Source: Pseudovibrio exalbescens DSM 16456 (GTDB lineage: Bacteria; Pseudomonadota; Alphaproteobacteria; Rhizobiales; Stappiaceae). Taken from it: 64,000 nt of DNA. This document shows, piece by piece, positions 1 through 64,000 of this stretch. The stretch spans positions 217,748 through 281,747 of the forward strand of contig NZ_KE383918.1 in the NCBI RefSeq assembly GCF_000422785.1. Direction: 5' to 3'. Within the stretch, counting starts at the first letter, position 1. Each line of letters begins with the position of its first letter. A program made the position numbers and the translations under genes. The notes under the pieces were generated by a model. The model worked only from the letters and a program-made list of their open reading frames with translations. It did no database searches and was not told where the DNA came from.

Positions 1-2
1 AC

Positions 3-899
3 GAACGTGCAGCCGATCTCATGCGCGATGCCGAAATCGCCTTGAACCACGCCAAGCGACTGGGCGGGGACCGGGTGGAAGTGTTCCGTCCCACACTGCG
101 GCCAATCGCTCAAAACACCCTGGCACTCGACAACGACCTGCGCACGGCCCTCCAAAAAGACCAGATCAAGGTATTTTTCCAGCCGATCATTCGGCTCTCG
201 GACAAATCCATCGCCGGTTTTGAGGCCTTGGCCCGTTGGGAGCATCCCTCAAAGGGGTTGATCTCTCCGGCAGACTTCATTCCGATTGCGGAGGAAACCG
301 GCCTCATCAACGAGCTTGGTCTCACCATTCTGGATCGGGCTGCCGTTCAGTTGGCGCAATGGCAACGCCAGTTCAAGCATTCCGTACCGCTGTTCGTGTC
401 GGTGAACATTTCTTCACGCCAACTGCTCAAGCATGACTTGATCAATGATGTGAAAGCGGTTCTTTCACGCACAGCGTTGACGCCGGGGTCCTTGAAACTG
501 GAATTGACTGAATCCCTCGTCATGCAGAATCCGGAGTTCTCCGTTCGTGTGCTGGAACGCCTGCGCGGATTGGGGGCAGGCTTGTCACTGGATGATTTTG
601 GCACCGGCTACTCGTCGCTGAGTTACCTGCAACGCTTCCAGTTTGACACGATCAAGATTGACCAGTCATTTGTCCAACCCAACGGCAACAGCGCCCGTCC
701 TGTTATCCTGCGCTCAATCATCGCTCTCGGACATGACCTGGGCATGGAAGTTGTCGCAGAAGGGGCGGAAACCGAGTCCGACTCGCTCGAGCTCTATCAG
801 ATGGGCTGCGAGTACGCACAGGGCTACCTCTACGGCCAGCCCATGACGGCTGCTGATGCCGGCAAGCTGCTCACGGAGCAGCATCGCCATACAGCATGA
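3..899 (+). CDS. GGDEF/EAL protein, C-terminal part (c-di-GMP phosphodiesterase)
   Basis: The gene is cut by the left edge of the window; the frame is open from base 3. The first ~25 codons look like the end of a GGDEF domain (a run resembling ADLMRDAEIALNHAK, then GGDRVEVF). A complete EAL domain follows. All residues expected of an active cyclic-di-GMP phosphodiesterase are visible: EALARWEHP, the SVNIS asparagine, LELTES, the DDFGTGYSSL aspartates, the IKIDQSF lysine and VAEGAET. The EAL half is therefore probably catalytic and hydrolyses c-di-GMP to pGpG; nothing can be said about the GGDEF half. The protein ends ~15 residues after the last EAL motif (YAQGYLYGQP). No partner gene lies downstream, because the next gene is convergent. 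The N-terminal sensory part lies outside the window. Confidence 0.93.
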   Translation, partial: ERAADLMRDAEIALNHAKRLGGDRVEVFRPTLRPIAQNTLALDNDLRTALQKDQIKVFFQPIIRLSDKSIAGFEALARWEHPSKGLISPADFIPIAEETGLINELGLTILDRAAVQLAQWQRQFKHSVPLFVSVNISSRQLLKHDLINDVKAVLSRTALTPGSLKLELTESLVMQNPEFSVRVLERLRGLGAGLSLDDFGTGYSSLSYLQRFQFDTIKIDQSFVQPNGNSARPVILRSIIALGHDLGMEVVAEGAETESDSLELYQMGCEYAQGYLYGQPMTAADAGKLLTEQHRHTA

Positions 900-1039
900 G
901 GTGAATCGGTATCCTGAGGTGTGGATGGCTTGAGGGCTGAAACGGCCCTCACCAACCGGACGAGACGATGTCTGGAAACACTCTGGATTAGCGGGATCGA
1001 GCCGTTCTGCTCAAAGCATCAGTGGATGCCGATGCGAGA

Positions 1040-1972
1040 TCACATAGCCGTAATTACTGGCACTGTTGTGCGACCAATGGAAATCTCCAGAGGGGTACCG
1101 CCATATGGCTCGCCGTCGATCTGGACAGCGGCGGGGCGGTAGGATTCGATGTATGCCTGCTTGGTCTTGATGATCTGAACGTCCTTGGCCTTGTGCAATG
1201 TACCCATCCACAAACGCAGCCCATAACGGATCAAAGCGAGGGGGTTGTCCTTGGCCAGCAGAACAAGCGTCAGTCCGTCCTCAAGAACAGAGCCTTCGGT
1301 AAACAAGCCGTAGCGGCCGCCATAATGCTTGCCATTGGCCGCGATGACCATTCTGCATTCGGTTGTGGTTGTATCGGCCTTGACGCGAAAGATGCAGCGC
1401 CGCCGCGTCCACGCCAACCGAAACGCGGTGTGAATGTACGCAATCTTGCCCAGTTTGCGTTTCAGTCTCAGCGGGAGCAGGTGTACGACTTCCGCATCAA
1501 AACCAGTGGACGCCATGATGTAAAAGGGCCGCCCGTTTGCAAGGCCATGATGAAGCGCCCGCGGCTTGCCGGTTGCAAGAAGGTTCGCAAGGGCTTGGGG
1601 ATCGCGTGGGATGTCGAGTTCGCTGGCCAGAACATTGGCAGTGCCGAATGGGATGATTGCCAGTGCGGGTTTGAAAGCTCGTTCCTGCAAGGCCTGTGCA
1701 GCTTCGTTGATGGAGCCGTCTCCCCCGGCCACTGCCACGATGTCCACATCAAGGTCAGGGTGCGCGCAAGTCTCCGCAATCTCTCCCACATGCTTGGTCA
1801 GACGCAATTCGACCGAGCTGCCCACAGTTTCCAACCGAGTGACAATCTCCGACAGTGTTTCCTCACGAAAGTGGCTGGCGGTGGGATTGGCAATAATCAG
1901 AATGCGGCGGGTAAACTGAGAAGGGGCGTCGGTCCTTTCTTGCGCTTCAGGCGTGGGAAGCGGACCTGTCAT
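1040..1972 (-). CDS. Diacylglycerol/lipid kinase family protein
   Basis: About 310 residues of the DAGK catalytic (LCB5/YegS-like) family, which phosphorylates lipid hydroxyls such as diacylglycerol or sphingoid bases with ATP. The glycine-rich GGDGSINEA motif sits near residues 83-91, followed by PFGTANVLA, the nucleotide-binding signatures of this fold. The C-terminal half is a beta-rich domain with QIDGEPYGGTPLEI, typical of the family. I start at the ATG at 1972, which overlaps the rnhA stop by one base (TGATG); a GTG one codon upstream is also possible. It is the last gene of ispH-thrB-rnhA-this gene and is probably translated by coupling. The true lipid substrate cannot be read from the sequence. 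Confidence 0.88.
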   Translation of the reverse strand: MTGPLPTPEAQERTDAPSQFTRRILIIANPTASHFREETLSEIVTRLETVGSSVELRLTKHVGEIAETCAHPDLDVDIVAVAGGDGSINEAAQALQERAFKPALAIIPFGTANVLASELDIPRDPQALANLLATGKPRALHHGLANGRPFYIMASTGFDAEVVHLLPLRLKRKLGKIAYIHTAFRLAWTRRRCIFRVKADTTTTECRMVIAANGKHYGGRYGLFTEGSVLEDGLTLVLLAKDNPLALIRYGLRLWMGTLHKAKDVQIIKTKQAYIESYRPAAVQIDGEPYGGTPLEISIGRTTVPVITAM

Positions 1973-2448
1973 CACTCGTGATCCTTGGATGTTGTCGATT
2001 TTTTGCCTTGATAAGGCTTCATGCCTTCGCGTGCAAGGGCATCAGCCCTCTCATTTTCCTCGTGGCCGGCGTGCCCCTTGATCCAGTGCCAGGTCACGTC
2101 ATGCATTTTGGTGGCAGCATCCAGCGCCTGCCACAGATCCGAGTTCTTGACGGGGGAGTTTGAAGCGGTACGCCAACCCTTGCGCTTCCAGTTGTGCATC
2201 CACTGCGTAATGCCATTCTTTACATAGGAGCTGTCGGTATAGACATCAATGGCAACCGGTCGCTTAAGCGCATTGAGTGCGTTGATGGCTGCCTGCAATT
2301 CCATGCGGTTGTTGGTGGTGCCGGGCTCGCCGCCACACAGTTCTTTTTCATGTTCACCAAAGCGCAACAACACGCCCCATCCTCCGGGGCCGGGATTGCC
2401 CGAGCAGGCGCCATCGGTCCACGCCTGAACGCGTGTTTCCCCGCTCAT
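1972..2448 (-). CDS. rnhA: Ribonuclease HI
   Basis: 158 residues, the usual length for bacterial RNase HI, which cuts the RNA strand of RNA-DNA hybrids. The four acidic active-site residues are in place: [16 protein letters not shown] near residue 10, the glutamate in [10 protein letters not shown], the aspartate in [11 protein letters not shown], and [14 protein letters not shown] near the C-terminus. The frame is open further upstream, but the ATG at 2448 overlaps the thrB stop as ATGA and matches the family N-terminus, so I take that start. The ispH-thrB-rnhA order is common in Alphaproteobacteria. Confidence 0.96.
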
Positions 2449-3410
2449 AGGTCCAACCCGTAGGTTTCGGCGGACGTCACATCCCGATGAAAGCGCAGCT
2501 TGCGCAGGTATTCCATTGGGTCCTTGGGCACCACCAGCGCGCCTTCCGGGACGCTCAACCAATCATAAAGCCGGGTTAGCAGAAAGCGCAGCGCCGCACC
2601 GCGACACAACAGGGGCAGGCAGTCGAACTCTGCAGATGTGAAGGGGCGAATGCGGCGATAGCCATCAAGCATGGCCCGCGCCTTCGTGACGTTGAACGCG
2701 CCATCAGGTTCAAAACACCAGGCATTCAGGCAGATTGCTACATCATAAGCAAACGCGTCCGTGCAGGCGAAATAGAAGTCGATCAAGCCGGACAGCTTCT
2801 GACCGAGAAAAAACACGTTGTCGGGAAACAGATCGGCGTGGATCACGCCTGTTGGCAGGTTTGCAGGCCACTTGGCTGTTAGGTCGTCAAGCTCCAGCGT
2901 GAGTTCTTCTGCCAGGCCCGCCATAACCTCATGGGCGCGGTCACGCGTTGCGTCCAGAAGAGGCTGCCACCCATCGACGGAAAGGGCATTAGGCCGCACC
3001 ATGTCAAAATCGCTGCCCGCAACATGCATTTCCGCCATGCCTCGGCCCAGTTCCGCGCAATGCTCAATGCGCGGTCGGCGCACCCACATGCCTTCAAGAA
3101 AGGTCACCATGGCCGCGGGGCGTCCCGCCAACTCGCCCAGCATTTCGCCGTTTCCGCGGTCGAGGGGCGTCGGGCAGTTCAACCCCTTTTGGGAGAGATG
3201 CTGCATCAGGTTCAGAAAAAAGGGCAGGTCATCCCGGTTCACGCGTTTTTCGTAGAGCGTGAGAATGAAGTTTCCGCCTGTCGTGTGCACGAGAAAGTTG
3301 GAATTTTCGACGCCTTCGGCAATGCCTTTATAGGAGAGCAATTCTCCGACATTGTAAGGCGAAATAAATTCCGCCAGCTCCTCATCGGAAACTTCGGTAT
3401 AAACGGCCAT
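2445..3410 (-). CDS. thrB: Homoserine kinase (APH-fold type)
   Basis: 321 residues. It phosphorylates L-homoserine to O-phosphohomoserine in threonine synthesis. This is the aminoglycoside-phosphotransferase-fold ThrB found in many Alpha- and Gammaproteobacteria, not the GHMP-kinase form. Key features are the Brenner-type catalytic motif HADLFPDN at residues 191-198, followed by [17 protein letters not shown] with the metal-binding aspartate, and the N-terminal [19 protein letters not shown] nucleotide-site region. The ATG lies 3 bases after the ispH stop, and the stop overlaps the rnhA start by ATGA, so translation is tightly coupled. Confidence 0.95.
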
Positions 3411-3413
3411 CAG

Positions 3414-4442
3414 TTACTCTGCAGCAGCGCCCATGTCGCGCAATTCGCGGGGCAGGTTAAAAGCAATGTCTTCGCGCGCTGTTGTAACCGTTTCCACCGT
3501 AACTTCAAAATGCTGGCGGAAGGCATCAACAATTTCCTCAACGAGCACTTCTGGGGCCGATGCGCCCGCCGAGATGCCGAGGGTTTGAATCCCGTCAAAA
3601 TCCGCCCAATCAATTTCGTGCGCCCGTTGTAGCAAGACCGCCTTCTTGCAGCCCGAGCGTTCCGCAACCTCTCGAAGGCGTTGGGAGTTGGACGAGTTGG
3701 GCGCTCCGACCACAATCACCGCATCGCTGTGCGGCGCCACGTCCTTGACCGCTTCCTGACGGTTAGTCGTTGCGTAGCAGATGTCATCCTTGTGTGGCTC
3801 GGCGATATCAGGGAACCGCTCCTTGAGAATGCGCACGATCTCTGTCGTGTCGTCAACAGATAGCGTTGTTTGCGATATCCAGGCCAACTGCTTGTCCGTT
3901 TTGGGTTCGTAGGCGCGGGCATCTTCTGCTGTTTCAATCAACGTTACGGCCCCTGCGGGCAACTGACCCATGGTGCCGATCACCTCAGGGTGACCCGCAT
4001 GGCCTATGAGCAGGATCTCACGCTCGCGCTTGTTATGGATCATGGCTTCCTTGTGTACCTTGGAAACCAGAGGGCAGGTCGCATCCAGATAAAACAGGTT
4101 CTGCTGTTCGGCCGCTTCCGGAACGGACTTTGGTACGCCGTGGGCCGAAAAGATCACGGGGCGGTCCTTGACCGGGATCTCGTCCAGCTCCTCTACGAAG
4201 ATTGCCCCCTTGTTGCGCAAGGATTCCACAACAAACTTGTTATGTACAATCTCGTGGCGGACGTAGACCGGCGCGCCGTACTTGCGCAGAGCCAGCTCAA
4301 CAATCTGGATAGCCCGGTCCACACCGGCACAAAAACCACGTGGAGCGCACAAAAGGATCTTCAAAGAAGGTTTGGTTGCTGCGTTGCCGTGCATGAGCCC
4401 GCCCTGATCATCAGAAATGAAGTGTTTTGACGAATATGTCAT
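3414..4442 (-). CDS. ispH: 4-hydroxy-3-methylbut-2-enyl diphosphate reductase
   Basis: Last enzyme of the MEP isoprenoid pathway; it reduces HMBPP to IPP and DMAPP with a [4Fe-4S] cluster. The three cluster cysteines are visible in [26 protein letters not shown] and [11 protein letters not shown], along with the active-site region ISAGASAPE. The longest frame gives 342 residues. An internal ATG at 4394 would give about 326, closer to the usual IspH length, and homology starts only after that point ([10 protein letters not shown]). Neither start has a strong Shine-Dalgarno, so the start is unsettled. It is the first gene of the minus-strand operon with thrB, rnhA and the lipid-kinase-like gene, divergent from a lipoprotein gene. 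Confidence 0.95.
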
Positions 4443-4628
4443 TCACGCCCGCCAGTGCAAGGGGAAACCGGTCCCATCGGCACACAGGATGCCCCTTGCG
4501 CCTTGAAAATCGTCGGGTTCTGAGCGGCAAAGCGTGCATCCCCCGTGCAAACCGCGATACACCCTGCTATAGAAACGGTTGTTTTCGGACACGTATTTGG
4601 GATTCGCATGGTGGAAAGGGCGTTTACC

Positions 4629-5198
4629 GTGGATTTTTTGAGCACTGTGAAAACCGTTTCTTTGGTCGCTGTATTGGGGCTCGGACTGACGGCCTGCGGC
4701 ATGATGGGCGGCGGCGACGAGTTGGAAACGACGGCCCAAGCCCCCACGCAGAAAAATGAAAACGTTCCCGACGTGGATTTTTCCGTGTTCAACGTTTCAA
4801 GCTTTTGCCCAAGACTTGAGCCTCTGAATGGCACCACGATCATCCGGTCCTATCAACGCGGCAAGCAGGATGATCCCAAAGGTTTACGCTATCAGGCAAC
4901 CTTGGTGAAATGGGCACGCACCTGTTCCGATGCTCAAGCGCAGGCCTCCATGAAACTGGGTCTGGCTGGGCGCGTGACGCCGGGACCGGCTTGGAAGGGT
5001 GGGGAAGTGATCTTGCCGATCCGGGTCGCGATCGTCACAACCGATGAGGACGAAAAAACCGTTTATTCCAACCTGTTCAAGGTGCCTGTAACTTTGGGGG
5101 AAGGCTCACCCAGTGAAGGTTGGGCTTTGGTCGAAGAAGGCATAACCTTACCCGACGAACCCGGTTACAAAGTGATTTTTGGATTCGACGAGCGTTAA
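4629..5198 (+). CDS. Predicted lipoprotein of unknown function
   Basis: About 189 residues. The N-terminus has a short hydrophobic stretch ending in the lipobox LTAC near residue 20-23, so it is probably lipid-anchored and exported. A Gly/Met-rich linker and a beta-rich globular domain follow, with no motif I can name. I choose the GTG at 4629 because GGAAAGGG sits 8 bases upstream; an in-frame ATG at 4608 and a GTG at 4647 are alternatives, and the last gives the most compact signal peptide. The gene is divergent from ispH and ends ~130 bases before the glycine riboswitch, with no apparent link to either. Two cysteines besides the lipid cysteine could form a disulfide. Confidence 0.72.
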   Translation: MDFLSTVKTVSLVAVLGLGLTACGMMGGGDELETTAQAPTQKNENVPDVDFSVFNVSSFCPRLEPLNGTTIIRSYQRGKQDDPKGLRYQATLVKWARTCSDAQAQASMKLGLAGRVTPGPAWKGGEVILPIRVAIVTTDEDEKTVYSNLFKVPVTLGEGSPSEGWALVEEGITLPDEPGYKVIFGFDER

Positions 5199-5332
5199 AA
5201 AACACGTTACAGAGATATCAGGATTCCGGTGAACTACTTAAGGCGAGCCGGGATTCTGAGCACTGGTCGTGACGTGTGCTGCGCGTCATCAAGGGCTCGG
5301 CCCGAACAGGTTTTGGGTACACCACCAGTCTA

Positions 5333-5550
5333 AGCGGGAGAGATCGCCACCCGGGCGTCCGGGGCTCAGGCGACGCCGAAGGAGCAACCGCCCCGGAAAC
5401 TCTCAGGCTGAAGGACCGCTTGGTAAGCAGCACTCTGGAAAGCAGGCACACTGAGTTGAATCAGGGGGTGCCTCACCGAAGGAGTAATCGGGTTCATCAT
5501 CGATGATTGACCCGGGAAATCTCTCAGGTTGTCGGGACAGAGGGGGCACA
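5333..5550 (+). promoter_or_regulatory. Tandem glycine riboswitch
   Basis: Two glycine aptamers in series. Aptamer 1 (about 5335-5440) contains GGAGAG, GCCGAAGGAGCAA, GGAAACTCTCAGGC and AAGGACCG. Aptamer 2 (about 5445-5550) contains CACCGAAGGAGTAA, GGGAAATCTCTCAGG and CGGGACAGAGGGGGC. These conserved cores are specific to the gcvT-type riboswitch. It sits ~55 bases upstream of gcvT, heading the glycine cleavage genes, and would be expected to switch the operon on when glycine is abundant. I see no clear intrinsic terminator between the second aptamer and gcvT, so control may be at translation. Confidence 0.95.
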
Positions 5551-5609
5551 TGCGAACTTTTCAACAGAAAGGTTTGCCAGTGTGTGCGCTCTGACAACCG
5601 AGGATGACC

Positions 5610-6755
5610 ATGGGTGATCAAACAACAGACCTTCTGAAAACGCCGCTCTACGATCTGCACGAGGAACTCGGGGCCAAGATCGTTCCCTTCGCTGGCTATG
5701 CCATGCCAGTGCAGTACCCTCTGGGCATCATGAAGGAACACTTGCACACACGTGCGGCAGCCGGGCTGTTCGATGTCTCCCACATGGGCCAGGCTGTTCT
5801 CAAAGGGCCCGATCACGAAACCACCTCAGCCTTTCTGGAGACCCTCGTCCCCTCCAACATGAAAGAGCTGAAGCCGGGCAAGCAGCGCTACACAGTCCTG
5901 CTGAACCGCGATGGCGGCATTCTCGATGACTTGATGGTCGCCCGTCCGGCGGAAGCGGACCGTGAAGGGGACTTGATGCTGGTGGTCAATGCCGCTCGCA
6001 AGGCAGTAGACTACGAGTATATCCGCTCCCATCTGCCGGACGGCATCACGCTGGAGACCTTTGAAGACCGCGCGCTTCTGGCCTTGCAGGGGCCCAAGGC
6101 AGCCGAGGTCATGGCGCGTTTTGCACCAGACGCTGCCGATCTGGCCTTCATGTCGGTTGCAACTCTTTTGTTCAAGGACACGGAAGTTCACGTCTCTCGG
6201 TCCGGCTACACGGGTGAAGATGGATACGAGATCTCGGCACCGGCTGACAAGGCTGAGCTGATTGCACGCACGCTGCTTGCCGAAGAAGAGGTCGAAGCCA
6301 TTGGGCTTGGAGCGCGCGACAGTCTGCGCCTCGAAGCGGGATTGTGCCTGTACGGGCATGACATTGATGAAACGACGTCGCCGGTAGAAGCCGATATTAC
6401 GTTCTGCATGCAAAAGCGGCGCAAGGAAGCCGGGGACTTCCCGGGTGGCCAACGCATTTTGAAGGAACTGGCGGAAGGTCCGGCCCGCAAGCGGGTGGCG
6501 TTGAAGATTGAAGGGCGCGCGCCTGCTCGGGAAGGCGCACAGATCAGGATTCCGGGTGGGGACGAGACCTTGGGTGAGGTCACATCCGGTGGGTTTGCCC
6601 CGACACTGGGCGCGCCAATTGCCATGGGATATGTCCCCGCACAATTCAGCGAGGTTGGCACCTCATTGGCGTTGGTTGTCCGTGGCAAGGAAATACCGGC
6701 CACAGTGACAGCCGCACCGTTTGTGCCGCAGCGCTACTACAGAAAACCGAAATAA
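5610..6755 (+). CDS. gcvT: Aminomethyltransferase (glycine cleavage T protein)
   Basis: About 381 residues. It transfers the methylene group from the aminomethyl-lipoyl arm of GcvH to tetrahydrofolate and releases ammonia. Family features: LYDLHEELGAKIVPFAGYAMPVQYP at the N-terminus, GLFDVSHMGQ, the folate-site region LMLVVNAARK, LALQGPKA, SRSGYTGEDGYEI, the C-terminal GCVT_C barrel with GEVTSGGFAPTLGAPIAMGYV. I choose the ATG at 5610 because GAGG lies six bases upstream; an ATG at 5604 is too close to that site. It is the first gene behind the glycine riboswitch. Confidence 0.96.
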   Translation: MGDQTTDLLKTPLYDLHEELGAKIVPFAGYAMPVQYPLGIMKEHLHTRAAAGLFDVSHMGQAVLKGPDHETTSAFLETLVPSNMKELKPGKQRYTVLLNRDGGILDDLMVARPAEADREGDLMLVVNAARKAVDYEYIRSHLPDGITLETFEDRALLALQGPKAAEVMARFAPDAADLAFMSVATLLFKDTEVHVSRSGYTGEDGYEISAPADKAELIARTLLAEEEVEAIGLGARDSLRLEAGLCLYGHDIDETTSPVEADITFCMQKRRKEAGDFPGGQRILKELAEGPARKRVALKIEGRAPAREGAQIRIPGGDETLGEVTSGGFAPTLGAPIAMGYVPAQFSEVGTSLALVVRGKEIPATVTAAPFVPQRYYRKPK

Positions 6756-6820
6756 CGCCGGGCCCGACAAAACGGCACGGCACTCGATTGATGTGATCCA
6801 GACTAGAGGAATGAACTAAG

Positions 6821-7192
6821 ATGAGCACCTATTTTTCTGAGGACCATGAATGGCTCAAGGTTGATGGCGATGTCGCAACCATAGGCATCACAAACTACGC
6901 GCAGGCGCAGCTGGGCGATGTTGTGTTTGTCGAGCTTCCTGAAAACGGCAAGACCTTGTCCAAAGGCGACGAAGCGGCGGTTGTAGAATCCGTGAAGGCT
7001 GCCAGTGAGGTGTATGTACCCGTTGACGGTGAAGTGGTCGAAGGCAACGAGGCCCTCGTGGAAGAGCCGGCCAAGGTCAACGAAGACCCGGAAAACAGCG
7101 CCTGGTTCTTCAAGTTGAAGCTTTCCGACAAGAGCCAGTTGGATGGCTTGATGGATGAGGCCGCCTACAAGGCGTACGTGGACACCCTATAA
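6821..7192 (+). CDS. gcvH: Glycine cleavage system H protein
   Basis: 123 residues, the normal size. It carries the lipoyl arm that shuttles the aminomethyl group between P, T and L proteins. The lipoylated lysine is K59 in [10 protein letters not shown]. The N-terminus [20 protein letters not shown] and the C-terminal [11 protein letters not shown] match the family. It lies 65 bases after gcvT. A short hairpin-forming GC-rich stretch (about 7209-7246, two complementary GCCGGC blocks) separates it from gcvPA and may affect relative expression or mRNA stability. Confidence 0.96.
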
Positions 7193-7271
7193 TTCGGTTG
7201 TGAGTGAAGCGGCTGCCGGCTGAAGGGCCGGCTCACCGGCACATCACCAGTTACCTTGGAAGAGAGGGTCT

Positions 7272-8621
7272 ATGCGGTATCTCCCGCTTTCGGATAATGA
7301 TCGTGCAGATATGCTGGCGCAGATTGGCGTCGGATCCATTGATGAACTGTTTGCGGACATTCCAGAAGCCGCCCGGCTTGAAGAATTGGAAAGCTTGCCG
7401 CGTCGCAAAAGCGAACTGTCGGTTGAACGGCACCTGAACGCTCTGGCAGCCAAGAACATGACGGCGGGATCTGTGCCGTTTTTCGTCGGCGCAGGCGCTT
7501 ACAAGCATCATGTTCCGTCAACAGTGGACCATCTGATTCAGCGCTCCGAGTTTCTGACAAGTTACACGCCATATCAGCCTGAGATTACACAGGGAACGCT
7601 TCAGGCGTTGTTCGAGTTTCAGACGCAGGTCGCCGAGCTGACAGGCATGGATGTGGCCAACGCCTCCATGTATGACGGTTCAACGGCAACCGCCGAAGCT
7701 GTCTTGATGGCTCACCGGGTTACGAAGCGGAAAAAGGCCGTCTTGTCCGGTGGCCTGCATCCGCAGTACCGGGAAGTGGTTGAAAGCACCAGTCGCCAGT
7801 TGCCGGGCGGACAGGTTGTTTCCTTGCCGGCTGATCCCATGGGCACTGAGGACATTCTCGACCAGATTGATGATGAAACGTCCTGTGTGGTGGTGCAGTC
7901 GCCATCATTTTACGGTCAACTCATTGATCTCAAACCCATTGCGGAAAAGGCCCATGAGCACAAGGCGCTGCTGATTGCCGTTTTCACCGAGGTGGTCTCG
8001 CTCGGTCTCGTGGAAAGCCCTGGTGCACAGGGCGCTGATATCGTGGTGGGTGAAGGGCAGTCTCTGGGCAACCCACTCACATTTGGCGGGCCGTACGTTG
8101 GACTGTTCGCCACCCGACAGAAATATGTGCGCAACATGCCGGGTCGTGTTTGTGGGGAAACCGTTGATGCTGAAGGCAAACGCGGCTTCGTGCTGACACT
8201 CTCAACCCGCGAGCAGCACATCCGCCGAGACAAGGCCACCTCCAACATCTGCACGAACTCCGGTTTGTGTTGCTTGGCATTTTCCATTCACATGACCCTT
8301 TTGGGTAGCACTGGCCTGAAGCGGCTTGCCCGGATCAACCACGCCAACGCCATCAAATTGGCCGATGCGCTGGCGGCGATTGATGGCGTGGAAGTGCTCA
8401 ACAAGGCGTTCTTCAATGAGTTCACCATCAAGGTGAAGGCGAATGCCAACGATGTCGTCGAAGCGCTTGCAGTCAACGGGGTGCTGGGCGGTGTACCCGT
8501 CTCTCGCCTCGAACCGGACAATCCGGATCTTGACAGTCTCATCACGGTGGCCGCCACCGAGGTGAATACGGATGAAGACCGTGCAGCCTTTGTTGAGGCC
8601 CTAACGGAGGTTCTGGGATGA
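7272..8621 (+). CDS. gcvPA: Glycine dehydrogenase (decarboxylating) subunit 1
   Basis: 449 residues. It is the non-PLP-binding half of the two-subunit P protein, which decarboxylates glycine and loads the aminomethyl group on GcvH. The N-terminus [20 protein letters not shown] and motifs such as [45 protein letters not shown] and [14 protein letters not shown] are typical. The split P protein occurs in some Alphaproteobacteria, Gram-positives and archaea. It is not followed directly by gcvPB: its stop overlaps the start of a 113-aa gene (ATGA at 8618-8621). Confidence 0.95.
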
Positions 8622-8959
8622 GTCATTTCTCGGAGATCTTGCGGCCGTTGGCCAATGATCTCGCCGTGAAACTCATCACTGGCAAGGATGCGCTACCAGT
8701 AAGGTTGGCCGAAGTGCTGCACGAGACGGTGTTTCATTCCAACTGGAATGAACTGGGTCCGGCTGGCTCCGATACGTATGAGCGGGTCGCCGAGCTGTTG
8801 GAGCTGGACTACGCCGATCGCTCTGTGGAACTGGCCGCGCGCATTGCACAACTGGACGAGATGAAACTGAACGCTCTTGTGGCTCTGACGGTCGATGCGT
8901 TGTTTGACGTTGTCGATGATTTCGCAAGACGCGACCAAGTGGGTGAGGAATTGCCATGA
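8618..8959 (+). CDS. Unknown 113-aa protein between the glycine decarboxylase subunits
   Basis: Acidic, predicted all-helical soluble protein without signal peptide, membrane segment or motif I recognise. It overlaps gcvPA by ATGA at its start and gcvPB by ATGA at its end. A strong GGAGG lies 8 bases before its ATG, so it is almost certainly translated, in fixed ratio with both P-protein subunits. Codon use is like its neighbours. Sequence landmarks: [18 protein letters not shown] in the middle and [18 protein letters not shown] near the end. Its position suggests a role with the P protein (assembly, stabilisation, PLP loading or regulation), but that is inference from context only. It could instead be an unrelated passenger gene. 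Confidence 0.88.
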
Positions 8960-10548
8960 GCATGAACACACAAGGCCGCCCGACCGCACCGGGCACAGCG
9001 GACGCCCCCGTACATACCACGTTCACGGGCAACAAGGCGCTGAACATGGAAGAGCCGTTGATCTTCGAGATCGGCCGCACAGACATTTGTGGCGTTGACC
9101 TGGATGAACCGGAAAAGGTCGAGTTGCGGCTTGGCGGGCATGAACGCCTGAGCTCTCTGGAACTGCCGGCACTGTCTGAACCGGAAACCATGCGCCATTA
9201 TGTGCGTATGTCGCGCAACAACTACGCCATTGATAGCGGCTTGTATCCGCTTGGCTCCTGCACCATGAAGCACAATCCGCGTTTGAACGAGAAGATGGCT
9301 CGGGTTCCGGGGTTTGCCGATATTCACCCGCTTCAGCCGGTCTCGACCGTACCCGGCGCGTTTGAGCTGATTGCAGAACTTGCCGACTGGCTGATGAAAC
9401 TGACTGGAACAACAGCAGTTGCCATGAGCCCGAAAGCCGGCGCACACGGCGAACAATGCGGCATGATGGCCATCAAGAAGGCCATTATGGAAAAGGGCGA
9501 AGACCGGTCTATCGTGTTGGTGCCAGAAAGTGCACATGGCACCAATCCGGCAACAGCTGCATTGCTTGGCTTCAAGGTTGTGTCCATTCCCGCTCGTGAC
9601 AACGGCACCGTGGATCCCGCGGCAGTGATCGAAAAGATCAGGGAAAATGACGGCAAGGTTGCCGCATTGATGCTCACCAACCCGAACACCTGCGGCTTGT
9701 TTGAACCGGACATCATCGCCATTGCCGACGCTATTCATGAAGCCGGCGCCTATTTTTATTGTGATGGCGCAAACTTCAACGCCATCGTGGGCAAGGCCAA
9801 ACCGGGTGATCTGGGTGTTGATGCCATGCACATCAACCTTCACAAGACGTTCTCGACCCCCCATGGCGGGGGTGGCCCCGGTTCTGGTCCAGTTGTCTTG
9901 TCCGATCGACTGGCAGCTTACGCGCCGCTTCCCTTTATCCGGCAGGGTGATGGTGAACTGGAAGTGGTGGAAACAACCAGCCAACTTGATGAGGGCGAAA
10001 AGCCTTTCGGCCGCATGACGGCGTTTCATGGTCAGATGGGCATGTTTGTACGGGCGCTCAGCTACATGCTTTCCCACGGTTCTGACGGCCTGAAGCAAGC
10101 CTCGGAAGACGCGGTGCTCAATGCGAACTATGTCCGTGTCGGCCTTCAGGATTTGATGACTTTGCCCTATGGCGAGCACCCATGCATGCACGAGGTCTTG
10201 TTTGACGATAGCTTCCTGAAGGATACCGGCGTAACCACGCTCGACTTCGCCAAGGCGATGATCGATGAAGGCTATCATCCGATGACGATGTACTTCCCGT
10301 TGGTCGTTCACGGCGCCATGCTTATCGAGCCAACCGAGTCAGAGAGCCGGGCATCCCTGGATCTGTTTGTTGCGACCCTGCGCGATCTTGTGATGAGCGC
10401 CCAGCAAGGGGACACTCAACGCTTTGAAGGGGCTCCGTACCTGGCGCCGCGCCGCCGTCTGGATGAAACACAAGCCGCTCGAAAGCCGATCCTGAAATGG
10501 ACGCCGCCATCACCGACAGATGTCGAACCGAAAGCGGCAGCAGAATAA
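8956..10548 (+). CDS. gcvPB: Glycine dehydrogenase (decarboxylating) subunit 2
   Basis: 530 residues; the PLP-binding half of the split P protein. The PLP lysine is K297 in MHINLHKTFSTPHGGGGPG. Other family stretches are SGLYPLGSCTMKHNPRLNE, AMSPKAGAHGEQCG, SAHGTNPATAA and LMLTNPNTCGLFE. The C-terminus has a longer tail (Arg-rich, then KPILKWTPPSP and an acidic end) than compact homologues. The ATG overlaps the stop of the 113-aa gene, with GAGGA six bases upstream. It ends the gcv operon, with a terminator right behind it. Confidence 0.96.
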   Translation: MSMNTQGRPTAPGTADAPVHTTFTGNKALNMEEPLIFEIGRTDICGVDLDEPEKVELRLGGHERLSSLELPALSEPETMRHYVRMSRNNYAIDSGLYPLGSCTMKHNPRLNEKMARVPGFADIHPLQPVSTVPGAFELIAELADWLMKLTGTTAVAMSPKAGAHGEQCGMMAIKKAIMEKGEDRSIVLVPESAHGTNPATAALLGFKVVSIPARDNGTVDPAAVIEKIRENDGKVAALMLTNPNTCGLFEPDIIAIADAIHEAGAYFYCDGANFNAIVGKAKPGDLGVDAMHINLHKTFSTPHGGGGPGSGPVVLSDRLAAYAPLPFIRQGDGELEVVETTSQLDEGEKPFGRMTAFHGQMGMFVRALSYMLSHGSDGLKQASEDAVLNANYVRVGLQDLMTLPYGEHPCMHEVLFDDSFLKDTGVTTLDFAKAMIDEGYHPMTMYFPLVVHGAMLIEPTESESRASLDLFVATLRDLVMSAQQGDTQRFEGAPYLAPRRRLDETQAARKPILKWTPPSPTDVEPKAAAE

Positions 10549-10554
10549 AACCTG

Positions 10555-10586
10555 AAACCTCGGGGCTTGGTCTCCGGGGTTTTTTC
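10555..10586 (+). terminator. Rho-independent terminator of the gcv operon
   Basis: Immediately after gcvPB an 8-bp stem forms (10558-10565 with 10572-10579, including G-U pairs and a 6-base loop), followed by six or more T residues. Confidence 0.8.
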
Positions 10587-10707
10587 GTGGGGCATCAGCG
10601 CGGCAAGCGGGTGTTTCGCAGGAAAGGGGCGCACCTCCACCTGTTTTGAAGGATGTTCCTCGCCCCCGCTCCACGTAACACTGGATCGTGTCAACGGGGG
10701 AGGTGGC

Positions 10708-11913
10708 ATGAGACAGGCACCCAAATGGCGACGCAGTATTCCCACATCCCGGCAACTTCGTTTCGCTGTGCAATCGCATCTGGCAAGTCGGTGGCCTTCG
10801 GTCGGGCAGGCCTTCAACTTTTTCCCTGCAGAAGCAACCCGGCAGGATCTTGAGCGCTCGCTCACACTGCGCTGGGTCGAAGAAAGTCACTGCTCACTAC
10901 CAGATGATCGTACCGCGTTTCTGGAAGCATTCGGTGCATTGGAACAGGCACGCTATCCATTGCCGATCACGCAAAAAGGACGTGCGGAAATAAGTGTCTA
11001 TCGGCTTGGACGGTGTTATGTATTGGGGCACAGCGGTGCCACAATACTGATACACAAGGGATTGCAACTCCAAAGCCTGGCTCACAACACCGCCAAGTTC
11101 AAACGCCTTCGAACACGCTCCATACAAGGCACTTGTATCAACAGACTGGGAATGCGCCGGGGGCATCGCCATTACTACCACTTCATGATGGACGGGTTGT
11201 TCCCCCTTATCAGGGCTTTGGAGAAACTGGGTACATGGTTTCCAAAGGTGACCTTGCTGGTGCGTCCGGATCTGGCCCCATTCCAACGCGCTGCTTATGC
11301 TCGGCTGCTCGCCATGTTTCCCCATGTTCAATTGGAAACGGTTGCTGACGATGAGCGCATTCACTGCGACGAGCTTTTACATATCGATGAGGCAATGAAC
11401 TGCGAGTATCGTGCGCCGGCCAGTGAACAGGCAATCGAAACCTTGAGCGGATTTTTCAATACGGCCTATGACTTGCCATCAACCGGTGCGCCGCGGCGAT
11501 GGCTCTACCTGTCTCGCGCCGATGCCAAGATCCGCCATATTCTGAACGAAGCGGAAATCATTCAGCATTTGAAGCCGTTTGGTTTTGAGGTGATTTGCCC
11601 CGGAAAAATGTCCCATCAGGACCAGATCAGGGTCTTTGCGGAAGCGCAATTGATTGTGGGAAGCCATGGGGCGGCCTTGTCCAACCTAGTCTTCACGCAA
11701 CCCGGACAGGCACATGTAGTTGAGTTGTTCGCATCGGACTATGTGCAGAGTGCTTACATGTGGCTCGCAACTCTGAAAGGTCAGCGCTACACGCCGATCC
11801 TGTGTGGGCCCAGCCAGACCCACCAACATTTTGATGTGCCAGAAGTCGCTATTTCCCGATTGATGGGAGTGGTGCAAAGAAAGGTCGATTCACAACAGGT
11901 GCCAGCTGGGTAG
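10708..11913 (+). CDS. Glycosyltransferase family 61 protein
   Basis: About 401 residues. The C-terminal half has the GT61/DUF563 signature: GHRHYYHFMMDGLFPLIRAL, RRWLYLSRADAKIRHILNE and, near the end, LIVGSHGAALSNLVFTQPG. Such enzymes add sugars such as xylose to protein or polysaccharide acceptors; the acceptor here is unknown. The ATG at 10708 has GGGGGAGG just upstream; the frame extends further 5' but without family resemblance. No signal peptide is seen, so it is probably cytoplasmic. It converges on a fucosyltransferase-like gene and overlaps its 3' end by 24 bases. With the next two genes it forms a glycan-decoration islet. Confidence 0.85.
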   Translation: MRQAPKWRRSIPTSRQLRFAVQSHLASRWPSVGQAFNFFPAEATRQDLERSLTLRWVEESHCSLPDDRTAFLEAFGALEQARYPLPITQKGRAEISVYRLGRCYVLGHSGATILIHKGLQLQSLAHNTAKFKRLRTRSIQGTCINRLGMRRGHRHYYHFMMDGLFPLIRALEKLGTWFPKVTLLVRPDLAPFQRAAYARLLAMFPHVQLETVADDERIHCDELLHIDEAMNCEYRAPASEQAIETLSGFFNTAYDLPSTGAPRRWLYLSRADAKIRHILNEAEIIQHLKPFGFEVICPGKMSHQDQIRVFAEAQLIVGSHGAALSNLVFTQPGQAHVVELFASDYVQSAYMWLATLKGQRYTPILCGPSQTHQHFDVPEVAISRLMGVVQRKVDSQQVPAG

Positions 11914-12813
11914 CATCAGGTGGTCGGCGCTCTTGTTGGCGGCTTTGAACCATTGAGCCGGCGCAACCACCCTCTTGGTGGGATTGGGGTTTAAAAACGC
12001 AGCCCACCAACTGAAGGAACTGTTGGCCATGATGGTGTGAGAGCACTGAGCCATCAAAACGAGATCTTCATGGTCTTTGCGGTCTGGGTCCGGCGACACG
12101 ATAGTCACGTTTGACGTGTTGCTGAAAAAGCCTGCGGCCCAATTCGGGTCGTCAGAAAAGACGAAATAGTGAGCGCTGGGCACAACCTCATCCATAAACT
12201 GTTTTGCTTTTTGGTAGTAGGCGGGGCTACACAGGCCGTAGTTGGCTAGGTTCTGTGGCTTCAAGTAGTCGCCGCGCCTGATATGGATCGCAATAGATGG
12301 CTCAGCATTGATACGTGACAGCAGGGCCTGCCGTGAAAGAGACAGGGGCCTTTTCAAACTCAGTTCCTTGCGCAGCGTGTTTTGAATGCTGAGCGGCACG
12401 AGTGCGCGTTGCCAATAACCGTCGAGATAACTGTTGGCGGAAATCCTGGGCATATCAGGCGTGCGGGCGAAGTCTTTTTCATGGACGCATCTGCTTTTGT
12501 AGAAGGGGTAGACCTTGCGCAGCAATTGGGCTGTGTTTCCAAACTCGCGCGCCGGCCACAAAACCCGGGCACAATCTGCGAGGTTGGCCAAGCCGCCAAC
12601 GCAGTTGAAGTGGCCAAGGACAAACTCCCGGTCGTGGTGCCGGTCGTAATCTGTCACATCAAACAGCAGCGCGCTGCCGGTCTCAAGCGCCGCCTTGCGG
12701 CCCATGGCGTATTGGAACAACTGATTGCCGACGCCACCTCGCAGGCGCAAGATGATGCACGCTCTCGGTTTGTGGCGCGGCCGCGCCGGGCGCGGATCCA
12801 CCGTTGTAGCCAT
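11890..12813 (-). CDS. Alpha-1,2-fucosyltransferase-like protein (GT11)
   Basis: About 307 residues. GT11 landmarks: LRGGVGNQLFQYAMGRKAA at residues 24-42, the donor-binding HIRRGDY at 177-183, FSDDPNWA, then MANSSFSWWAAFLNP near the C-terminus. Such enzymes move fucose (or a related deoxy sugar) from GDP-Fuc to galactose. I start at the ATG at 12813, which has GGGAGGAG upstream; the frame is open for 54 more codons with no family resemblance. It is paralogous to the next gene and in the same orientation, 85 bases downstream. Its last 24 bases overlap the convergent GT61 gene. No GDP-fucose synthesis genes are present nearby. Confidence 0.88.
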   Translation of the reverse strand: MATTVDPRPARPRHKPRACIILRLRGGVGNQLFQYAMGRKAALETGSALLFDVTDYDRHHDREFVLGHFNCVGGLANLADCARVLWPAREFGNTAQLLRKVYPFYKSRCVHEKDFARTPDMPRISANSYLDGYWQRALVPLSIQNTLRKELSLKRPLSLSRQALLSRINAEPSIAIHIRRGDYLKPQNLANYGLCSPAYYQKAKQFMDEVVPSAHYFVFSDDPNWAAGFFSNTSNVTIVSPDPDRKDHEDLVLMAQCSHTIMANSSFSWWAAFLNPNPTKRVVAPAQWFKAANKSADHLMLPSWHLL

Positions 12814-12898
12814 AAGCTCCTCCCTGCCTGGTCGCAGGATAGGCGTTTCGAATTCTCCCGTCCTCCGCCGGAAGGGTCTAGAGAAATATCGGGGCCGT

Positions 12899-13828
12899 TT
12901 ATAAACGGAGCCAGTTTGGGGGGAGCAAAGCTTCTTCATCGAGGGTGCCGTCCAAGAACCAGACGCGTGGTGCAATCACGATCTTGCGCGACGAGCGATT
13001 GAGGAAAGCGCCCCACCAACTGAAGGAGCTGTTGGCTGTAATAGCGTGTGTGCAGGCGGCCATCAGCAAGATGTCTTCATGATCTCGCCCATCCCCAAGA
13101 GGCGGTACGATTTGCACATGGCGGTTGCCCGCAAAATGGCGCTGGGCCCATTCCGGATCATCAGTGAAAACGAAAAAGGTATTCACTCCATGACGGCTGC
13201 GCAGCAAATCCATGGCCTCCCGATAGTACTCAGGCGAACAGGTGCCAAAGCGGGCTTGATGCTCGGTAAGCAGATAATCACCCCGGCGGATGTGAACTGC
13301 GGCACAGGGGCCCGAACGGATGGAGCGCAACAGGTGTCGGCGCTGCGGTGCCATGTCACCAGTCAGCCGCAGGTCTTGCCTCAAGGTGGCACCAAGGGCC
13401 TCCGCTGCGTACCGGTTCTGAAAAAAGCCGCTCAGATGATGGGGGCGCTGTGGCCTGAGGGATGGGGCAGTGTCTGGCAACGTCTCGACCGAAAAACGGT
13501 CTGCGTATCGGGGCAGAAAACGGCAACACAAACGAAACTTGTGCCCCCGCGCTTTCGAAGCTGGCCAAAGACAGTGATTCAAATCACGGGGTGACGCAGC
13601 GCGGGCGGCACACATGAAGAAAGGGAGAATGTTCGGGCAAGCCAGCTTGTCTTTCGGGTCTTGATAATAAAGCAGGTTGGCCCCAAGCCGAAGGGCAGCC
13701 AGCCGCCCGGCAGCGTATTGGAACAATTGATTGCCAGCGCGGCCCTGCAAGTGAAGCACAAGGCGCGGTGCGTGTGGTTCCGGGCGTGGTGCCGTGCTTG
13801 TGCCCGTGGAAAGCGGCGCCAATGCCAT
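12899..13828 (-). CDS. Alpha-1,2-fucosyltransferase-like protein (GT11), second copy
   Basis: About 309 residues. Same architecture as its neighbour: LQGRAGNQLFQYAAGRLAA near the N-terminus, VHIRRGDYLLTEHQARFGTCSPEYY, FTDDPEWAQRHF, and ITANSSFSWWGAFLNRSS. The two proteins differ through most of their length and align best in these blocks, so the duplication is old or the two were acquired separately. I prefer the ATG at 13828, nine bases after GGGAGG; an ATG at 13837 abuts that site. It probably heads a two-gene transcript. The substrate cannot be told from the sequence. Confidence 0.88.
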   Translation of the reverse strand: MALAPLSTGTSTAPRPEPHAPRLVLHLQGRAGNQLFQYAAGRLAALRLGANLLYYQDPKDKLACPNILPFFMCAARAASPRDLNHCLWPASKARGHKFRLCCRFLPRYADRFSVETLPDTAPSLRPQRPHHLSGFFQNRYAAEALGATLRQDLRLTGDMAPQRRHLLRSIRSGPCAAVHIRRGDYLLTEHQARFGTCSPEYYREAMDLLRSRHGVNTFFVFTDDPEWAQRHFAGNRHVQIVPPLGDGRDHEDILLMAACTHAITANSSFSWWGAFLNRSSRKIVIAPRVWFLDGTLDEEALLPPNWLRL

Positions 13829-14026
13829 GATCGTCATCCTCCCTTTGTCAGCCAGACGGTAAGCTGCGGTTGGTGGGCTGTCCGCCCGCGCAATCAAGGG
13901 GAGGCATCGCGTCTACGTATGGCTGCGTAGCGTAATGTGCTGCAACACAATTTCATTTGTCCAAATCCGCGCCGCGCACTAGGTTGCCCCTTGGGAGCCG
14001 GGAAGCAAGAAAAGGATAATCGACAC

Positions 14027-14695
14027 ATGATCGATGTGATCATTTGGGATTGCGATGGCTGCCTGATTGACAGCGAGCATCTGTCTGCCCAAGCCGAAGC
14101 TGAATGCCTGCGCGAAGTAGGGCTGGAGATTGATGCTCAGGGCGTCATCGATCGATTTACGGGCATGATGGGCCGTGATCTGTTTGTCGTACTGGAAAAG
14201 GAACTGGGCCGGGATGTGTCCGGCCACCCAGCCTTTGGCCAGCTTTATGAGCGCGTTTTCGAGATTTTCGAGCGCGAGTTGCAGCCTGTGACCGGAATTC
14301 ACGAAGCGCTGGCTGCACTCGACCCTGTGCCGATGGCCGTTGCGTCAGGTGCATCGCATCGTCACCTGAAGTTTGGGTTGTCCCATACCGGTCTATACGA
14401 TCGGTTCGAGGGGCGCATTGTCTCGGCGCAGGATGTCCCGCGCGGCAAACCTGCACCGGATGTGTTCCTGCGCGCTGCTGAAATCATGAATGTGGATCCT
14501 GCCCGTTGCCTTGTCATTGAGGACAGCCCGCGCGGCATGCAAGGGGCCCACGCTGCTGGCATGAAAAGCTTTGGTTTTACGGGCGCAACACATGGCGGTG
14601 CCAGGCTGCACAAGCAGCTTGAAGCAGAGAATCCGGCACTCATCTTTGATGACATGAGCCAGTTGCCGGGTCTTTTTACTAAATTTATTCAATAG
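14027..14695 (+). CDS. HAD-superfamily phosphatase (subfamily IA)
   Basis: About 222 residues. The catalytic DCDGCLIDSE is at residues 8-17, the threonine/serine motif is in PMAVASGASHRH, the lysine motif is PRGKPAPDVFLRAA, and the acidic motif is VIEDSPRGMQGAHAAGM. It resembles phosphoglycolate phosphatase or beta-phosphoglucomutase-like enzymes that hydrolyse small sugar phosphates; the substrate cannot be assigned. The ATG at 14027 lies 10 bases after AAGGA; the frame extends upstream without homology. It ends ~75 bases before the tyrS leader, and no terminator is seen between them. Confidence 0.9.
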   Translation: MIDVIIWDCDGCLIDSEHLSAQAEAECLREVGLEIDAQGVIDRFTGMMGRDLFVVLEKELGRDVSGHPAFGQLYERVFEIFERELQPVTGIHEALAALDPVPMAVASGASHRHLKFGLSHTGLYDRFEGRIVSAQDVPRGKPAPDVFLRAAEIMNVDPARCLVIEDSPRGMQGAHAAGMKSFGFTGATHGGARLHKQLEAENPALIFDDMSQLPGLFTKFIQ

Positions 14696-14732
14696 GTTAA
14701 GCGAATGAGGGTAGCGGCGAACCTAAAGTCTA

Positions 14733-14762
14733 TTGACTTTTCCTGAAATTCGTCGCTATCTC
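14733..14762 (+). promoter_or_regulatory. Predicted promoter of the tyrS leader transcript
   Basis: TTGACT at 14733-14738, a 17-base spacer, then CTATCT at 14756-14761. This fits the alphaproteobacterial sigma-70 pattern (TTGAC with CTAT-type -10). A start point ~7 bases past the -10 would fall at 14768-14769, on the A of the leader peptide ATG. Confidence 0.6.
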
Positions 14763-14768
14763 TTGCCC

Positions 14769-14852
14769 ATGAGCAAGATGCAGTCGATCCTCAGCACGGT
14801 TTATTATTACGCAAGCCACATATCTGCGGCTTGTGTTCGCCCGTGCTCATGA
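14769..14852 (+). CDS. Putative tyrosine leader peptide (27 aa) of tyrS
   Basis: A short reading frame of 27 codons ending in TGA. Codons 12-14 are TAT TAT TAC (14802-14810), three tyrosines in a row, directly upstream of tyrS. No Shine-Dalgarno precedes the ATG, but the predicted promoter would start the transcript at or next to that ATG, so it may be leaderless, as reported for the trp leader of Sinorhizobium. A second in-frame ATG lies at 14778. The Tyr codons end exactly where strand 1 of the attenuator begins. Its likely role is to sense charged tRNA-Tyr by ribosome stalling. The name tyrL would be natural, but I know of no established usage. Confidence 0.75.
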   Translation: MSKMQSILSTVYYYASHISAACVRPCS

Positions 14853-14905
14853 CAAAAAGCATCAACTGAACATCAAAGCCGCCGCCAGGCGGCTTGTTCA
14901 TTTTT
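14809..14905 (+). promoter_or_regulatory. Putative transcription attenuator controlling tyrS
   Basis: Four segments give alternative structures. 1:2 hairpin: 14809-14817 with 14828-14836 (9 pairs, one G-U, 10-base loop). 2:3 antiterminator: 14826-14832 with 14876-14882 (7 pairs), extended by 14834-14838 with 14868-14872 (5 pairs). 3:4 terminator: 14876-14883 with 14888-14895 (8 perfect pairs, GCCA loop), followed by GTTCATTTTT. The Tyr codons abut strand 1. A ribosome stalled there would mask strand 1 and free strand 2 to pair with 3 (readthrough); a ribosome reaching the stop at 14850-14852 would disturb 2:3 and allow 3:4 (termination). Confidence 0.78.
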
Positions 14906-14936
14906 GGGCCCCTGTGCGGCAACAGGAGACCTGAAA

Positions 14937-16211
14937 ATGACTATTCATGCAACTATCGATACCACACGCAATTTCCGCCCCAAATCGGAAGCACTCGCGC
15001 TTCTCATAGAGCGCGGGTTCCTGCACCAATGTACGGATCTGGAGGCATTGGATGCCAAGCTTGTGGAAGGGCGTGTCACTGCCTACGCTGGCTTTGACGC
15101 CACTGCTGATAGCCTCCATGTGGGGCATCTGTTGCCGCTCATGGCCATGCGGTGGTTGCAGAAGCTGGATCACAAGCCAATTCTGTTGATTGGGGGTGGT
15201 ACCACCCGCATCGGTGATCCCAGTTTCCGCACAGAAAGCCGCCCCATGCTGGATGATGCCGCGATTGAGCGCAACTTGCGCGGCATTCGTGACACGGTTG
15301 AGCGCCTCTTTGATCTTTCAGAGGGGGAGGGGCGCATGGTCAATAACGCCGAATGGTTGGATGAGTTCCGCTTTCTTGAGTTCCTCAGAGACTTCGGGAC
15401 CCACTTCACCGTGAACCGGATGATGACTTTCGACAGTGTACGCTCTCGGCTGGATGCTCAACAACCGCTGTCCGTGTTGGAGTTCTGCTACATGATGCTG
15501 CAAGCGGTTGATTTTGTAGAGCTGAACAAACGCTTTGACTGCACCCTTCAGATTGGTGGCTCTGATCAGTGGGGCAACATCGTCAATGGGGTTGATCTGG
15601 GTCGCCGCTCGGGCAACCAGCTGTTTGGCTTCACTTTGCCACTGCTGACCACTGCCTCGGGTGCCAAAATGGGAAAAACAGCCGACGGAGCGGTTTGGCT
15701 CAACCCCAGCCGCCTGTCCAGTTTCGACTTCTGGCAGTTCTGGCGTAACACGGCAGATGCTGATGTTGTGCGCTTCCTCAAGCTGTTTACCGATTTGCCG
15801 CTCTCCGAAATTGATCGGTTGGCTCGTCTGGAGGGGCAAGAGGTCAACGAAGCCAAGAAAATTCTGGCCACGCAAGTCACCAGCATTGTTCACGGGCCGG
15901 AGGCCGCTCGCGCTGCGATGGAGCAGGGTGAGGCTTTGTTTTCTGGCAAGGAGGATGGCACACAGCCAACCCATGTCTTGTCCGCAGACCTGCTGGATGG
16001 ATCCTTGGGGCTTCTTTCATTGCTGGTGAGGCTCGGCTTTGCTGGGTCCAACAGCGAGGCTCGCCGTCTTGTTCAGGGCAACAGCGTGCGCGTTAACGGG
16101 GAGTTGGAAACTGATGATCGACGCCAGCTTACCCGCAACGATACGCGGGAGGATCGCACTCTTTCCATCGCCGTAGGGCGCAAACGCAAGGCCCTTGTTC
16201 AGTTTGGGTAG
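14937..16211 (+). CDS. tyrS: Tyrosyl-tRNA synthetase
   Basis: About 424 residues. It charges tRNA-Tyr. Class I signatures: HVGHLLPL (HIGH equivalent) and KMGKT in TTASGAKMGKTADGAVWLNP (KMSKS equivalent); tyrosine-pocket stretch YAGFDATADSLHVGH and the QIGGSDQWGNI block. The C-terminus has the S4-like RNA-binding domain (LLVRLGFAGSNSEARRLVQG, VRVNGE). The ATG at 14937 has AGGAG eight bases upstream. It stands alone, 32 bases after the predicted attenuator terminator, which fits dedicated control by tyrosine supply. Confidence 0.97.
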   Translation: MTIHATIDTTRNFRPKSEALALLIERGFLHQCTDLEALDAKLVEGRVTAYAGFDATADSLHVGHLLPLMAMRWLQKLDHKPILLIGGGTTRIGDPSFRTESRPMLDDAAIERNLRGIRDTVERLFDLSEGEGRMVNNAEWLDEFRFLEFLRDFGTHFTVNRMMTFDSVRSRLDAQQPLSVLEFCYMMLQAVDFVELNKRFDCTLQIGGSDQWGNIVNGVDLGRRSGNQLFGFTLPLLTTASGAKMGKTADGAVWLNPSRLSSFDFWQFWRNTADADVVRFLKLFTDLPLSEIDRLARLEGQEVNEAKKILATQVTSIVHGPEAARAAMEQGEALFSGKEDGTQPTHVLSADLLDGSLGLLSLLVRLGFAGSNSEARRLVQGNSVRVNGELETDDRRQLTRNDTREDRTLSIAVGRKRKALVQFG

Positions 16212-16239
16212 ACGCGTGTGCCAATTTTGACACCAGCCA

Positions 16240-16275
16240 CAACGTCATCCCCGCTTTCAAGCGGGGATGACGTTG
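16240..16275 (+). repeat. 36-bp perfect inverted repeat after tyrS
   Basis: A 17-base arm (16240-16256) is followed by TC and its exact complement (16259-16275). It contains the GTCATCCCCGC core typical of interspersed palindromes in alphaproteobacterial genomes. There is no T-tract, so it is a poor terminator by itself but could stop or protect transcripts from both sides (tyrS and the minus-strand gene that follows). I noticed no second copy in the window. Confidence 0.8.
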
Positions 16276-16306
16276 CAAGGGCACAAGTACGGGCGCTGTT
16301 CTTCAA

Positions 16307-16990
16307 TCAAACAAAGCTGTTAATGAACTGAAGCACGGCGGCCCGCTGGTTATTGGCATTACCTTCGAACCAGGCCAACGGCAGATACTCTGCATTGGTG
16401 CACAAAGGGATCTGGGGTCCGGCTGCCGGTGGCACCGTAAACACGGCATTTTGAGCATTGACGCCAAGGTTCATCAGGTGTTGGAACAAACCCGGGTAGG
16501 TGTTGTTGTAGTAGGCGATCACTTCCTCCTTGCGGATCAGGTAGTGTCCCCAGTGTGATCGTTCCGGGTGTCCGGGGGAGAAGTCGCGGATCCTGATGGG
16601 AAGCCCTTCAGTGGGGTGGTGCGGGCCTTGTGCATCCTGAAAGTGCAGATAAATGCCGCTGGGCATGCGATCCACAATGCCGCCGAATACGGTTGCGCGG
16701 TTCAGGAGCTCCATCCATTCAAGGATTTCGTCCCGTGTGTTGCCGGGTGCAAAGCTGAAGGCCGGCGCGGCTTGCCCGGCAGCTTGCGCGAAAAAGGAGA
16801 TATGACGCGCGGGTCTGTCGAACATGCCAAATCCCGAGCGATGCAGCGGTCTGAGGCGTAGGAAATTGCCCGCATTGTTCATGAAATAGAGGGACGGCAT
16901 CTGATCGTTGGCAACTTCATTGGTATCAGTCAGCCGAACTGTGCCGAAGATGATGTTGTCCTGATGGATGAGGGGAACCGGTGTTTGCAT
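16307..16990 (-). CDS. Unknown protein, paralogue of the adjacent gene (A)
   Basis: 227 residues, predicted soluble, no signal peptide or membrane segment, no motif I recognise. It aligns over its length with the next gene upstream: shared blocks include QDN-hydrophobic-FG followed by RLTD, PSLYFM, LRLRP-HRSGF, RP-R, the segment ending YYNNTYPG and a C-terminal FINSFV-like end. The pattern (short beta-rich N-terminal half, conserved HRSG, then a helical C-terminal part) suggests one compact domain. A GGAG lies ~10 bases before the ATG. It probably forms a two-gene transcript with its paralogue, 44 bases apart. Function unknown. Confidence 0.8.
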   Translation of the reverse strand: MQTPVPLIHQDNIIFGTVRLTDTNEVANDQMPSLYFMNNAGNFLRLRPLHRSGFGMFDRPARHISFFAQAAGQAAPAFSFAPGNTRDEILEWMELLNRATVFGGIVDRMPSGIYLHFQDAQGPHHPTEGLPIRIRDFSPGHPERSHWGHYLIRKEEVIAYYNNTYPGLFQHLMNLGVNAQNAVFTVPPAAGPQIPLCTNAEYLPLAWFEGNANNQRAAVLQFINSFV

Positions 16991-17034
16991 GGCGCTGTAC
17001 TCTCCGTATTGTTTCCAGATGAGCAGGCGTGTCG

Positions 17035-17739
17035 CTAGGAGGACAGGCCGTTGATGAAACTCTTGATGGTGTCGAACTGCGTGGATTGATCAATGAAACT
17101 CGCCTCAGGGAAGTATTCCTGATTGGAGCGAACCCTGATTTTCACATCGCCTTGGCTTGCCCATTGATAAGTGAAGGATTGCTCTTTCGTTCCTAAAGCC
17201 AAAAGCTTGTCCAGCATGCCGGGGTAGGTGTCATTGTAAAACTTGGTGACGGCATCTTTGCTGATAAGGGCGTGTCCCTTGTGGTGAACGGAAGAGCGCG
17301 TTGTAAAATCGCGTAAAATGACAGAGCAGAGGTTGTTCTGGGTACTGGGCGCACTGAACCAGGTGGTGCCGGAGAAAGGTCCATCCGTGATGTAAAACAG
17401 GTTCAAGCCCGTTGGGGCGCTGGGCTTGGCGTTGACTTGAGAAACCGGCAGGTTTTGCAACGTTGCTTGGATGCCCGCTTTTGTGTCTCCCAACTCGCAT
17501 TGGTATACAATATTGCTGGATTGCCCGTACGCGGCTTCAATATAAATGAACCGGCTGGGGCGCTCGATAATGCAGAAGCCGCTTCGGTGAAAGGGGCGCA
17601 GACGTACGAACTGGTTGGTGTCGCTCATGAAGTAGAGACTGGGGAGTTGTCTGTCGGCATACCCGCTGTCAGTCAGTCTGATGCTGCCGAACAGCAGGTT
17701 ATCCTGCGAAATCACGGGGATTGGGGTCGGATTTGACAT
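17035..17739 (-). CDS. Unknown protein, paralogue of the adjacent gene (B)
   Basis: 234 residues, first of the two paralogues in the direction of transcription. It shares SQDNLLFGSIRLTDSG, LPSLYFMSDTNQFVRLRPF, HRSGFCIIERPSRFIYIE, FYNDTYPGMLDKLLALGT and FINGLSS with copy A; the middle (about residues 70-150) is much less alike. No signal peptide, membrane segment or known motif. GAGGAAAG precedes the ATG. Duplication followed by divergence of the central part suggests related proteins with different binding specificities, perhaps a heteromer; this is inference. No neighbour points to a pathway. Confidence 0.8.
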   Translation of the reverse strand: MSNPTPIPVISQDNLLFGSIRLTDSGYADRQLPSLYFMSDTNQFVRLRPFHRSGFCIIERPSRFIYIEAAYGQSSNIVYQCELGDTKAGIQATLQNLPVSQVNAKPSAPTGLNLFYITDGPFSGTTWFSAPSTQNNLCSVILRDFTTRSSVHHKGHALISKDAVTKFYNDTYPGMLDKLLALGTKEQSFTYQWASQGDVKIRVRSNQEYFPEASFIDQSTQFDTIKSFINGLSS

Positions 17740-17943
17740 TGCACGGCTTTCCTCGCTGGCGGTGTGTTTTCATCCTTTTGGGCGCAAAGGACCCTCGCAC
17801 GCCTGCTACAGCCAGATTGGTTCAATGCTGGGCAGGGAGTATGCGATACTGTGGTGAAAGCGAAGACGCGCTCGGCTGATCTGCGTGAAAACGGGGTAAT
17901 GGGCGCAGCGGCGGCGACAGGAAGCCTTTGGTGGGCTCAGCGC

Positions 17944-17980
17944 AAAAAAAAGCCTCGCTTCCCGGAAAAAGAAGCGAGGC
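17944..17980 (-). terminator. Rho-independent terminator of ccrM
   Basis: Ten-base perfect stem (17952-17961 with 17971-17980), followed on the minus strand by eight T residues (17951-17944). It lies ~30 bases beyond the ccrM stop. Confidence 0.88.
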
Positions 17981-18010
17981 AAGGCGATATGGTCAAGGTA
18001 TAACCTTGTA

Positions 18011-19499
<1,489 letters not shown>

Positions 19500-20705
19500 T
19501 TAGGGAAGATCCATGCAATTGGCATAGAATGTGGTAGTTGCGGGCCAATCGGAGAAAACGCCCTCAACGCCCACATCCTGCGCCAGAACATCCAGCACTT
19601 GATAGATGGCTGCGTCGCTCGTCACCGCGTCGCGAATGCTCTGGTAGTACCACCCACCGCCATTGTTGAGTGGGCCCGAGCGTTCCAGCGACCAGGCGAT
19701 CAGTTTAAGGCCAGCCTTTTTGGCCTCCATGGCGTAGGCTGAGGGAACAATCTCACCATCTTGGAGCGTGACCAGCACCCAGAGCGGAGGTGCCAGGTAG
19801 TTGACACCCATGCCCTTCAACTCAGCCAGGGTGGGCTTAAAGGTCTCGGGTTTCATCGGATCAAGGTTATCCCGGCCGTAGCGGCCCTCCAGATAAACGG
19901 CCTGTTTGCCGAACTCTGGTTCCGCTTTGATCCAGTAAAGGACATCGGCAAGATTAAAGGATTGAGGGAAGACATTTTCCGGGGCAATGCCTGCGGCTTT
20001 GTATTCATTGATGAGTTGTTGCGCATAGTCTTCCTGGGTGAAGCCATCAAAGGGCATTTCTACCGCGGGGGCCTTGAGTTCGGGGGTGAACTTCACGCCT
20101 TTGTTTTTGAAGTGCGCCAGAAACTCCTTGTGAGATAGCACCGTTCCTCGGTTTGAGGCGTATAGCGTTGTGCGCCAATCGGCCGTGCCTTTCACATAGG
20201 CTTCGGCTGTGGTGGCCGTCGGGTCTGCACCGTCCATCTTGCCCCTAAGACTTTTGAACTCGGCAAGCGAAAGCTCGGAAGTGCGGCATTCCGCGTTTGC
20301 CTTGCTATCGCCGCTGGCTGCTGAGAAGGGGGTAATACAGGTATCCGCCAGCGCTGTTGCAAGAATATTGGTTGTGGTTGCCAGGTCATTTTGAGAATGA
20401 CGGCACACAAGCGCTTTATCCTTGGTGAAGGTGACATCGCACTCCTGTATACCCGCTCCCATGCGGTGTGCTGCCAGATAACCTTCAAGCGTGTGCTCGG
20501 GAAACTGCAATGGGGCCCCGCGATGCGCGATGGAGAACAGGCGCGGAGTCATTTGTTGGCCGATACAGGCCTCCAGCTTTGTTTTCAGCGCGCCTTCTGG
20601 CAACAGGTCCACCAAAAAGGCGGGGCGCGGTCCAAGGTCTACTGCGTGTGCTGAGATGCAGGTCCAGAGCAATCCCCCTGCGGCGGCACCTAGAAGCTTC
20701 AAGGC
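19500..20705 (-). CDS. Periplasmic glycerophosphodiester phosphodiesterase
   Basis: About 401 residues. Glycerophosphodiesterases (GlpQ/UgpQ fold) release glycerol-3-phosphate from deacylated phospholipids. The catalytic block [37 protein letters not shown] carries the HRG histidine/arginine, the PEHT glutamate and the ECDV acidic pair; PELKAP and the C-terminal FSDWP match the fold. The N-terminus [22 protein letters not shown] is a Sec signal peptide, so it is exported. I choose the ATG at 20705, eight bases after GGGGA; ATGs at 20711 and 20720 are alternatives. An insertion of ~90 residues after the ECDV block is longer than in E. coli GlpQ. It stands alone between two terminators. Confidence 0.9.
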
Positions 20706-20780
20706 CATCGACATTATCCCCATCTGTAGTTGTGTGATGCGTAAAACTACTCTCCTAGCTGAGCGATGTGACAGCAAGTT

Positions 20781-20816
20781 AAAAAGGCCCTACCGTCATT
20801 GGCAGGGCTTTTTTGG
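20781..20816. terminator. Bidirectional terminator
   Basis: Inverted repeat with AAAAAGGCCCT on the left and AGGGCTTTTTT on the right. T-tracts follow on both strands. On the minus strand it ends the AdoHcy-hydrolase-like gene (stop at 20851). Confidence 0.82.
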
Positions 20817-20850
20817 AAGCAATCAAGGCGGAGTGTCGTGCAAGTGCGCG

Positions 20851-21966
20851 TCACGCATCCGGGCAGGCACGCGACCATACCGACCGCGGCAACAGGTGAA
20901 CGCCGTTTTCTGCCCTTTCACCTTCACCCAGAATATGGCCGATCCCCTCAGCCAGAATGGCGAGGGTCAGATCAAAGGCATTGAGGCTGTCCCCTTCGCC
21001 AGCCGTCAGGTTCGCCATGGCCCCACCTGCAAACAGATGCACATGTGCGCCAGAGGCGAGGCGGTATCGGGTGACAAACGGGACGGGTTCTTCTGAAGGG
21101 CAGCCGCCGAACACGCTGAGGTCAATCTCATCGATCTTGTGACCGGAATTGAGAATGAAGCAGCCGTCTTTTAGCTTTGCAATCACGTCTCCGGGCAGCA
21201 CGTGATGCGCGCCAGTCCCGGTGACAATGACATCGGCATGGGGTGCAAGTTCCTCCACTGTGCCTGTTTGCCATCCATCATATCGAGCCTGAAGCAGCCG
21301 GGCGGGATCGACTTCCGCAACTATCACGGTGCCACCATAGGCCCTTGCGCTTGCGGCCAGCCCTTGGCCAACCGTGCCGTAGCCCACCACCAGAACCCGC
21401 TTTTCGTGAAGGCTGACCAAGGTTGCGTTATAGAACGCATGCCAAGTTGTCAGGCCCACCATATGGCGGTTGTGCAAGCCTTCCTTCACCGGAACATCGT
21501 CCCAGTTGAAAATCGGCCAAGGCGGGAGCTTGCCCTGCAAACGGTTGATGCCAGAGCCCGTCGCCTCAAGGCCGGCTTTGACCTCAGGAAACGCGAGGCC
21601 GTTAGCGATCAGATAGTGGGTGTAGTCCGACCCCATTTCACTGAAGTGGGTTGGGCCCCACTCAAGGCCGCCTGCAATGGCCGACTGCCAGTCCGCATCG
21701 CTCATGCCTTCGCCCGCTTCGACCTGCGCTCCGGCCTTGCGCATGCCTTCCACCACATCATCGCGTACCGTCGTCGGATTGCATGTGGTGATGTAAAGCT
21801 CTGCTCCTTTGCGGGCGAGCCCTTTCACAAGGGGGAGGGTCTTGATGTCCAAATGCATGCTCATTGCAAGGCGAACACTGGCGAGGTCTGGCAACGCCTC
21901 AAGCGAACGGCGGGTGCGTGGCATGTGCTGCTCTACCCACTCGATGGGAAATCTGGATTTTGGCAT
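20851..21966 (-). CDS. Divergent S-adenosylhomocysteine hydrolase-like protein
   Basis: 371 residues, against ~430-470 for ordinary AhcY. The NAD-binding motif GYGTVGQG (195-202) with KRVLVVG before it and VIVAEVDPARLLQARYDG after it clearly belongs to the AhcY fold. The rest departs from true AhcY: the E-x3-TTTGVHRL block is ATGSGINRL here, the catalytic KSKFDN region is replaced by VKEGLHNRHMVG, and the C-terminal KPDHYRY tail is missing. It may act on a different thioether or nucleoside, or have lost activity. It is divergent from AMP nucleosidase, which also handles an adenine nucleotide. The canonical ahcY is presumably elsewhere. Confidence 0.8.
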   Translation of the reverse strand: MPKSRFPIEWVEQHMPRTRRSLEALPDLASVRLAMSMHLDIKTLPLVKGLARKGAELYITTCNPTTVRDDVVEGMRKAGAQVEAGEGMSDADWQSAIAGGLEWGPTHFSEMGSDYTHYLIANGLAFPEVKAGLEATGSGINRLQGKLPPWPIFNWDDVPVKEGLHNRHMVGLTTWHAFYNATLVSLHEKRVLVVGYGTVGQGLAASARAYGGTVIVAEVDPARLLQARYDGWQTGTVEELAPHADVIVTGTGAHHVLPGDVIAKLKDGCFILNSGHKIDEIDLSVFGGCPSEEPVPFVTRYRLASGAHVHLFAGGAMANLTAGEGDSLNAFDLTLAILAEGIGHILGEGERAENGVHLLPRSVWSRACPDA

Positions 21967-22437
21967 GACGGAATTTCAACGTTTGATGTGAAGGGGACAG
22001 CGCAGTAGGTATCGCACTACGTATTTGAACGAGAAGTATTTCTCGCGAGCGCGTTTGTCCAGAAGCAAAAGCATGGCGCTGGGCTTCCTGGTTCACATGG
22101 TTCAAAACCCAACTGCGGACCACAGCGAGCGTGACGTCTTTTCGGGGCAGGCGAAATAGCTTCATCCAAAGCCTGCATAAGTTCGCCTGAAAACGCTCAA
22201 AGAAAAGATGCAGTCTAACAGGTTAGCTAAAGCTGTAAATCGAACTCGATGCATGCAGTGCGCTCTGTGATATCCCCCTGAGCGCTCTTTGAGCGGCACA
22301 GAATTGATCAGAACCTGGCGATAGCTGTGAAAAATATCACAGTGCATTAAAAAAATTTCAGAAACGCTAGGTAATTGTCTTGACGTTGTCATTGACCTAA
22401 GGCAGACATAGAGCGACACGAAATAGGAGAAAACAAC
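21967..22437. other. Intergenic control region between ahcY-like gene and amn
   Basis: 471 bases between divergent genes. It contains a CRP-like palindrome (separate entry), a CTAAC-AG-GTTAG palindrome near 22214-22225, an A-rich stretch, and TTGACG at about 22380 that could be a -35 for amn. I see no convincing small gene. Confidence 0.45.
22325..22342. promoter_or_regulatory. CRP/FNR-family operator upstream of amn
   Basis: CTGTGA, six bases, TCACAG: a perfect 18-base palindrome identical in its defined positions to the E. coli CRP consensus TGTGA-N6-TCACA. It lies ~95 bases before the amn start and ~360 from the divergent gene. A match this exact is unlikely by chance in a short intergenic region. 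Confidence 0.65.
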
Positions 22438-23946
22438 GTGTCGACTATATCCGGTAGCGACGTACAGATGGAAAACCGTTCCATCTTGATGCCCGATCCC
22501 AAACCTTCCCGCCAATTCAACGATGCTGACAGCGCCGTCAACTATCTCATAGAGTTGTTCGACGAGAGCACAGCTTTCTTGCGCAGACAGTTCGAGAAAA
22601 TCGCTCAAGGCGATACGCCGGAGGGTCGCGTTCGCGCCTTTTATCCCGAGTTGCGCTTCGAAATGGCCATTCACACCCGAACCGATGGCCGTTTGTCCTA
22701 CGGTTTCGTTGCCGGGCCGGGGAAATACAGCACCACGATCACGCGTCCGGACCTGTTTCGCTCTTATCTGCGGCAGCAGATCGAGTTGTTGCTTAGCAAC
22801 CATGAAGAGCCCGTGGAGATAGGGTACAGTGAGACCCCCATCCCGCTGCACTTTGCGTTCTATGATGGCGCTCACGTTGAAGGGGCATTTGCAGCCAAGC
22901 CTGAAGTAACCCTTCGCGACATCTTTGATGTGCCGGACTTGGCGGTTATGGATGATGCCATTGCCAACGGCACCTTTGACGCAGGGGAGACGCCACAGCC
23001 ACTGGCGCCCTTCACGGCACCGCGGGTTGATTACAGCTTGCACCGACTGCAGCACTACACAGCCACAGCGCCCAAGCATTTCCAGAACTTCGTTCTTTTC
23101 ACGAACTATCAGTTCTATATTGACGGCTTCGCCCAAATGGCGCGCGAGTTGGTCAAGGATCCGAACAGCGACTACGTCGCGTTTGTGGAACCGGGCGATC
23201 TGATGACCCTGTCAGGGGAAACAGAGCCGTCTTCCGGCGAGCCTCTGGGCCGGCTCCCTCAGATGCCAGCTTATCATCTGGTGCGCGAGGATAACTCGGG
23301 TATCACCATGGTGAATATTGGGGTAGGGCCTTCCAACGCTAAAACCATTACTGATCATATCGCGGTACTGAGGCCTCATGCCTGGTTGATGCTTGGTCAC
23401 TGTGCGGGGCTGCGCAACAGCCAGCAACTTGGTGACTATGTGTTGGCTCATGGTTATGTGCGTGAAGACAAGGTGCTGGATGCAGACCTGCCTACATGGG
23501 TGCCGATCCCACCTTTGGCAGAGGTTCAGGTTGCTCTCGAGCAAGCAGTTGAAAATGTAACCGGCTATGAAGGGTTCGAGCTGAAGCGAGTGATGCGGAC
23601 CGGAACGGTTGCCTCCATTGACAACCGAAACTGGGAACTGCGCGACCATCGCGAGCCGGTCCAACGGTTTTCTCAGTCCCGTGCCATCGCGCTGGACATG
23701 GAATCCGCGACGATTGCGGCCAATGGTTTCCGCTTCCGCGTTCCCTACGGTACGCTCCTGTGTGTTTCCGACAAGCCGCTCCACGGCGAACTGAAACTTC
23801 CGGGCATGGCTACAGATTTTTATCGCCGGCAGGTTTCCCAGCATCTGGAGATCGGCATTCAGACCATGGAAATCCTGCGCAAGATGCCGCTTGAGCGTCT
23901 GCATTCCCGCAAACTTCGCAGTTTCGCTGAGACAGCTTTCCAGTAA
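22438..23946 (+). CDS. amn: AMP nucleosidase
   Basis: 502 residues. It hydrolyses AMP to adenine and ribose 5-phosphate, controlling the adenylate pool. It has the two-part Amn layout: an N-terminal domain (to about residue 170; YPELRFEMAIHTRTDGRLSYGFV, IPLHFAFYDGAHVEGAF) and a C-terminal nucleoside-phosphorylase-type domain (NIGVGPSNAKTITDHIAVLRPHAWLMLGHCAGLR, ALDMESATIAANGFRFRVPYGTLLCVSDKPLHGE). The GTG start at 22438 has AGGAG eight bases upstream. It is a single-gene unit with a CRP-like operator upstream and a strong terminator behind. Confidence 0.95.
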   Translation: MSTISGSDVQMENRSILMPDPKPSRQFNDADSAVNYLIELFDESTAFLRRQFEKIAQGDTPEGRVRAFYPELRFEMAIHTRTDGRLSYGFVAGPGKYSTTITRPDLFRSYLRQQIELLLSNHEEPVEIGYSETPIPLHFAFYDGAHVEGAFAAKPEVTLRDIFDVPDLAVMDDAIANGTFDAGETPQPLAPFTAPRVDYSLHRLQHYTATAPKHFQNFVLFTNYQFYIDGFAQMARELVKDPNSDYVAFVEPGDLMTLSGETEPSSGEPLGRLPQMPAYHLVREDNSGITMVNIGVGPSNAKTITDHIAVLRPHAWLMLGHCAGLRNSQQLGDYVLAHGYVREDKVLDADLPTWVPIPPLAEVQVALEQAVENVTGYEGFELKRVMRTGTVASIDNRNWELRDHREPVQRFSQSRAIALDMESATIAANGFRFRVPYGTLLCVSDKPLHGELKLPGMATDFYRRQVSQHLEIGIQTMEILRKMPLERLHSRKLRSFAETAFQ

Positions 23947-23981
23947 CGCGCCGCCTCTTGGCGCGGCAGACAAACCTGATG

Positions 23982-24022
23982 AAACCTCGCGGGAGTTCAG
24001 TTTCCCGCGAGGTTTGTTTTTT
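23982..24022 (+). terminator. Rho-independent terminator of amn
   Basis: Stem of 13 pairs between 23982-23994 and 24003-24015, then GTTTTTT. It lies 36 bases after the amn stop. Confidence 0.92.
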
Positions 24023-24108
24023 ATAGCTCAAGGTAGATGACTGGTCCGGTGCTGCGTGAATAGGGCCCATTTTTGAACGCGGTACCCCTATAAACTCGGG
24101 AGTTTGCC

Positions 24109-25203
24109 TTGAATCGTCGCAGGTTTCTCAAGACAGCGGGCGCATTGGCTGGCGCAGGCATCGCCGCCGCACCGCTCGCCGCCCCCGCTCAGACACAAAA
24201 TCGCCGTCAGGTCAGTATGGTGACGTGCTGGCCGCGTACGCTCTCAGGTTTTTCCGAGGCCGCAACTCGAATTGCGGAGCGGATCAACGCGGCATCTGAT
24301 GGTCGTTTCGACGTCACCGTATATGCGGCGGGCGAGTTGGTGCCTGCATTCGAGGCCTTTGACGCGGTTGCCTCCGGCGCGGCTGAGCTCTACCACGCCA
24401 GCGATGACTATTGGAATGGCACCCACATGGCCTACAGCTTCTTTGGCGGGGCCCCGGCGGGCATGACACATCAAGAGTATGCCGCCTGGATCAACTGGGG
24501 TGGCGGACAGGAGCTGTGGGACGAGGTCGCCGATCAGTTCGAGATCAAGCCCTTTATGGCAGGGCACACGGCGCACACGATAGGCGGTTGGTTCACCCGG
24601 TCCATTGAGAGTCTGAATGACCTGCGGGGTTTCAAGATGATGCTTCCCGGCATGGCCGGTGAAGTGCTTCGGCGTATGGGCGGCATTGCCATCACAATAC
24701 CGGCCAATGAAATCCGTACCGCATTGAAGTCGGGTGGTTTGGATGGCGCGGACTGGGCAGGGCCTTGGGCCGGCATGTCTCTTGGTCTGCACGAAGTCAG
24801 CAAATACTGCGCCTATCCTGGATTCAACGGCGCTGGCATAGCTTGCTCCATGGGGGTGAACCAGCGGTTTTGGCGCACGCTGACCGCCGAGGATCAAATG
24901 ATCTTCAAGGCTGCAGCGGCCGCCGAAAATGACATGATGGCTTCTCAGTTCAACTGGCAGAACAGCGTGGCGCTCAAAACGCTTCGGGACGACAAGAGCT
25001 TTCCCGTCAAGCAACTGCCCAAAGATGTCCAGGATGCGTTCGTCACGGCGGCAGAAGATGTCATGATGACCCATGCAGCACGGGATCCGCTCGCTGAGCG
25101 CGTCTACGACAGTTACATCAAGGCGCGGGCCCAACTGGCTGATCTGTCCCGCGTTACCCATGAACCGTTCACGGCGCTACGCAATCGAGCTGACGCCTCT
25201 TGA
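24109..25203 (+). CDS. TRAP transporter substrate-binding protein (DctP family)
   Basis: 364 residues with a Tat signal: RRRFLK at residues 3-8, then a hydrophobic stretch and the APAQ-type cleavage region. The mature part has the DctP/TAXI-like pattern for 2-oxo or monocarboxylic acids: VTCWPRTLSGFSEAATRIAERI, GAAELYHASDDYW, LRGFKMMLPGMAGEVLRRMG, ALKSGGLDGADWAGPW. Such proteins deliver organic acids to a DctQM permease. No permease genes are present nearby, so it is an orphan or works with one encoded elsewhere. The start is TTG with GGGAG seven bases before. Confidence 0.9.
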   Translation: MNRRRFLKTAGALAGAGIAAAPLAAPAQTQNRRQVSMVTCWPRTLSGFSEAATRIAERINAASDGRFDVTVYAAGELVPAFEAFDAVASGAAELYHASDDYWNGTHMAYSFFGGAPAGMTHQEYAAWINWGGGQELWDEVADQFEIKPFMAGHTAHTIGGWFTRSIESLNDLRGFKMMLPGMAGEVLRRMGGIAITIPANEIRTALKSGGLDGADWAGPWAGMSLGLHEVSKYCAYPGFNGAGIACSMGVNQRFWRTLTAEDQMIFKAAAAAENDMMASQFNWQNSVALKTLRDDKSFPVKQLPKDVQDAFVTAAEDVMMTHAARDPLAERVYDSYIKARAQLADLSRVTHEPFTALRNRADAS

Positions 25204-25241
25204 AACAACCTCCCCCCCCCAAGGGAACTCGGACCAGAAGT

Positions 25242-25273
25242 GTACCCCTTTGGCTGTCAGGCCAAAGGGGTCT
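25242..25273. terminator. Possible shared terminator overlapping the mutY end
   Basis: An 11-base perfect stem (ACCCCTTTGGC with its complement around TGTCAG) lies between the convergent TRAP-protein and mutY genes and includes the last mutY codons. Neither side has a good T-tract, so efficiency is uncertain. Confidence 0.45.
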
Positions 25274-26306
25274 TGAGCACCTTGCGCATGACCGTCGGCA
25301 AGGCTTCTCCCTCCAAAGTCTCAGGAACAGACCACCAGTAGCCTTCCGGCAGGGGAAATGCTGCATCTACCTGTGTGTGCCAGACCGCAAGTTCCAGATG
25401 AAAATGTGTGAACGTGTGCTTCACGGTTGAGGGCGCCAAAGACCAGTCGGCTTTTACTGGCGCTTGTCCCAGATCATCTTGTTTCATGTCTTCTGACCAT
25501 TGGGAAGTTGGGGGTTCGCTCATGCCCGCCAGAAGGCCCTTGTCCGGGCGGCGTCTCAATGCAATAGCACCATCTTCCCGCGCGATCACGAAAGCCATGC
25601 CCTTTCGTGTGGGCTTGACTCTCTTCGGCGCTTTGCGTGGCAGCGATTCATGGATGCCCTGTTTGCGGCCTTCACATAGGTCAACCCACGGACAAATCGT
25701 GCATGCTGGTGACCGCGGTGTACACACTGTTGCGCCCAGATCCATGACAGCCTGAGCGAAGTCTCCGGGTCTTTCATGGGGGGTTAAAGCCGCCATATGA
25801 GACTTAATCACAGGTTTTGCACCGGGCAATCTATCAGTTATTGCACGCAGCCGGCTAATGACGCGTTCCACATTTCCGTCAACGACAGCCGCGTGCTGGT
25901 TGAAGGCAATTGAAGAAATCGCGGCAGCCGTGTAAGGTCCAATTCCGGGAAGTTGCTGTAATTTATGTTCTTCTTCAGGAAAACGCCCATTATAGTCACG
26001 TAAAACGATTTTTGCGCAGCGATGAAGATTACGTGCGCGGGAATAATATCCAAGGCCTGCCCATGCTTTGAGCACTTCTTCTTCTTCAGCCTCCGCGAGA
26101 TTTTCTAGTCGCGGCCATAGATCTGTAAACTTTATAAAATAGGTTTTGACCGTGGCAACAGTGGTCTGTTGCAACATGATTTCCGATAGCCAGACGTGGT
26201 AAGGGTTTGGTTTTGCACCGGAAAGTTCCGGATTTGGCGGGGTGCGCCATGGCAGAGTACGGAAATTTCTGTCATACCAGTGAAGTAGTGCTGTAGTTGC
26301 TTGCAT
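25257..26306 (-). CDS. mutY: A/G-specific adenine DNA glycosylase
   Basis: 349 residues. It removes adenine mispaired with 8-oxoguanine. The catalytic glutamate is in LSEIMLQQTTVATV, the helix-hairpin-helix is LPGIGPYTAAAISSIA, and the aspartate is in AVVDGNVERVISRL. The iron-sulfur cluster motif C-x6-C-x2-C-x5-C is intact (CTPRSPACTICPWVDLC). A NUDIX-like 8-oxoG-recognition domain follows (FVIAREDGAIALRRRPDKGLLAGM). Divergent from the DUF721 gene; mutY, DUF721, dsbA and smc are neighbours in many alphaproteobacterial chromosomes. Confidence 0.96.
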   Translation of the reverse strand: MQATTALLHWYDRNFRTLPWRTPPNPELSGAKPNPYHVWLSEIMLQQTTVATVKTYFIKFTDLWPRLENLAEAEEEEVLKAWAGLGYYSRARNLHRCAKIVLRDYNGRFPEEEHKLQQLPGIGPYTAAAISSIAFNQHAAVVDGNVERVISRLRAITDRLPGAKPVIKSHMAALTPHERPGDFAQAVMDLGATVCTPRSPACTICPWVDLCEGRKQGIHESLPRKAPKRVKPTRKGMAFVIAREDGAIALRRRPDKGLLAGMSEPPTSQWSEDMKQDDLGQAPVKADWSLAPSTVKHTFTHFHLELAVWHTQVDAAFPLPEGYWWSVPETLEGEALPTVMRKVLKTPLA

Positions 26307-26454
26307 GAGTTGATAAGGACTCTTGTAAGTTTGTCCCGCGGATTATCAGGGAACCCTTGGTAATTTGAGGTACCGCGAAAGTTAGGGCTGAATTAGAACT
26401 AATAGGATCAATAGGACACATCAGTGCCTTATTTCCATGGCGTGGTTTTAAATT

Positions 26455-26976
26455 ATGAAGACAGCTGCACAGGTCAAGCACTCCGGTAAAGATGGGCGCC
26501 AGCTCGGCGAGCTGATTGGCGCAACCATGCATCCGGTAGCGCGAAAACGGGGCTTTGCAACCTCTGAGTTGCTCAGCGCTTGGCCAGAACTGGTGGGCGA
26601 AAGGTACGTGGATCGTGTCCAGCCCGGTCAGTTGATATGGCCCCGTAGAAAAACTGCGGACGGGGAACCGGTTCTCGAACCGGCGACGTTGTTGGTCTAT
26701 GCCGATGCACCCTCTGCCTTGCTTCTCACGCACGAGCTGCCCCAGCTGCGTGAACGCATCAATGCGTTCTTTGGTTGGAAGGCCGTAGATCGCATTCGCA
26801 TCATGCAGCGCACGTTGGCCCGAAAGCCAAAAGCGAAGACGCCCAAGCGCCGTGAGTTGTCTGAGGACGAGAAGAAAAAGATCAAGCAACAGGTGGAACG
26901 CGTCGAAAATTCGCGCCTTCAGCAAGCGCTTGAGAAATTGGGGCAACAAATCGCCTCCCGCGTTGACGACGAGTAG
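26455..26976 (+). CDS. DUF721/DciA-like protein
   Basis: 173 residues. The central part (about 20-120) has the DUF721 pattern: SELLSAWPELVGERYVDRVQPGQLIW, LLVYADAPSALLLTHELPQLRERINAFFGWKAVDRIRI. The family includes DciA, which loads the replicative helicase in bacteria without DnaC; whether this protein does so is inference. The C-terminus is Lys/Arg-rich and helical, plausible for DNA or helicase contact. Divergent from mutY with a 148-base promoter region between. Confidence 0.82.
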   Translation: MKTAAQVKHSGKDGRQLGELIGATMHPVARKRGFATSELLSAWPELVGERYVDRVQPGQLIWPRRKTADGEPVLEPATLLVYADAPSALLLTHELPQLRERINAFFGWKAVDRIRIMQRTLARKPKAKTPKRRELSEDEKKKIKQQVERVENSRLQQALEKLGQQIASRVDDE

Positions 26977-27093
26977 GCTCGTCGTTCGTGCGGCCGGTCA
27001 GCCGCCGTGCTGCCAGCCTGCCTGACTTGCCTGCGCCCGCAGGGCTCAAGTCCGCAAAATCAATCCAGTTTTCAGTATAAATCAGGCCAGATG

Positions 27094-27603
27094 TTATTGG
27101 GCGAGGGCGTGGCTCAACACCAGATCAGCGCCTTGCGCGGTGTAGCCTAGCAACAGGTCCGGCCGTTCCATCAGCAGGTAGGCTGTGGTTTGTGTTTCAT
27201 CACCATGAAGTTCAATGCTGCTACCACTGATGCTCCAGTAACTCGCTTGAGCCAGATCCTCATTCTGGCACCCGGAGGATGTTAACTTGCCGCCGAAAAC
27301 ACCTGCGCCCAAGGTACGCAGCACCTGGCTTTGTTCCGACTGTGGGCTGGAGAAGGTAAGGGTGCACGTCCCTGAAGGCGTTCCGTCGCCTTCGCTCACA
27401 TCCCAGCGCATGGCTGTCAGGGCGTCAAGGTCGGTTGCTCCGGCATAAGCTTGTGGGGTGAAATCCGGCAGTGCTGCTTCGGCGGTCTGCTGGTCCTCGA
27501 CGGCCGGGGCGGTTGCAACAGGTTCGACTAGCTCTTCTTTCATCGATGCCTGACATCCAGCGAGCCCAAGTGCCACGAGCACAACAGTAGATATCCGAAC
27601 CAT
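27094..27603 (-). CDS. Lipoprotein of the Inh/Omp19 protease-inhibitor type
   Basis: About 169 residues. Signal peptide with lipobox LAGC at 14-17, an acidic Ala/Pro-rich linker (to ~65), then a domain with AMRWDVSEGDGTPSGTCTLTF, a second cysteine in SSGCQNEDL, YWSISGSSIELHGDE and LLGYTAQGADLVL. The Trp-Cys-Cys-Trp spacing resembles the small beta-barrel of AprI/Inh metalloprotease inhibitors and Brucella Omp19. I am moderately sure of the family; inhibition of a protease is not shown. The ATG at 27603 has AGGCAGG upstream. Not part of an operon. Confidence 0.65.
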   Translation of the reverse strand: MVRISTVVLVALGLAGCQASMKEELVEPVATAPAVEDQQTAEAALPDFTPQAYAGATDLDALTAMRWDVSEGDGTPSGTCTLTFSSPQSEQSQVLRTLGAGVFGGKLTSSGCQNEDLAQASYWSISGSSIELHGDETQTTAYLLMERPDLLLGYTAQGADLVLSHALAQ

Positions 27604-27901
27604 GCGGCCTGCCTCTATGGTTAACAGTTGGTATATGAAGTCACCCTGTCTTCTAAATGCCTGACTCTTGATACAAAAGTAAAGGTCCCGGCGGGGATAT
27701 GCCCACAACCATGGTCCCACTTCGGGACAATTCCGGGCGAAATAAGGGCAGTCGGAACCGCGAAAAAGAAAGCAAGCGGTCTGGGCGCGATGCTTCGTCG
27801 CAGTCGAGGCTCACGTTTTTGACGCGAAAGTCATTTAAGCAACGCGCCACATGGCTTAGGGAAGGGGCGAAAGACAGGTTCCCTGCCGTCGAAAGAGTTT
27901 T

Positions 27902-28567
27902 GTGACACAAAGGATGCCAGAGTTGACATACAGCCGCAGAGATTTCCTCAAGACAACCGTTGCCGCTGCCATTGTGGGCGCCACCTTTGCCCTTGCGCCC
28001 CGTTTGGCGTTGGCTGAAGAGACCTTTGATCCGGCGGAAGTGGCGAAGCCCGGCCCGTTGGGGGACGTGGTGTATGGGTCGGAAGAGGCCCCGGTTACCA
28101 TGGTCGAGTACTCCTCGTTGACCTGCGGCCATTGTGCAGCCTTCAAGACGCGGGTGTTTCCTGAGTTGAAGGAAAAGTACATCGACACGGGCAAGGTGCG
28201 CTACATCATGCGTGAGTTTCCGCTTGATGCGGTCGCCACTGCCGGTTTCATGATGGGACGCGCGCTGCCGGAAGACCGGTATCCAGAGTATTTGACGTTC
28301 ATGTTTGAAACTCAGAAGGATTGGGCGTTCAACGAGAAGCCTTATAGCGCTCTGCTGAAGATTGGACGCCAGATGGGCCTTACCAAGGAGGCGGTAGACG
28401 CGGCTATAACCAATCAGACGCTTCTGGAAGGCCTGACCCAGACCCGAGACCGCGCCCATGAGGAATTCGGTGTCAGCGGCACACCAAGCTTCTTCGTCAA
28501 TGGGGAAAAGGTTGTCGGCTACCGCGAGCTGAGCGAATGGGACGAGATTCTGGGCAAGCACCTCTAA
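27902..28567 (+). CDS. DsbA-family thiol oxidoreductase, Tat-exported (copy 1)
   Basis: 221 residues. The Tat motif SRRDFLK lies at 11-17, with a hydrophobic core and cleavage near LALAEE. The thioredoxin-fold active site is CGHC at 75-78 (EYSSLTCGHCAAF), and the cis-proline loop is GTPSFFVNGEKVVG. Such proteins oxidise or isomerise disulfides in periplasmic proteins. The GTG start at 27902 is preceded by GAAAGAG. It is followed by a close paralogue and then smc. Confidence 0.9.
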   Translation: MTQRMPELTYSRRDFLKTTVAAAIVGATFALAPRLALAEETFDPAEVAKPGPLGDVVYGSEEAPVTMVEYSSLTCGHCAAFKTRVFPELKEKYIDTGKVRYIMREFPLDAVATAGFMMGRALPEDRYPEYLTFMFETQKDWAFNEKPYSALLKIGRQMGLTKEAVDAAITNQTLLEGLTQTRDRAHEEFGVSGTPSFFVNGEKVVGYRELSEWDEILGKHL

Positions 28568-28593
28568 GCGGCACTCTCCGTTAGATCTGTAGG

Positions 28594-28607
28594 GTGAACG
28601 TGTTCAC
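28594..28607. promoter_or_regulatory. Palindrome upstream of second dsbA-like gene
   Basis: GTGAAC-GT-GTTCAC, a perfect 14-base palindrome between the two dsbA-like genes. A related half, GTGAACACATT, recurs at 28655-28665. It could be a repressor operator for the second gene; the binding factor is unknown. Confidence 0.4.
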
Positions 28608-28741
28608 GGGAGCGTGATCAGGTGTGTGTGGAGCACGCTGGCATCATGCTTCATGTGAACACATTTACACGGTTCGGTTGACGCTGATTAACCGTGCTGC
28701 CATTCATACCTACACAATTAAACGGATACAGGACCGACGAC

Positions 28742-29383
28742 GTGACACTGACCAGAAGAGAGCTACTGGAACGCACCACACTTGCTGCTGCCGCAGGAGC
28801 GGTGCTGATCGCCTCTGGCCCCGCTGCCTTTGCCCAGTCCGTGGACATGGACGAGTTGATGAAACCCGGCCCGTTGGGCGACAAGGCGCTGGGTCAGGAA
28901 GATGCCCCTGTCACGGTCGTTGAATACGCCTCCATGACCTGTGGCCATTGCGCCAACTTCCATCGCCAGACCTACAAGGAGTTCAAGGAAAAATACATCG
29001 ACACTGGCAAGGTGCGCATGATCTTCCGCGAGTTCCCGTTGGACACGGTTGCAGCTGCGGCTTCGATGCTTGCGCGCTGCGCGCCGGAGGATAAGTATTT
29101 CGATGTGGTTTCGCTGATGTTCGAGCAGCAGAGGAACTGGGCGTTCACGGATAATCCTTATAACGCCCTGTTGAATATGGGTAAGCAGATCGGCTTTACA
29201 GAAGATGAAGTCAAAGCTTGCTTGACGAATCAGGAAATTCTGGACGGAGTGACCGCAAGCCGGGATCACGCTTCCAAAGCGCTCTCTGTGGATTCGACAC
29301 CAACCTTCTTTATTAATGGCGAAAAAGTGAGCGGGGCGCTCTCCATTGAAGAGATCAGCGAATACGTGGAAAAGCACCTGTAA
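28742..29383 (+). CDS. DsbA-family thiol oxidoreductase, Tat-exported (copy 2)
   Basis: About 213 residues from the GTG at 28742 (AGGA eight bases upstream). Twin arginines in TLTRRELLERT begin a Tat-like signal ending near AAFAQS. The active site is again CGHC (67-70), with EYASMTCGHCANFHRQTY and STPTFFINGEKVSG. It shares long blocks with copy 1 (KEKYIDTGKVR, REFPLD), so the two are a tandem duplication. An extra cysteine pair (ARCAPED, VKACLTN), absent in copy 1, may form a second disulfide. It ends 75 bases before smc. Confidence 0.88.
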   Translation: MTLTRRELLERTTLAAAAGAVLIASGPAAFAQSVDMDELMKPGPLGDKALGQEDAPVTVVEYASMTCGHCANFHRQTYKEFKEKYIDTGKVRMIFREFPLDTVAAAASMLARCAPEDKYFDVVSLMFEQQRNWAFTDNPYNALLNMGKQIGFTEDEVKACLTNQEILDGVTASRDHASKALSVDSTPTFFINGEKVSGALSIEEISEYVEKHL

Positions 29384-29458
29384 GGGGCACGACAGGAATG
29401 TCGGAAGCCTTCAGGGGCTGTCACGTATCAAGCTGATAGACATGACGAGGCGCGGAGC

Positions 29459-32400
29459 ATGAAGTTTGAAAAGCTCCGCGTTTTGGGGTTCAAGTCCTTT
29501 GTGGACCCCATGGAGTTCGTTATTGAAGAGGGTCTCACCGGTGTTGTGGGACCCAATGGCTGCGGAAAATCAAATCTTGTCGAAGCGCTGCGCTGGGTGA
29601 TGGGAGAAAACTCCTACAAAAGCATGCGCGCTTCCGGGATGGATGATGTGATTTTTTCCGGCAGTCTCAACCGTCCCGCCCGAAACACCGCTGAAGTCAC
29701 GCTTTTTCTGGACAATGAAGATCGCCGTGCGCCAACAGGGTACAACGACTCCGATAAGCTGGAGGTGACCCGTCGCATCGAGCGTGAGGCTGGCTCGGTG
29801 TACAAGATCAATGGCAAGGACGCCCGCGCACGTGACGTGCAGCTGCTGTTTGCTGATGCCTCCACCGGTGCGCGGTCTCCAGCCATGGTGCGCCAAGGGC
29901 AGATCGGTGAGCTTATCTCTGCCAAGCCGACGTCTCGGCGCAAGATCCTGGAGGAAGCGGCCGGTATATCCGGACTTCACAGCCGTCGCCACGAAGCTGA
30001 AATCCGCCTGCGAGCTGCCGAAAGCAACCTTGAGCGGCTCGAGGATGTTCTCACTCAAATTGAAGCGCAATTGGAAGGCCTGAAGCGGCAGGCCCGGCAG
30101 GCCTCGCGCTATCGCAATCTGTCCTGGGATATACGGCGAACGGAAGCGACCATTTTCTACTTGCGTTGGAAAGAAGCCAGCGCCGCGTTGCAAGATGCTC
30201 AAAAGCAATATGCGGAAGCGGAATACGGGCTGACCGATATCGCCGGCCTTCAGGCGCGCACCGCCAAGGAGCAGGCCATCGCGGCTCATGAAGTGCCCAA
30301 ATTGCGCGAGAAGGCAGCGGAAGTTGGGGCGGCGCTTCAGCGCATTGTTATTGCGCGCAATCAATTGGATGCGGAAGACCGGCGAGTACGGGAGCGCCTT
30401 GCTGATCTGAATGAACGCATTCGCCAGCTTGATCAGGATATCGAGCGCGAGAACCAGCTTACCACCGAAAACGCGGAACGGCTCGAGGCACTTGCTGAAG
30501 AAGAGCAGCTCCTCATGGAAGAGAATGAAAGCGTGGAGGAGCGCGCCGAGGCGGCGCAAGGGCGGGCGGATGAAGCTGCGGAGCTGGTGGCATCTCTGGA
30601 AGCAGATCACAGCGAAAAGACCCGCGCCCATGCAGGCTTGGTGGCCAAACAGCAGCAGTTGGAACGTACGGTAGCCGATGCCCGCGCCCGCTTGGTTCGG
30701 CAGAAAGACCAGTTGGGCGAGTTGCAGGCCAGTCTTGCCGTCATTAACGAAGAAATTGCCTCTGCGACCGAAGTTGCTGAACAACGCGAGATGTTGGAAC
30801 TGGCGCAGGAAGAGTTGGCAGAAGCCGAAGAGGCGGCTGCGGAACTGGATGCAGCGGTACAAGAGGCGCGGGCGCGTGATGAATCACTGCGTCCCCCATT
30901 GGCCGATGCAAAGGCGGCGGTGACACGCCTAGAAACCGAAAGCCAGACCCTCGAAAAAATTCTGAGTCATTCGGTATCTGGAGACTGGCCGCCAGCGGTT
31001 GATTCCATGCAAGCAGCCAAGGGCTTTGAGAAGGCGCTCGGGGCGGCGCTTGGGGAAGATCTCGAGTTGCCGTTGGATGAAGCAGCACCAGCCCATTGGG
31101 GCGGGGCGGAGCGTGATTTTGATGACCCGACCCTTCCCGCGGGGTGCGAGCCCTTGTCTCGCTATGTGGAAGCGCCGCAAAAGCTGGTGCGCCGCTTGGA
31201 TCAGATCGGATTGGTGGAAGGTGATGCTGGTCCCTCGGTGGCGCGTCAACTCAAGGTTGGCCAGCGTCTTGTATCCCGCGATGGTGATTTGTGGCGCTGG
31301 GACGGGGTTCGTGTGGCTGCGGAAGCGCCGACACCTGCTGCCCAGCGGCTCGAGCAGAAGAACCGCCTCAGGGAATTGGAAGGCGAGATCGAGGCTGCCC
31401 GTGAGCGCGCATTGGAAGCGCAAGCTTTGCTGGATGAGGCGACCCAGCGCCTGCGTACTCTGATTGCGCAGGAGCAGGACGCCAAGCAGAAAGCGCGGAC
31501 CTGCCAAACGGCTGTTGCGCAGGCCAGAGATCAGGTCGTGGCAGCGGAGCGGGCTCACGCGCAACTGACCATGCGCCGGGAAGCGTTGCAGTCACAGGTC
31601 TCTCAAGCAACTGAAGCGGTTGAAGAGTTGCAAGAGGCTCTGGAAGAAGCCGAGATGCAACTGGAGGAGCTGCCGGCCGGCGACGATCTGTCGGAAGAAT
31701 TGGCGCATCTGTCCGCTCAATTGGCCGAGGCGCGAACCGCACAGTCAAATGCAAGAGCCAATGTGGAAAGCATTCGGCGCGAAGCGGATATGCGCAAGAG
31801 GCGGCTGGAGGCCATTCACCGCGAGCGGCACAGCTGGCAGCAACGCGCCGAAGGTGCAGACAAGCAAATCGGCACGCTGCGTCAAAGACGGACCGAAAGC
31901 GAAGAAGAACGTCTGGAGCTTTTGGAAAGCCCTGCCGAGATTGAAGAAAAACGCTTGGATCTAACCCGTGAGATGGCTTCCGCGGAGGAGCGCAAGCGGA
32001 TCGCGGATGATGCGCTGGTGGAGGCTGAGAAGGTTCTTGCCGAGGCAGACCGCAAGGCCAAGGAGGCCATGGAAGGGCTGTCCGGTGCACGAGAACGCAA
32101 AATCCGCGCTGAAGAGCGATTGGAAGCGGCTCGGGAACGCAAGCGGGAAACCGAAAACCGCATTGATGAGACATTGGAGATATCCGTTGGTGAGCTACCC
32201 GAGGTTGCGGGTCTCAAGGAAGGTGCACCCTTGCCCGACCCGGTATCCACGGAAAAAAGACTCGAACGCCTCAAGGCGGAGCGGGAGCGTTTGGGGGGTG
32301 TGAACCTGCGCGCAGAAGAAGAAATGCGCGAGGTGGAGGAACGCCGCGACACTTTGGTTGTGGAACGTGATGACCTGATTGAAGCCATCAAACGCTTGCG

Positions 32401-32917
32401 CGGGGGCATTTCAAACCTGAATCGAGAGGCACGCGAGCGCCTTTTGAAAGCATTCGACATTGTAAATGATCACTTCCAGCGCTTGTTCACCCACCTGTTT
32501 GGTGGCGGTACGGCCGAGCTCAAACTGGTTGATTCCGATGACCCGCTGGACGCTGGTCTGGAGATCCTGGCCCGGCCTCCGGGCAAGAAGCCGCAAACCA
32601 TGACCTTGCTCTCCGGCGGTGAGCAGGCTTTGACCGCCATGGCGCTGATTTTCGCGGTTTTCCTCACGAATCCAGCACCGATTTGTGTACTGGATGAGGT
32701 CGATGCCCCGCTGGATGACGCCAATGTGGAGCGCTACTGTACCCTCCTGGAAGACATGGTTCAGAACACTGAAACACGGTTTGTCGTGATTACACACAAC
32801 CCCATTACCATGGCGCGTGTGGATCGCTTGTTCGGGGTGACCATGGCTGAACGAGGTGTTTCGCAACTGGTTTCAGTAGATCTTCAGACGGCTGAAAGTT
32901 TTCGTGAAATTGAATGA
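29459..32917 (+). CDS. smc: Chromosome segregation ATPase SMC
   Basis: 1152 residues. It forms the condensin-like ring that organises the chromosome. Walker A (GPNGCGKSN) is at 31-39, the signature LLSGGEQAL near 1049-1057 and Walker B (ICVLDEVDAPLDD) near 1074-1086. Two long coiled coils (about 170-500 and 640-1000), rich in Glu/Ala/Arg, flank a hinge region around 505-620 (KGFEKALGAALGEDLELP). The R-loop PAMVRQGQIGELI is present. No scpA or scpB lies next to it. The position after dsbA-like genes and mutY/DUF721 is conserved in Alphaproteobacteria. Confidence 0.97.
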   Translation: MKFEKLRVLGFKSFVDPMEFVIEEGLTGVVGPNGCGKSNLVEALRWVMGENSYKSMRASGMDDVIFSGSLNRPARNTAEVTLFLDNEDRRAPTGYNDSDKLEVTRRIEREAGSVYKINGKDARARDVQLLFADASTGARSPAMVRQGQIGELISAKPTSRRKILEEAAGISGLHSRRHEAEIRLRAAESNLERLEDVLTQIEAQLEGLKRQARQASRYRNLSWDIRRTEATIFYLRWKEASAALQDAQKQYAEAEYGLTDIAGLQARTAKEQAIAAHEVPKLREKAAEVGAALQRIVIARNQLDAEDRRVRERLADLNERIRQLDQDIERENQLTTENAERLEALAEEEQLLMEENESVEERAEAAQGRADEAAELVASLEADHSEKTRAHAGLVAKQQQLERTVADARARLVRQKDQLGELQASLAVINEEIASATEVAEQREMLELAQEELAEAEEAAAELDAAVQEARARDESLRPPLADAKAAVTRLETESQTLEKILSHSVSGDWPPAVDSMQAAKGFEKALGAALGEDLELPLDEAAPAHWGGAERDFDDPTLPAGCEPLSRYVEAPQKLVRRLDQIGLVEGDAGPSVARQLKVGQRLVSRDGDLWRWDGVRVAAEAPTPAAQRLEQKNRLRELEGEIEAARERALEAQALLDEATQRLRTLIAQEQDAKQKARTCQTAVAQARDQVVAAERAHAQLTMRREALQSQVSQATEAVEELQEALEEAEMQLEELPAGDDLSEELAHLSAQLAEARTAQSNARANVESIRREADMRKRRLEAIHRERHSWQQRAEGADKQIGTLRQRRTESEEERLELLESPAEIEEKRLDLTREMASAEERKRIADDALVEAEKVLAEADRKAKEAMEGLSGARERKIRAEERLEAARERKRETENRIDETLEISVGELPEVAGLKEGAPLPDPVSTEKRLERLKAERERLGGVNLRAEEEMREVEERRDTLVVERDDLIEAIKRLRGGISNLNREARERLLKAFDIVNDHFQRLFTHLFGGGTAELKLVDSDDPLDAGLEILARPPGKKPQTMTLLSGGEQALTAMALIFAVFLTNPAPICVLDEVDAPLDDANVERYCTLLEDMVQNTETRFVVITHNPITMARVDRLFGVTMAERGVSQLVSVDLQTAESFREIE

Positions 32918-33022
32918 GTCTGCGTAAAACAACGTAAAACTCGCAGGATGCCGTAAGCATTCTCTGTTAATTTCCCTAAAAATTCCTTTGATATCAGATA
33001 GTTGATGCATTTTCGTAGTATC

Positions 33023-33051
33023 TTGACACAGCACGGGGCGCCGACTATGGT
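33023..33051 (+). promoter_or_regulatory. Predicted promoter of the F0 ATP synthase operon
   Basis: TTGACA (33023-33028), 17-base spacer, TATGGT (33046-33051). Start of transcription would be near 33058, ~55 bases before atpI. A consensus -35 with ideal spacing. Confidence 0.7.
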
Positions 33052-33112
33052 TCCGGCGACTTTTGGGAGTCGATGGTTTTTCTGCTGCATAAACTAAAGG
33101 GATGATCGTGTG

Positions 33113-33490
33113 ATGGCTTCAGACGACCCGAAGCAGCCCGAGGAAAACCAGGCTGCTTCTGACAGTCACCTGACTGAGCGACTAGAGCGACTTGGCAAAA
33201 CTCTGGAACAACACCGGGATGGCGAATCCAAGGATTCACCCAAGGCAAGTTCAGGAGCAATGTCTGGGGCTGCTCAAGCTTTCAAACTGTCCTCAGAGTT
33301 CGTTGCTGGCGTGCTCGTAGGTGCTGGACTAGGTTGGATGGCGGATACGTGGCTCGGTACCAAGCCTTGGGGGCTTATTGTGCTCTTGATGCTTGGCTTC
33401 GGTGCGGGGATTTTGAATTTGTTGCGGGCGCTGGGGAAAGTTGCGGAGCCTGAAAGACGTTTGAACTCCCGTAAGAAGAAGCAGGACTAA
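33113..33490 (+). CDS. atpI: ATP synthase-associated protein I
   Basis: About 125 residues. AtpI is a small membrane protein helping c-ring assembly or magnesium supply for the synthase. An acidic polar N-terminus (1-60) is followed by two membrane segments: SSEFVAGVLVGAGLGWMAD and PWGLIVLLMLGFGAGILNLL. The ATG at 33113 follows AAAGGGA; a GTG directly upstream is in frame. It heads the F0 operon. Confidence 0.92.
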   Translation: MASDDPKQPEENQAASDSHLTERLERLGKTLEQHRDGESKDSPKASSGAMSGAAQAFKLSSEFVAGVLVGAGLGWMADTWLGTKPWGLIVLLMLGFGAGILNLLRALGKVAEPERRLNSRKKKQD

Positions 33491-33542
33491 CATCCGAAAC
33501 GCGCTGCGGCGCTAAATTTGGGCACTTCAGGGGACAAAACCT

Positions 33543-34310
33543 GTGGCTGGACAATCAAGCAACGGAATCGATCCGATCCACCAGTTTCATATCAATAAGA
33601 TTTTTGATTTGAACATTGCTGGAATGGACTTCTCCTTTACCAACGTCTCCTTGTTCATGGTGGTGACCATTGCAGCGGCGACGCTGTTCCTGGTTCTTTC
33701 AACCAGTGGACGGGGACTGGTGCCAAGCCGCATGCAGCTCATGGCGGAAATGTCATATGAGTTTGTTGCCGCCACCTTGCGAGGCGCAGCGGGCAACGAA
33801 GGCATGCGGTTTTTCCCGCTGGTATTCACCCTCTTCATGTTCGTCTTCACAGCCAACATGATCGGGATGGTTCCATTCTTCTACACAGTTACCAGTCAGA
33901 TTATTGTGACCTTCGCTCTGGCGATGCTCGTTATTCTGACGGTCACCATATACGGTTTTTTCAAGCACGGATCTGGCTTCCTTAAGCTGTTCGTGCCAAG
34001 CGGCGTACCGGCCTATATTGTGCCATTGGTAACCGCGATTGAATTAATCTCGTTCCTTTCCCGTCCTGTCAGCCTCTCTGTTCGTTTGTTTGCGAACATG
34101 CTGGCCGGTCACATCACACTGAAGGTGTTTGCAGGCTTCGTAGTTATGCTCACCGGTGCAGGTGCCATCGGCATCGGCGCTGCAGTGCTGCCACTCCTGC
34201 TCACGATCGCCATCACGGCACTTGAGTTCCTGGTAGCCTTCCTTCAGGCCTACGTCTTTACCGTCCTTACCTGCATGTATCTGGCAGATGCGCTCCACCC
34301 GAGCCACTAA
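33543..34310 (+). CDS. atpB: ATP synthase F0 subunit a
   Basis: 255 residues, five or six membrane segments. The proton-channel arginine lies in [21 protein letters not shown], the most conserved block of the subunit. The N-terminus has [12 protein letters not shown], typical of the family. The start is GTG with AGGGGA upstream. It provides the half-channels that couple proton flow to c-ring rotation. Confidence 0.97.
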
Positions 34311-34393
34311 CAGAACCTGCAGTTCCCGGGTTGTCTAACCCAAAATCAAAACGTCACAGACGACGAAATTTGCTAGTTTTAGGAGCACGTGTC

Positions 34394-34621
34394 ATGGAAG
34401 CAGAAGCTGCAAAATATATCGGTGCTGGTATCGCTTGCCTCGGAATGGGCGGCGCAGCTCTCGGCCTCGGCAACATCTTCGGTAACTTTCTATCTGGCGC
34501 CCTGCGCAACCCGTCCGCTGCTGACGGTCAGTTCGGCCGCCTCATCCTCGGCTTTGCTGTGACAGAAGCACTCGGCATCTTCTCGCTTCTGGTCGCTCTT
34601 CTTCTGCTCTTCGCTGTATAA
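34394..34621 (+). CDS. atpE: ATP synthase F0 subunit c
   Basis: 75 residues, two membrane helices joined by the polar loop [14 protein letters not shown]. The ion-carrying acid is E58 in [14 protein letters not shown]. The sodium-type signature (glutamine in helix 1 and ES in helix 2) is absent, so it should carry protons. TAGGAG precedes the ATG at 34394; the frame is open upstream without homology. Confidence 0.97.
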
Positions 34622-34723
34622 GCGACAGACTTTAGATCCAGACGTGTTACCGTTTCGGCGATGTCCTTCGGGGCATCGCCGTATTCAAGGTAAACCGTCC
34701 TTAGAGCGTTTACGGAGAAGGTG

Positions 34724-35281
34724 ATGTCGAATACCCAAGGCGAACACACTACTGGAACCTTGGTTGCTACTGAGGCGCACGGAGGCGAAGCTAACTTTCC
34801 TCCCTTCGACAGTACGACCTATCCCTCTCAGCTGTTGTGGTTGGCGCTTACCTTTGGCGTGTTCTACTGGATCATGTCCAAAGTTGTAATCCCACGGATC
34901 AGCGGAATCCTGGAAGACCGTCGCGACCGTATCGCGGGCGATATGGCGGAAGCGGCACGTCTCAAGCAGGAAACCGATGATGCCATCGCGGCCTATGAAA
35001 AGGCTCTCGCGGATGCGCGCAAGAAGGCCAATTCCATGGCTCAGGACGCGCGTGACCGGCTGAAAGCAGAAACAGAAGCAGCTCGCAACGCTGCTGAAGA
35101 AAAGCTTTCGGTCCAGCTCACAGAAGCCGAACAGCGCATTTCCAAGATCAAGCAGGAAAGCCTTGCTGAAGTTGGAGAAATCGCTGCCGACACCGCAGGT
35201 GATGTGGTCAAGGCATTGATCGGCGGTCGGGCTCCGGCGAAAGCCACCGTGACCAAAGCCGTCGAAAATGCGATGAAGTAA
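34724..35281 (+). CDS. atpG: ATP synthase F0 subunit b'
   Basis: About 185 residues. A ~30-residue N-terminal extension precedes the single membrane helix (YPSQLLWLALTFGVFYWIMSKVVIPRI), followed by a long Ala/Glu/Lys coiled coil that forms the peripheral stalk with subunit b. Photosynthetic and many alphaproteobacterial synthases have this b/b' pair. An ATG at 34724 follows GGAGAAGG; a GTG at 34721 is also in frame. Confidence 0.94.
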   Translation: MSNTQGEHTTGTLVATEAHGGEANFPPFDSTTYPSQLLWLALTFGVFYWIMSKVVIPRISGILEDRRDRIAGDMAEAARLKQETDDAIAAYEKALADARKKANSMAQDARDRLKAETEAARNAAEEKLSVQLTEAEQRISKIKQESLAEVGEIAADTAGDVVKALIGGRAPAKATVTKAVENAMK

Positions 35282-35292
35282 GGAGATCAGGT

Positions 35293-35778
35293 ATGTTCAG
35301 TGATACCATTTGGGCATTTGTCGGCCTCATCCTCTTCTTCGCATTGCTGCAGTGGCTGAAGGTGCCGTCAAAGATCGGCGGTGCTTTGGACAAGCAGACG
35401 GACAACATCAAGAGCGAACTTGATGAAGCCCGTAAGCTGCGCGAGGAAGCTCAGCACCTGCTCGCTGAGTACCAGCGCAAGCGCACGGAAGCAGAGGCCG
35501 AGGCGGAACAAATTGTCGCCGACGCCAAGGAAGAAGCCGAGCGCTTGGCTGTTGAAGCCGACGCAGCGCTTCAGGAAATGATTTCCCGTCGCACCAAGGC
35601 GGCTGAAGCAAAGATTGCGCAGGCAGAAGCCAATGCAATCGCCGAAGTCAAGGCACGTGCTGCGGAAGTCGCTGTTGAAGCAGCGGAAGAAATCATTGCC
35701 TCCAGCATGACCAACGACGAAACTCGTGGGAAGGTCCTGTCTGAAAGCATCAAGCAGGTATCCGGTCGGTTGAACTAG
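35293..35778 (+). CDS. atpF: ATP synthase F0 subunit b
   Basis: 161 residues: N-terminal membrane helix (TIWAFVGLILFFALLQWLKVP), then a charged coiled coil to the end. It pairs with b' as the stator stalk. It lies 11 bases after b' with AAGGAG upstream. It is the last gene of the F0 operon; F1 genes are not in the window, as usual in Alphaproteobacteria. Confidence 0.96.
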   Translation: MFSDTIWAFVGLILFFALLQWLKVPSKIGGALDKQTDNIKSELDEARKLREEAQHLLAEYQRKRTEAEAEAEQIVADAKEEAERLAVEADAALQEMISRRTKAAEAKIAQAEANAIAEVKARAAEVAVEAAEEIIASSMTNDETRGKVLSESIKQVSGRLN

Positions 35779-35810
35779 GTAAGCCTAGGCAACGCCAAAG
35801 AATTTGCTCG

Positions 35811-35844
35811 AAAGGCTCCCCGCAATGCGCGTGGAGCCTTTTTT
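35811..35844 (+). terminator. Rho-independent terminator of the F0 operon
   Basis: AAAGGCTCC (35811-35819) pairs with GGAGCCTTT (35833-35841), followed by further T residues. Confidence 0.9.
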
Positions 35845-35880
35845 GTTGCCCGATCAATTGCCAAGCGGTCACGCCAGTCT

Positions 35881-36540
35881 TTAAGAGGATGTGTTTTCCA
35901 GCAAGACACGGATCGGTCGAAACGAGCGCCGGTGGTAGGGACTTGGTCCCAGCTCCAAAAGGGCGGCTTGATGGTCTTTGGTGCCATAGCCCTTGTGCTT
36001 TGCAAAGCCGTAGCCGGGACACTGTTTGTCCAGCTTGACCATCAGCCGATCACGCAACACCTTGGCAACAATTGATGCCGCTGCGATGGCAAGACAACGC
36101 CCATCGCCTTTGATGACCGCTTCGCCTTCAAAGGGAAGACCCGGCGGTACATCGCGTCCGTCGAAGAAAGCCTTTCGGACCGGCACGTCCAGCGATGTGG
36201 CAACGTTTGTCATGCCGGCAAGCGTTGCCGCCCTAATATTCAGCCGATCAATGGTCCGCGCAGATTGCACACAGACACTCACATGTGCCTTCGCGCAGAT
36301 TTCGGTGAAAAGCTCTTCCCGCCGCATTGCGCTTAGCTTTTTGGAGTCATTGAGACCCTCTGGCAGATTGTCGTAATCAAGAACAGCAGCGGCAATCACC
36401 ACCGGTCCGGCCCAAGGGCCGCGTCCTGCCTCATCAACGCCTGCAAAGGCGCCGCCAAGCTGATCCACGAGCTTTCGCTCCTGTGTGGCATCGGGCGCTT
36501 CGGCAAAAGGGGTGGTGAAAAGGGTATCTGAGTAGGGCAT
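35881..36540 (-). CDS. rnhB: Ribonuclease HII
   Basis: About 219 residues. It removes ribonucleotides from DNA. Active-site residues are visible in GVDEAGRGPWAGPVVIAA (Asp-Glu), NDSKKLS and the later aspartate in the IDRLNIRAATLAGM region; IKGDGRCLAIAAASIVAKVLRDRLM and GYGFAKHKGYGTKDH also match. The ATG at 36540 gives the family N-terminus; the frame is open upstream without homology. It lies 60 bases behind the radical SAM gene, probably in one transcript with it. Confidence 0.95.
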   Translation of the reverse strand: MPYSDTLFTTPFAEAPDATQERKLVDQLGGAFAGVDEAGRGPWAGPVVIAAAVLDYDNLPEGLNDSKKLSAMRREELFTEICAKAHVSVCVQSARTIDRLNIRAATLAGMTNVATSLDVPVRKAFFDGRDVPPGLPFEGEAVIKGDGRCLAIAAASIVAKVLRDRLMVKLDKQCPGYGFAKHKGYGTKDHQAALLELGPSPYHRRSFRPIRVLLENTSS

Positions 36541-36602
36541 GATGCGTTTGTGCCTCGCCTTTCGAAGAAGTGCAAGATTGTTCTGGGCGGGGGTAGAGCG
36601 GC

Positions 36603-37727
36603 CTAGAACAGCGACAGTTGAACGCCTCCCTTTTGCGGTGGTACAAAGTGCTCGGTGGACAACTTGCCTCCTCTGGTGGAAAGCTCCAGCCGGCGGCATG
36701 CAAGCTGAAACCGGCGAGACAATTGGTCCGCATAAGGCCCGTCACCACGAAACCGGCGGTTCCACTGCGGGTCATAGTCCTTGCCTCCGCGCATGGATCG
36801 CATCAGCGACAGCACATGACGATAGCGCCCCGGCGCCTCGCGCAGCAGCCAATCCTTGAAGAGCTCACTCACCTCCCGTGGCATGCGCAGCAAGATATAG
36901 GTTGCTGCGGACGCGCCAGCGTCTTTGGCGTGGGTCAGGATGCCCTCCAGCTCATGATCGGTAAGGCCGGGGATAACCGGTGCCACCATCACACCGGTCG
37001 GCACTCCTGCTGCGGCGAGAGCTTCTATGGCCTTGAAGCGGTTGGCGGGTGTGGACGCACGTGGTTCCATGGACCGGGCAAGGTGGCGATCCTCCGTGGT
37101 AACAGACAAACGCACAGACACCAGATTGCGCGCCGCCATGCGTGCCAGAATATCCTTGTCGCGTAGGATCAAGGCCGATTTGGTAATGATCGAGACAGGG
37201 TGGCCGCACCGCTCCAGAACTTCAAGAATTTGACGCATCAATTGATGGGTGCGCTCGATGGGTTGATACGGATCTGTGTTGGTGCCCATGGCGATGGGCT
37301 TGGGTTTGTAGGAGGGCTTGGAAAGGTCGCGCTCCAGCACTTCGGCGGCGTTGCCCTTGGCATAAAGACGTGTCTCGAAATCAAGCCCCGGTGACAAGCC
37401 CATGTAAGCGTGGCTTGGTCGTGCAAAACAATAGGTGCACCCATGCTCGCAGCCCCGATACGGGTTGATGGAACGGTCGAAGGGCAGGTCAGGGGAAGTG
37501 TTGCGCGTAATGATGCTGCGGCTGACTTCGTTCTGGCATTGGGTCGTCAGCGGCGGCAACTCTTCCAGAAGGCCCCAACCGTCATCCTCCAGTTGCCGCT
37601 GTTCGCGTTCAAAACGGGCTTCCGGATTGGAGGCAGCGCCCCGACCGCTAACCAGATTCGCCGGAAACGGCGCGCTTGCGGCGGTTTGTTCGCTGTGAGT
37701 GTGGACTGGAGGAACGGCTTTGCCCAT
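36603..37727 (-). CDS. PA0069-family radical SAM protein
   Basis: About 374 residues. The radical SAM cluster motif CEHGCTYC (C-x3-C-x2-C) lies in NPYRGCEHGCTYCFARPSHAY, the same block seen in spore photoproduct lyase-like proteins. Other family stretches: AMGTNTDPYQPIE, SIITKSALILRD and VMVAPVIPGLTDHELEGIL. Function is unknown; a role in nucleic-acid repair is sometimes suggested by similarity. I start at the ATG at 37727 after AAGGTG; an ATG at 37763 is also possible. The neighbouring rnhB is likely co-transcribed. Confidence 0.87.
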   Translation of the reverse strand: MGKAVPPVHTHSEQTAASAPFPANLVSGRGAASNPEARFEREQRQLEDDGWGLLEELPPLTTQCQNEVSRSIITRNTSPDLPFDRSINPYRGCEHGCTYCFARPSHAYMGLSPGLDFETRLYAKGNAAEVLERDLSKPSYKPKPIAMGTNTDPYQPIERTHQLMRQILEVLERCGHPVSIITKSALILRDKDILARMAARNLVSVRLSVTTEDRHLARSMEPRASTPANRFKAIEALAAAGVPTGVMVAPVIPGLTDHELEGILTHAKDAGASAATYILLRMPREVSELFKDWLLREAPGRYRHVLSLMRSMRGGKDYDPQWNRRFRGDGPYADQLSRRFQLACRRLELSTRGGKLSTEHFVPPQKGGVQLSLF

Positions 37728-37831
37728 CTGATGTGCACCTTGGTGAGAACATAAAGGGAACATCACTCATTCCCTGCGAAAATTCAAGTGGGTTCTTTTC
37801 AGTGGGGCGGCGGTTGGTCTAAAACTCCTGA

Positions 37832-38431
37832 ATGCTCAGTGTGATCGTAACAACCCTTAACAGTGAACAGGCATTGCTGCACTCGTTCTCCTCGCTTGTG
37901 CCGGCCACGGCCGAAGGAATCGTGCGGGACGTATTGGTGATCGATCGCGGGTCGACGGACGCAACCCGCACGCTGGCAGATGCCGCCGGTGCCAATTGGG
38001 TTTCGAGCGCGGACGCCGAACCCAACATTGTGGAACTGGCACTCGATCACACCCACCGCGGCGAGTGGTTGCTGTTCATTCGCCCGGATGTGATGCTGGA
38101 AAGTGGGTGGCATAACGAGGCCATGGCGTTTATTGAACGCTGCCAACGGGCCGGCTCAGATCATCAACTTGCAGTGCTGCGCTATCAAAGTGATGATTTC
38201 GGGCTGAAAGTGCGGGCAACGGAAAAGCTTGTCAATTTCGCAGCCCAAACCATCGGCCTGACCCATCCATGCCAAGGATTGCTGGCCTCTCGGGCATCAC
38301 TTGCCCGCCATGGAAAGCGGCGGGCCAAACTGTCGGCTACTACACCTGCGCAGATCCTGCGCGCTCTTCGCGCCGGGCGTCCCACGACCCTGCGATCCGC
38401 TGCAATTCGCATTGCATCCCCACAAGCCTAG
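37832..38431 (+). CDS. Small family-2-like glycosyltransferase
   Basis: 199 residues. The N-terminus LSVIVTTLNSEQALLHSFSSL and VLVIDRGSTDATRTLADAAGA match the GT-A nucleotide-sugar fold, and RPDVMLESGW may hold the metal-binding acidic residue. The C-terminal region is shorter than in typical GT2 enzymes, with a basic tail, so it may be truncated or a minimal form. Acceptor and donor unknown. Divergent from the radical SAM gene. Confidence 0.78.
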   Translation: MLSVIVTTLNSEQALLHSFSSLVPATAEGIVRDVLVIDRGSTDATRTLADAAGANWVSSADAEPNIVELALDHTHRGEWLLFIRPDVMLESGWHNEAMAFIERCQRAGSDHQLAVLRYQSDDFGLKVRATEKLVNFAAQTIGLTHPCQGLLASRASLARHGKRRAKLSATTPAQILRALRAGRPTTLRSAAIRIASPQA

Positions 38432-38537
38432 CGCTTTTCGGGTATCTCCTCGCGTAAGATTGCGAATTATGGTTGCATCCCCACCGCAAAGGCATACCTA
38501 ATACGGCATCAGTAAAATTCCGGCATTGGGGGGATGC

Positions 38538-39191
38538 ATGGACCTTTTGCGCCAGGTGGATGCGTATTGTGAGCGCACCGATTTCTCGTTCTGGTCAGAG
38601 CCGTTGAACGCCATAACCAATCTTGCGTTCATTCTGGCGGCACTGGCCGCGTTCATGCTGTGGCGTAAAGCCGGACGAAAGGACGCCGGTGCGCTGGTGC
38701 TGATCCTTCTCATGGCGACAATCGGCGTGGGGTCGTTCCTGTTTCACACCTATGCGACCATCTGGGCTATGCTGCTGGATGTCATACCCATCATGATTTT
38801 CATGCTGGTGTATTTCTATCTGGCAACGCGGGCGTATCTGGCAGCAGGTCGGTTGCAGGCGGTGGTAGCTACACTGGGTTTTCTTGGTGTGTTGCTCGGC
38901 GCCCCTCAGTTCATAGAACCGATCTTCGGCTCATCGGGAGGCTATGTTCCTGCCTTGCTGGCCATGTGGGGCTTTGCCGCCATCTTGATGCGCAAGGACC
39001 CCGAAACCGCCAGGGCGCTGGCCATCGCCGGAGCCGTTTTTACCCTTTCTTTGGCATTCCGTATGATGGACGAGCCGATCTGCTCCCATATCGCATTGGG
39101 GACGCATTTCTTGTGGCATATCTTCAATTCCATCGTTTTGTTTGTTCTCACGCGCGCTTTTATTCGCTTTAAGGCACGTACCATTGCTTAA
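38538..39191 (+). CDS. Ceramidase-like (CREST superfamily) membrane protein
   Basis: About 217 residues with seven hydrophobic segments. The N-terminus YCERTDFSFWSEPLNAITNLAFI is the hallmark of the alkaline-ceramidase family. The predicted zinc-hydrolase residues are present: Ser/His in GVGSFLFHTYATIWAMLLDVIP with its aspartate, and FRMMDEP plus GTHFLWHIFNS with two histidines. Such proteins cleave amide bonds in ceramide-type lipids; the bacterial substrate is unproven. The ATG at 38538 follows a GGGGGG run. An Mpo1-like gene, also linked in yeast to sphingoid-base breakdown, lies ~5 kb away. Confidence 0.85.
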   Translation: MDLLRQVDAYCERTDFSFWSEPLNAITNLAFILAALAAFMLWRKAGRKDAGALVLILLMATIGVGSFLFHTYATIWAMLLDVIPIMIFMLVYFYLATRAYLAAGRLQAVVATLGFLGVLLGAPQFIEPIFGSSGGYVPALLAMWGFAAILMRKDPETARALAIAGAVFTLSLAFRMMDEPICSHIALGTHFLWHIFNSIVLFVLTRAFIRFKARTIA

Positions 39192-39297
39192 GGTGAGTAA
39201 CGTATGCGCGCCGCAGGTCCCCGAAGATCGCCGGATGGATGGCCAGCCGGCTCTGGCCCCTGCGACACCCGACCGACACTAACTCAAGAAGACCGAC

Positions 39298-41598
39298 ATG
39301 ACCGACCAAACCAACACCGCCAAGAGTGATCTGGATCAGAACGCGCTCGACTATCACCAGTATCCGCGTCCGGGAAAACTGGAAATTCAGGCCACCAAGC
39401 CCCTCGGCAACCAGCGCGATTTGGCTCTGGCGTATTCTCCCGGTGTGGCGGCACCCTGTCTGGATATCGCCCGCAACCCGGACAAGTCGGCCGATTACAC
39501 AGGGCGCGGCAATCTGGTGGCGGTCATTTCCAACGGAACGGCCGTGCTGGGTTTGGGCGCCATCGGGCCGTTGGCCTCCAAGCCGGTCATGGAGGGAAAG
39601 GCGGTTCTCTTCAAGAAGTTCGCCGGTATTGATGTTTTCGACATTGAGGTGGATGAAACCGATGTAGACCGTTTCGTGGACTCTGTCGCGGTTCTGGAGC
39701 CCACGTTTGGCGGCATCAATCTGGAAGACATCAAGGCGCCGGAGTGCTTTCGCATCGAAAGCCGCTTGCGCGAACGCATGAACATCCCCGTCTTTCACGA
39801 TGACCAGCACGGCACCGCCATCATTGTGGCCGCTGCGGTGCGCAATGGTCTGGAGCTGGCGGGCAAGAAGGTGGAAGACGCCAAGATCGTCGCGTCCGGC
39901 GCGGGGGCGGCGGCTCTGGCCTGTCTCAACCTGTTGGTATCATTGGGCGCCAAGCGCGAAAATATCTGGATCACGGATATCGAGGGTGTGGTGTATGAAG
40001 GCCGTGAGGCGCTGATGGATGAGTGGAAAGCGCCGTTCGCCCAGAAGACCGACAAGCGTACGCTCAATGAGGTCATCGGCGATGCAGATGTTTTTCTTGG
40101 CCTGTCGGCGGCCGGTGTGCTCAAGCCTGATATGGTCGCCAAAATGGCGCCGCGGCCTTTGATCATGGCGCTGGCCAACCCGGTGCCGGAGATCATGCCC
40201 GAAGAGGCACTCAAGGTGCGTGACGATGTTGTCATGTGCACAGGCCGTTCCGACTATCCCAACCAGGTCAACAACGTTTTGTGTTTTCCCTACATGTTCC
40301 GCGGCGCGCTGGATGTGGGGGCCACCACCATCAACGAGGAAATGAAGCTGGCTGCCGTTGAGGCCATTGCAGCATTGGCCCGGGAAGAACCGACCGATGT
40401 GGTCGCAAGAGCCTATGGGGGCGTAACACGGACCTTTGGTCCCAACTATCTCATTCCGTCGCCGTTCGACAATCGCCTGATCCTGCGCATCGCGCCCGCT
40501 GTCGCGCGGGCCGCCATGAAATCCGGTGTCGCCCAACGTCCCATCGAGGACTTCGATACCTACATGGACAAGCTTAACCGGTTTGTCTTCCGCTCTGGTT
40601 TGGTGATGAAGCCAATCATCCAGCAAGCCAAGCTGGACAGGAAACGCGTGATTTATGCGGACGGGGAAGATGAACGTGTGCTGCGCGCGGCTCAGGTCGT
40701 TCTGGAAGAAGAGCTTGCAACGCCAATTCTCATTGGCCGTCCGTCCGTCTTGGCCAAGCGCTGCGAGCGGTTCGGCTTGAAAATTCGCCCCGGTGCGGAT
40801 TTCGAGTACATCAATCCCGAGGATGACCCGCGCTACCGGGATTACGTGGATACGCTGTTTGCTCTTGTCGGCCGTCGCGGTGTAACGCCGGAAGCCGCCC
40901 GTACACTTGTGCGCACCAACACGACGGTGATTGCGGCCTTGGCCGTGTATCGGGGCGAAGCCGATGCCATGATCACGGGCTTGGAAGGGCGTTTTGACAA
41001 GCATCTGCGCGACATCTCCAACATTCTGGGTCGCAAGAAGGGGGTTGCGGATTTCTCCACCCTGTCCCTTCTTCTCAATAGCAAGGGCGCGTTTTTTCTG
41101 GCCGACACCTATGTCTCCGAGTGTCCCTGTTCCGAGGAAATCGCCCAGATCACCAAGGCGGCAGCCCAACAGATCCGGCGTTTTGGCATCACGCCGCGTG
41201 GCGCGCTGTTGTCTCACTCCAATTTCGGATCAAAAGACACCGGCACCGCCCGCAAGATGCGCGAGGCCTTGGAAATTCTGTGGCGTGACTGCCCGGAGAT
41301 GGAGGTCGAAGGCGAAATGCACGGCGATGCCGCCCTGCGTGAGGAGGTGTTGAAACGCTACATGCCCCATTCGCGCCTCACCGGGCCTGCAAACCTTCTG
41401 GTATTCCCGACGCTGGATGCCGCCAACATTGCACTGAACCTCATCAAGGCCATGACGGATGCGTTGCATGTGGGGCCAATTCTGCTGGGCCCTTCCAAGC
41501 CAGCTCACATCATCACCCCGTCCATCACCTCCCGTGGCATCGTCAACATGACTGCACTATCGGCCGTGGATGCGCAGTCCCTTGATGCAGAGTTCTAG
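39298..41598 (+). CDS. maeB: NADP-dependent malic enzyme, MaeB type
   Basis: 766 residues. It converts malate to pyruvate and CO2. The N-terminal malic domain (to ~430) shows [45 protein letters not shown], the Rossmann [13 protein letters not shown] and ALANPVPEI. The C-terminal half (~440-766) is a phosphotransacetylase-like domain ([49 protein letters not shown]) that regulates rather than transfers acetyl groups in known MaeB proteins. Typical length. It stands alone. Confidence 0.96.
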
Positions 41599-41825
41599 CC
41601 ACGCAAGTGCAAGTGATTCTCAACGAGAGTGAAGGCGTCCGCACAGCGCATGGGGAAGGGGCTCTTGGCCGTTGGCGAAAGAGACCTTCGCCGCGGTGTT
41701 TCGCCGCGTCCGCACAGGCAGGTAGGCACCGCACCACAGGAAACGGTGGACTAGGTGTTACTGCGGTATTGCGTTATCGTGGGACCGCATGGTCATAAGG
41801 CGCAGCTTCCGGTTTGCGCTGGAAG
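41599..41825. other. Region between maeB and the lysine riboswitch
   Basis: About 230 bases without an ORF I trust. Small stems occur (GGCGAA with TTCGCC near 41674-41692), but none has a T-tract, so no clear maeB terminator is visible. TTGCGT and TCATAA with ~18-base spacing near 41768-41797 may form the promoter of the riboswitch transcript. A stem GCTTCC/GGAAGC lies at about 41807-41826. Confidence 0.4.
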
Positions 41826-42014
41826 CAAGTAGAGGCGCATCGCGTTATCACTACGCCGGATGAGGGGGCACCCGAAGATCCCGGCGGAAAGGAGCCGATG
41901 CCGAAGAGACCCGGATGGCGATCCCGGTCTCTGGGGCTGCATTGAACAAGTGCAGCACTGCCATAGGAATTCCCCGTCTGCGCGGGGGTAACAATGACTA
42001 TGGAGCGCTACTGA
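41826..42014 (+). promoter_or_regulatory. Lysine riboswitch (L box)
   Basis: All conserved parts of the lysine aptamer are in order: GTAGAGGCGC (41829-41838), GGAAAGGAGC, GCCGAAG, CTGGGGCTGCATTGAAC, GTGCAGCACTGCCAT and closing GGAGCGCTACT (42002-42012). GTAG and CTAC close P1. It ends ~90 bases before an NhaC-family transporter gene. A local GTAG at 42016-42019 could compete for the P1 CTAC, and a GGAG/CTCC stem follows (42018-42050), but there is no T-tract; I could not settle whether control is at transcription or translation. Lysine would be expected to shut expression off. Confidence 0.95.
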
Positions 42015-42103
42015 GGTAGGAGAGCCGCCATTTGCTGGCTCCCATCCGCGACCACCGTCGTATTCAGAAGCCTCCATCGTTTTGACAAAAGAAGTAACAA
42101 ACG

Positions 42104-43690
42104 ATGGCATTGATAAGCTACGCCGACTCGGCACTGTCCATTCTTCCACCTCTCGTCGCGATTTCGCTTGCAATCGTTACCCGTAAGGTCCTTCTGTCTC
42201 TTGGGGTTGGTATCCTCATCGGCATCATGATGCTCACCGGCTTTTCGTTGTCCGGTACTGTTTCGGAGGTGATGACCCGAGTAACCGGCCTCGTCTGGGA
42301 TGGCGAGAGCCTTCAATCCTGGAACCTGAATACCATTGGCTTTTTGCTGAGCATGGGCATTTTGATGGCGCTGATTTCGGTCAGCGGGGGCACGCGTGCA
42401 CTGGCCCAGTGGGCCCGTGGCCGGATCAAGAGCGCACGTGATGCCAAGTTGATGACCATCATGTTGGGCCTCGTCATCTTCATTGACGACTATTTCAACG
42501 CCCTTCTGGTGGGCAACGTTTCTCGTCCTGTGACCGATCATCACCGCGTGTCTCGTGAGAAGCTGGCCTATTGTATCGACACCACCTCTGCACCGGTTTG
42601 CGTCGTGTCGCCCATCTCCACATGGGGCGCTTACATCATGTCGCTGTTGGCTGGCATTTTGGTCACCTATGAAGTTACTGGCGAAAGCGCCCTGTCGGCC
42701 TTCGTCACCATGATCCCGTTCAACTACTATGCGTTGGTCGCCTTTTCCTTGCTGATCTGCGTTGCAGTCATGCGGCTGGACTTTGGTCCCATGGCGACAG
42801 CTGAAGAACGCGCGCAACGCGGCGATCTGTGGGATGCGGGCAAGGGCGTGCCTCCGGGTGAGGAAGTCGGCCTGCCAGAAGCCAAGGGCGGTCACTTTCT
42901 GAATTTTGCTGCACCGGTGGTTCTCTTGGTGTTGCTGGTCACAAGCCTCATGCTGTACTCCGGCGCTGCGGCCCTGGCCGAAAGCGGCACTGCCTTCACG
43001 CTCATTGGGGCGCTGGAAAACGCGGACGGCTCATGGGCCATGGTTACCTCTGGCGTCATTACGACAGCATTGACCGCTGTTGTGATGCTGGGGCAGGGCG
43101 TTGCACCGTCGCTGCTGGGCAAGGCATTCATCAAGGGCGTTCAGTCCATGTTGCCAGCCGTATACATCTTGTTGATGGCTTGGACCATCGCCGGCGTCAT
43201 TTCCGACATCGAAACCGGCAAGTATCTGGCAGGTCTGGCTGATGGCGTCCTCTCGCCCGCGTTTGTTCCGGTAATCGTGTTCTTGTTGGCGGCAGCCGCC
43301 GCTTTCTCCACGGGAACGAGTTACGGCACCTTTGCCATCATGTTGCCGATTGCAGCCAACATGGCCATCAGTCTGGAACCGGCCATCCTCATGCCATCCA
43401 TGGCGGCGGTTTTGGCGGGCGGTGTGTTTGGTGATCATTGCTCGCCAATCTCGGACACCACCATTTTGTCGTCCACGGGGTCTGGCTGCCACCATATCGA
43501 TCACGTTGCAACCCAGTTGCCATACGCGCTGCTGGCCGCGCTTATCAGCGCATGCAGCTACATCATGCTGGGTCTGACGGAGTCGCTCTGGCTGGGGTTG
43601 GCCACGGCTGCTCTGGGTCTCGTCATCGCAGTATTTGTGCTGCGCGCCGTATCACGCTCGGCAGATCAGGAGAGCGCAGCCACGTCCTGA
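42104..43690 (+). CDS. NhaC-family transporter, probable lysine transporter
   Basis: 528 residues, about 12 membrane segments. The family pattern is clear: GILIGIMMLTGFS, the GLVIFIDDYFNALLVGNVSRPVTDHHRVSREKLAYCIDTTSAPVCVVSPISTWGAY core in several blocks, FSTGTSYGTFAIMLPIA, and GGVFGDHCSPISDTTILSSTGSGCHHIDHVATQLPYAL. Members are usually annotated as Na+/H+ antiporters, but a lysine riboswitch directly upstream points to lysine uptake, as proposed for the LysW type in other bacteria. That substrate assignment is inference from the RNA. Weak Shine-Dalgarno (AAGAAG). Followed by a strong terminator. Confidence 0.9.
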   Translation: MALISYADSALSILPPLVAISLAIVTRKVLLSLGVGILIGIMMLTGFSLSGTVSEVMTRVTGLVWDGESLQSWNLNTIGFLLSMGILMALISVSGGTRALAQWARGRIKSARDAKLMTIMLGLVIFIDDYFNALLVGNVSRPVTDHHRVSREKLAYCIDTTSAPVCVVSPISTWGAYIMSLLAGILVTYEVTGESALSAFVTMIPFNYYALVAFSLLICVAVMRLDFGPMATAEERAQRGDLWDAGKGVPPGEEVGLPEAKGGHFLNFAAPVVLLVLLVTSLMLYSGAAALAESGTAFTLIGALENADGSWAMVTSGVITTALTAVVMLGQGVAPSLLGKAFIKGVQSMLPAVYILLMAWTIAGVISDIETGKYLAGLADGVLSPAFVPVIVFLLAAAAAFSTGTSYGTFAIMLPIAANMAISLEPAILMPSMAAVLAGGVFGDHCSPISDTTILSSTGSGCHHIDHVATQLPYALLAALISACSYIMLGLTESLWLGLATAALGLVIAVFVLRAVSRSADQESAATS

Positions 43691-43727
43691 GGGGGCAGGC
43701 ACTCGCGAACAAGCTAATCTTGGAAAT

Positions 43728-43762
43728 GGCAGGGGCACGCTCGGCGGCGCCCCTGCCTTTTT
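43728..43762 (+). terminator. Rho-independent terminator of the NhaC-family gene
   Basis: GGCAGGGGC (43728-43736) pairs with GCCCCTGCC (43749-43757), then five T residues. Confidence 0.92.
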
Positions 43763-43878
43763 GTGTGGTATGAAGCGCAGCTCTATCGATAACCTGATCC
43801 ATCGGAGCAGTCGATCGGGTTGCATGTAAGTTCCCTTTACGGCACCCTTTGCTCAGCCATGTGTAAGGGGAGGGAACC

Positions 43879-44361
43879 ATGGATACCATTCACTCGAAAG
43901 GGCGGCGCATTGACCGCCTGTTATCTGAATATGGCGAAAGCCATCAGAACGGTCACAACAAGCTCATTCACTGGGTTTGCGTGCCCGTGATTGTCTGGAC
44001 AGTAACGGCGCTACTGTGGAGCCTGCCGGTGCCGGACGCCTTTGCCGCCATACCTTATCTGAACTGGTGCAGCTTGGTGCTCGCCGCAGCGGTGATTTAC
44101 TATTTCACGTTGTCCTTCACGCTTGCGCTAGGCATGGCCGTCATTGCCGTGCTCTGTCTCTGGATAAACGCCAGCTACGGCTTCAGCCTGCCGCTGTGGC
44201 AAACAGCGCTCATCGTCTTCGTGGTTGCATGGATTGGACAGTTCATCGGCCACAAGATAGAGGGCAAGAAGCCATCCTTCTTCAAGGATGTTCAGTTTCT
44301 TCTCATTGGCCCTGCATGGCTGTTGCACTTCCTCTACAGGAAGGTTGGCATCCCTTACTAG
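43879..44361 (+). CDS. Mpo1-like (DUF962/YGL010w) membrane protein
   Basis: 160 residues with four hydrophobic segments. The family histidines are in SHQNGHNKLIHWVCVPVIVWT and WIGQFIGHKIEGKKPSFFKD. In yeast, Mpo1 is an iron-dependent dioxygenase that shortens 2-hydroxy fatty acids from phytosphingosine; the role in bacteria is unknown. GGGAGGG lies upstream of the ATG. It is a single gene. Confidence 0.88.
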   Translation: MDTIHSKGRRIDRLLSEYGESHQNGHNKLIHWVCVPVIVWTVTALLWSLPVPDAFAAIPYLNWCSLVLAAAVIYYFTLSFTLALGMAVIAVLCLWINASYGFSLPLWQTALIVFVVAWIGQFIGHKIEGKKPSFFKDVQFLLIGPAWLLHFLYRKVGIPY

Positions 44362-44420
44362 GGATCTCCCGGCAGCTCCTGCGGAAGGGCGGCCGTTGTG
44401 CAAAACGCCTCGCTAGCATG

Positions 44421-44459
44421 GAAAAGAAAAGGCCCGCAGCGGAAAAACGCGCGGGCCTT
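44421..44459 (-). terminator. Rho-independent terminator of glyS
   Basis: AAGGCCCGC (44429-44437) and GCGGGCCTT (44451-44459) form a 9-pair stem; on the minus strand it is followed by TTTTCTTTTCC. Confidence 0.85.
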
Positions 44460-44484
44460 GTTGTCATTGTGGTGTCTATCAGGC

Positions 44485-46722
44485 TTAGCCGGAGATCTTG
44501 GAGAAGTCAGCAACCTGATGCATGGCGGTGCGGATTTGAGAAAGAATGCGCAGACGGTTCTGGCGCACGTCTGCATCTTCGGCGTTCACGTGAATATCTT
44601 CAAAGAACGCATCCACAGGACCGCGCAACTTGGCAAGTTCCGCCATGGCGCCGGTGTAGTCCTCGGCCTCCATCAGGGGGCGTAGCTCGCGCTTGGCAGT
44701 GGCAATGGCTCCGGTCAGGTCCAGCTCGGCCTTTTCCGAAAGCAGGGCGTCGGAAGGTTCGCCATCCACCGGCGCGCCATCCTTCTTTTCTTCGGCACGC
44801 AAGATGTTGGCTGCACGCTTGTAACCGGCCAAGAGGTTCACCCCGTCTTCGGAGCCCAGCAACTCGCCCAGTGCTGCTGTACGCTTCACCATCAGGGCGA
44901 TGTCATCCTGATCGCCCAGAGCAAATACCGCATCGATCAGATCGTAGCGCACGCCTTTGTCTTTCAGCACAACCTTCAGGCGGTCTGCGAAGAAGGACAT
45001 GAGGTCATCAATCAGGCCGCTTTCCAGCGGTGTTTCCGGCACCTTGTCGGAGATCGTATCCAGAACCGTGTCTGCTGCCTTGGAAACCAGTGCAAAGATG
45101 TCCTTCACCACACTGCCGCCGGTTTCGCCCTTGCCGATGAAAGGCAGGTCTTTCAACGCGCCTTCGCCGCGCGCGGCTGCGATATCGGCGAGATTGCGCC
45201 GCAGGCTTTGCACCAACACGGCCCGTAGAGGCAGGCGCAGGTCGTTGTCCAGGATCAGGCGGATCACACCCAGCGCTGCACGGCGCAGGGCATAGGGGTC
45301 CTTGGAGCCGGTCGGCTTTTCATCAATGGCCCAGAACCCCGTGAGGATGTCCAGCTTGTCAGCCAGCGCCACGGCGATGGAAACCGGCCCGTTTGGCACA
45401 TCGTCAGATGCGCCCGCCGGCTTGTAGTGGTCCTCAATGGCTTGTGCCACATCGCCATCTTCACCTTGAGCCTGTGCATAATAGCGGCCCATCAGGCCCT
45501 GCAACTCAGGGAATTCATAGACCATCTGAGACACAAGGTCGGCCTTGGCCAGCTTGGCAGCGCGGCGGGCCTTGTCTACATCTGCGCCTACAATTGGGAC
45601 AATCTCTGCAGCAAGGCATTCCAGACGCTGGGTGCGCGCGGCAACGGTGCCCAGCTTTTCGTGGAACACGATGTCGTCCAGCTTGGCGATGTTGCTTTCC
45701 AGCTTGGTTTTCAGGTCCGTATCCCAGAAGAACTTGGCATCAGACAAACGGGCCCGCACCACTTTCTCGTTACCCGCGATGATCTTCTTGCCACCATCGC
45801 TGGCCTCGATATTGGTGGTCAGGGCAAACTTGTTGGACAGCTTGCCAGAGGCCGGATCACGCAGAACGAAGTTTTTCTGGTTCACCTTGATGGTGAGCTG
45901 AACCGCTTCATCCGGAATCTCCAGAAACTCTTCTTCAAAGGAACCGACCAAAACGGTCGGCCATTCGTTCAGTCCTGCAACTTCTTCCAGCAGCCCATCA
46001 TCTTCCACCAGCTCAAGACCAAGCGCAGTGGCTGCGTTCTTGGCATCATGCAGGATCATGGCTTTGCGTCGGTCCGTATCCAGCACCACCTTGTGCGCTT
46101 CCAGTTTGCTTTGGTAGTCCTCAAGACGGCGCACTTCGAATGGCTCTGGCGCCATGAACCGGTGACCGCGGGTCATCTTGCCGGACTTGATGCCCTCCAC
46201 TTCGAACGGGATAACTTCCGGCTCTTCCGTTTCCGGGCCGAACGTACATACGATGGAATGCAGCGGGCGCACCCACTTCAAGCTTCCGGTGCCCCAGCGC
46301 TGAGACTTGGGCCAAGGGAAATTGCGGATGATGCCCGGCATCACGTCCGCCACGATGTCAGTGGTATCGCGGCCCGGTTTTTCAATCACCGCCACATAGA
46401 ACTCGCCCTTCTTCGGGTCGCTCTGGATCTCGGCGTCGTCAATGGAGTCGAGCCCGGCACCGCGCAGGAACCCTTGAACCGCTTTTTCTGGCGCGCCAAC
46501 GCGCGGGCCCTTGCGTTCTTCGCGGGTCGCCTTGGAGCCTGTGGGCAGGCCGGCAACCTGCAGCGCCAGACGGCGCGGGGTTACAAAGGCTTTGGCACCT
46601 TCATAGGTCAGGCCAGCGTCGACAAGGGCGTTGGTCACCAGAGATTTCAGATCTTCAGCGGCGCGTCGCTGCATGCGGGCAGGGATTTCCTCGCTGAAGA
46701 GTTCGAGGAGAAGATCGGGCAT
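44485..46722 (-). CDS. glyS: Glycyl-tRNA synthetase beta subunit
   Basis: 745 residues, with the family N-terminus [18 protein letters not shown] and landmarks [87 protein letters not shown] and the C-terminal anticodon-binding part. It works as alpha2-beta2 with glyQ. In many genomes glyQ and glyS are adjacent; here glyQ lies ~6.6 kb away, same strand, with unrelated genes between. Confidence 0.97.
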
Positions 46723-46975
46723 CGGAAATTTACGCCTTTAACTGATCGCAAAATTGCAAAACTTGTTGGGCTAGTGCCTAGCAACGATCGGTGAAAAAGT
46801 CACCCCTTAGCCGTGTTTTACCGGTGAGATTCACCTCTCAAATGGCGTTGCGAAATCCTCCAAGCGGACAAAGCAGGGGAGACTGTCGTCGAGAAACAGG
46901 GTTGTCTGCCTGTAATGTTAGGATTCTAAGTAGGGATACGGGCCTTGCTGGCTGCTTGTTTGGGGGAGAATGATC

Positions 46976-47377
46976 ATGTCCAGTTTCACGGAACCACTCG
47001 ATATTCGGGTTCTGCAGCGCGAAAAGAATGGCGCCGGCATGTATCAGTTGCTGTGCGCTTTCAGTTATCATTTGGGCAGCAAGCGCGGGACGCGATATGT
47101 GCGTGTGCCCATGGGCTTTACGACGGATCTGGCGTCGGTGCCACGCTTGTTCCGTTGGTTGATTTCGCCCGGCGGACTGCACGCCAAGGCGGCAGTGGTG
47201 CATGATTATCTTTATGAGCGCGGTGTGATTTTCGGACCAGACGGTGAGGAAAAGCCCACCCGCAGGCATGCTGATGATATCTTTCTTGAGGCGATGGAGG
47301 TGTTGCAGGTTCCGTATGTCCGTCGCCATGTGATGTATGCGGCCGTGCGTGTGTTCGGCGGACCATTGTTTGACTGA
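46976..47377 (+). CDS. DUF1353 protein
   Basis: About 133 residues. The family pattern is visible: VRVPMGFTTDLASVPRLFRWLISPGGLHAKAAVVHDYLYERG, then RRHADDIFLEAMEVLQVP. DUF1353 proteins occur in phages and bacteria; the function is not established. The HDYLY and RRHADD acidic/His residues could bind metal. I take the ATG at 46976, six bases after GGGGGAGA; the ATG at 46970 is too close. Not linked to a prophage here. Confidence 0.8.
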   Translation: MSSFTEPLDIRVLQREKNGAGMYQLLCAFSYHLGSKRGTRYVRVPMGFTTDLASVPRLFRWLISPGGLHAKAAVVHDYLYERGVIFGPDGEEKPTRRHADDIFLEAMEVLQVPYVRRHVMYAAVRVFGGPLFD

Positions 47378-47404
47378 CCCCTGGCCGATGGAGGGGTGGC
47401 TGCA

Positions 47405-48196
47405 TCAGCCACCATAAAGCACGACATCGGGCACGAAAAACTGGTCCAGCCCCAGCCGCACTGTGGTCTCATCGCCATTTCGGACTGCCGATTGTTCTTC
47501 GCCGTCATTGATGGGGTCAAAGGCATCGCCACGGGTGAATTCCCCGTTTTCGAAATATAAACCCCGCGTTTTCAGGTCCGGTTTTGTCACCACAACGGTT
47601 GCTGTTCCGCCGCCTCGTCGAATGACGCCAAACGGGCAGGCGTCGGTCTTGGTGGTATTGCCAAGTCGGCAGCGCAATATGCCAGTGGCATGAAACAGCG
47701 TATTGGGCACATAAGCATCGTAGGGCGGTGGCGTGGGCACTGTTGTCTGCGCCAAGTGGTTCAGCGGTTTGGGATCATCAATGCGAACATCGAGGGTATA
47801 AGGCGCTGTCTCCCCGCGCCGGGCGGCGCTACGCATCATGTATACGCGCAGGTGATAGTCGCCGCTTTCGGCCAGAAAGCCCTCGTAGGTATCGCCGGAA
47901 ATAGACCCGATAAAGGTTGCCACATCCTCTTGGCTTGGCGGAATCACGTTGAAATAGGTTGCGCGGTGCGGTGTCTGAAGTGTTGCCTTCATCACCTGTC
48001 CAGCGCGCACATTCACCAGATAGTCGGTGGTTTCATATCCGCTGATTTCTCCGGAAACCGTGCCGCTGCTCGCGCCTGCCTCAAACGAGAGGCGCTCACT
48101 CTTGATCTCGCGGGCCTGTGCGCTTCCGGCCAACACCATCAGGCCGCACAAGGCACCTGCGGCATAGCGGGTCGAGACGGGAGATAGTCGGGCCAT
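47405..48196 (-). CDS. Exported protein of unknown function
   Basis: About 263 residues with a Sec signal peptide (LCGLMVLAGSAQA). The first half (about 30-150) resembles small beta-sandwich inhibitor-of-g-type or PPC-like domains: GTVSGEISGYETTDYLVNVRAGQVMKATLQT, YEGFLAESGDYHLRVYMMRSAARRGETAPYTLDV. A second part has two cysteines in LRCRLGNTTKTDACPFGV. AAGAGGA precedes the ATG at 48196. It lies just downstream of the ars genes on the same strand, 110 bases after arsC; co-transcription is possible but no functional link is seen. Confidence 0.72.
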   Translation of the reverse strand: MARLSPVSTRYAAGALCGLMVLAGSAQAREIKSERLSFEAGASSGTVSGEISGYETTDYLVNVRAGQVMKATLQTPHRATYFNVIPPSQEDVATFIGSISGDTYEGFLAESGDYHLRVYMMRSAARRGETAPYTLDVRIDDPKPLNHLAQTTVPTPPPYDAYVPNTLFHATGILRCRLGNTTKTDACPFGVIRRGGGTATVVVTKPDLKTRGLYFENGEFTRGDAFDPINDGEEQSAVRNGDETTVRLGLDQFFVPDVVLYGG

Positions 48197-48306
48197 GGGA
48201 TATCTATCCTCTTGGTGGTACGCCAGCGTTTTGAACGCTATGAAGTCATCTTCCGCCTCCATTGTGCCGGAGTCGGGGCAGCCACTTTGAAAATCAACGC
48301 TTTGCG

Positions 48307-48813
48307 TTAATCGTGATCACGCGTCGCGCCGATTTCTTCAAGCTTGTGGCGTAATGACATTTCATCCAGCGAGGAGATGGGCAGATTGAGATAGAGCGAA
48401 ATCCGGTTATTGAGCATCCGGTAAGCGTCACTGTACGCCAGCCGCCGTTCCGCCTCGGTGCCCTCGGCGGCCTTGGGGTCGGGAATGCCCCAGTGAATGG
48501 TCATGGGTGCGCCGGGCCAAACAGGACATGTTTCGCCTGCTGCCCTGTCACAAACTGTGAAGATGAAGTCCATTTGCGGCGCGTCCGGCGTGGCAAATTC
48601 GTCCCAGCTCTTGCTGTGCAGGCCGGTTGTGGGGATATCCAGACGTTCCAGCAATTCCAGGGCCATGGGGTGGGGGGCTGAGGCCGGGTGGCTCCCGCCT
48701 GAATAAGCATGGAAGCGTCCGCGCCCGCTGGCGTTCAAAATGGCCTCTGCCATGATGGACCGAGCCGCGTTATGATTGCACAGAAACAGAACGTTGTAGT
48801 CGTGCTCGCTCAT
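48307..48813 (-). CDS. arsC: Arsenate reductase, low-molecular-weight phosphatase type
   Basis: 168 residues. The P-loop CNHNAARS (C-x5-R-S) at residues 12-19 opens the protein (VLFLCNHNAARSIMAEAIL), the catalytic aspartate lies in HWGIPDP, and a cysteine pair candidate lies in TVCDRAAGETCPVW. This is the thioredoxin-type ArsC fold, reducing arsenate to arsenite. It is the last of the ars cluster, 206 bases after the MFS gene; a short frame of 35 codons overlaps its start. Confidence 0.88.
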   Translation of the reverse strand: MSEHDYNVLFLCNHNAARSIMAEAILNASGRGRFHAYSGGSHPASAPHPMALELLERLDIPTTGLHSKSWDEFATPDAPQMDFIFTVCDRAAGETCPVWPGAPMTIHWGIPDPKAAEGTEAERRLAYSDAYRMLNNRISLYLNLPISSLDEMSLRHKLEEIGATRDHD

Positions 48814-48917
48814 TTGATGGAACCTCCGGTCAGCCCGTTTTGCCAGCGCACCGGCTTGGGCTTTTCTGCGGTTTCTTGTTGTTTTTCAATTCGCAGGGTC
48901 TGGCAAGCGCGTCCCAT
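48810..48917 (-). CDS. Possible 35-aa small ORF before arsC
   Basis: An ATG at 48917 opens a frame of 35 codons whose TGA overlaps the arsC ATG as ATGA. The frame continues upstream without stop for about 15 more codons, encoding a short hydrophobic stretch (LAGACLAVILMG). There is no Shine-Dalgarno before the ATG. It could be a translationally coupled small protein or the remnant of a longer gene. Low confidence. Confidence 0.25.
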   Translation of the reverse strand: MGRACQTLRIEKQQETAEKPKPVRWQNGLTGGSIK

Positions 48918-49019
48918 CAGGATGACGGCTAGGCACGCGCCCGCCAGTTTCGAAGCTGATCATATGCCAATTTGGGGCAAGGGCACCAGCACTGTTCGTC
49001 ATCTGCCGTTGCCAGAGCT

Positions 49020-50261
49020 TTAACTTGGCTGGGCACTTGGTTTCCCAATGGTGCCTGCGCCTCGCCGGGAAGCGCGATAGGCTGCGGTGTAAAGCACAAG
49101 GCCAGCAAGGCCGGAAACCACCAGTGCGGACAGCATCAGGTCATAACCGCCTGCTCCCCAAAGGAGCGAGCCAAGGTAGGGTGCTGAGGCTGAGCCGATC
49201 AGATACGGCATGGCCAGCGCGCCTGACTTGGAGCCAATGTTTTTGCCGCCCAGAATGGCCCGCGTGGTCAGCGGTCTCGTAATGCTTGTGGTGCCATAAG
49301 CGCCGCCAAACAGGAGCACAAATCCGACCAAAAGCCATGGCGCACCAGCGGAGATCAGCAACAGCACAATCGCCGCGCACATGAACAAGAACGCCCCGCT
49401 CACCACTGCGTTCAACGAAAGGTGCCGCTCAAACATCATGATGATGATCCGCCCAGTCACCTGCATGGGCCCAATCAGCGAAGCGATCAAAATGGCAAAC
49501 TCGGCGGAGACGCCCTTACCGTCCAGGATCGGCAGCAGGTGGTGCAAGGTTGCCCCGTGCAGCACCGCGCCCAACGAAAAGCCGATGGCTAGAAACCAGA
49601 AGACAGAGCCTTTCAGGAAGTCATAGGTGCCCGTCGCCGCTTCCTGCGCATGCGCCTCGACTTCTTCCATGCCTTCTGCCTCCAGCATGTGCGTCCCCAG
49701 CCACAACAGCGGCGCGACAACGAAGATGACCAGCCCCGCAGCAAACAGCACCGCGCTTTCCCAGCCATAGGCCTCGGAAACGGCATACATCACCGGAAAG
49801 CAAAGGGTGCTGGCAAAACCTGCAGCCAGCGTAATGGAGATGATGCCCTTCTTGGCGTTCATGCCCCGTGCCCGGTTCAAAATGGCGAAGCAGGGCTCGT
49901 AGAGGCAGCCCGCCATGGCAACGCCCATCACCGCCCACGCCCCATAGAACTGCCAAAGGGTGGTCACCTGTGCCAGCGCTAACAGGCCCATGCCACCCAG
50001 CACCGCAGACCCGCCCATCATCTGGGTGCCGTAGCCCCGGTCGATCACACGGCCAGCCAGCGGAGAAAACACCGCGGAAATCAGGAGGGCCAGCGTGATG
50101 GCGCCGGTCAGGTCCGCCTTGCTCCAGCCAAAGGCGCGCTCCCAGCGCAAGATCAACGCCGGAAAGGTGTAGAAGAGCCCGGCCCAGCCAAGGGTCTGGC
50201 CAATGGCGAGCAAGATGATGGCTCGGTCTTTCAGCATGGGGAGTTGTCTTGTCGTTTTCAT
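49020..50261 (-). CDS. MFS exporter of the ars cluster
   Basis: 413 residues, 12 predicted membrane segments (for example ILLAIGQTLGWAGLFYTFPALIL, and FWFLAIGFSLGAVLHGATLHHLLPIL in segment 7). A charged cytoplasmic loop (EAEGMEEVEAHAQEA) lies between halves. Context between arsP and arsC suggests export of an arsenical, as shown for the MFS protein ArsK of Agrobacterium; whether this is the same family I cannot prove by eye. No ArsB or Acr3 is present, so this protein may be the arsenite exporter. Confidence 0.8.
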   Translation of the reverse strand: MKTTRQLPMLKDRAIILLAIGQTLGWAGLFYTFPALILRWERAFGWSKADLTGAITLALLISAVFSPLAGRVIDRGYGTQMMGGSAVLGGMGLLALAQVTTLWQFYGAWAVMGVAMAGCLYEPCFAILNRARGMNAKKGIISITLAAGFASTLCFPVMYAVSEAYGWESAVLFAAGLVIFVVAPLLWLGTHMLEAEGMEEVEAHAQEAATGTYDFLKGSVFWFLAIGFSLGAVLHGATLHHLLPILDGKGVSAEFAILIASLIGPMQVTGRIIIMMFERHLSLNAVVSGAFLFMCAAIVLLLISAGAPWLLVGFVLLFGGAYGTTSITRPLTTRAILGGKNIGSKSGALAMPYLIGSASAPYLGSLLWGAGGYDLMLSALVVSGLAGLVLYTAAYRASRRGAGTIGKPSAQPS

Positions 50262-50340
50262 CAGATCAGCACAGCAAGGGGCACGCCGCTCTTTGGGGGA
50301 GCGGAAACAAGCCTTTGGTTTTTTGAAGAGAAAGTGCCGG

Positions 50341-51393
50341 TCAGGAGACCGGCATCATCATTTGGAAAAGGATCCCGGAGAGGATGGCACCAAACACGCC
50401 AAGGCCGAGATAAACGCCGAAAACATGCGGCTTGACCAGCGACCAGACCGCCGCCATGGCCGGGATGGAGCTCACGGCACCTGCCACCAGAAAGGCCAGC
50501 GCGGCCCCCGCGCTCATGCCCTGTTCCATCAGGCCCGCCAGCAGCGCCGGGGCCACATAGCTGTTCAGGTAGGCCGGCATACCCACAAGTGCAGCCGTGG
50601 CAATGGGCACAATGCCATCTCCGCCCACAACGCTGGCAATCAACTGGGCCGGAACGTAGGTCACCAGCATGGCTTCCAGCGCATAGGCCAGCGCCAACCA
50701 CTTCAACAGGAACCAACCGTTGCTGGCAAACTCAGAGCGGAAGGCGGTGCGGCGGCTTTCTTCACCCCAGAACGCCCATGCCGGACGGCCATCAAAGGGT
50801 GAGGGGCCACAGCCACAGCTTGATGTAGACGCCTTGCGCAAGGGGGCAGCAAACGCGCCGTGCTTCATCAGGGCCTTCACGGCAAACCCGCCGAACAGCC
50901 CCAGCGCCACAGCAGACACAGCCTTGGCAATGGCAAACGGCCAGCCCAGTGCCGCCGCCGTAATCAAAAGCGTCGGCGGGTCAATCAGCGGCGAAGACAG
51001 CCAAAACGCCATGACGGCAGAGAGCGGCGCGCCGAGGGCAAGAAGGCCCGCGATGAAAGGGATCACTTCGCAAGAGCAAAACGGGGCCAGCCCGCCAAAG
51101 GCGGCCGCCAGCAGGATCATGCGTGTTTCGTGTCCCTTGAAGGCATTGGCAATCATCGCCTCAGCACCTGCTGCCTTCAGATAGGCAATCAGCAGCACGG
51201 CAAAAACGATAAAGGGCAGGGTATTGAGAAGGGCATTGGCCGCAAACAGGGCGGTTTCGCCCAGTCGCGCAGGGTCCAGCAGCGCAACGCCCGCGAAGAT
51301 GAGCACAATCACCGTGATGGGCGACTGCAACACCTTGAGGCGTGCGGTCCAGTGTGGGCGCGCTGGCGTGCAGCAGCTTGTTGCTTCAGTCAT
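50341..51393 (-). CDS. arsP: ArsP-type permease (organoarsenical efflux)
   Basis: 350 residues, eight to ten membrane segments. The PF03773-type signature GLAPFCSCEVIPFIAGLLALGAP is present, with the mirrored block GMPAYLNSYVAPALLAGLMEQGMS. Cysteines cluster at the N-terminus (TSCC) and in a cytoplasmic loop (SSCGCGPS), which may bind trivalent arsenicals. ArsP exports methylated or aromatic As(III) compounds in Campylobacter. The start overlaps the arsR end by 8 bases, so the two are co-translated. Confidence 0.85.
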   Translation of the reverse strand: MTEATSCCTPARPHWTARLKVLQSPITVIVLIFAGVALLDPARLGETALFAANALLNTLPFIVFAVLLIAYLKAAGAEAMIANAFKGHETRMILLAAAFGGLAPFCSCEVIPFIAGLLALGAPLSAVMAFWLSSPLIDPPTLLITAAALGWPFAIAKAVSAVALGLFGGFAVKALMKHGAFAAPLRKASTSSCGCGPSPFDGRPAWAFWGEESRRTAFRSEFASNGWFLLKWLALAYALEAMLVTYVPAQLIASVVGGDGIVPIATAALVGMPAYLNSYVAPALLAGLMEQGMSAGAALAFLVAGAVSSIPAMAAVWSLVKPHVFGVYLGLGVFGAILSGILFQMMMPVS

Positions 51394-51697
51394 CGTTCAC
51401 CGCCTTGGGCCGCACATCCGCACAGCATTCGCTCAAGATGAAGTTCGCAAGCCGGTTCAGATGGTCAAAAGCTGCCGTGTTGATAACAGAGCGGCCCGCC
51501 TTCTGCTGCGAAATCAACCTCGCGTCCCCCATCGTCTTCAGGTGATGCGCAAGGGTCGACGGCGCAATGCCCGTCTTCTCCTGAATTTCGCTCACGGTCA
51601 TGCCACGGTTACCTGCACGCACAAGCGCGCGCAGCACTTGAAGCCGCGCTTCCGATCCCATGGCGGCAAAGCCCGCTGCTGCTTGATCCCATTCCAT
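51386..51697 (-). CDS. arsR: ArsR-family repressor
   Basis: 103 residues with a winged helix (MGSEARLQVLRALVRAG, GMTVSEIQEKTGIAPSTLAHHLKTMGDARLIS). A cysteine pair at 91-92 (LSECCADV) lies near the C-terminus, the position used for As(III) sensing in the Acidithiobacillus ArsR, not the CVCDLC site of E. coli. It heads arsR-arsP-MFS-(gap)-arsC. A palindrome directly upstream is the likely operator. Confidence 0.9.
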   Translation of the reverse strand: MEWDQAAAGFAAMGSEARLQVLRALVRAGNRGMTVSEIQEKTGIAPSTLAHHLKTMGDARLISQQKAGRSVINTAAFDHLNRLANFILSECCADVRPKAVNDD

Positions 51698-51716
51698 GCC
51701 GGCTCCTTACGATTCG

Positions 51717-51732
51717 ATAAAACTAGTTTTAT
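51717..51732. promoter_or_regulatory. Probable ArsR operator
   Basis: A 16-base perfect palindrome (ATAAAACT with AGTTTTAT) lies 20-35 bases upstream of the arsR ATG. Position and symmetry fit autorepression by an ArsR dimer. Confidence 0.65.
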
Positions 51733-51822
51733 AGTTTTGTCGCTCATGGAGCAATCAGTTTCTTGCTGCAGTTTGTGAATTGCGCTCTTTGACTACCTCC
51801 CCCCTGCAGGAAACAGTTAGAG

Positions 51823-51862
51823 AAAAAAGCACAGGCGCAGCAAGGACTGCACCTGTGCTTTC
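51823..51862 (-). terminator. Rho-independent terminator of the NanM-like gene
   Basis: AAAGCACAGG (51826-51835) and CCTGTGCTTT (51852-51861) pair perfectly; on the minus strand a T-tract follows (complement of AAAAAA). Confidence 0.9.
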
Positions 51863-51901
51863 AACAGCGCTTGGTTGAATGCGCGAAAACGGGTTATCGG
51901 A

Positions 51902-53053
51902 TCATGGCTCGATGGATACGCGCGAGCCGTCCCATTTCAACAGCCGCACATCTGGACGGGCGGTTCGGGAGCTATCCTCGCCACCAACCAACAGCAAGCC
52001 ACCGTCAACATCTACGGCACCGCCATAGGCGAAACCTTCACCCAAAGACCCGATTTCCACCCAACCATTGTGGATGCGACCAAAAATCTGCGGCACCCAC
52101 CGCTTGGCAAGCCCATTATGGGCGAACCATTGTCCGGCATAGGCATTGGCGCGCGCGCCCTTGAAGTTTGCGCCACCGGCAACCACGGGGCCGCCTTCCG
52201 TGTAGCCAGCATAGGCGCCGGCAAGGCCCTCCTGAAGATCCTCACCCAGCGGGGTTGGAACTTGAGCCACTTCCCGCCACACTGCGGTCTTCCCGGAAAG
52301 ATCGATCTCTTTTACTTGGGGCGTACGCAGTCCTGGCTTGATCTCACCGTTGACCAACAAGAACCGCTCGCCCTCAAGAGGGATCGCAGCCGCTCCAGTG
52401 TTGGGAAGGTAGGGCGTTTCGCCCATATCGCCCCACGTGACCGTCTGAGGATCGAACACCAGCACCTTGGTGTTCCAGCGGTATGCCTCAGGCGCCATGC
52501 CCATGTAATCGTCGACGATCTTCTGCCACTTCTCAGGCTCAGCTTCCTTGTCTGTTCCAAGAACATCCGCAAGGTAGGTATCAAAGAGTTGTTTGTTGTA
52601 CCCGCCAGTTATGGCGATCCGGCCATCGCTCAAGGTTAACGCCGTGGCGCCCAGAAGGCCGGCAGGTGTGGTTGTCTCCATTTTCTGCCATGTGCCTTCG
52701 GCTGTATCGAAGGCATGTACAGCCTCGAAAATGATGGGGGAAGCGGCTTCCTCGTTCGCCTTTCCAGACCCGCTGAACACATAGATTTTGTCTCCGGAGC
52801 TTGCAAAAGCAGCGCCAGATGGCGCAGGGCCGGGGAAGCCGGCCAGTTCCTGCCAGCCAGCGCCTTTATTGCCAAGATCCAGCGCATAAAACGCAGTTCC
52901 CGCAGAGCCAAGACCGGCATAGACCACATCCCCCACTTTGGTGGTAATGCCGTTCTTCAATCCCACTGGCAGGTCGGGCCATTCCGCTGCATTGCATCCT
53001 GTCGCAAGGCCAACGCCAACAGCAAGGCCAACGGTTGTCATGAACTTATTCAC
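51902..53053 (-). CDS. nanM: NanM-like Kelch protein (sialic acid mutarotase type)
   Basis: About 383 residues. A signal peptide (MTTVGLAVGVGLATGCNAAE region) precedes a six-bladed Kelch propeller. The first blade WPDLPVGLKNGITTKVGDVVYAGLGSAG and later blades (ALTLSDGRIAITGGYNK, VVAGGANFKGARANAYAG, AYGGAVDVDGGLLLVGGED) match N-acetylneuraminate epimerase NanM. It would convert alpha- to beta-sialic acid in the periplasm. The GTG at 53053 has GGGAGA upstream; a cysteine at the cleavage region could make it a lipoprotein. No other nan genes are in the window. Two GGTATT-type repeats lie upstream. Confidence 0.83.
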   Translation of the reverse strand: MNKFMTTVGLAVGVGLATGCNAAEWPDLPVGLKNGITTKVGDVVYAGLGSAGTAFYALDLGNKGAGWQELAGFPGPAPSGAAFASSGDKIYVFSGSGKANEEAASPIIFEAVHAFDTAEGTWQKMETTTPAGLLGATALTLSDGRIAITGGYNKQLFDTYLADVLGTDKEAEPEKWQKIVDDYMGMAPEAYRWNTKVLVFDPQTVTWGDMGETPYLPNTGAAAIPLEGERFLLVNGEIKPGLRTPQVKEIDLSGKTAVWREVAQVPTPLGEDLQEGLAGAYAGYTEGGPVVAGGANFKGARANAYAGQWFAHNGLAKRWVPQIFGRIHNGWVEIGSLGEGFAYGGAVDVDGGLLLVGGEDSSRTARPDVRLLKWDGSRVSIEP

Positions 53054-53152
53054 GTGAACTCTCCCAAAATGAATCTGCTGCTCTCTCCCAAAGAGCGGAC
53101 TCACATTAATTAAAAAATGTAAGCTCAATTATCTATAATACGATTCTTTTGA

Positions 53153-53184
53153 TAATACCAAATAATAGTAATGGTAATACCAAA
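53153..53184. promoter_or_regulatory. Probable GntR-type operator upstream of nanM
   Basis: The 10-mer TAATACCAAA occurs twice, at 53153-53162 and 53175-53184, exactly 22 bases apart (two helical turns). The second is part of the odd palindrome TGGTA-A-TACCA (53172-53182). On the coding strand these read GGTATTA, similar to the GGTATA repeats bound by E. coli NanR. They overlap the likely -35 region of nanM. Confidence 0.55.
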
Positions 53185-53262
53185 ATGGGGCTGCAGTTGA
53201 AATGGGATAGCACCTGCACTCTGGCGCTGGTCAGGACCGCAATACGTCTGTCTCATCAGACC

Positions 53263-53292
53263 AAAAAAAAGCCGACCCAACAGGATCGGCTT
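53263..53292 (-). terminator. Rho-independent terminator of glyQ
   Basis: A stem AAGCCGA/TCGGCTT (about 53269-53275 and 53286-53292) is followed on the minus strand by eight T residues. Confidence 0.88.
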
Positions 53293-53317
53293 AGAACGCT
53301 AAACAGGTGCTTAGGGC

Positions 53318-54274
53318 TCAGCCCTTGTAGCCAACGCCGCCCGCTTCGGTCTGCAAAAAGGCAGCACCACAAGCGCGGGAAAGTTCGCGTACGCGCAGGA
53401 TGTAGCTCTGTCGCTCGGTCACGGAGATCACGCCGCGCGCATCCAGCAAGTTAAATACGTGAGAAGCCTTGATGGCTTGGTCGTAGGCAGGCAAAACCAG
53501 TTTGTAGATGCCATCGCCCGCTTCTTCCATGGCCTTCTGGCCTGCTTCCAGAAGACGCTTGCACTCGTCCTCATGGTCTTTGAAGTGGCGGAACAGCATT
53601 TCAGTGTCTGCATGCTCGAAGTTGTGACGCGAGTATTCCTGTTCAGCCTGTAGGAAGACATCGCCATAGGTCACTTTTTCATCGCCTTCACGGCCATTGA
53701 AGTTCAGATCATAAACGTTGTCGACGCCCTGAACATACATGGCCAAGCGCTCAAGGCCGTAGGTCAGCTCACCTGAGACGGGATGGCATTCAAAACCGGC
53801 TACCTGCTGGAAGTAGGTAAACTGGGAAACTTCCATGCCGTCACACCAGCACTCCCAGCCAAGGCCCCATGCACCAAGGGTTGGACTTTCCCAGTCGTCT
53901 TCCACGAAACGAACGTCATGAAGGTCAGTGTCGATGCCAATGGCCCGCAGAGAGTCCAGATACAGCTCCTGAAGGTTCTCCGGGGAGGGTTTCAAGATCA
54001 CCTGAAACTGGTAGTAGTGTTGCAGGCGGTTTGGGTTTTCACCATACCGGCCATCAGTTGGGCGACGAGACGGTTGAATGTAGGCAGCTTTCCATGGGCG
54101 TGGGCCCAGAGAGCGCAGCGTTGTCGCCGGGTGAAATGTGCCCGCGCCAACTTCCATGTCGTAAGGCTGCAGAATAACGCAGCCCTTGTCCGCCCAGAAC
54201 TGCTGCAAGGTAAGGAGCAGACCCTGAAAGGAGTTGGTTGGCTGCATGTGGGCAGGAACATCGTCGCGGGACAT
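53318..54274 (-). CDS. glyQ: Glycyl-tRNA synthetase alpha subunit
   Basis: 318 residues. Class II catalytic subunit: [120 protein letters not shown]. It activates glycine and needs GlyS. The ATG at 54274 has AGGA ten bases upstream. A TATAAT box on the minus strand (54398-54393) is a likely -10. It is encoded alone, apart from glyS. Confidence 0.97.
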
Positions 54275-54414
54275 GTCTTGAGCTTCCTAATATCAACTTG
54301 AAATCGAGGCGCGCGCGGCGCGCGAAAACTGTTGGCAGGACTGGTGCCACGACAAAAGGCGAAGGTCAAGCGCCGCTCACCCCAACACGCAGATTATAGC
54401 GCATGCCGCTGAGC

Positions 54415-54448
54415 AAAAAAAAAACGCCGGACTGTTGGCCGGCGTTTG
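54415..54448 (-). terminator. Rho-independent terminator of the 67-aa gene
   Basis: AAACGCCGG (54422-54430) and CCGGCGTTT (54439-54447) with a T-tract on the minus strand. It abuts the glyQ promoter. Confidence 0.88.
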
Positions 54449-54511
54449 AACACACATCTGGTGCGCAGTTGTCTGCGCACCTTGATCTGAAGGAATGAGG
54501 ACCGACCTGGC

Positions 54512-54715
54512 TCAGTCGAGCGGTCGATACTTACCCGTTACAGGGTCTTGAACCAGACGGGTATACGATGCATCCGGACGGGCCTTTCGTGCCTTGGCAT
54601 ACACCGGTTGCGCCATTGTTTCCTGTAGGCGTTCCATTTCCCGCTTCAGGGTTTTGTAGAGGAACACACCACCAGCAAACAGCGCAATGCCACCAAGAAC
54701 TTCCGTCATCATCAA
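54512..54715 (-). CDS. Small single-span membrane protein
   Basis: 67 residues (65 from the third Met). One membrane helix (VLGGIALFAGGVFLYKTLK) near the N-terminus, then a basic/charged cytoplasmic tail ending ARPDASYTRLVQDPVTGKYRPLD. Function unknown. The Tyr-rich C-terminal motif (DPVTGKYRP) recalls similar small alphaproteobacterial proteins I cannot name. It lies 36 bases after the S49 peptidase gene on the same strand; co-transcription is likely. Confidence 0.72.
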   Translation of the reverse strand: MMMTEVLGGIALFAGGVFLYKTLKREMERLQETMAQPVYAKARKARPDASYTRLVQDPVTGKYRPLD

Positions 54716-54751
54716 AGGCTCCTTATCGCGTGTGCGACCGTATACATTCCG

Positions 54752-55609
54752 TCACAACCCATAGCGCGCCCACAATGTTTTTTCTTCAATGGTAGAAAGG
54801 GTCGTCTCTGGCAGGTCGCTTACAGAACCAAGGTAGGGTGGAATGGCGCTTTGTGCAAGAAGCCGCCCGAATAATTTCCGCTTGCCGTCGATTAGCTTCA
54901 AGTCCGCGTCCTTGCCGTAGCGTTCCTTGACCACACTGCGCATGTCGTTGATGCCATCGACCAGACCAAGAGCCTGAGCCTTGGCACCGGTCCAGAACAG
55001 GCCGGAAAACAGGTCCGGGTCGTCTGCAAGTACGTCGCCGCGGCGGCTCTTCACCATGTCGATGAACACGTCATGGATTTCCTTCTGCAAGGACTTGAGA
55101 TGCTCCACGTCATCCGTGTTTTCGGGCGCAAAGGGGTCCAGCGTGACCTTTTTCTCACCTGCTGTATAAACGCGGCGCTCAACCCCCAGCTTGTCAATGA
55201 GGCCGGTAAAGCCAAATCCTGCAGAGACTACGCCGATGGATCCAACAATGGAGGAGGGATCTACATAGATATCGTCCCCGGCCAGTGCGATCATGTAGCC
55301 GCCGGAGGCCGCCACATCTTCCACGAACACCAGAACGTCCTTCTCATGCTCTTCAGCCAGCGCGCGAATGCGCTTGAAGATGAGGTTGGATTGGACCGGC
55401 GACCCGCCGGGAGAGTTGATGGACAGGGCAACGGCAGGAGCCTCCTTCACCTTGAATGCCTTTTGCAGCGGCTCCGCCACGCTGGCAAGGGTCAGGCCGG
55501 GGCGCAGTGGAGACGAGATCCCTATTGCACCATGAAGCCGAACGACGGGGACAACTGGTTTTGTCTCACCCCATTTTCCCGGAAGAAGTTTGCGCAGCTT
55601 CTTGATCAC
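54752..55609 (-). CDS. S49-family signal peptide peptidase/protease IV-like
   Basis: 285 residues. The nucleophile serine lies in VEDVAASGGYMIALAGDDIYVDPSSIVGSIGV and the catalytic lysine region in the following segment (DKLGVERRVYTAGEKK). SINSPGGSPVQSNLIFKRIRAL is also typical. No clear N-terminal membrane helix, so it resembles the cytoplasmic or short SohB/SppA-36K-like forms. These enzymes degrade cleaved signal peptides or membrane proteins. Start at 55609 after AAGGAG. Confidence 0.92.
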   Translation of the reverse strand: MIKKLRKLLPGKWGETKPVVPVVRLHGAIGISSPLRPGLTLASVAEPLQKAFKVKEAPAVALSINSPGGSPVQSNLIFKRIRALAEEHEKDVLVFVEDVAASGGYMIALAGDDIYVDPSSIVGSIGVVSAGFGFTGLIDKLGVERRVYTAGEKKVTLDPFAPENTDDVEHLKSLQKEIHDVFIDMVKSRRGDVLADDPDLFSGLFWTGAKAQALGLVDGINDMRSVVKERYGKDADLKLIDGKRKLFGRLLAQSAIPPYLGSVSDLPETTLSTIEEKTLWARYGL

Positions 55610-55850
55610 GACGGCTCCTTTTAAAATCTCACTGTTTCTTTCAAACGAACGCGTTTGTAACGCATGATGCGTTCATGGCGCGATGCCCCATGGCATAAGT
55701 GGGCAAGACCTCGGCCTCTCGCAAGATGCTGACCAGCATTACCTCCATTTACATCGGAGCCCAGCGGGGCAGATCACAAGGACCAATCGGTAAAAGGGAA
55801 TTACTGCTCAAAGCCGAGGGGATAAATGCGAGCTTGCAGGTATGATCCCG

Positions 55851-56831
55851 TCACAAATGTTGGGAGGGGTCTGCAGTGGGTTGGTTCAGCGACTGGTAGG
55901 CCGTTCGGACTGCCAGCATGTCCCGCCACACGAACCGCTTTTCAATCGGGTTGCGAAGCAGATAGGCCGGGTGATAGGTGGCAATCGCCTGGCGTTTCAG
56001 CTCGCGATACTCGTAGGATATCCAGCGCCCGCGCAGTTTGCGAATGCCATCACGCACGCCCGCCAGTGTCTGGGCGGAGGCCGCGCCAAGGAAGACCACA
56101 AGTTGCGGATTCACAAGCTCGATCTGCTTCTGGATGAACGGCCGGCAGATCTCTGTTTCCTGTGGTGTGGGCGTTCGGTTGCCCGGTGGGCGCCAGGGGA
56201 CAACATTGGCAATGTAGACCTCATTGCGGCTCAAGCCGGCCGAATACATGATGCGGTCCAGCAACTGGCCCGAGCGCCCCACAAAGGGAACCCCTTGCAG
56301 GTCCTCATCCCGTCCCGGCGCTTCCCCGATCATCATGATGTTGGCCTGAGGGTTGCCATCGGCAAACACCAGATTTTTCGCCGTGTGCTTGAGGTTGCAA
56401 CCATCAAACCTCAGGAGGATATCTCGCAGCTCTTCCAGGCTGCGCGCAGCATCCGCCGCATCCCGGGCGGCATTGATCGCCTTGTGATCGGGAACCACTG
56501 CAGAAACCTTGGGCTTGGCCTTTGTCGCATCGCCCCCATTTCCCCGTTTTGTCCGGTCCAGAATGGCTTTGGCGGCCGCGCGCGTATCAGCTTCACTCGC
56601 CGCCTCGCGAGCCGCCTGTACAGGGGCATAAATTCGCCCGCGTGGTTGCGTGGCAGGTGTATCCGGCGTTGCGTGGGCCTGTGCTTGCGCTGAACGACGG
56701 GCCTGCATTTGTGCTGACTGCTCAAAGCGGTCCACGGGTTCTTCGTCAATGGCGCAATCCACTCCCGCCCCAATCAGGAAGTCCAGATAGGCTTCAAGTA
56801 CGAGAGGGTCGTTGGGGGATAAGGCGCTCAT
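55851..56831 (-). CDS. Uracil-DNA glycosylase, family 4-like
   Basis: 326 residues. Motifs in the C-terminal 200: MMIGEAPGRDEDLQGVPFVGRSGQLLDRIMYSAGL, VYIANVVPWRPPGNRTPTPQETEICRPFI, VFLGAASAQTLAG and the DNA loop AIATYHPAYLLRNP. The N-terminal ~130 residues are Ala/Arg/Gln-rich and probably disordered. Only one cysteine (DGCNLK) is seen where family 4 enzymes have a C-x2-C pair for the [4Fe-4S] cluster, and one more in TEICRP, so the cluster may be missing or differently held. Removes uracil from DNA. Confidence 0.88.
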   Translation of the reverse strand: MSALSPNDPLVLEAYLDFLIGAGVDCAIDEEPVDRFEQSAQMQARRSAQAQAHATPDTPATQPRGRIYAPVQAAREAASEADTRAAAKAILDRTKRGNGGDATKAKPKVSAVVPDHKAINAARDAADAARSLEELRDILLRFDGCNLKHTAKNLVFADGNPQANIMMIGEAPGRDEDLQGVPFVGRSGQLLDRIMYSAGLSRNEVYIANVVPWRPPGNRTPTPQETEICRPFIQKQIELVNPQLVVFLGAASAQTLAGVRDGIRKLRGRWISYEYRELKRQAIATYHPAYLLRNPIEKRFVWRDMLAVRTAYQSLNQPTADPSQHL

Positions 56832-57198
56832 TCAGGTCGGCACTCGCAACAGCATTAACGGGTTGGTCTGCTCGGTTGGCTTTGCGCCACCCCTGCAGAT
56901 TTGTCAAACACGCTGGCACTCTAGCGGGTTCCGGCGCACAGGTCATGTGGGTGAAGGCGATTCAGCAAAAACCGCGCCAAACTCTGTTTACAATGTGGAG
57001 AACCCACCTAAGTGGTAAAACAGGAAAAGCTTTTCCTTGCGAAAACCGGCGCCGGACTGCTCCTTAAAACGCATTGCAGCAAATATTTTTCTCAATTACA
57101 CCCATAGGAAATGTTTGCATAGAAACACTTAATTCGGGCGCGCTGCAGAACATACTGTGGTTGAACAAGGGGCATTGGCAGCCCAGAGGGAGATGATA
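56832..57198. other. Intergenic region upstream of ETF-QO
   Basis: About 370 bases between the divergent UDG and ETF-QO genes. It contains the 16-base palindrome AGGAAAAGCTTTTCCT (about 57026-57042) and an AT-rich tract (57083-57130) likely to hold the ETF-QO promoter. No convincing small gene. Confidence 0.45.
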
Positions 57199-58872
57199 AT
57201 GGCGGATGCACTGCCAGAACGCGAATCGATGGAGTTTGACGTTGTAATCGTTGGCGCCGGCCCGGCAGGGTTGTCTGCTGCGATCCGTCTCAAGCAACTT
57301 GCCAATGAAAAGGGCGAGGATATCAGCGTCGTTGTTTTGGAAAAGGGGTCTGAGGTCGGCGCGCATATCTTATCTGGAGCGGTGATTGATCCGGTCGGGT
57401 TGGACAAACTTGTCCCCGATTGGCGACAGGATGATACCGCGCCTATCAAGACCGAAGTAAAGGAAGACCACTTCCTGGCCCTCGGGCCTGCAGGGTCCAT
57501 CCGCATTCCCAATTTCCTGATGCCAAAGTTGATGAACAATCACGGCAACTACATCGTTTCACTTGGAAACGTGTGCCGGTGGCTTGCCGAAAAGGCCGAG
57601 GCGCTGGGCGTGGAAATCTACCCCGGATTTGCCGCTGCCGAAGTGCTTTACAACGATGAAGGCAAGGTCATTGGGGTTGCCACAGGCGACATGGGCGTGG
57701 CCCGTGATGGGAGCCACAAGGATTCCTACATGCGCGGCATGGCTTTGCTGGGCAAGTACGTGCTCATTGGCGAAGGTGTCCGCGGTTCTCTGGCCAAGGA
57801 ACTGATCGAAAAGTTCGATTTGGATCGCGATAGCGATCATCCCAAGTTCGGCATTGGCATCAAGGAGCTTTGGGAGGTAGACCCCAAAAAGCACAAGCCT
57901 GGTTTGGTTCAACACACATTGGGCTGGCCGTTGGACAACAAGACCGGAGGCGGTTCGTTCCTCTACCACCTGGAGGACAATCAGGTCGCCGTCGGGTTCG
58001 TGGTTCACCTGAACTATCAAAATCCCTACTTGTCCCCGTTCGAAGAGTTCCAGCGGTTCAAGACCCATCTGGCCGTTCGCGACACGTTTGAGGGCGGCAA
58101 GCGCATTTCCTACGGGGCGCGCGCCATTACGGAAGGGGGATATCAGTCGGTTCCCAAGCTTTCGTTCCCGGGTGGGCTGCTCATGGGCTGTTCAGCTGGC
58201 TTTGTAAACGTGCCGCGCATCAAGGGCTCGCATAACGCCATGCTGTCCGGCATGCTGGCCGGGGATATTGTTTTTGATGCGTTGGAAAAGGGGGAAGCGC
58301 AGACCGAACTGACGGCCTTTGATACCGCATGGCGCGAAAGCGAAATCGGGCAGGACTTGAAAAAGGTGCGCAACGTCAAGCCGCTTCTGTCCCGGTTCGG
58401 AACAGTGTTCGGCATGGCGCTTTCCGGTCTCGACATGTGGACCAACGAGCTGATGGGCTTTTCTCTTTTTGGAACGCTCAAACATGGCAAGTCTGATGCC
58501 GCCAGCCTGAAACCGGCCATGGACTGCAAGAAGATTCAGTACCCTAAACCGGACGGCAAGATCTCTTTCGACAAGTTGTCTTCAGTGTTCCTGTCCAACA
58601 CCAATCACGAGGAGGATCAGCCGATCCACCTCAAGGTTCGGGACGAAGCGCTGCAAAAGGCTTCTGAGCATGATGTGTATGCCGGTCCTTCGAACCGCTA
58701 TTGTCCGGCCGGTGTCTATGAATGGGTGGAAGAAGGCGAGGACGCACCGCGCTTTCAGATCAACGCCCAGAACTGTGTTCACTGCAAGACCTGTGACATC
58801 AAGGATCCGAACGGCAACATCACCTGGACAGTTCCCGAGGGAACCGGTGGGCCGAACTATCCAAATATGTAA
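57199..58872 (+). CDS. Electron-transfer flavoprotein:ubiquinone oxidoreductase
   Basis: About 557 residues. It passes electrons from ETF (fatty-acid and amino-acid dehydrogenases) to ubiquinone. The N-terminal FAD motif is VVIVGAGPAGLSAAIRL, with LEKGSEVGAHILSGAVIDP. The middle has GLLMGCSAGFVNVPRIKGSHNAMLSGMLAGD. The C-terminal [4Fe-4S] ligands are in NRYCPAGVYEW and NCVHCKTCDIKDPNGNITWTVPEGTGGPNY. The ATG at 57199 is six bases after AGAGGGAG. The ETF subunits are not in the window. Confidence 0.96.
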   Translation: MADALPERESMEFDVVIVGAGPAGLSAAIRLKQLANEKGEDISVVVLEKGSEVGAHILSGAVIDPVGLDKLVPDWRQDDTAPIKTEVKEDHFLALGPAGSIRIPNFLMPKLMNNHGNYIVSLGNVCRWLAEKAEALGVEIYPGFAAAEVLYNDEGKVIGVATGDMGVARDGSHKDSYMRGMALLGKYVLIGEGVRGSLAKELIEKFDLDRDSDHPKFGIGIKELWEVDPKKHKPGLVQHTLGWPLDNKTGGGSFLYHLEDNQVAVGFVVHLNYQNPYLSPFEEFQRFKTHLAVRDTFEGGKRISYGARAITEGGYQSVPKLSFPGGLLMGCSAGFVNVPRIKGSHNAMLSGMLAGDIVFDALEKGEAQTELTAFDTAWRESEIGQDLKKVRNVKPLLSRFGTVFGMALSGLDMWTNELMGFSLFGTLKHGKSDAASLKPAMDCKKIQYPKPDGKISFDKLSSVFLSNTNHEEDQPIHLKVRDEALQKASEHDVYAGPSNRYCPAGVYEWVEEGEDAPRFQINAQNCVHCKTCDIKDPNGNITWTVPEGTGGPNYPNM

Positions 58873-58900
58873 AACGCAATTAATCGAAGTATCTCAACGA

Positions 58901-58934
58901 AAAGCCCTCGCCATGTGCGGGGGCTTTGTTTTTG
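58901..58934 (+). terminator. Rho-independent terminator of ETF-QO
   Basis: AAAGCCC-TCGC pairs with GCG-GGGGCTTT around CATGT, followed by GTTTTT. Confidence 0.88.
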
Positions 58935-59126
58935 CGGTCAGATGGCTAGGGCCTGACTGCTGGAGTTTGGTCTCCCGACCCTCTCAATTGTCTCGGACCA
59001 GACCTGAAGAAAGGGGAACAACTTCAAGCTCATCAACTCTACCTACGGGTGTTTGCGTCCTATTACCATCTTGTAATTGAACCGGATTGTGTGACTCTGG
59101 GACAGGAAGGCTCGGGGGAGAATAAG

Positions 59127-60617
59127 ATGGATTTCTGGTCACGCGTGGGCGCTGTATTGCTTGCCCTTATGGTGTTGCTGTTCGCCGTCAATACGGGCCA
59201 AGCTGGCGACGTGCCGCGACGATTGGTACTCGGAACCGAATTCTACTACCCACCAGGAGAAAGCAAGTCCCAAGGTGTTGAGCAAGCATTGGATCGCATG
59301 TTTGGTGATGGGGACTACAAGGTTCCCGTACCGCCAGAGGTGGCTGCTTTCGGGTTTGAGGTGGGTGGTTCTCATTTGCTGACACGGGGCAAGACGTTGT
59401 TCGCCCAATGGCCTTATCTGGTCTTGCAAGACGGCCAACCGATTGCCGTAACAAACGACCGGCAGGCGGGATTGACGCAGACTGAGTTCCCTGACGAGAA
59501 AACTTTAAGACCCATACCGCAGATTGGCGCTATTTCTATGCAGCGTACAAAAAACGGACTGATGCTCATCGGTACACAGGAGCGCGGCCGGGGAAAAGTG
59601 ACGGATGACGGCGCCAAGGGCTTCGCCATTGACGTTACCTCCACGACCGTGATTCCGGGCCGAGAAGGTGGATGCTTTCGAACGCGCATGGGGCAGGAGA
59701 CCTGGGTCTATTTTGACGGAACTTCTGAACCCTTTCACAAGACAAAACAGAATAACTTCGTTTCAGATCAGGTGTTTTGTCTCAGCGTTGCACAGACCAA
59801 ACCGGTGGATGGCATGAATGTGCACCTCATCAAGGTCGAAGCGAATGGCCACTGGGCGCTATCCGATGATGGAACAGCCAAGTCCAAAGAGCGCACCCGG
59901 CAAACCGCGTATGCGCTTGGATTCAGTCCGCTGACATCCCCCAGATCCAGTGGCGGTGATTTTATTGTGGCGCAGGCGGACTTGGAGTGGCGCGATCAAC
60001 AGGCACTGGAGCGGGTAGATGGGTTCGCAGCCGCTGTCGAACATTCTATCCTTGAGAACAAGTGGTCTCTTGCGCGGGATCAGATCATCAGCCTGAACGA
60101 TTATCTGGCGGATTTGAAACGTCGCGGAGTTCAATGGTCCTGGCGCCGAACACCTACACAGGCTGGTGTGGATCGGTACAACAAACTGGTGAAAGCCACA
60201 AAGGTTTACCGCTTCAGCTTTATGGAGGTTCAGAACCGATTGGCGGATGTTCAGTCCCAGCTCCACGTTTTGAGGCATGATTTTTCAACGGATGTACTGA
60301 AAACAATGCTGAGGAGCACGGTGAACTGGCTCAACGTTGTGCCTACAGATCCGTTGGATGGGCTTGCGGAATATTCAGATCTGGCCGGCGTATTGGCACT
60401 GCCCAAGACACTGATGTCCTGGAAAGAAGAAGCGGCTACTGACGGTAGTCTGCTTGCTAGTCAGGTAAAGGCAATACGGCATTTCGAAAAGCTGGAAAAG
60501 GCGTTGCAAGCCCGGCAAGACCACATCATTGCAGCGCGAAAAGCGCTGTTCGAGCGCATCAAGGAAACGCAGGCCGAGCGCGCCTTGACGCTGGATGAGT
60601 TGTTGTCCAGACCATAA
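59127..60617 (+). CDS. Unknown exported protein (pair member 1)
   Basis: About 496 residues. A Sec signal peptide (VGAVLLALMVLLFAVNTGQAG) is followed by a beta-rich region (about 30-270) with two cysteines (GGCFRTRM, QVFCLSV), then a helical C-terminal half (about 290-496) with heptad-like Leu/Ala/Glu repeats ending KETQAERALTLDELLSRP. No motif I know. GGGGGAG lies seven bases before the ATG at 59127. It is followed after 13 bases by a second exported protein, so the two probably act together in the periplasm. Confidence 0.78.
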   Translation: MDFWSRVGAVLLALMVLLFAVNTGQAGDVPRRLVLGTEFYYPPGESKSQGVEQALDRMFGDGDYKVPVPPEVAAFGFEVGGSHLLTRGKTLFAQWPYLVLQDGQPIAVTNDRQAGLTQTEFPDEKTLRPIPQIGAISMQRTKNGLMLIGTQERGRGKVTDDGAKGFAIDVTSTTVIPGREGGCFRTRMGQETWVYFDGTSEPFHKTKQNNFVSDQVFCLSVAQTKPVDGMNVHLIKVEANGHWALSDDGTAKSKERTRQTAYALGFSPLTSPRSSGGDFIVAQADLEWRDQQALERVDGFAAAVEHSILENKWSLARDQIISLNDYLADLKRRGVQWSWRRTPTQAGVDRYNKLVKATKVYRFSFMEVQNRLADVQSQLHVLRHDFSTDVLKTMLRSTVNWLNVVPTDPLDGLAEYSDLAGVLALPKTLMSWKEEAATDGSLLASQVKAIRHFEKLEKALQARQDHIIAARKALFERIKETQAERALTLDELLSRP

Positions 60618-60630
60618 CGGGAGGAGGATC

Positions 60631-61566
60631 ATGTTTAAGAACACATTGATGGCACTGGCTGTCGCAGTTGGCCTTGGTACAGGTGTCGAGGCGCAGGCCC
60701 AGTTCTTGCCGCAAGGCTACAGCTTTTCGGTAGATGATTACGGTCTTCAGCTCAGGTTCAAGGGCCGCACCGTGTTCGAAGCAGGGCGGGAGCCATGGGA
60801 TCCGGTATTTGGTGTGCAAGGCCCGGAGGATCTGACACAGAACGGTCAGCCGAACCTGGCAATTCTGGAGCGCACGGCGCGTAGTCGCGCCAAATTCACT
60901 CTACTGGAACTGACCGATGATGGCGTAAAGGTGCTGTTCGAGGTCGACGCTCGGCCTGAGGCTTTGGAAGTCTTTCGCAATTTGACACCTAAAATGGCGC
61001 AGGATTTGGCGGCTGGCAGTGGCCCACGGCCCGACGATGGTCTGATGCCGTTCCCCCAGGATATTGGGCGCGAAAGTGCGAAGATAACGCGGCCGGAGCC
61101 GAAAGCTGCGGACCAGGAAGCCTTGCCCTTGAGCAACGGGCATTGGGCCTATGAGCCGGGTAGCTGGGACGAGGGATTTGCGGCCAAACTGGGCTGGAAG
61201 GATCCGGATCTGTCACCAAACACGTTTACGTTCATCAAGTTTCGGTGCCCGGACAATGGAGACGATATCTGGGTTGAACCCATGATGATGCATGAAACCC
61301 AGGAGGAAGTGCCAGATCAATTGGTGTTTGAAATGGATGGTGATCCGTTCAAACTGCGCCTTCAGTGGCAGTACGATGATGGCATGGCCGCATGGGTTGG
61401 CATGGGTTTTGTCCCAACAGACACCCAGCTGTTCGCAAAGATGCAGGCAGCTCGTCAGATTGTCATGCGCTATGGTGACTATGATCCGTATGAACTGACC
61501 GGCGGGGCTGCTGATCCTGAGCAGGAGATGGCCATTGAGATGTTTGCAACGCGTTGCATTCGTTAA
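60631..61566 (+). CDS. Unknown exported protein (pair member 2)
   Basis: About 311 residues, signal peptide LMALAVAVGLGTGVEAQAQ. The mature protein has no motif I recognise: SVDDYGLQLRFKGRTVFEAGREPWDP near the start, FIKFRCPDNGDDIWVEPMMMHETQEEVPDQLVFEMDG in the middle (a stretch rich in acidic and Met/His residues), and a final cysteine in FATRCIR. GGGAGGAGG precedes the ATG. Two cysteines (FRCPD and TRCIR) could form a disulfide. It ends at a shared terminator. Confidence 0.78.
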   Translation: MFKNTLMALAVAVGLGTGVEAQAQFLPQGYSFSVDDYGLQLRFKGRTVFEAGREPWDPVFGVQGPEDLTQNGQPNLAILERTARSRAKFTLLELTDDGVKVLFEVDARPEALEVFRNLTPKMAQDLAAGSGPRPDDGLMPFPQDIGRESAKITRPEPKAADQEALPLSNGHWAYEPGSWDEGFAAKLGWKDPDLSPNTFTFIKFRCPDNGDDIWVEPMMMHETQEEVPDQLVFEMDGDPFKLRLQWQYDDGMAAWVGMGFVPTDTQLFAKMQAARQIVMRYGDYDPYELTGGAADPEQEMAIEMFATRCIR

Positions 61567-61594
61567 AAAAAGCGGCACCTGCTGAGGTGCCGCT
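61564..61594 (-). terminator. Rho-independent terminator of nadC
   Basis: Ten-base perfect stem (61571-61580 with 61585-61594), followed on the minus strand by seven T residues. It may also stop the convergent exported-protein pair. Confidence 0.92.
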
Positions 61595-61608
61595 CATAAC
61601 TCTTAACT

Positions 61609-62475
61609 TCAGGTTCCGGCGATCTTTATGTCCAGCCCAAGATCCAAGACAGGGGCGGAGTGGGTGATCCAGCCGGTGGAGACCAGATCAACGCCGCTTT
61701 CGGCAATGGCTTGGACTGTATCGAGATTGATGCCCCCCGAAGCTTCAAGGATTGCTTGCCCACTGTTAAGTGCGACCGCTTCTTGAAGCCGTTCCGGGCC
61801 CATGTTGTCCAACATGATTACATCGGGTTTTGCCGTTAGGGCCTCTTTCATTTGCTCCAGAGTATCCACTTCCACCTCGATGCGCACGAGATGACCGGCA
61901 AAAGCGCGGGCGCGTTCGATTGCCGTGACCACGTCGCCGGCAACGGCAATATGATTGTCCTTGATCAGAATGGCATCATCCAGACCGAAACGGTGATTGG
62001 CCCCACCGCCGCACCGGACGGCGTATTTCTCAAAGGCACGCAGACCGGGCGTCGTCTTGCGAGTGCAGACCACCTTACAGGACGTATGTTCGATTTTACG
62101 CGCGAACTGCCTGGTTGCTGTGGCAATGCCGGACAGGTGGCCCAGAAAGTTCAAGGCAACGCGTTCGGCTGAAAGCAAGGCACGTGCAGGGCCTTCGATG
62201 GTTGCGACCACTGACCCGGGCTGAACCTCCGTGCCATCATCCTCCAGAACATCAATCTGAAAGTCTGGATCGCTCTGGCAAAACGCGCTGATGACCAAGT
62301 CAATTCCGGCAATTACGCCGGACTGTCGCGCAACGAGAGATGCCCTGGCTTGCGCGTCTTCCGGGATTGTTGCCTGACTGGTGATATCTCCAGCACGGCC
62401 CAGATCCTCCAGAAGAGCGGCCTTTACAGCCTGATCAACCAGAAGCCGTGGCAATTCGGGGAGGGGCTGTGTCAT
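61609..62475 (-). CDS. nadC: Nicotinate-nucleotide pyrophosphorylase (carboxylating)
   Basis: 288 residues. It makes nicotinate mononucleotide from quinolinate and PRPP. Landmarks: LLEDLGRAGDITSQATIP, ALNFLGHLSGIATATRQFA, VCTRKTTPGLRAFEKYAVRCGGGANHRFGLDDAILIKDNH, IEVEVDTLEQ, LEASGGINLDTV, DLVSTGWITHSAP. The start overlaps the nadB stop by ATGA. It ends the de novo NAD operon seen here. Confidence 0.96.
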   Translation of the reverse strand: MTQPLPELPRLLVDQAVKAALLEDLGRAGDITSQATIPEDAQARASLVARQSGVIAGIDLVISAFCQSDPDFQIDVLEDDGTEVQPGSVVATIEGPARALLSAERVALNFLGHLSGIATATRQFARKIEHTSCKVVCTRKTTPGLRAFEKYAVRCGGGANHRFGLDDAILIKDNHIAVAGDVVTAIERARAFAGHLVRIEVEVDTLEQMKEALTAKPDVIMLDNMGPERLQEAVALNSGQAILEASGGINLDTVQAIAESGVDLVSTGWITHSAPVLDLGLDIKIAGT

Positions 62476-64000
62476 ACGTTCGTTTCCTCTTTCAACGCAG
62501 CACGCCCGATATCGCTTTCCATGGCATCATTCGCCAGCGTCTGGATCTGGTTGTACTTCACAAAGGAACGGCGTTCCCACGCCTTGGACTTTTCCGGGAA
62601 GTCGGAGCGGAAATGGCCACCGCGGCTTTCTTCGCGCATCAGGGCCGAACCTGAGATGATCTTGGCCGCTACAACCATGTTGCGGATGGAGCTGCGGTGA
62701 CACTTTTCTTCGGCCTTGTTCAACAGGGCAAGCGCCATTGTCAGCCCCTCTGCATTGCGCTCGACACCGACGTGCTGTGTCATAACGCGGCGAACAAGCT
62801 CAACCACGGCTCGCTCCTGCGGGTTACGCTTGGAGGCTTGATCCTCACGGTCGTCGATCTGTTCCCAATGATGAAGGCGTGGGTGAGGCATCAACCCCTG
62901 AATATCCTCGGCAATACGCGCGGCGAATACGACAGCTTCGAGCAGCGAGTTCGAGGCGAGACGATTGGCACCGTGCGCCCCGGTCCCGGCCACTTCACCT
63001 GCAACCCAGAGGCCGTCAACGGATGTTCTGCCGGAGGCATCTGCCATTACCCCGCCCATATGATAGTGAGCAGCAGGGCACACGGGTATCGGTTGAGTAA
63101 CCGGATCAAGCCCCGCGGCTTGACAGGCTTCGTACACCGTCGGGAAATGTTCTGGGAATCTGGCGCCGATGGCTTCGCGGCAATCCATGTATACCTTGCC
63201 GCCGCCCATGATTTCGCGATGGATCGCACGTGCAACAACATCTCGCGGAGCCAACTCCATTTGAGGGTGCTGGCCTTCCATGATACGGCGACCTTCCGCG
63301 TCAACGAGCTTGGCACCTTCCCCGCGTAAGGCCTCACTGGCCAGAGGCGCCGGATCCAGATCCACATTGAGGGCCGTTGGGTGGAACTGAACGAACTCCG
63401 CATCCGCCACATACGCGCCAGCCAGAGCCGCCATTGCCAGGCCGTGTCCGTTGGCTTCTCGTGGATTGGTGGTGACATCAAACAAGTGCCCCACGCCGCC
63501 AGAGGCAAGGACAACAGCGCGTGCCGGGATGGTGATACGCTGAGTGCCACCACGACGCCGTGCTGTAATGCCGACCACATATCGACCTTCGGTCAGAAGC
63601 TCGCTACCGATGTAGCCTTCGATAACACGAATGGATGGGGTGTTGTGCGCTGCGGCCAGCAGCGCTTCCATGATGGATTTGCCAGCCATGTCCCCACGGA
63701 CACGAACCACGCGATTAGCCGTGTGGGCCGCTTCTCGGGATAGCTCCAGCTTGCCAGCAAGATCCTTGTCAAACGGCACGCCGTAAGACAACAGATCGTG
63801 AATCCGATCCGCAGCTTCCGCTGTCATACCTCGAACAATGGCTTCTTCACATATCCCATCGCCAGCTGCGATGGTGTCTCGGGCATGTTCTTCTGCCGTG
63901 TCGCCTTCGGCTACCGCCGCTGCTATGCCGCCTTGTGCCCAAGCCGACGACGCGCCGCCACCGATGGGGGCGTTCGTGACGATGGTAACCGGCCTCGGGG
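62472..64000 (-). CDS. nadB: L-aspartate oxidase, 5' end outside the window
   Basis: The frame stays open to the right edge, giving at least 508 residues; the FAD-binding N-terminus lies outside. It oxidises aspartate to iminoaspartate for NAD synthesis. Visible family blocks: SSAWAQGGIAAAV, DKDLAGKLELSREAAHTANRVVRVRGDMAGKSIMEAL, LASGGVGHLFDVTTNPREANGHGLAMAALAGAYVADAEFVQFHPTAL, HYHMGGVMADASGRTSVDGLWVAGEVAGTGAHGANRLASNSLLEAVVF. Its end overlaps nadC by ATGA. nadA is not visible. Confidence 0.96.
   Translation of the reverse strand, partial: PRPVTIVTNAPIGGGASSAWAQGGIAAAVAEGDTAEEHARDTIAAGDGICEEAIVRGMTAEAADRIHDLLSYGVPFDKDLAGKLELSREAAHTANRVVRVRGDMAGKSIMEALLAAAHNTPSIRVIEGYIGSELLTEGRYVVGITARRRGGTQRITIPARAVVLASGGVGHLFDVTTNPREANGHGLAMAALAGAYVADAEFVQFHPTALNVDLDPAPLASEALRGEGAKLVDAEGRRIMEGQHPQMELAPRDVVARAIHREIMGGGKVYMDCREAIGARFPEHFPTVYEACQAAGLDPVTQPIPVCPAAHYHMGGVMADASGRTSVDGLWVAGEVAGTGAHGANRLASNSLLEAVVFAARIAEDIQGLMPHPRLHHWEQIDDREDQASKRNPQERAVVELVRRVMTQHVGVERNAEGLTMALALLNKAEEKCHRSSIRNMVVAAKIISGSALMREESRGGHFRSDFPEKSKAWERRSFVKYNQIQTLANDAMESDIGRAALKEETNV

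Follow-up and report, generated by a model that had tools for sequence, protein, structure and literature searches.

In Firmicutes, uncharged tRNA-Tyr raises expression of the tyrosyl-tRNA synthetase (TyrRS) gene through the T box; in gammaproteobacteria, pheST is preceded by a leader carrying phenylalanine codons; and in Streptomyces, the gene of an auxiliary, antibiotic-resistant tryptophanyl-tRNA synthetase (TrpRS) is reportedly under attenuation control. One source names the pheST attenuator, predicts attenuation for trpS and leuS and places tyrosine under T boxes (PMC1262725), and a second describes B. subtilis tyrZ, encoding an auxiliary TyrRS, as being under a T box together with a MarR regulator (PMC9437257). 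For trpL of S. meliloti, a leaderless start is reported in two further papers (PMC10117765, PMC7298713). Control of this type has long been known for tryptophan, and in the literature searched, which included few subscription papers, we found no description of a tyrosine leader for tyrS.

Here, we analyzed a putative leader of this kind situated upstream of the second of two tyrosyl-tRNA synthetase genes, hereafter tyrS2, in a 64-kb stretch of Pseudovibrio-like (Stappiaceae) DNA (the window). Its layout is akin to that of alphaproteobacterial trpL/rnTrpL, with an open reading frame (ORF) predicted to begin at the RNA start, a run of control codons, and GGCGGC, GCCGCC and GGCGGC as strands 2, 3 and 4, respectively; it departs from trpL in carrying Tyr instead of Trp codons and in that it would regulate a second synthetase and not trpE. 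With the Streptomyces auxiliary trpS attenuator it shares a spare synthetase and leader codons for the synthetase's own amino acid, whereas the amino acid and the phylum differ. The gammaproteobacterial pheST likewise has an attenuator before a synthetase gene, but this is a housekeeping synthetase, with Phe codons and in another lineage. Finally, the Firmicutes tyrS/tyrZ T box also makes a TyrRS gene answer to tRNA-Tyr charging, as we propose for tyrS2, although the T-box RNA binds the tRNA directly, without a leader ORF. We consider it very probable, on the strength of the comparative analysis below, that the locus is a trp-type ribosome-mediated transcription attenuator which responds to the charging of tRNA-Tyr and governs an auxiliary TyrRS. 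The features are as follows, R1 designating a model of the Stappiaceae leaders, window included.

14733..14761, plus strand: likely promoter, with a -35 box TTGACT (14733-14738), a 17-nt spacer and a -10-like CTATCT (14756-14761)
14769..14852, plus strand: leader ORF, 27 codons and TGA, probably leaderless
14802..14810, plus strand: control codons TAT TAT TAC (codons 12-14)
14809..14817, plus strand: strand 1, forming 9 pairs with 14828-14836
14826..14839, plus strand: strand 2 (5' arm of the antiterminator), pairing with 14867-14882
14867..14883, plus strand: strand 3, common to antiterminator and terminator
14888..14899, plus strand: strand 4, core GGCGGCTT, the outer GTTC pairing with GAAC of strand 3
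14901..14905, plus strand: terminator U run TTTTT
14769..14907, plus strand: whole attenuator RNA as matched by R1 (83.1 bits, E 1.7e-17; R1 built partly from the window)
14937..16211, plus strand: tyrS2, second tyrosyl-tRNA synthetase gene and proposed regulated gene (NCBIfam TIGR00234, Pfam)

Direct translation and the coordinates agree with the initial annotation in every respect that concerns the leader frame: it comprises 27 codons, holds TAT TAT TAC at codons 12-14 and ends 84 bases before the tyrS ATG at 14937, its translation (14769-14852) being MSKMQSILSTVYYYASHISAACVRPCS. Within the window, this is the sole frame of 10-40 codons to contain adjacent tyrosines (it has two nested ATG starts), and the minus strand holds none; of the two starts, 14769 alone combines a correctly spaced TTGAC box with a terminator-like hairpin; the leader frame is more than chance. 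The -10-like element was picked by eye; transcription is likely to start at 14769 or within 1-2 nt of it. A generic promoter scan of 14000-16500 returned no promoter for either the leader start or the tyrS2 start.

The tyrS2 product scores 369 bits against the NCBIfam tyrS model TIGR00234 (cut-off 113.8), contains the Pfam domains tRNA-synt_1b, SYY_C-terminal and S4, and keeps the motifs HVGH, KMGKT, YMMLQAVD (the YxxxQxxD stretch) and GGSDQWGN, residues to which we presumably may assign the class I catalytic and tyrosine-pocket roles. By family model and motifs it is a predicted functional TyrRS. The genome of the window carries another tyrS (G000:C4:167575-168807), 54% identical to tyrS2, and the leader-bearing gene is the second copy, not the housekeeping gene. 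Among 37 sampled Stappiaceae genomes, the window's own included, 26 have a whole tyrS2, one a broken copy (G011) and 10 a single tyrS. The leader of the broken copy (L200), which belongs to the window's genus, is still recognized by R1 and is without adjacent Tyr codons. Downstream of tyrS2 in the window, a minus-strand gene at 18011-19138 resembles by eye an adenine DNA methyltransferase (CcrM-like), and sequence similar to it adjoins tyrS2 at two further loci (L016 and L023).

In a quick tree of 67 chosen TyrRS rows, the 20 alphaproteobacterial leader-bearing proteins fall outside a group of 43 TyrRS without known leader (SH-aLRT 94). A recent duplication of tyrS inside Stappiaceae, modeled as a tree that keeps tyrS1 and tyrS2 together, was rejected (p-AU 6e-9, the groups having been named after the tree was seen). 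A single origin of the 20 leader-bearing proteins is neither shown nor rejected (p-AU 0.48); the leader label requires two changes on the 67-row tree, in which long branches leave the deep joins unsure.

Pairing and folding analyses indicate that antiterminator and terminator are mutually exclusive, with strand 3 in common. Of the three helices put forward in the initial annotation, 1:2 and 3:4 fold at the coordinates given there; the position of 2:3 was likewise recovered, but in place of 12 pairs with one internal loop it folds as 14 pairs (14826-14839 with 14867-14882) with a 2-nt bulge, at -21.5 kcal/mol and a z-score of -3.34. The 3:4 helix has 8 pairs (14876-14883 with 14888-14895; z -4.23), extended by the outer GAAC/GUUC stem and followed by the U run, which is interrupted in the window. 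Against 200 shuffles, the region 14764-14910 as a whole reaches a folding z of -5.35. A generic scan of 14000-16500 gave three terminator-like sites with 2.7 expected, which is not above chance. At Rfam gathering scores, no family matched at the leader, and no family of Rfam 15 matched at E up to 0.01 in 10 loci that included the window (L001) and L017. A T-box identity was rejected, there being no Rfam T-box match in the window. The sole gathering matches in the window are a lysine riboswitch (41822-42018) and a glycine riboswitch (5325-5428).

The relatives compared within Stappiaceae were Pseudovibrio, Roseibium/Labrenzia and Pannonibacter. An ATG-started leader with adjacent Tyr codons precedes tyrS2 in 26/26 sampled genomes with a whole copy, and overall we collected 76 leader loci, in two sets that overlap in organisms, which reduce to 53 distinct leaders with one representative each. 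In all 53, at least two Tyr codons are adjacent, and the conservation of the Tyr run and helices in relatives, on which the initial annotation had staked its reading, was indeed encountered. Of 80 tyrS loci from named genomes, all 50 at 63-84% identity carry the leader. For the 30 loci at 58% identity or less, a 350-nt scan for short YY, YxY or YxxY frames flagged four (L102, L103, L107 and L110); L102 and L107 are Pseudomonas leaders, whereas L103 and L110 do not show the layout seen here, and their flags were taken as chance. R1 matches at E 8e-11 or better occur in 67 of 87 Stappiaceae genomes, comprising 67/67 of genera g1-g4 and 0/20 of genera g5-g7.

All 53 distinct leaders have a TTGAC motif that starts 34-38 nt ahead of their ATG. 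So short an interval can hardly accommodate an untranslated 5' region, and the leader transcript is therefore probably leaderless. The register between codons and RNA strands is similarly fixed. The strand-2 core follows the first base of the last Tyr codon by 17 nt in 48 leaders, 18 nt in two (the window, L001, and L031) and 20 nt in three, and with the size of the ribosome footprint in mind, the control codons are placed such that a ribosome stalled on them would mask strand 1 and free strand 2. In the four Stappiaceae trpL leaders with a WWW run, the corresponding distances are 13, 16, 16 and 17 nt, compared with 17-20 nt for tyrS2; three of these precede chorismate-binding/GATase genes (anthranilate synthase domains) and one a TrpE-clade3 gene, and R1 picks them up weakly. 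The control codons themselves number only two or three Tyr, often with an adjoining Phe codon. The stop codon lies 10 nt (36 leaders), 16 nt (8), 24 nt (2) or 25 nt (1) after the start of the strand-2 core, positions at which a ribosome undergoing termination would occlude a large part of strand 2. In the three leaders whose stops come latest (L001, L031 and L037), the 1:2 helices are the strongest, at -14.0 to -15.1 kcal/mol versus a mean of -8.9 kcal/mol.

These observations suggest a model in which transcription would begin at the leader ATG or immediately beside it, and a ribosome would consequently load on a leaderless message. When Tyr-tRNA is plentiful, the ribosome would reach the stop codon and either cover strand 2 or leave 1:2 paired; both ways, the 3:4 terminator would form and RNA synthesis would end near 14905. 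When Tyr-tRNA is scarce, the ribosome would stall on the Tyr run and cover strand 1, strand 2 remaining free 17-20 nt downstream; 2:3 would then form, the terminator would be blocked and tyrS2 transcribed.

One alternative, which we regard as improbable, is that the leader works mainly via its products, a short RNA and a peptide acting in trans, as is reported for rnTrpL and peTrpL of Sinorhizobium. It gains from the leaderless layout shared with trpL, for which two papers describe such action of both RNA and peptide (PMC7298713, PMC10117765). Against it, the leader peptides differ greatly outside the Tyr run, and lack of translation does not abolish the conservation of strand 2: in 6 of the 53 leaders the stop codon lies 2 nt before the strand-2 core, and GGCGGC is retained in all six, indicating that selection there is on the RNA.

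With 60 shuffles for each leader, z falls below -1 in 53/53 leaders for 3:4, in 52/53 for 2:3 and in 25/53 for 1:2. The 3:4 helix exceeds its shuffles most (mean z -4.7), and 1:2, with a mean of -1.1, is weak in most relatives outside a few branches. Across the 53 leaders, the cells of 1:2 are paired to 98.6% in the outer and 84.9% in the inner helix, and the strand-2 core is paired with strand 3 in 97.3% of cells. When strands were swapped between leaders, the own partners were favored in 1247 of 1430 swaps for 2:3, 958 for 1:2 and 849 for 3:4, the last being a mixed result.

Covariation within Stappiaceae is weak. RNAalifold found no compensatory change within the family; in the 1:2 plus 3:4 structure, one pair is changed on both sides, no more than in shuffles, and in 2:3 none is. 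The 3:4 core is nearly invariant inside the family, so that what is seen there is conservation and not covariation. Among 22 leaders of other families, 3:4 contains three pairs changed on both sides (6 cells, compared with 0.4 in shuffles), although these leaders were found with R1, which scores 3:4 and therefore favors this helix. In the same 22 leaders, 2:3 contains two such pairs, both in a leader before a GNAT gene (L157) in which strands 2, 3 and 4 change together and which is the sole leader with compensatory change in both helices. The covarying 1:2, 2:3 and 3:4 pairs that the initial annotation had anticipated among relatives were not seen above the level of shuffles in Stappiaceae; outside the family they appeared for 3:4, and for 2:3 in L157 only.

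To follow the leader beyond Stappiaceae, we used R1 together with a second model, R2, whose input was the 22 non-Stappiaceae leaders. In the window the leader is the sole match of R1, which was built partly from it, and R2 ranks the same leader first in the window genome (E 3.6e-9), a cross-check that is not independent since the 22 leaders were found with R1. Beyond about E 1e-7, most R2 matches resemble bare terminators, and these weaker matches were excluded from the counts. With the window genome included in both, R1 matched in 45 of 397 genomes of the order at E up to 0.1 and in 13 of 385 genomes of the class at E up to 0.01.

We examined 29 R1 loci from outside the family, 17 in the order (L153-L169) and 12 in the class (L207-L218). 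According to Pfam, the downstream gene is a tyrS in four (L154, L156, L164 and L207), a prephenate dehydrogenase in three with YY leaders (L160, L165 and L212), a DAHP synthase in four (class I for L153 and L155, class II for L213 and L218) and a GNAT acetyltransferase in 11 (L157-L159, L161-L163, L166, L167, L169, L208 and L209). The remaining seven (L168, L210, L211 and L214-L217) look like chance terminators. The peptides before tyrS read NYYATLP (two), RYYATFP and VYFARLP, the last with a single Tyr and a Phe. Of the 22 non-family leaders, 15 have a TTGAC 33-39 nt ahead of their start. Further R2 matches precede GNAT genes (L232 and L233) and DAHP synthases (class I for L236 and L242, class II for L243).

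The leader at L212 sits between two prephenate dehydrogenase genes. In the DAHP synthase leaders (L153, L155, L213, L218, L236, L242 and L243), the codons are a mixture of Trp, Tyr and Phe, for example SFWYFY and LYFARYFTRWY, and the leaders of GNAT genes are aromatic as well (SYFWLYL, WYF, YWY). One R2 match (L241) precedes a trpS (TIGR00233 above cut-off) with a WW leader, FIWWRSF, and a similar strand layout.

The leader is tied to tyrS copy number. All four genomes with a tyrS leader outside the family (G414, G361, G298 and G734) contain two tyrS genes, and five other checked genomes contain one. In a census of the 397 genomes of the order at E up to 1e-60, two tyrS matches were found in 17 genomes, one in 368 and none in 12. 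The 17 consist of 13 Stappiaceae together with G298, G361, G414 and G322; an R1 match is present in 16 of them, the exception being G322, whose second tyrS match spans only residues 178-400. Among the loci examined, no R1 match in a single-copy genome lies before tyrS, and 35 alphaproteobacterial tyrS loci, housekeeping or single-copy, were all without an R1 match.

A tyrS match at E up to 1e-100 was also encountered in 3 of 59 sampled Pseudomonas genomes, centre genome included. Tyr leaders stand before accessory tyrS genes at L102/L117, L107/L114 and L118, and none was seen before tyrS at L119. The peptides read RYYRYATSN (L102, 2844-3000), RYRRYATSS (L107) and RYRYYASSF (L118), and these leaders have a conserved hairpin without an obvious U run. 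R1 gave no match at four Pseudomonas tyrS loci, and a plasmid search with L102 returned nothing.

The Pseudomonas arrangement, a Tyr leader and hairpin without obvious U run, indicates that other outputs of such a sensor may exist, and it lends something to a second alternative, in which the Stappiaceae leader acts on translation or on Rho access, stalling either opening the tyrS2 ribosome site or blocking Rho. A poor U tail, with five T in the 14 nt past GGCGGC, is found in three of the 53 Stappiaceae leaders as well (L024, L068 and L069). We nevertheless hold this alternative to be highly improbable, as the other 50 have at least seven T in this interval and the helix that exceeds its shuffles most is precisely 3:4. 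Equally slight are the prospects that the hairpin simply terminates a conserved short RNA or the transcript of a small protein gene, with the tyrS2 promoter further downstream: a short RNA is expected under either reading and the promoter scan was blank for both starts, but in the 53 distinct leaders the tyrS match begins only 40-107 nt past the core hairpin (some matches beginning a few codons inside the gene), the spacing between the Tyr run and the strand-2 copy of the terminator arm is fixed, and other tyrosine or aromatic genes are preceded by the same layout.

Taken together, the conserved Tyr run, the helices, their fixed register and the link to the second tyrS support the ribosome-mediated attenuation reading of the initial annotation. 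Codon run, strands, register, conservation, promoter spacing and the association with a second tyrS are all directly visible in the sequences, and from them we infer a leaderless start, termination, stalling and induction.

If the attenuation model is true, tyrosine and a spare TyrRS would join the cases of leader-peptide attenuation, and tyrS could track tRNA charging without a T box. A wider and more speculative possibility, which we consider rather doubtful, is that one leaderless GGCGGC/GCCGCC/GGCGGC design serves as a general alphaproteobacterial sensor of failing aromatic tRNA charging, its codon run being exchanged to suit the gene that follows: the spare TyrRS, a TrpRS, prephenate dehydrogenase, DAHP synthases or GNAT acetyltransferases. 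In that case, a protective arm made up of the spare TyrRS and the GNATs would respond to starvation or poisoning of the housekeeping synthetase, an amino-acid analogue being one conceivable poison. Judged by their related leaders, the prephenate dehydrogenase, DAHP synthase and GNAT genes may make up an aromatic regulon. Moreover, the tie to the second and not the housekeeping TyrRS makes the purpose of duplicated synthetases testable, raising the questions of what lowers the charging of Tyr-tRNA and whether TyrRS2 tolerates that cause.
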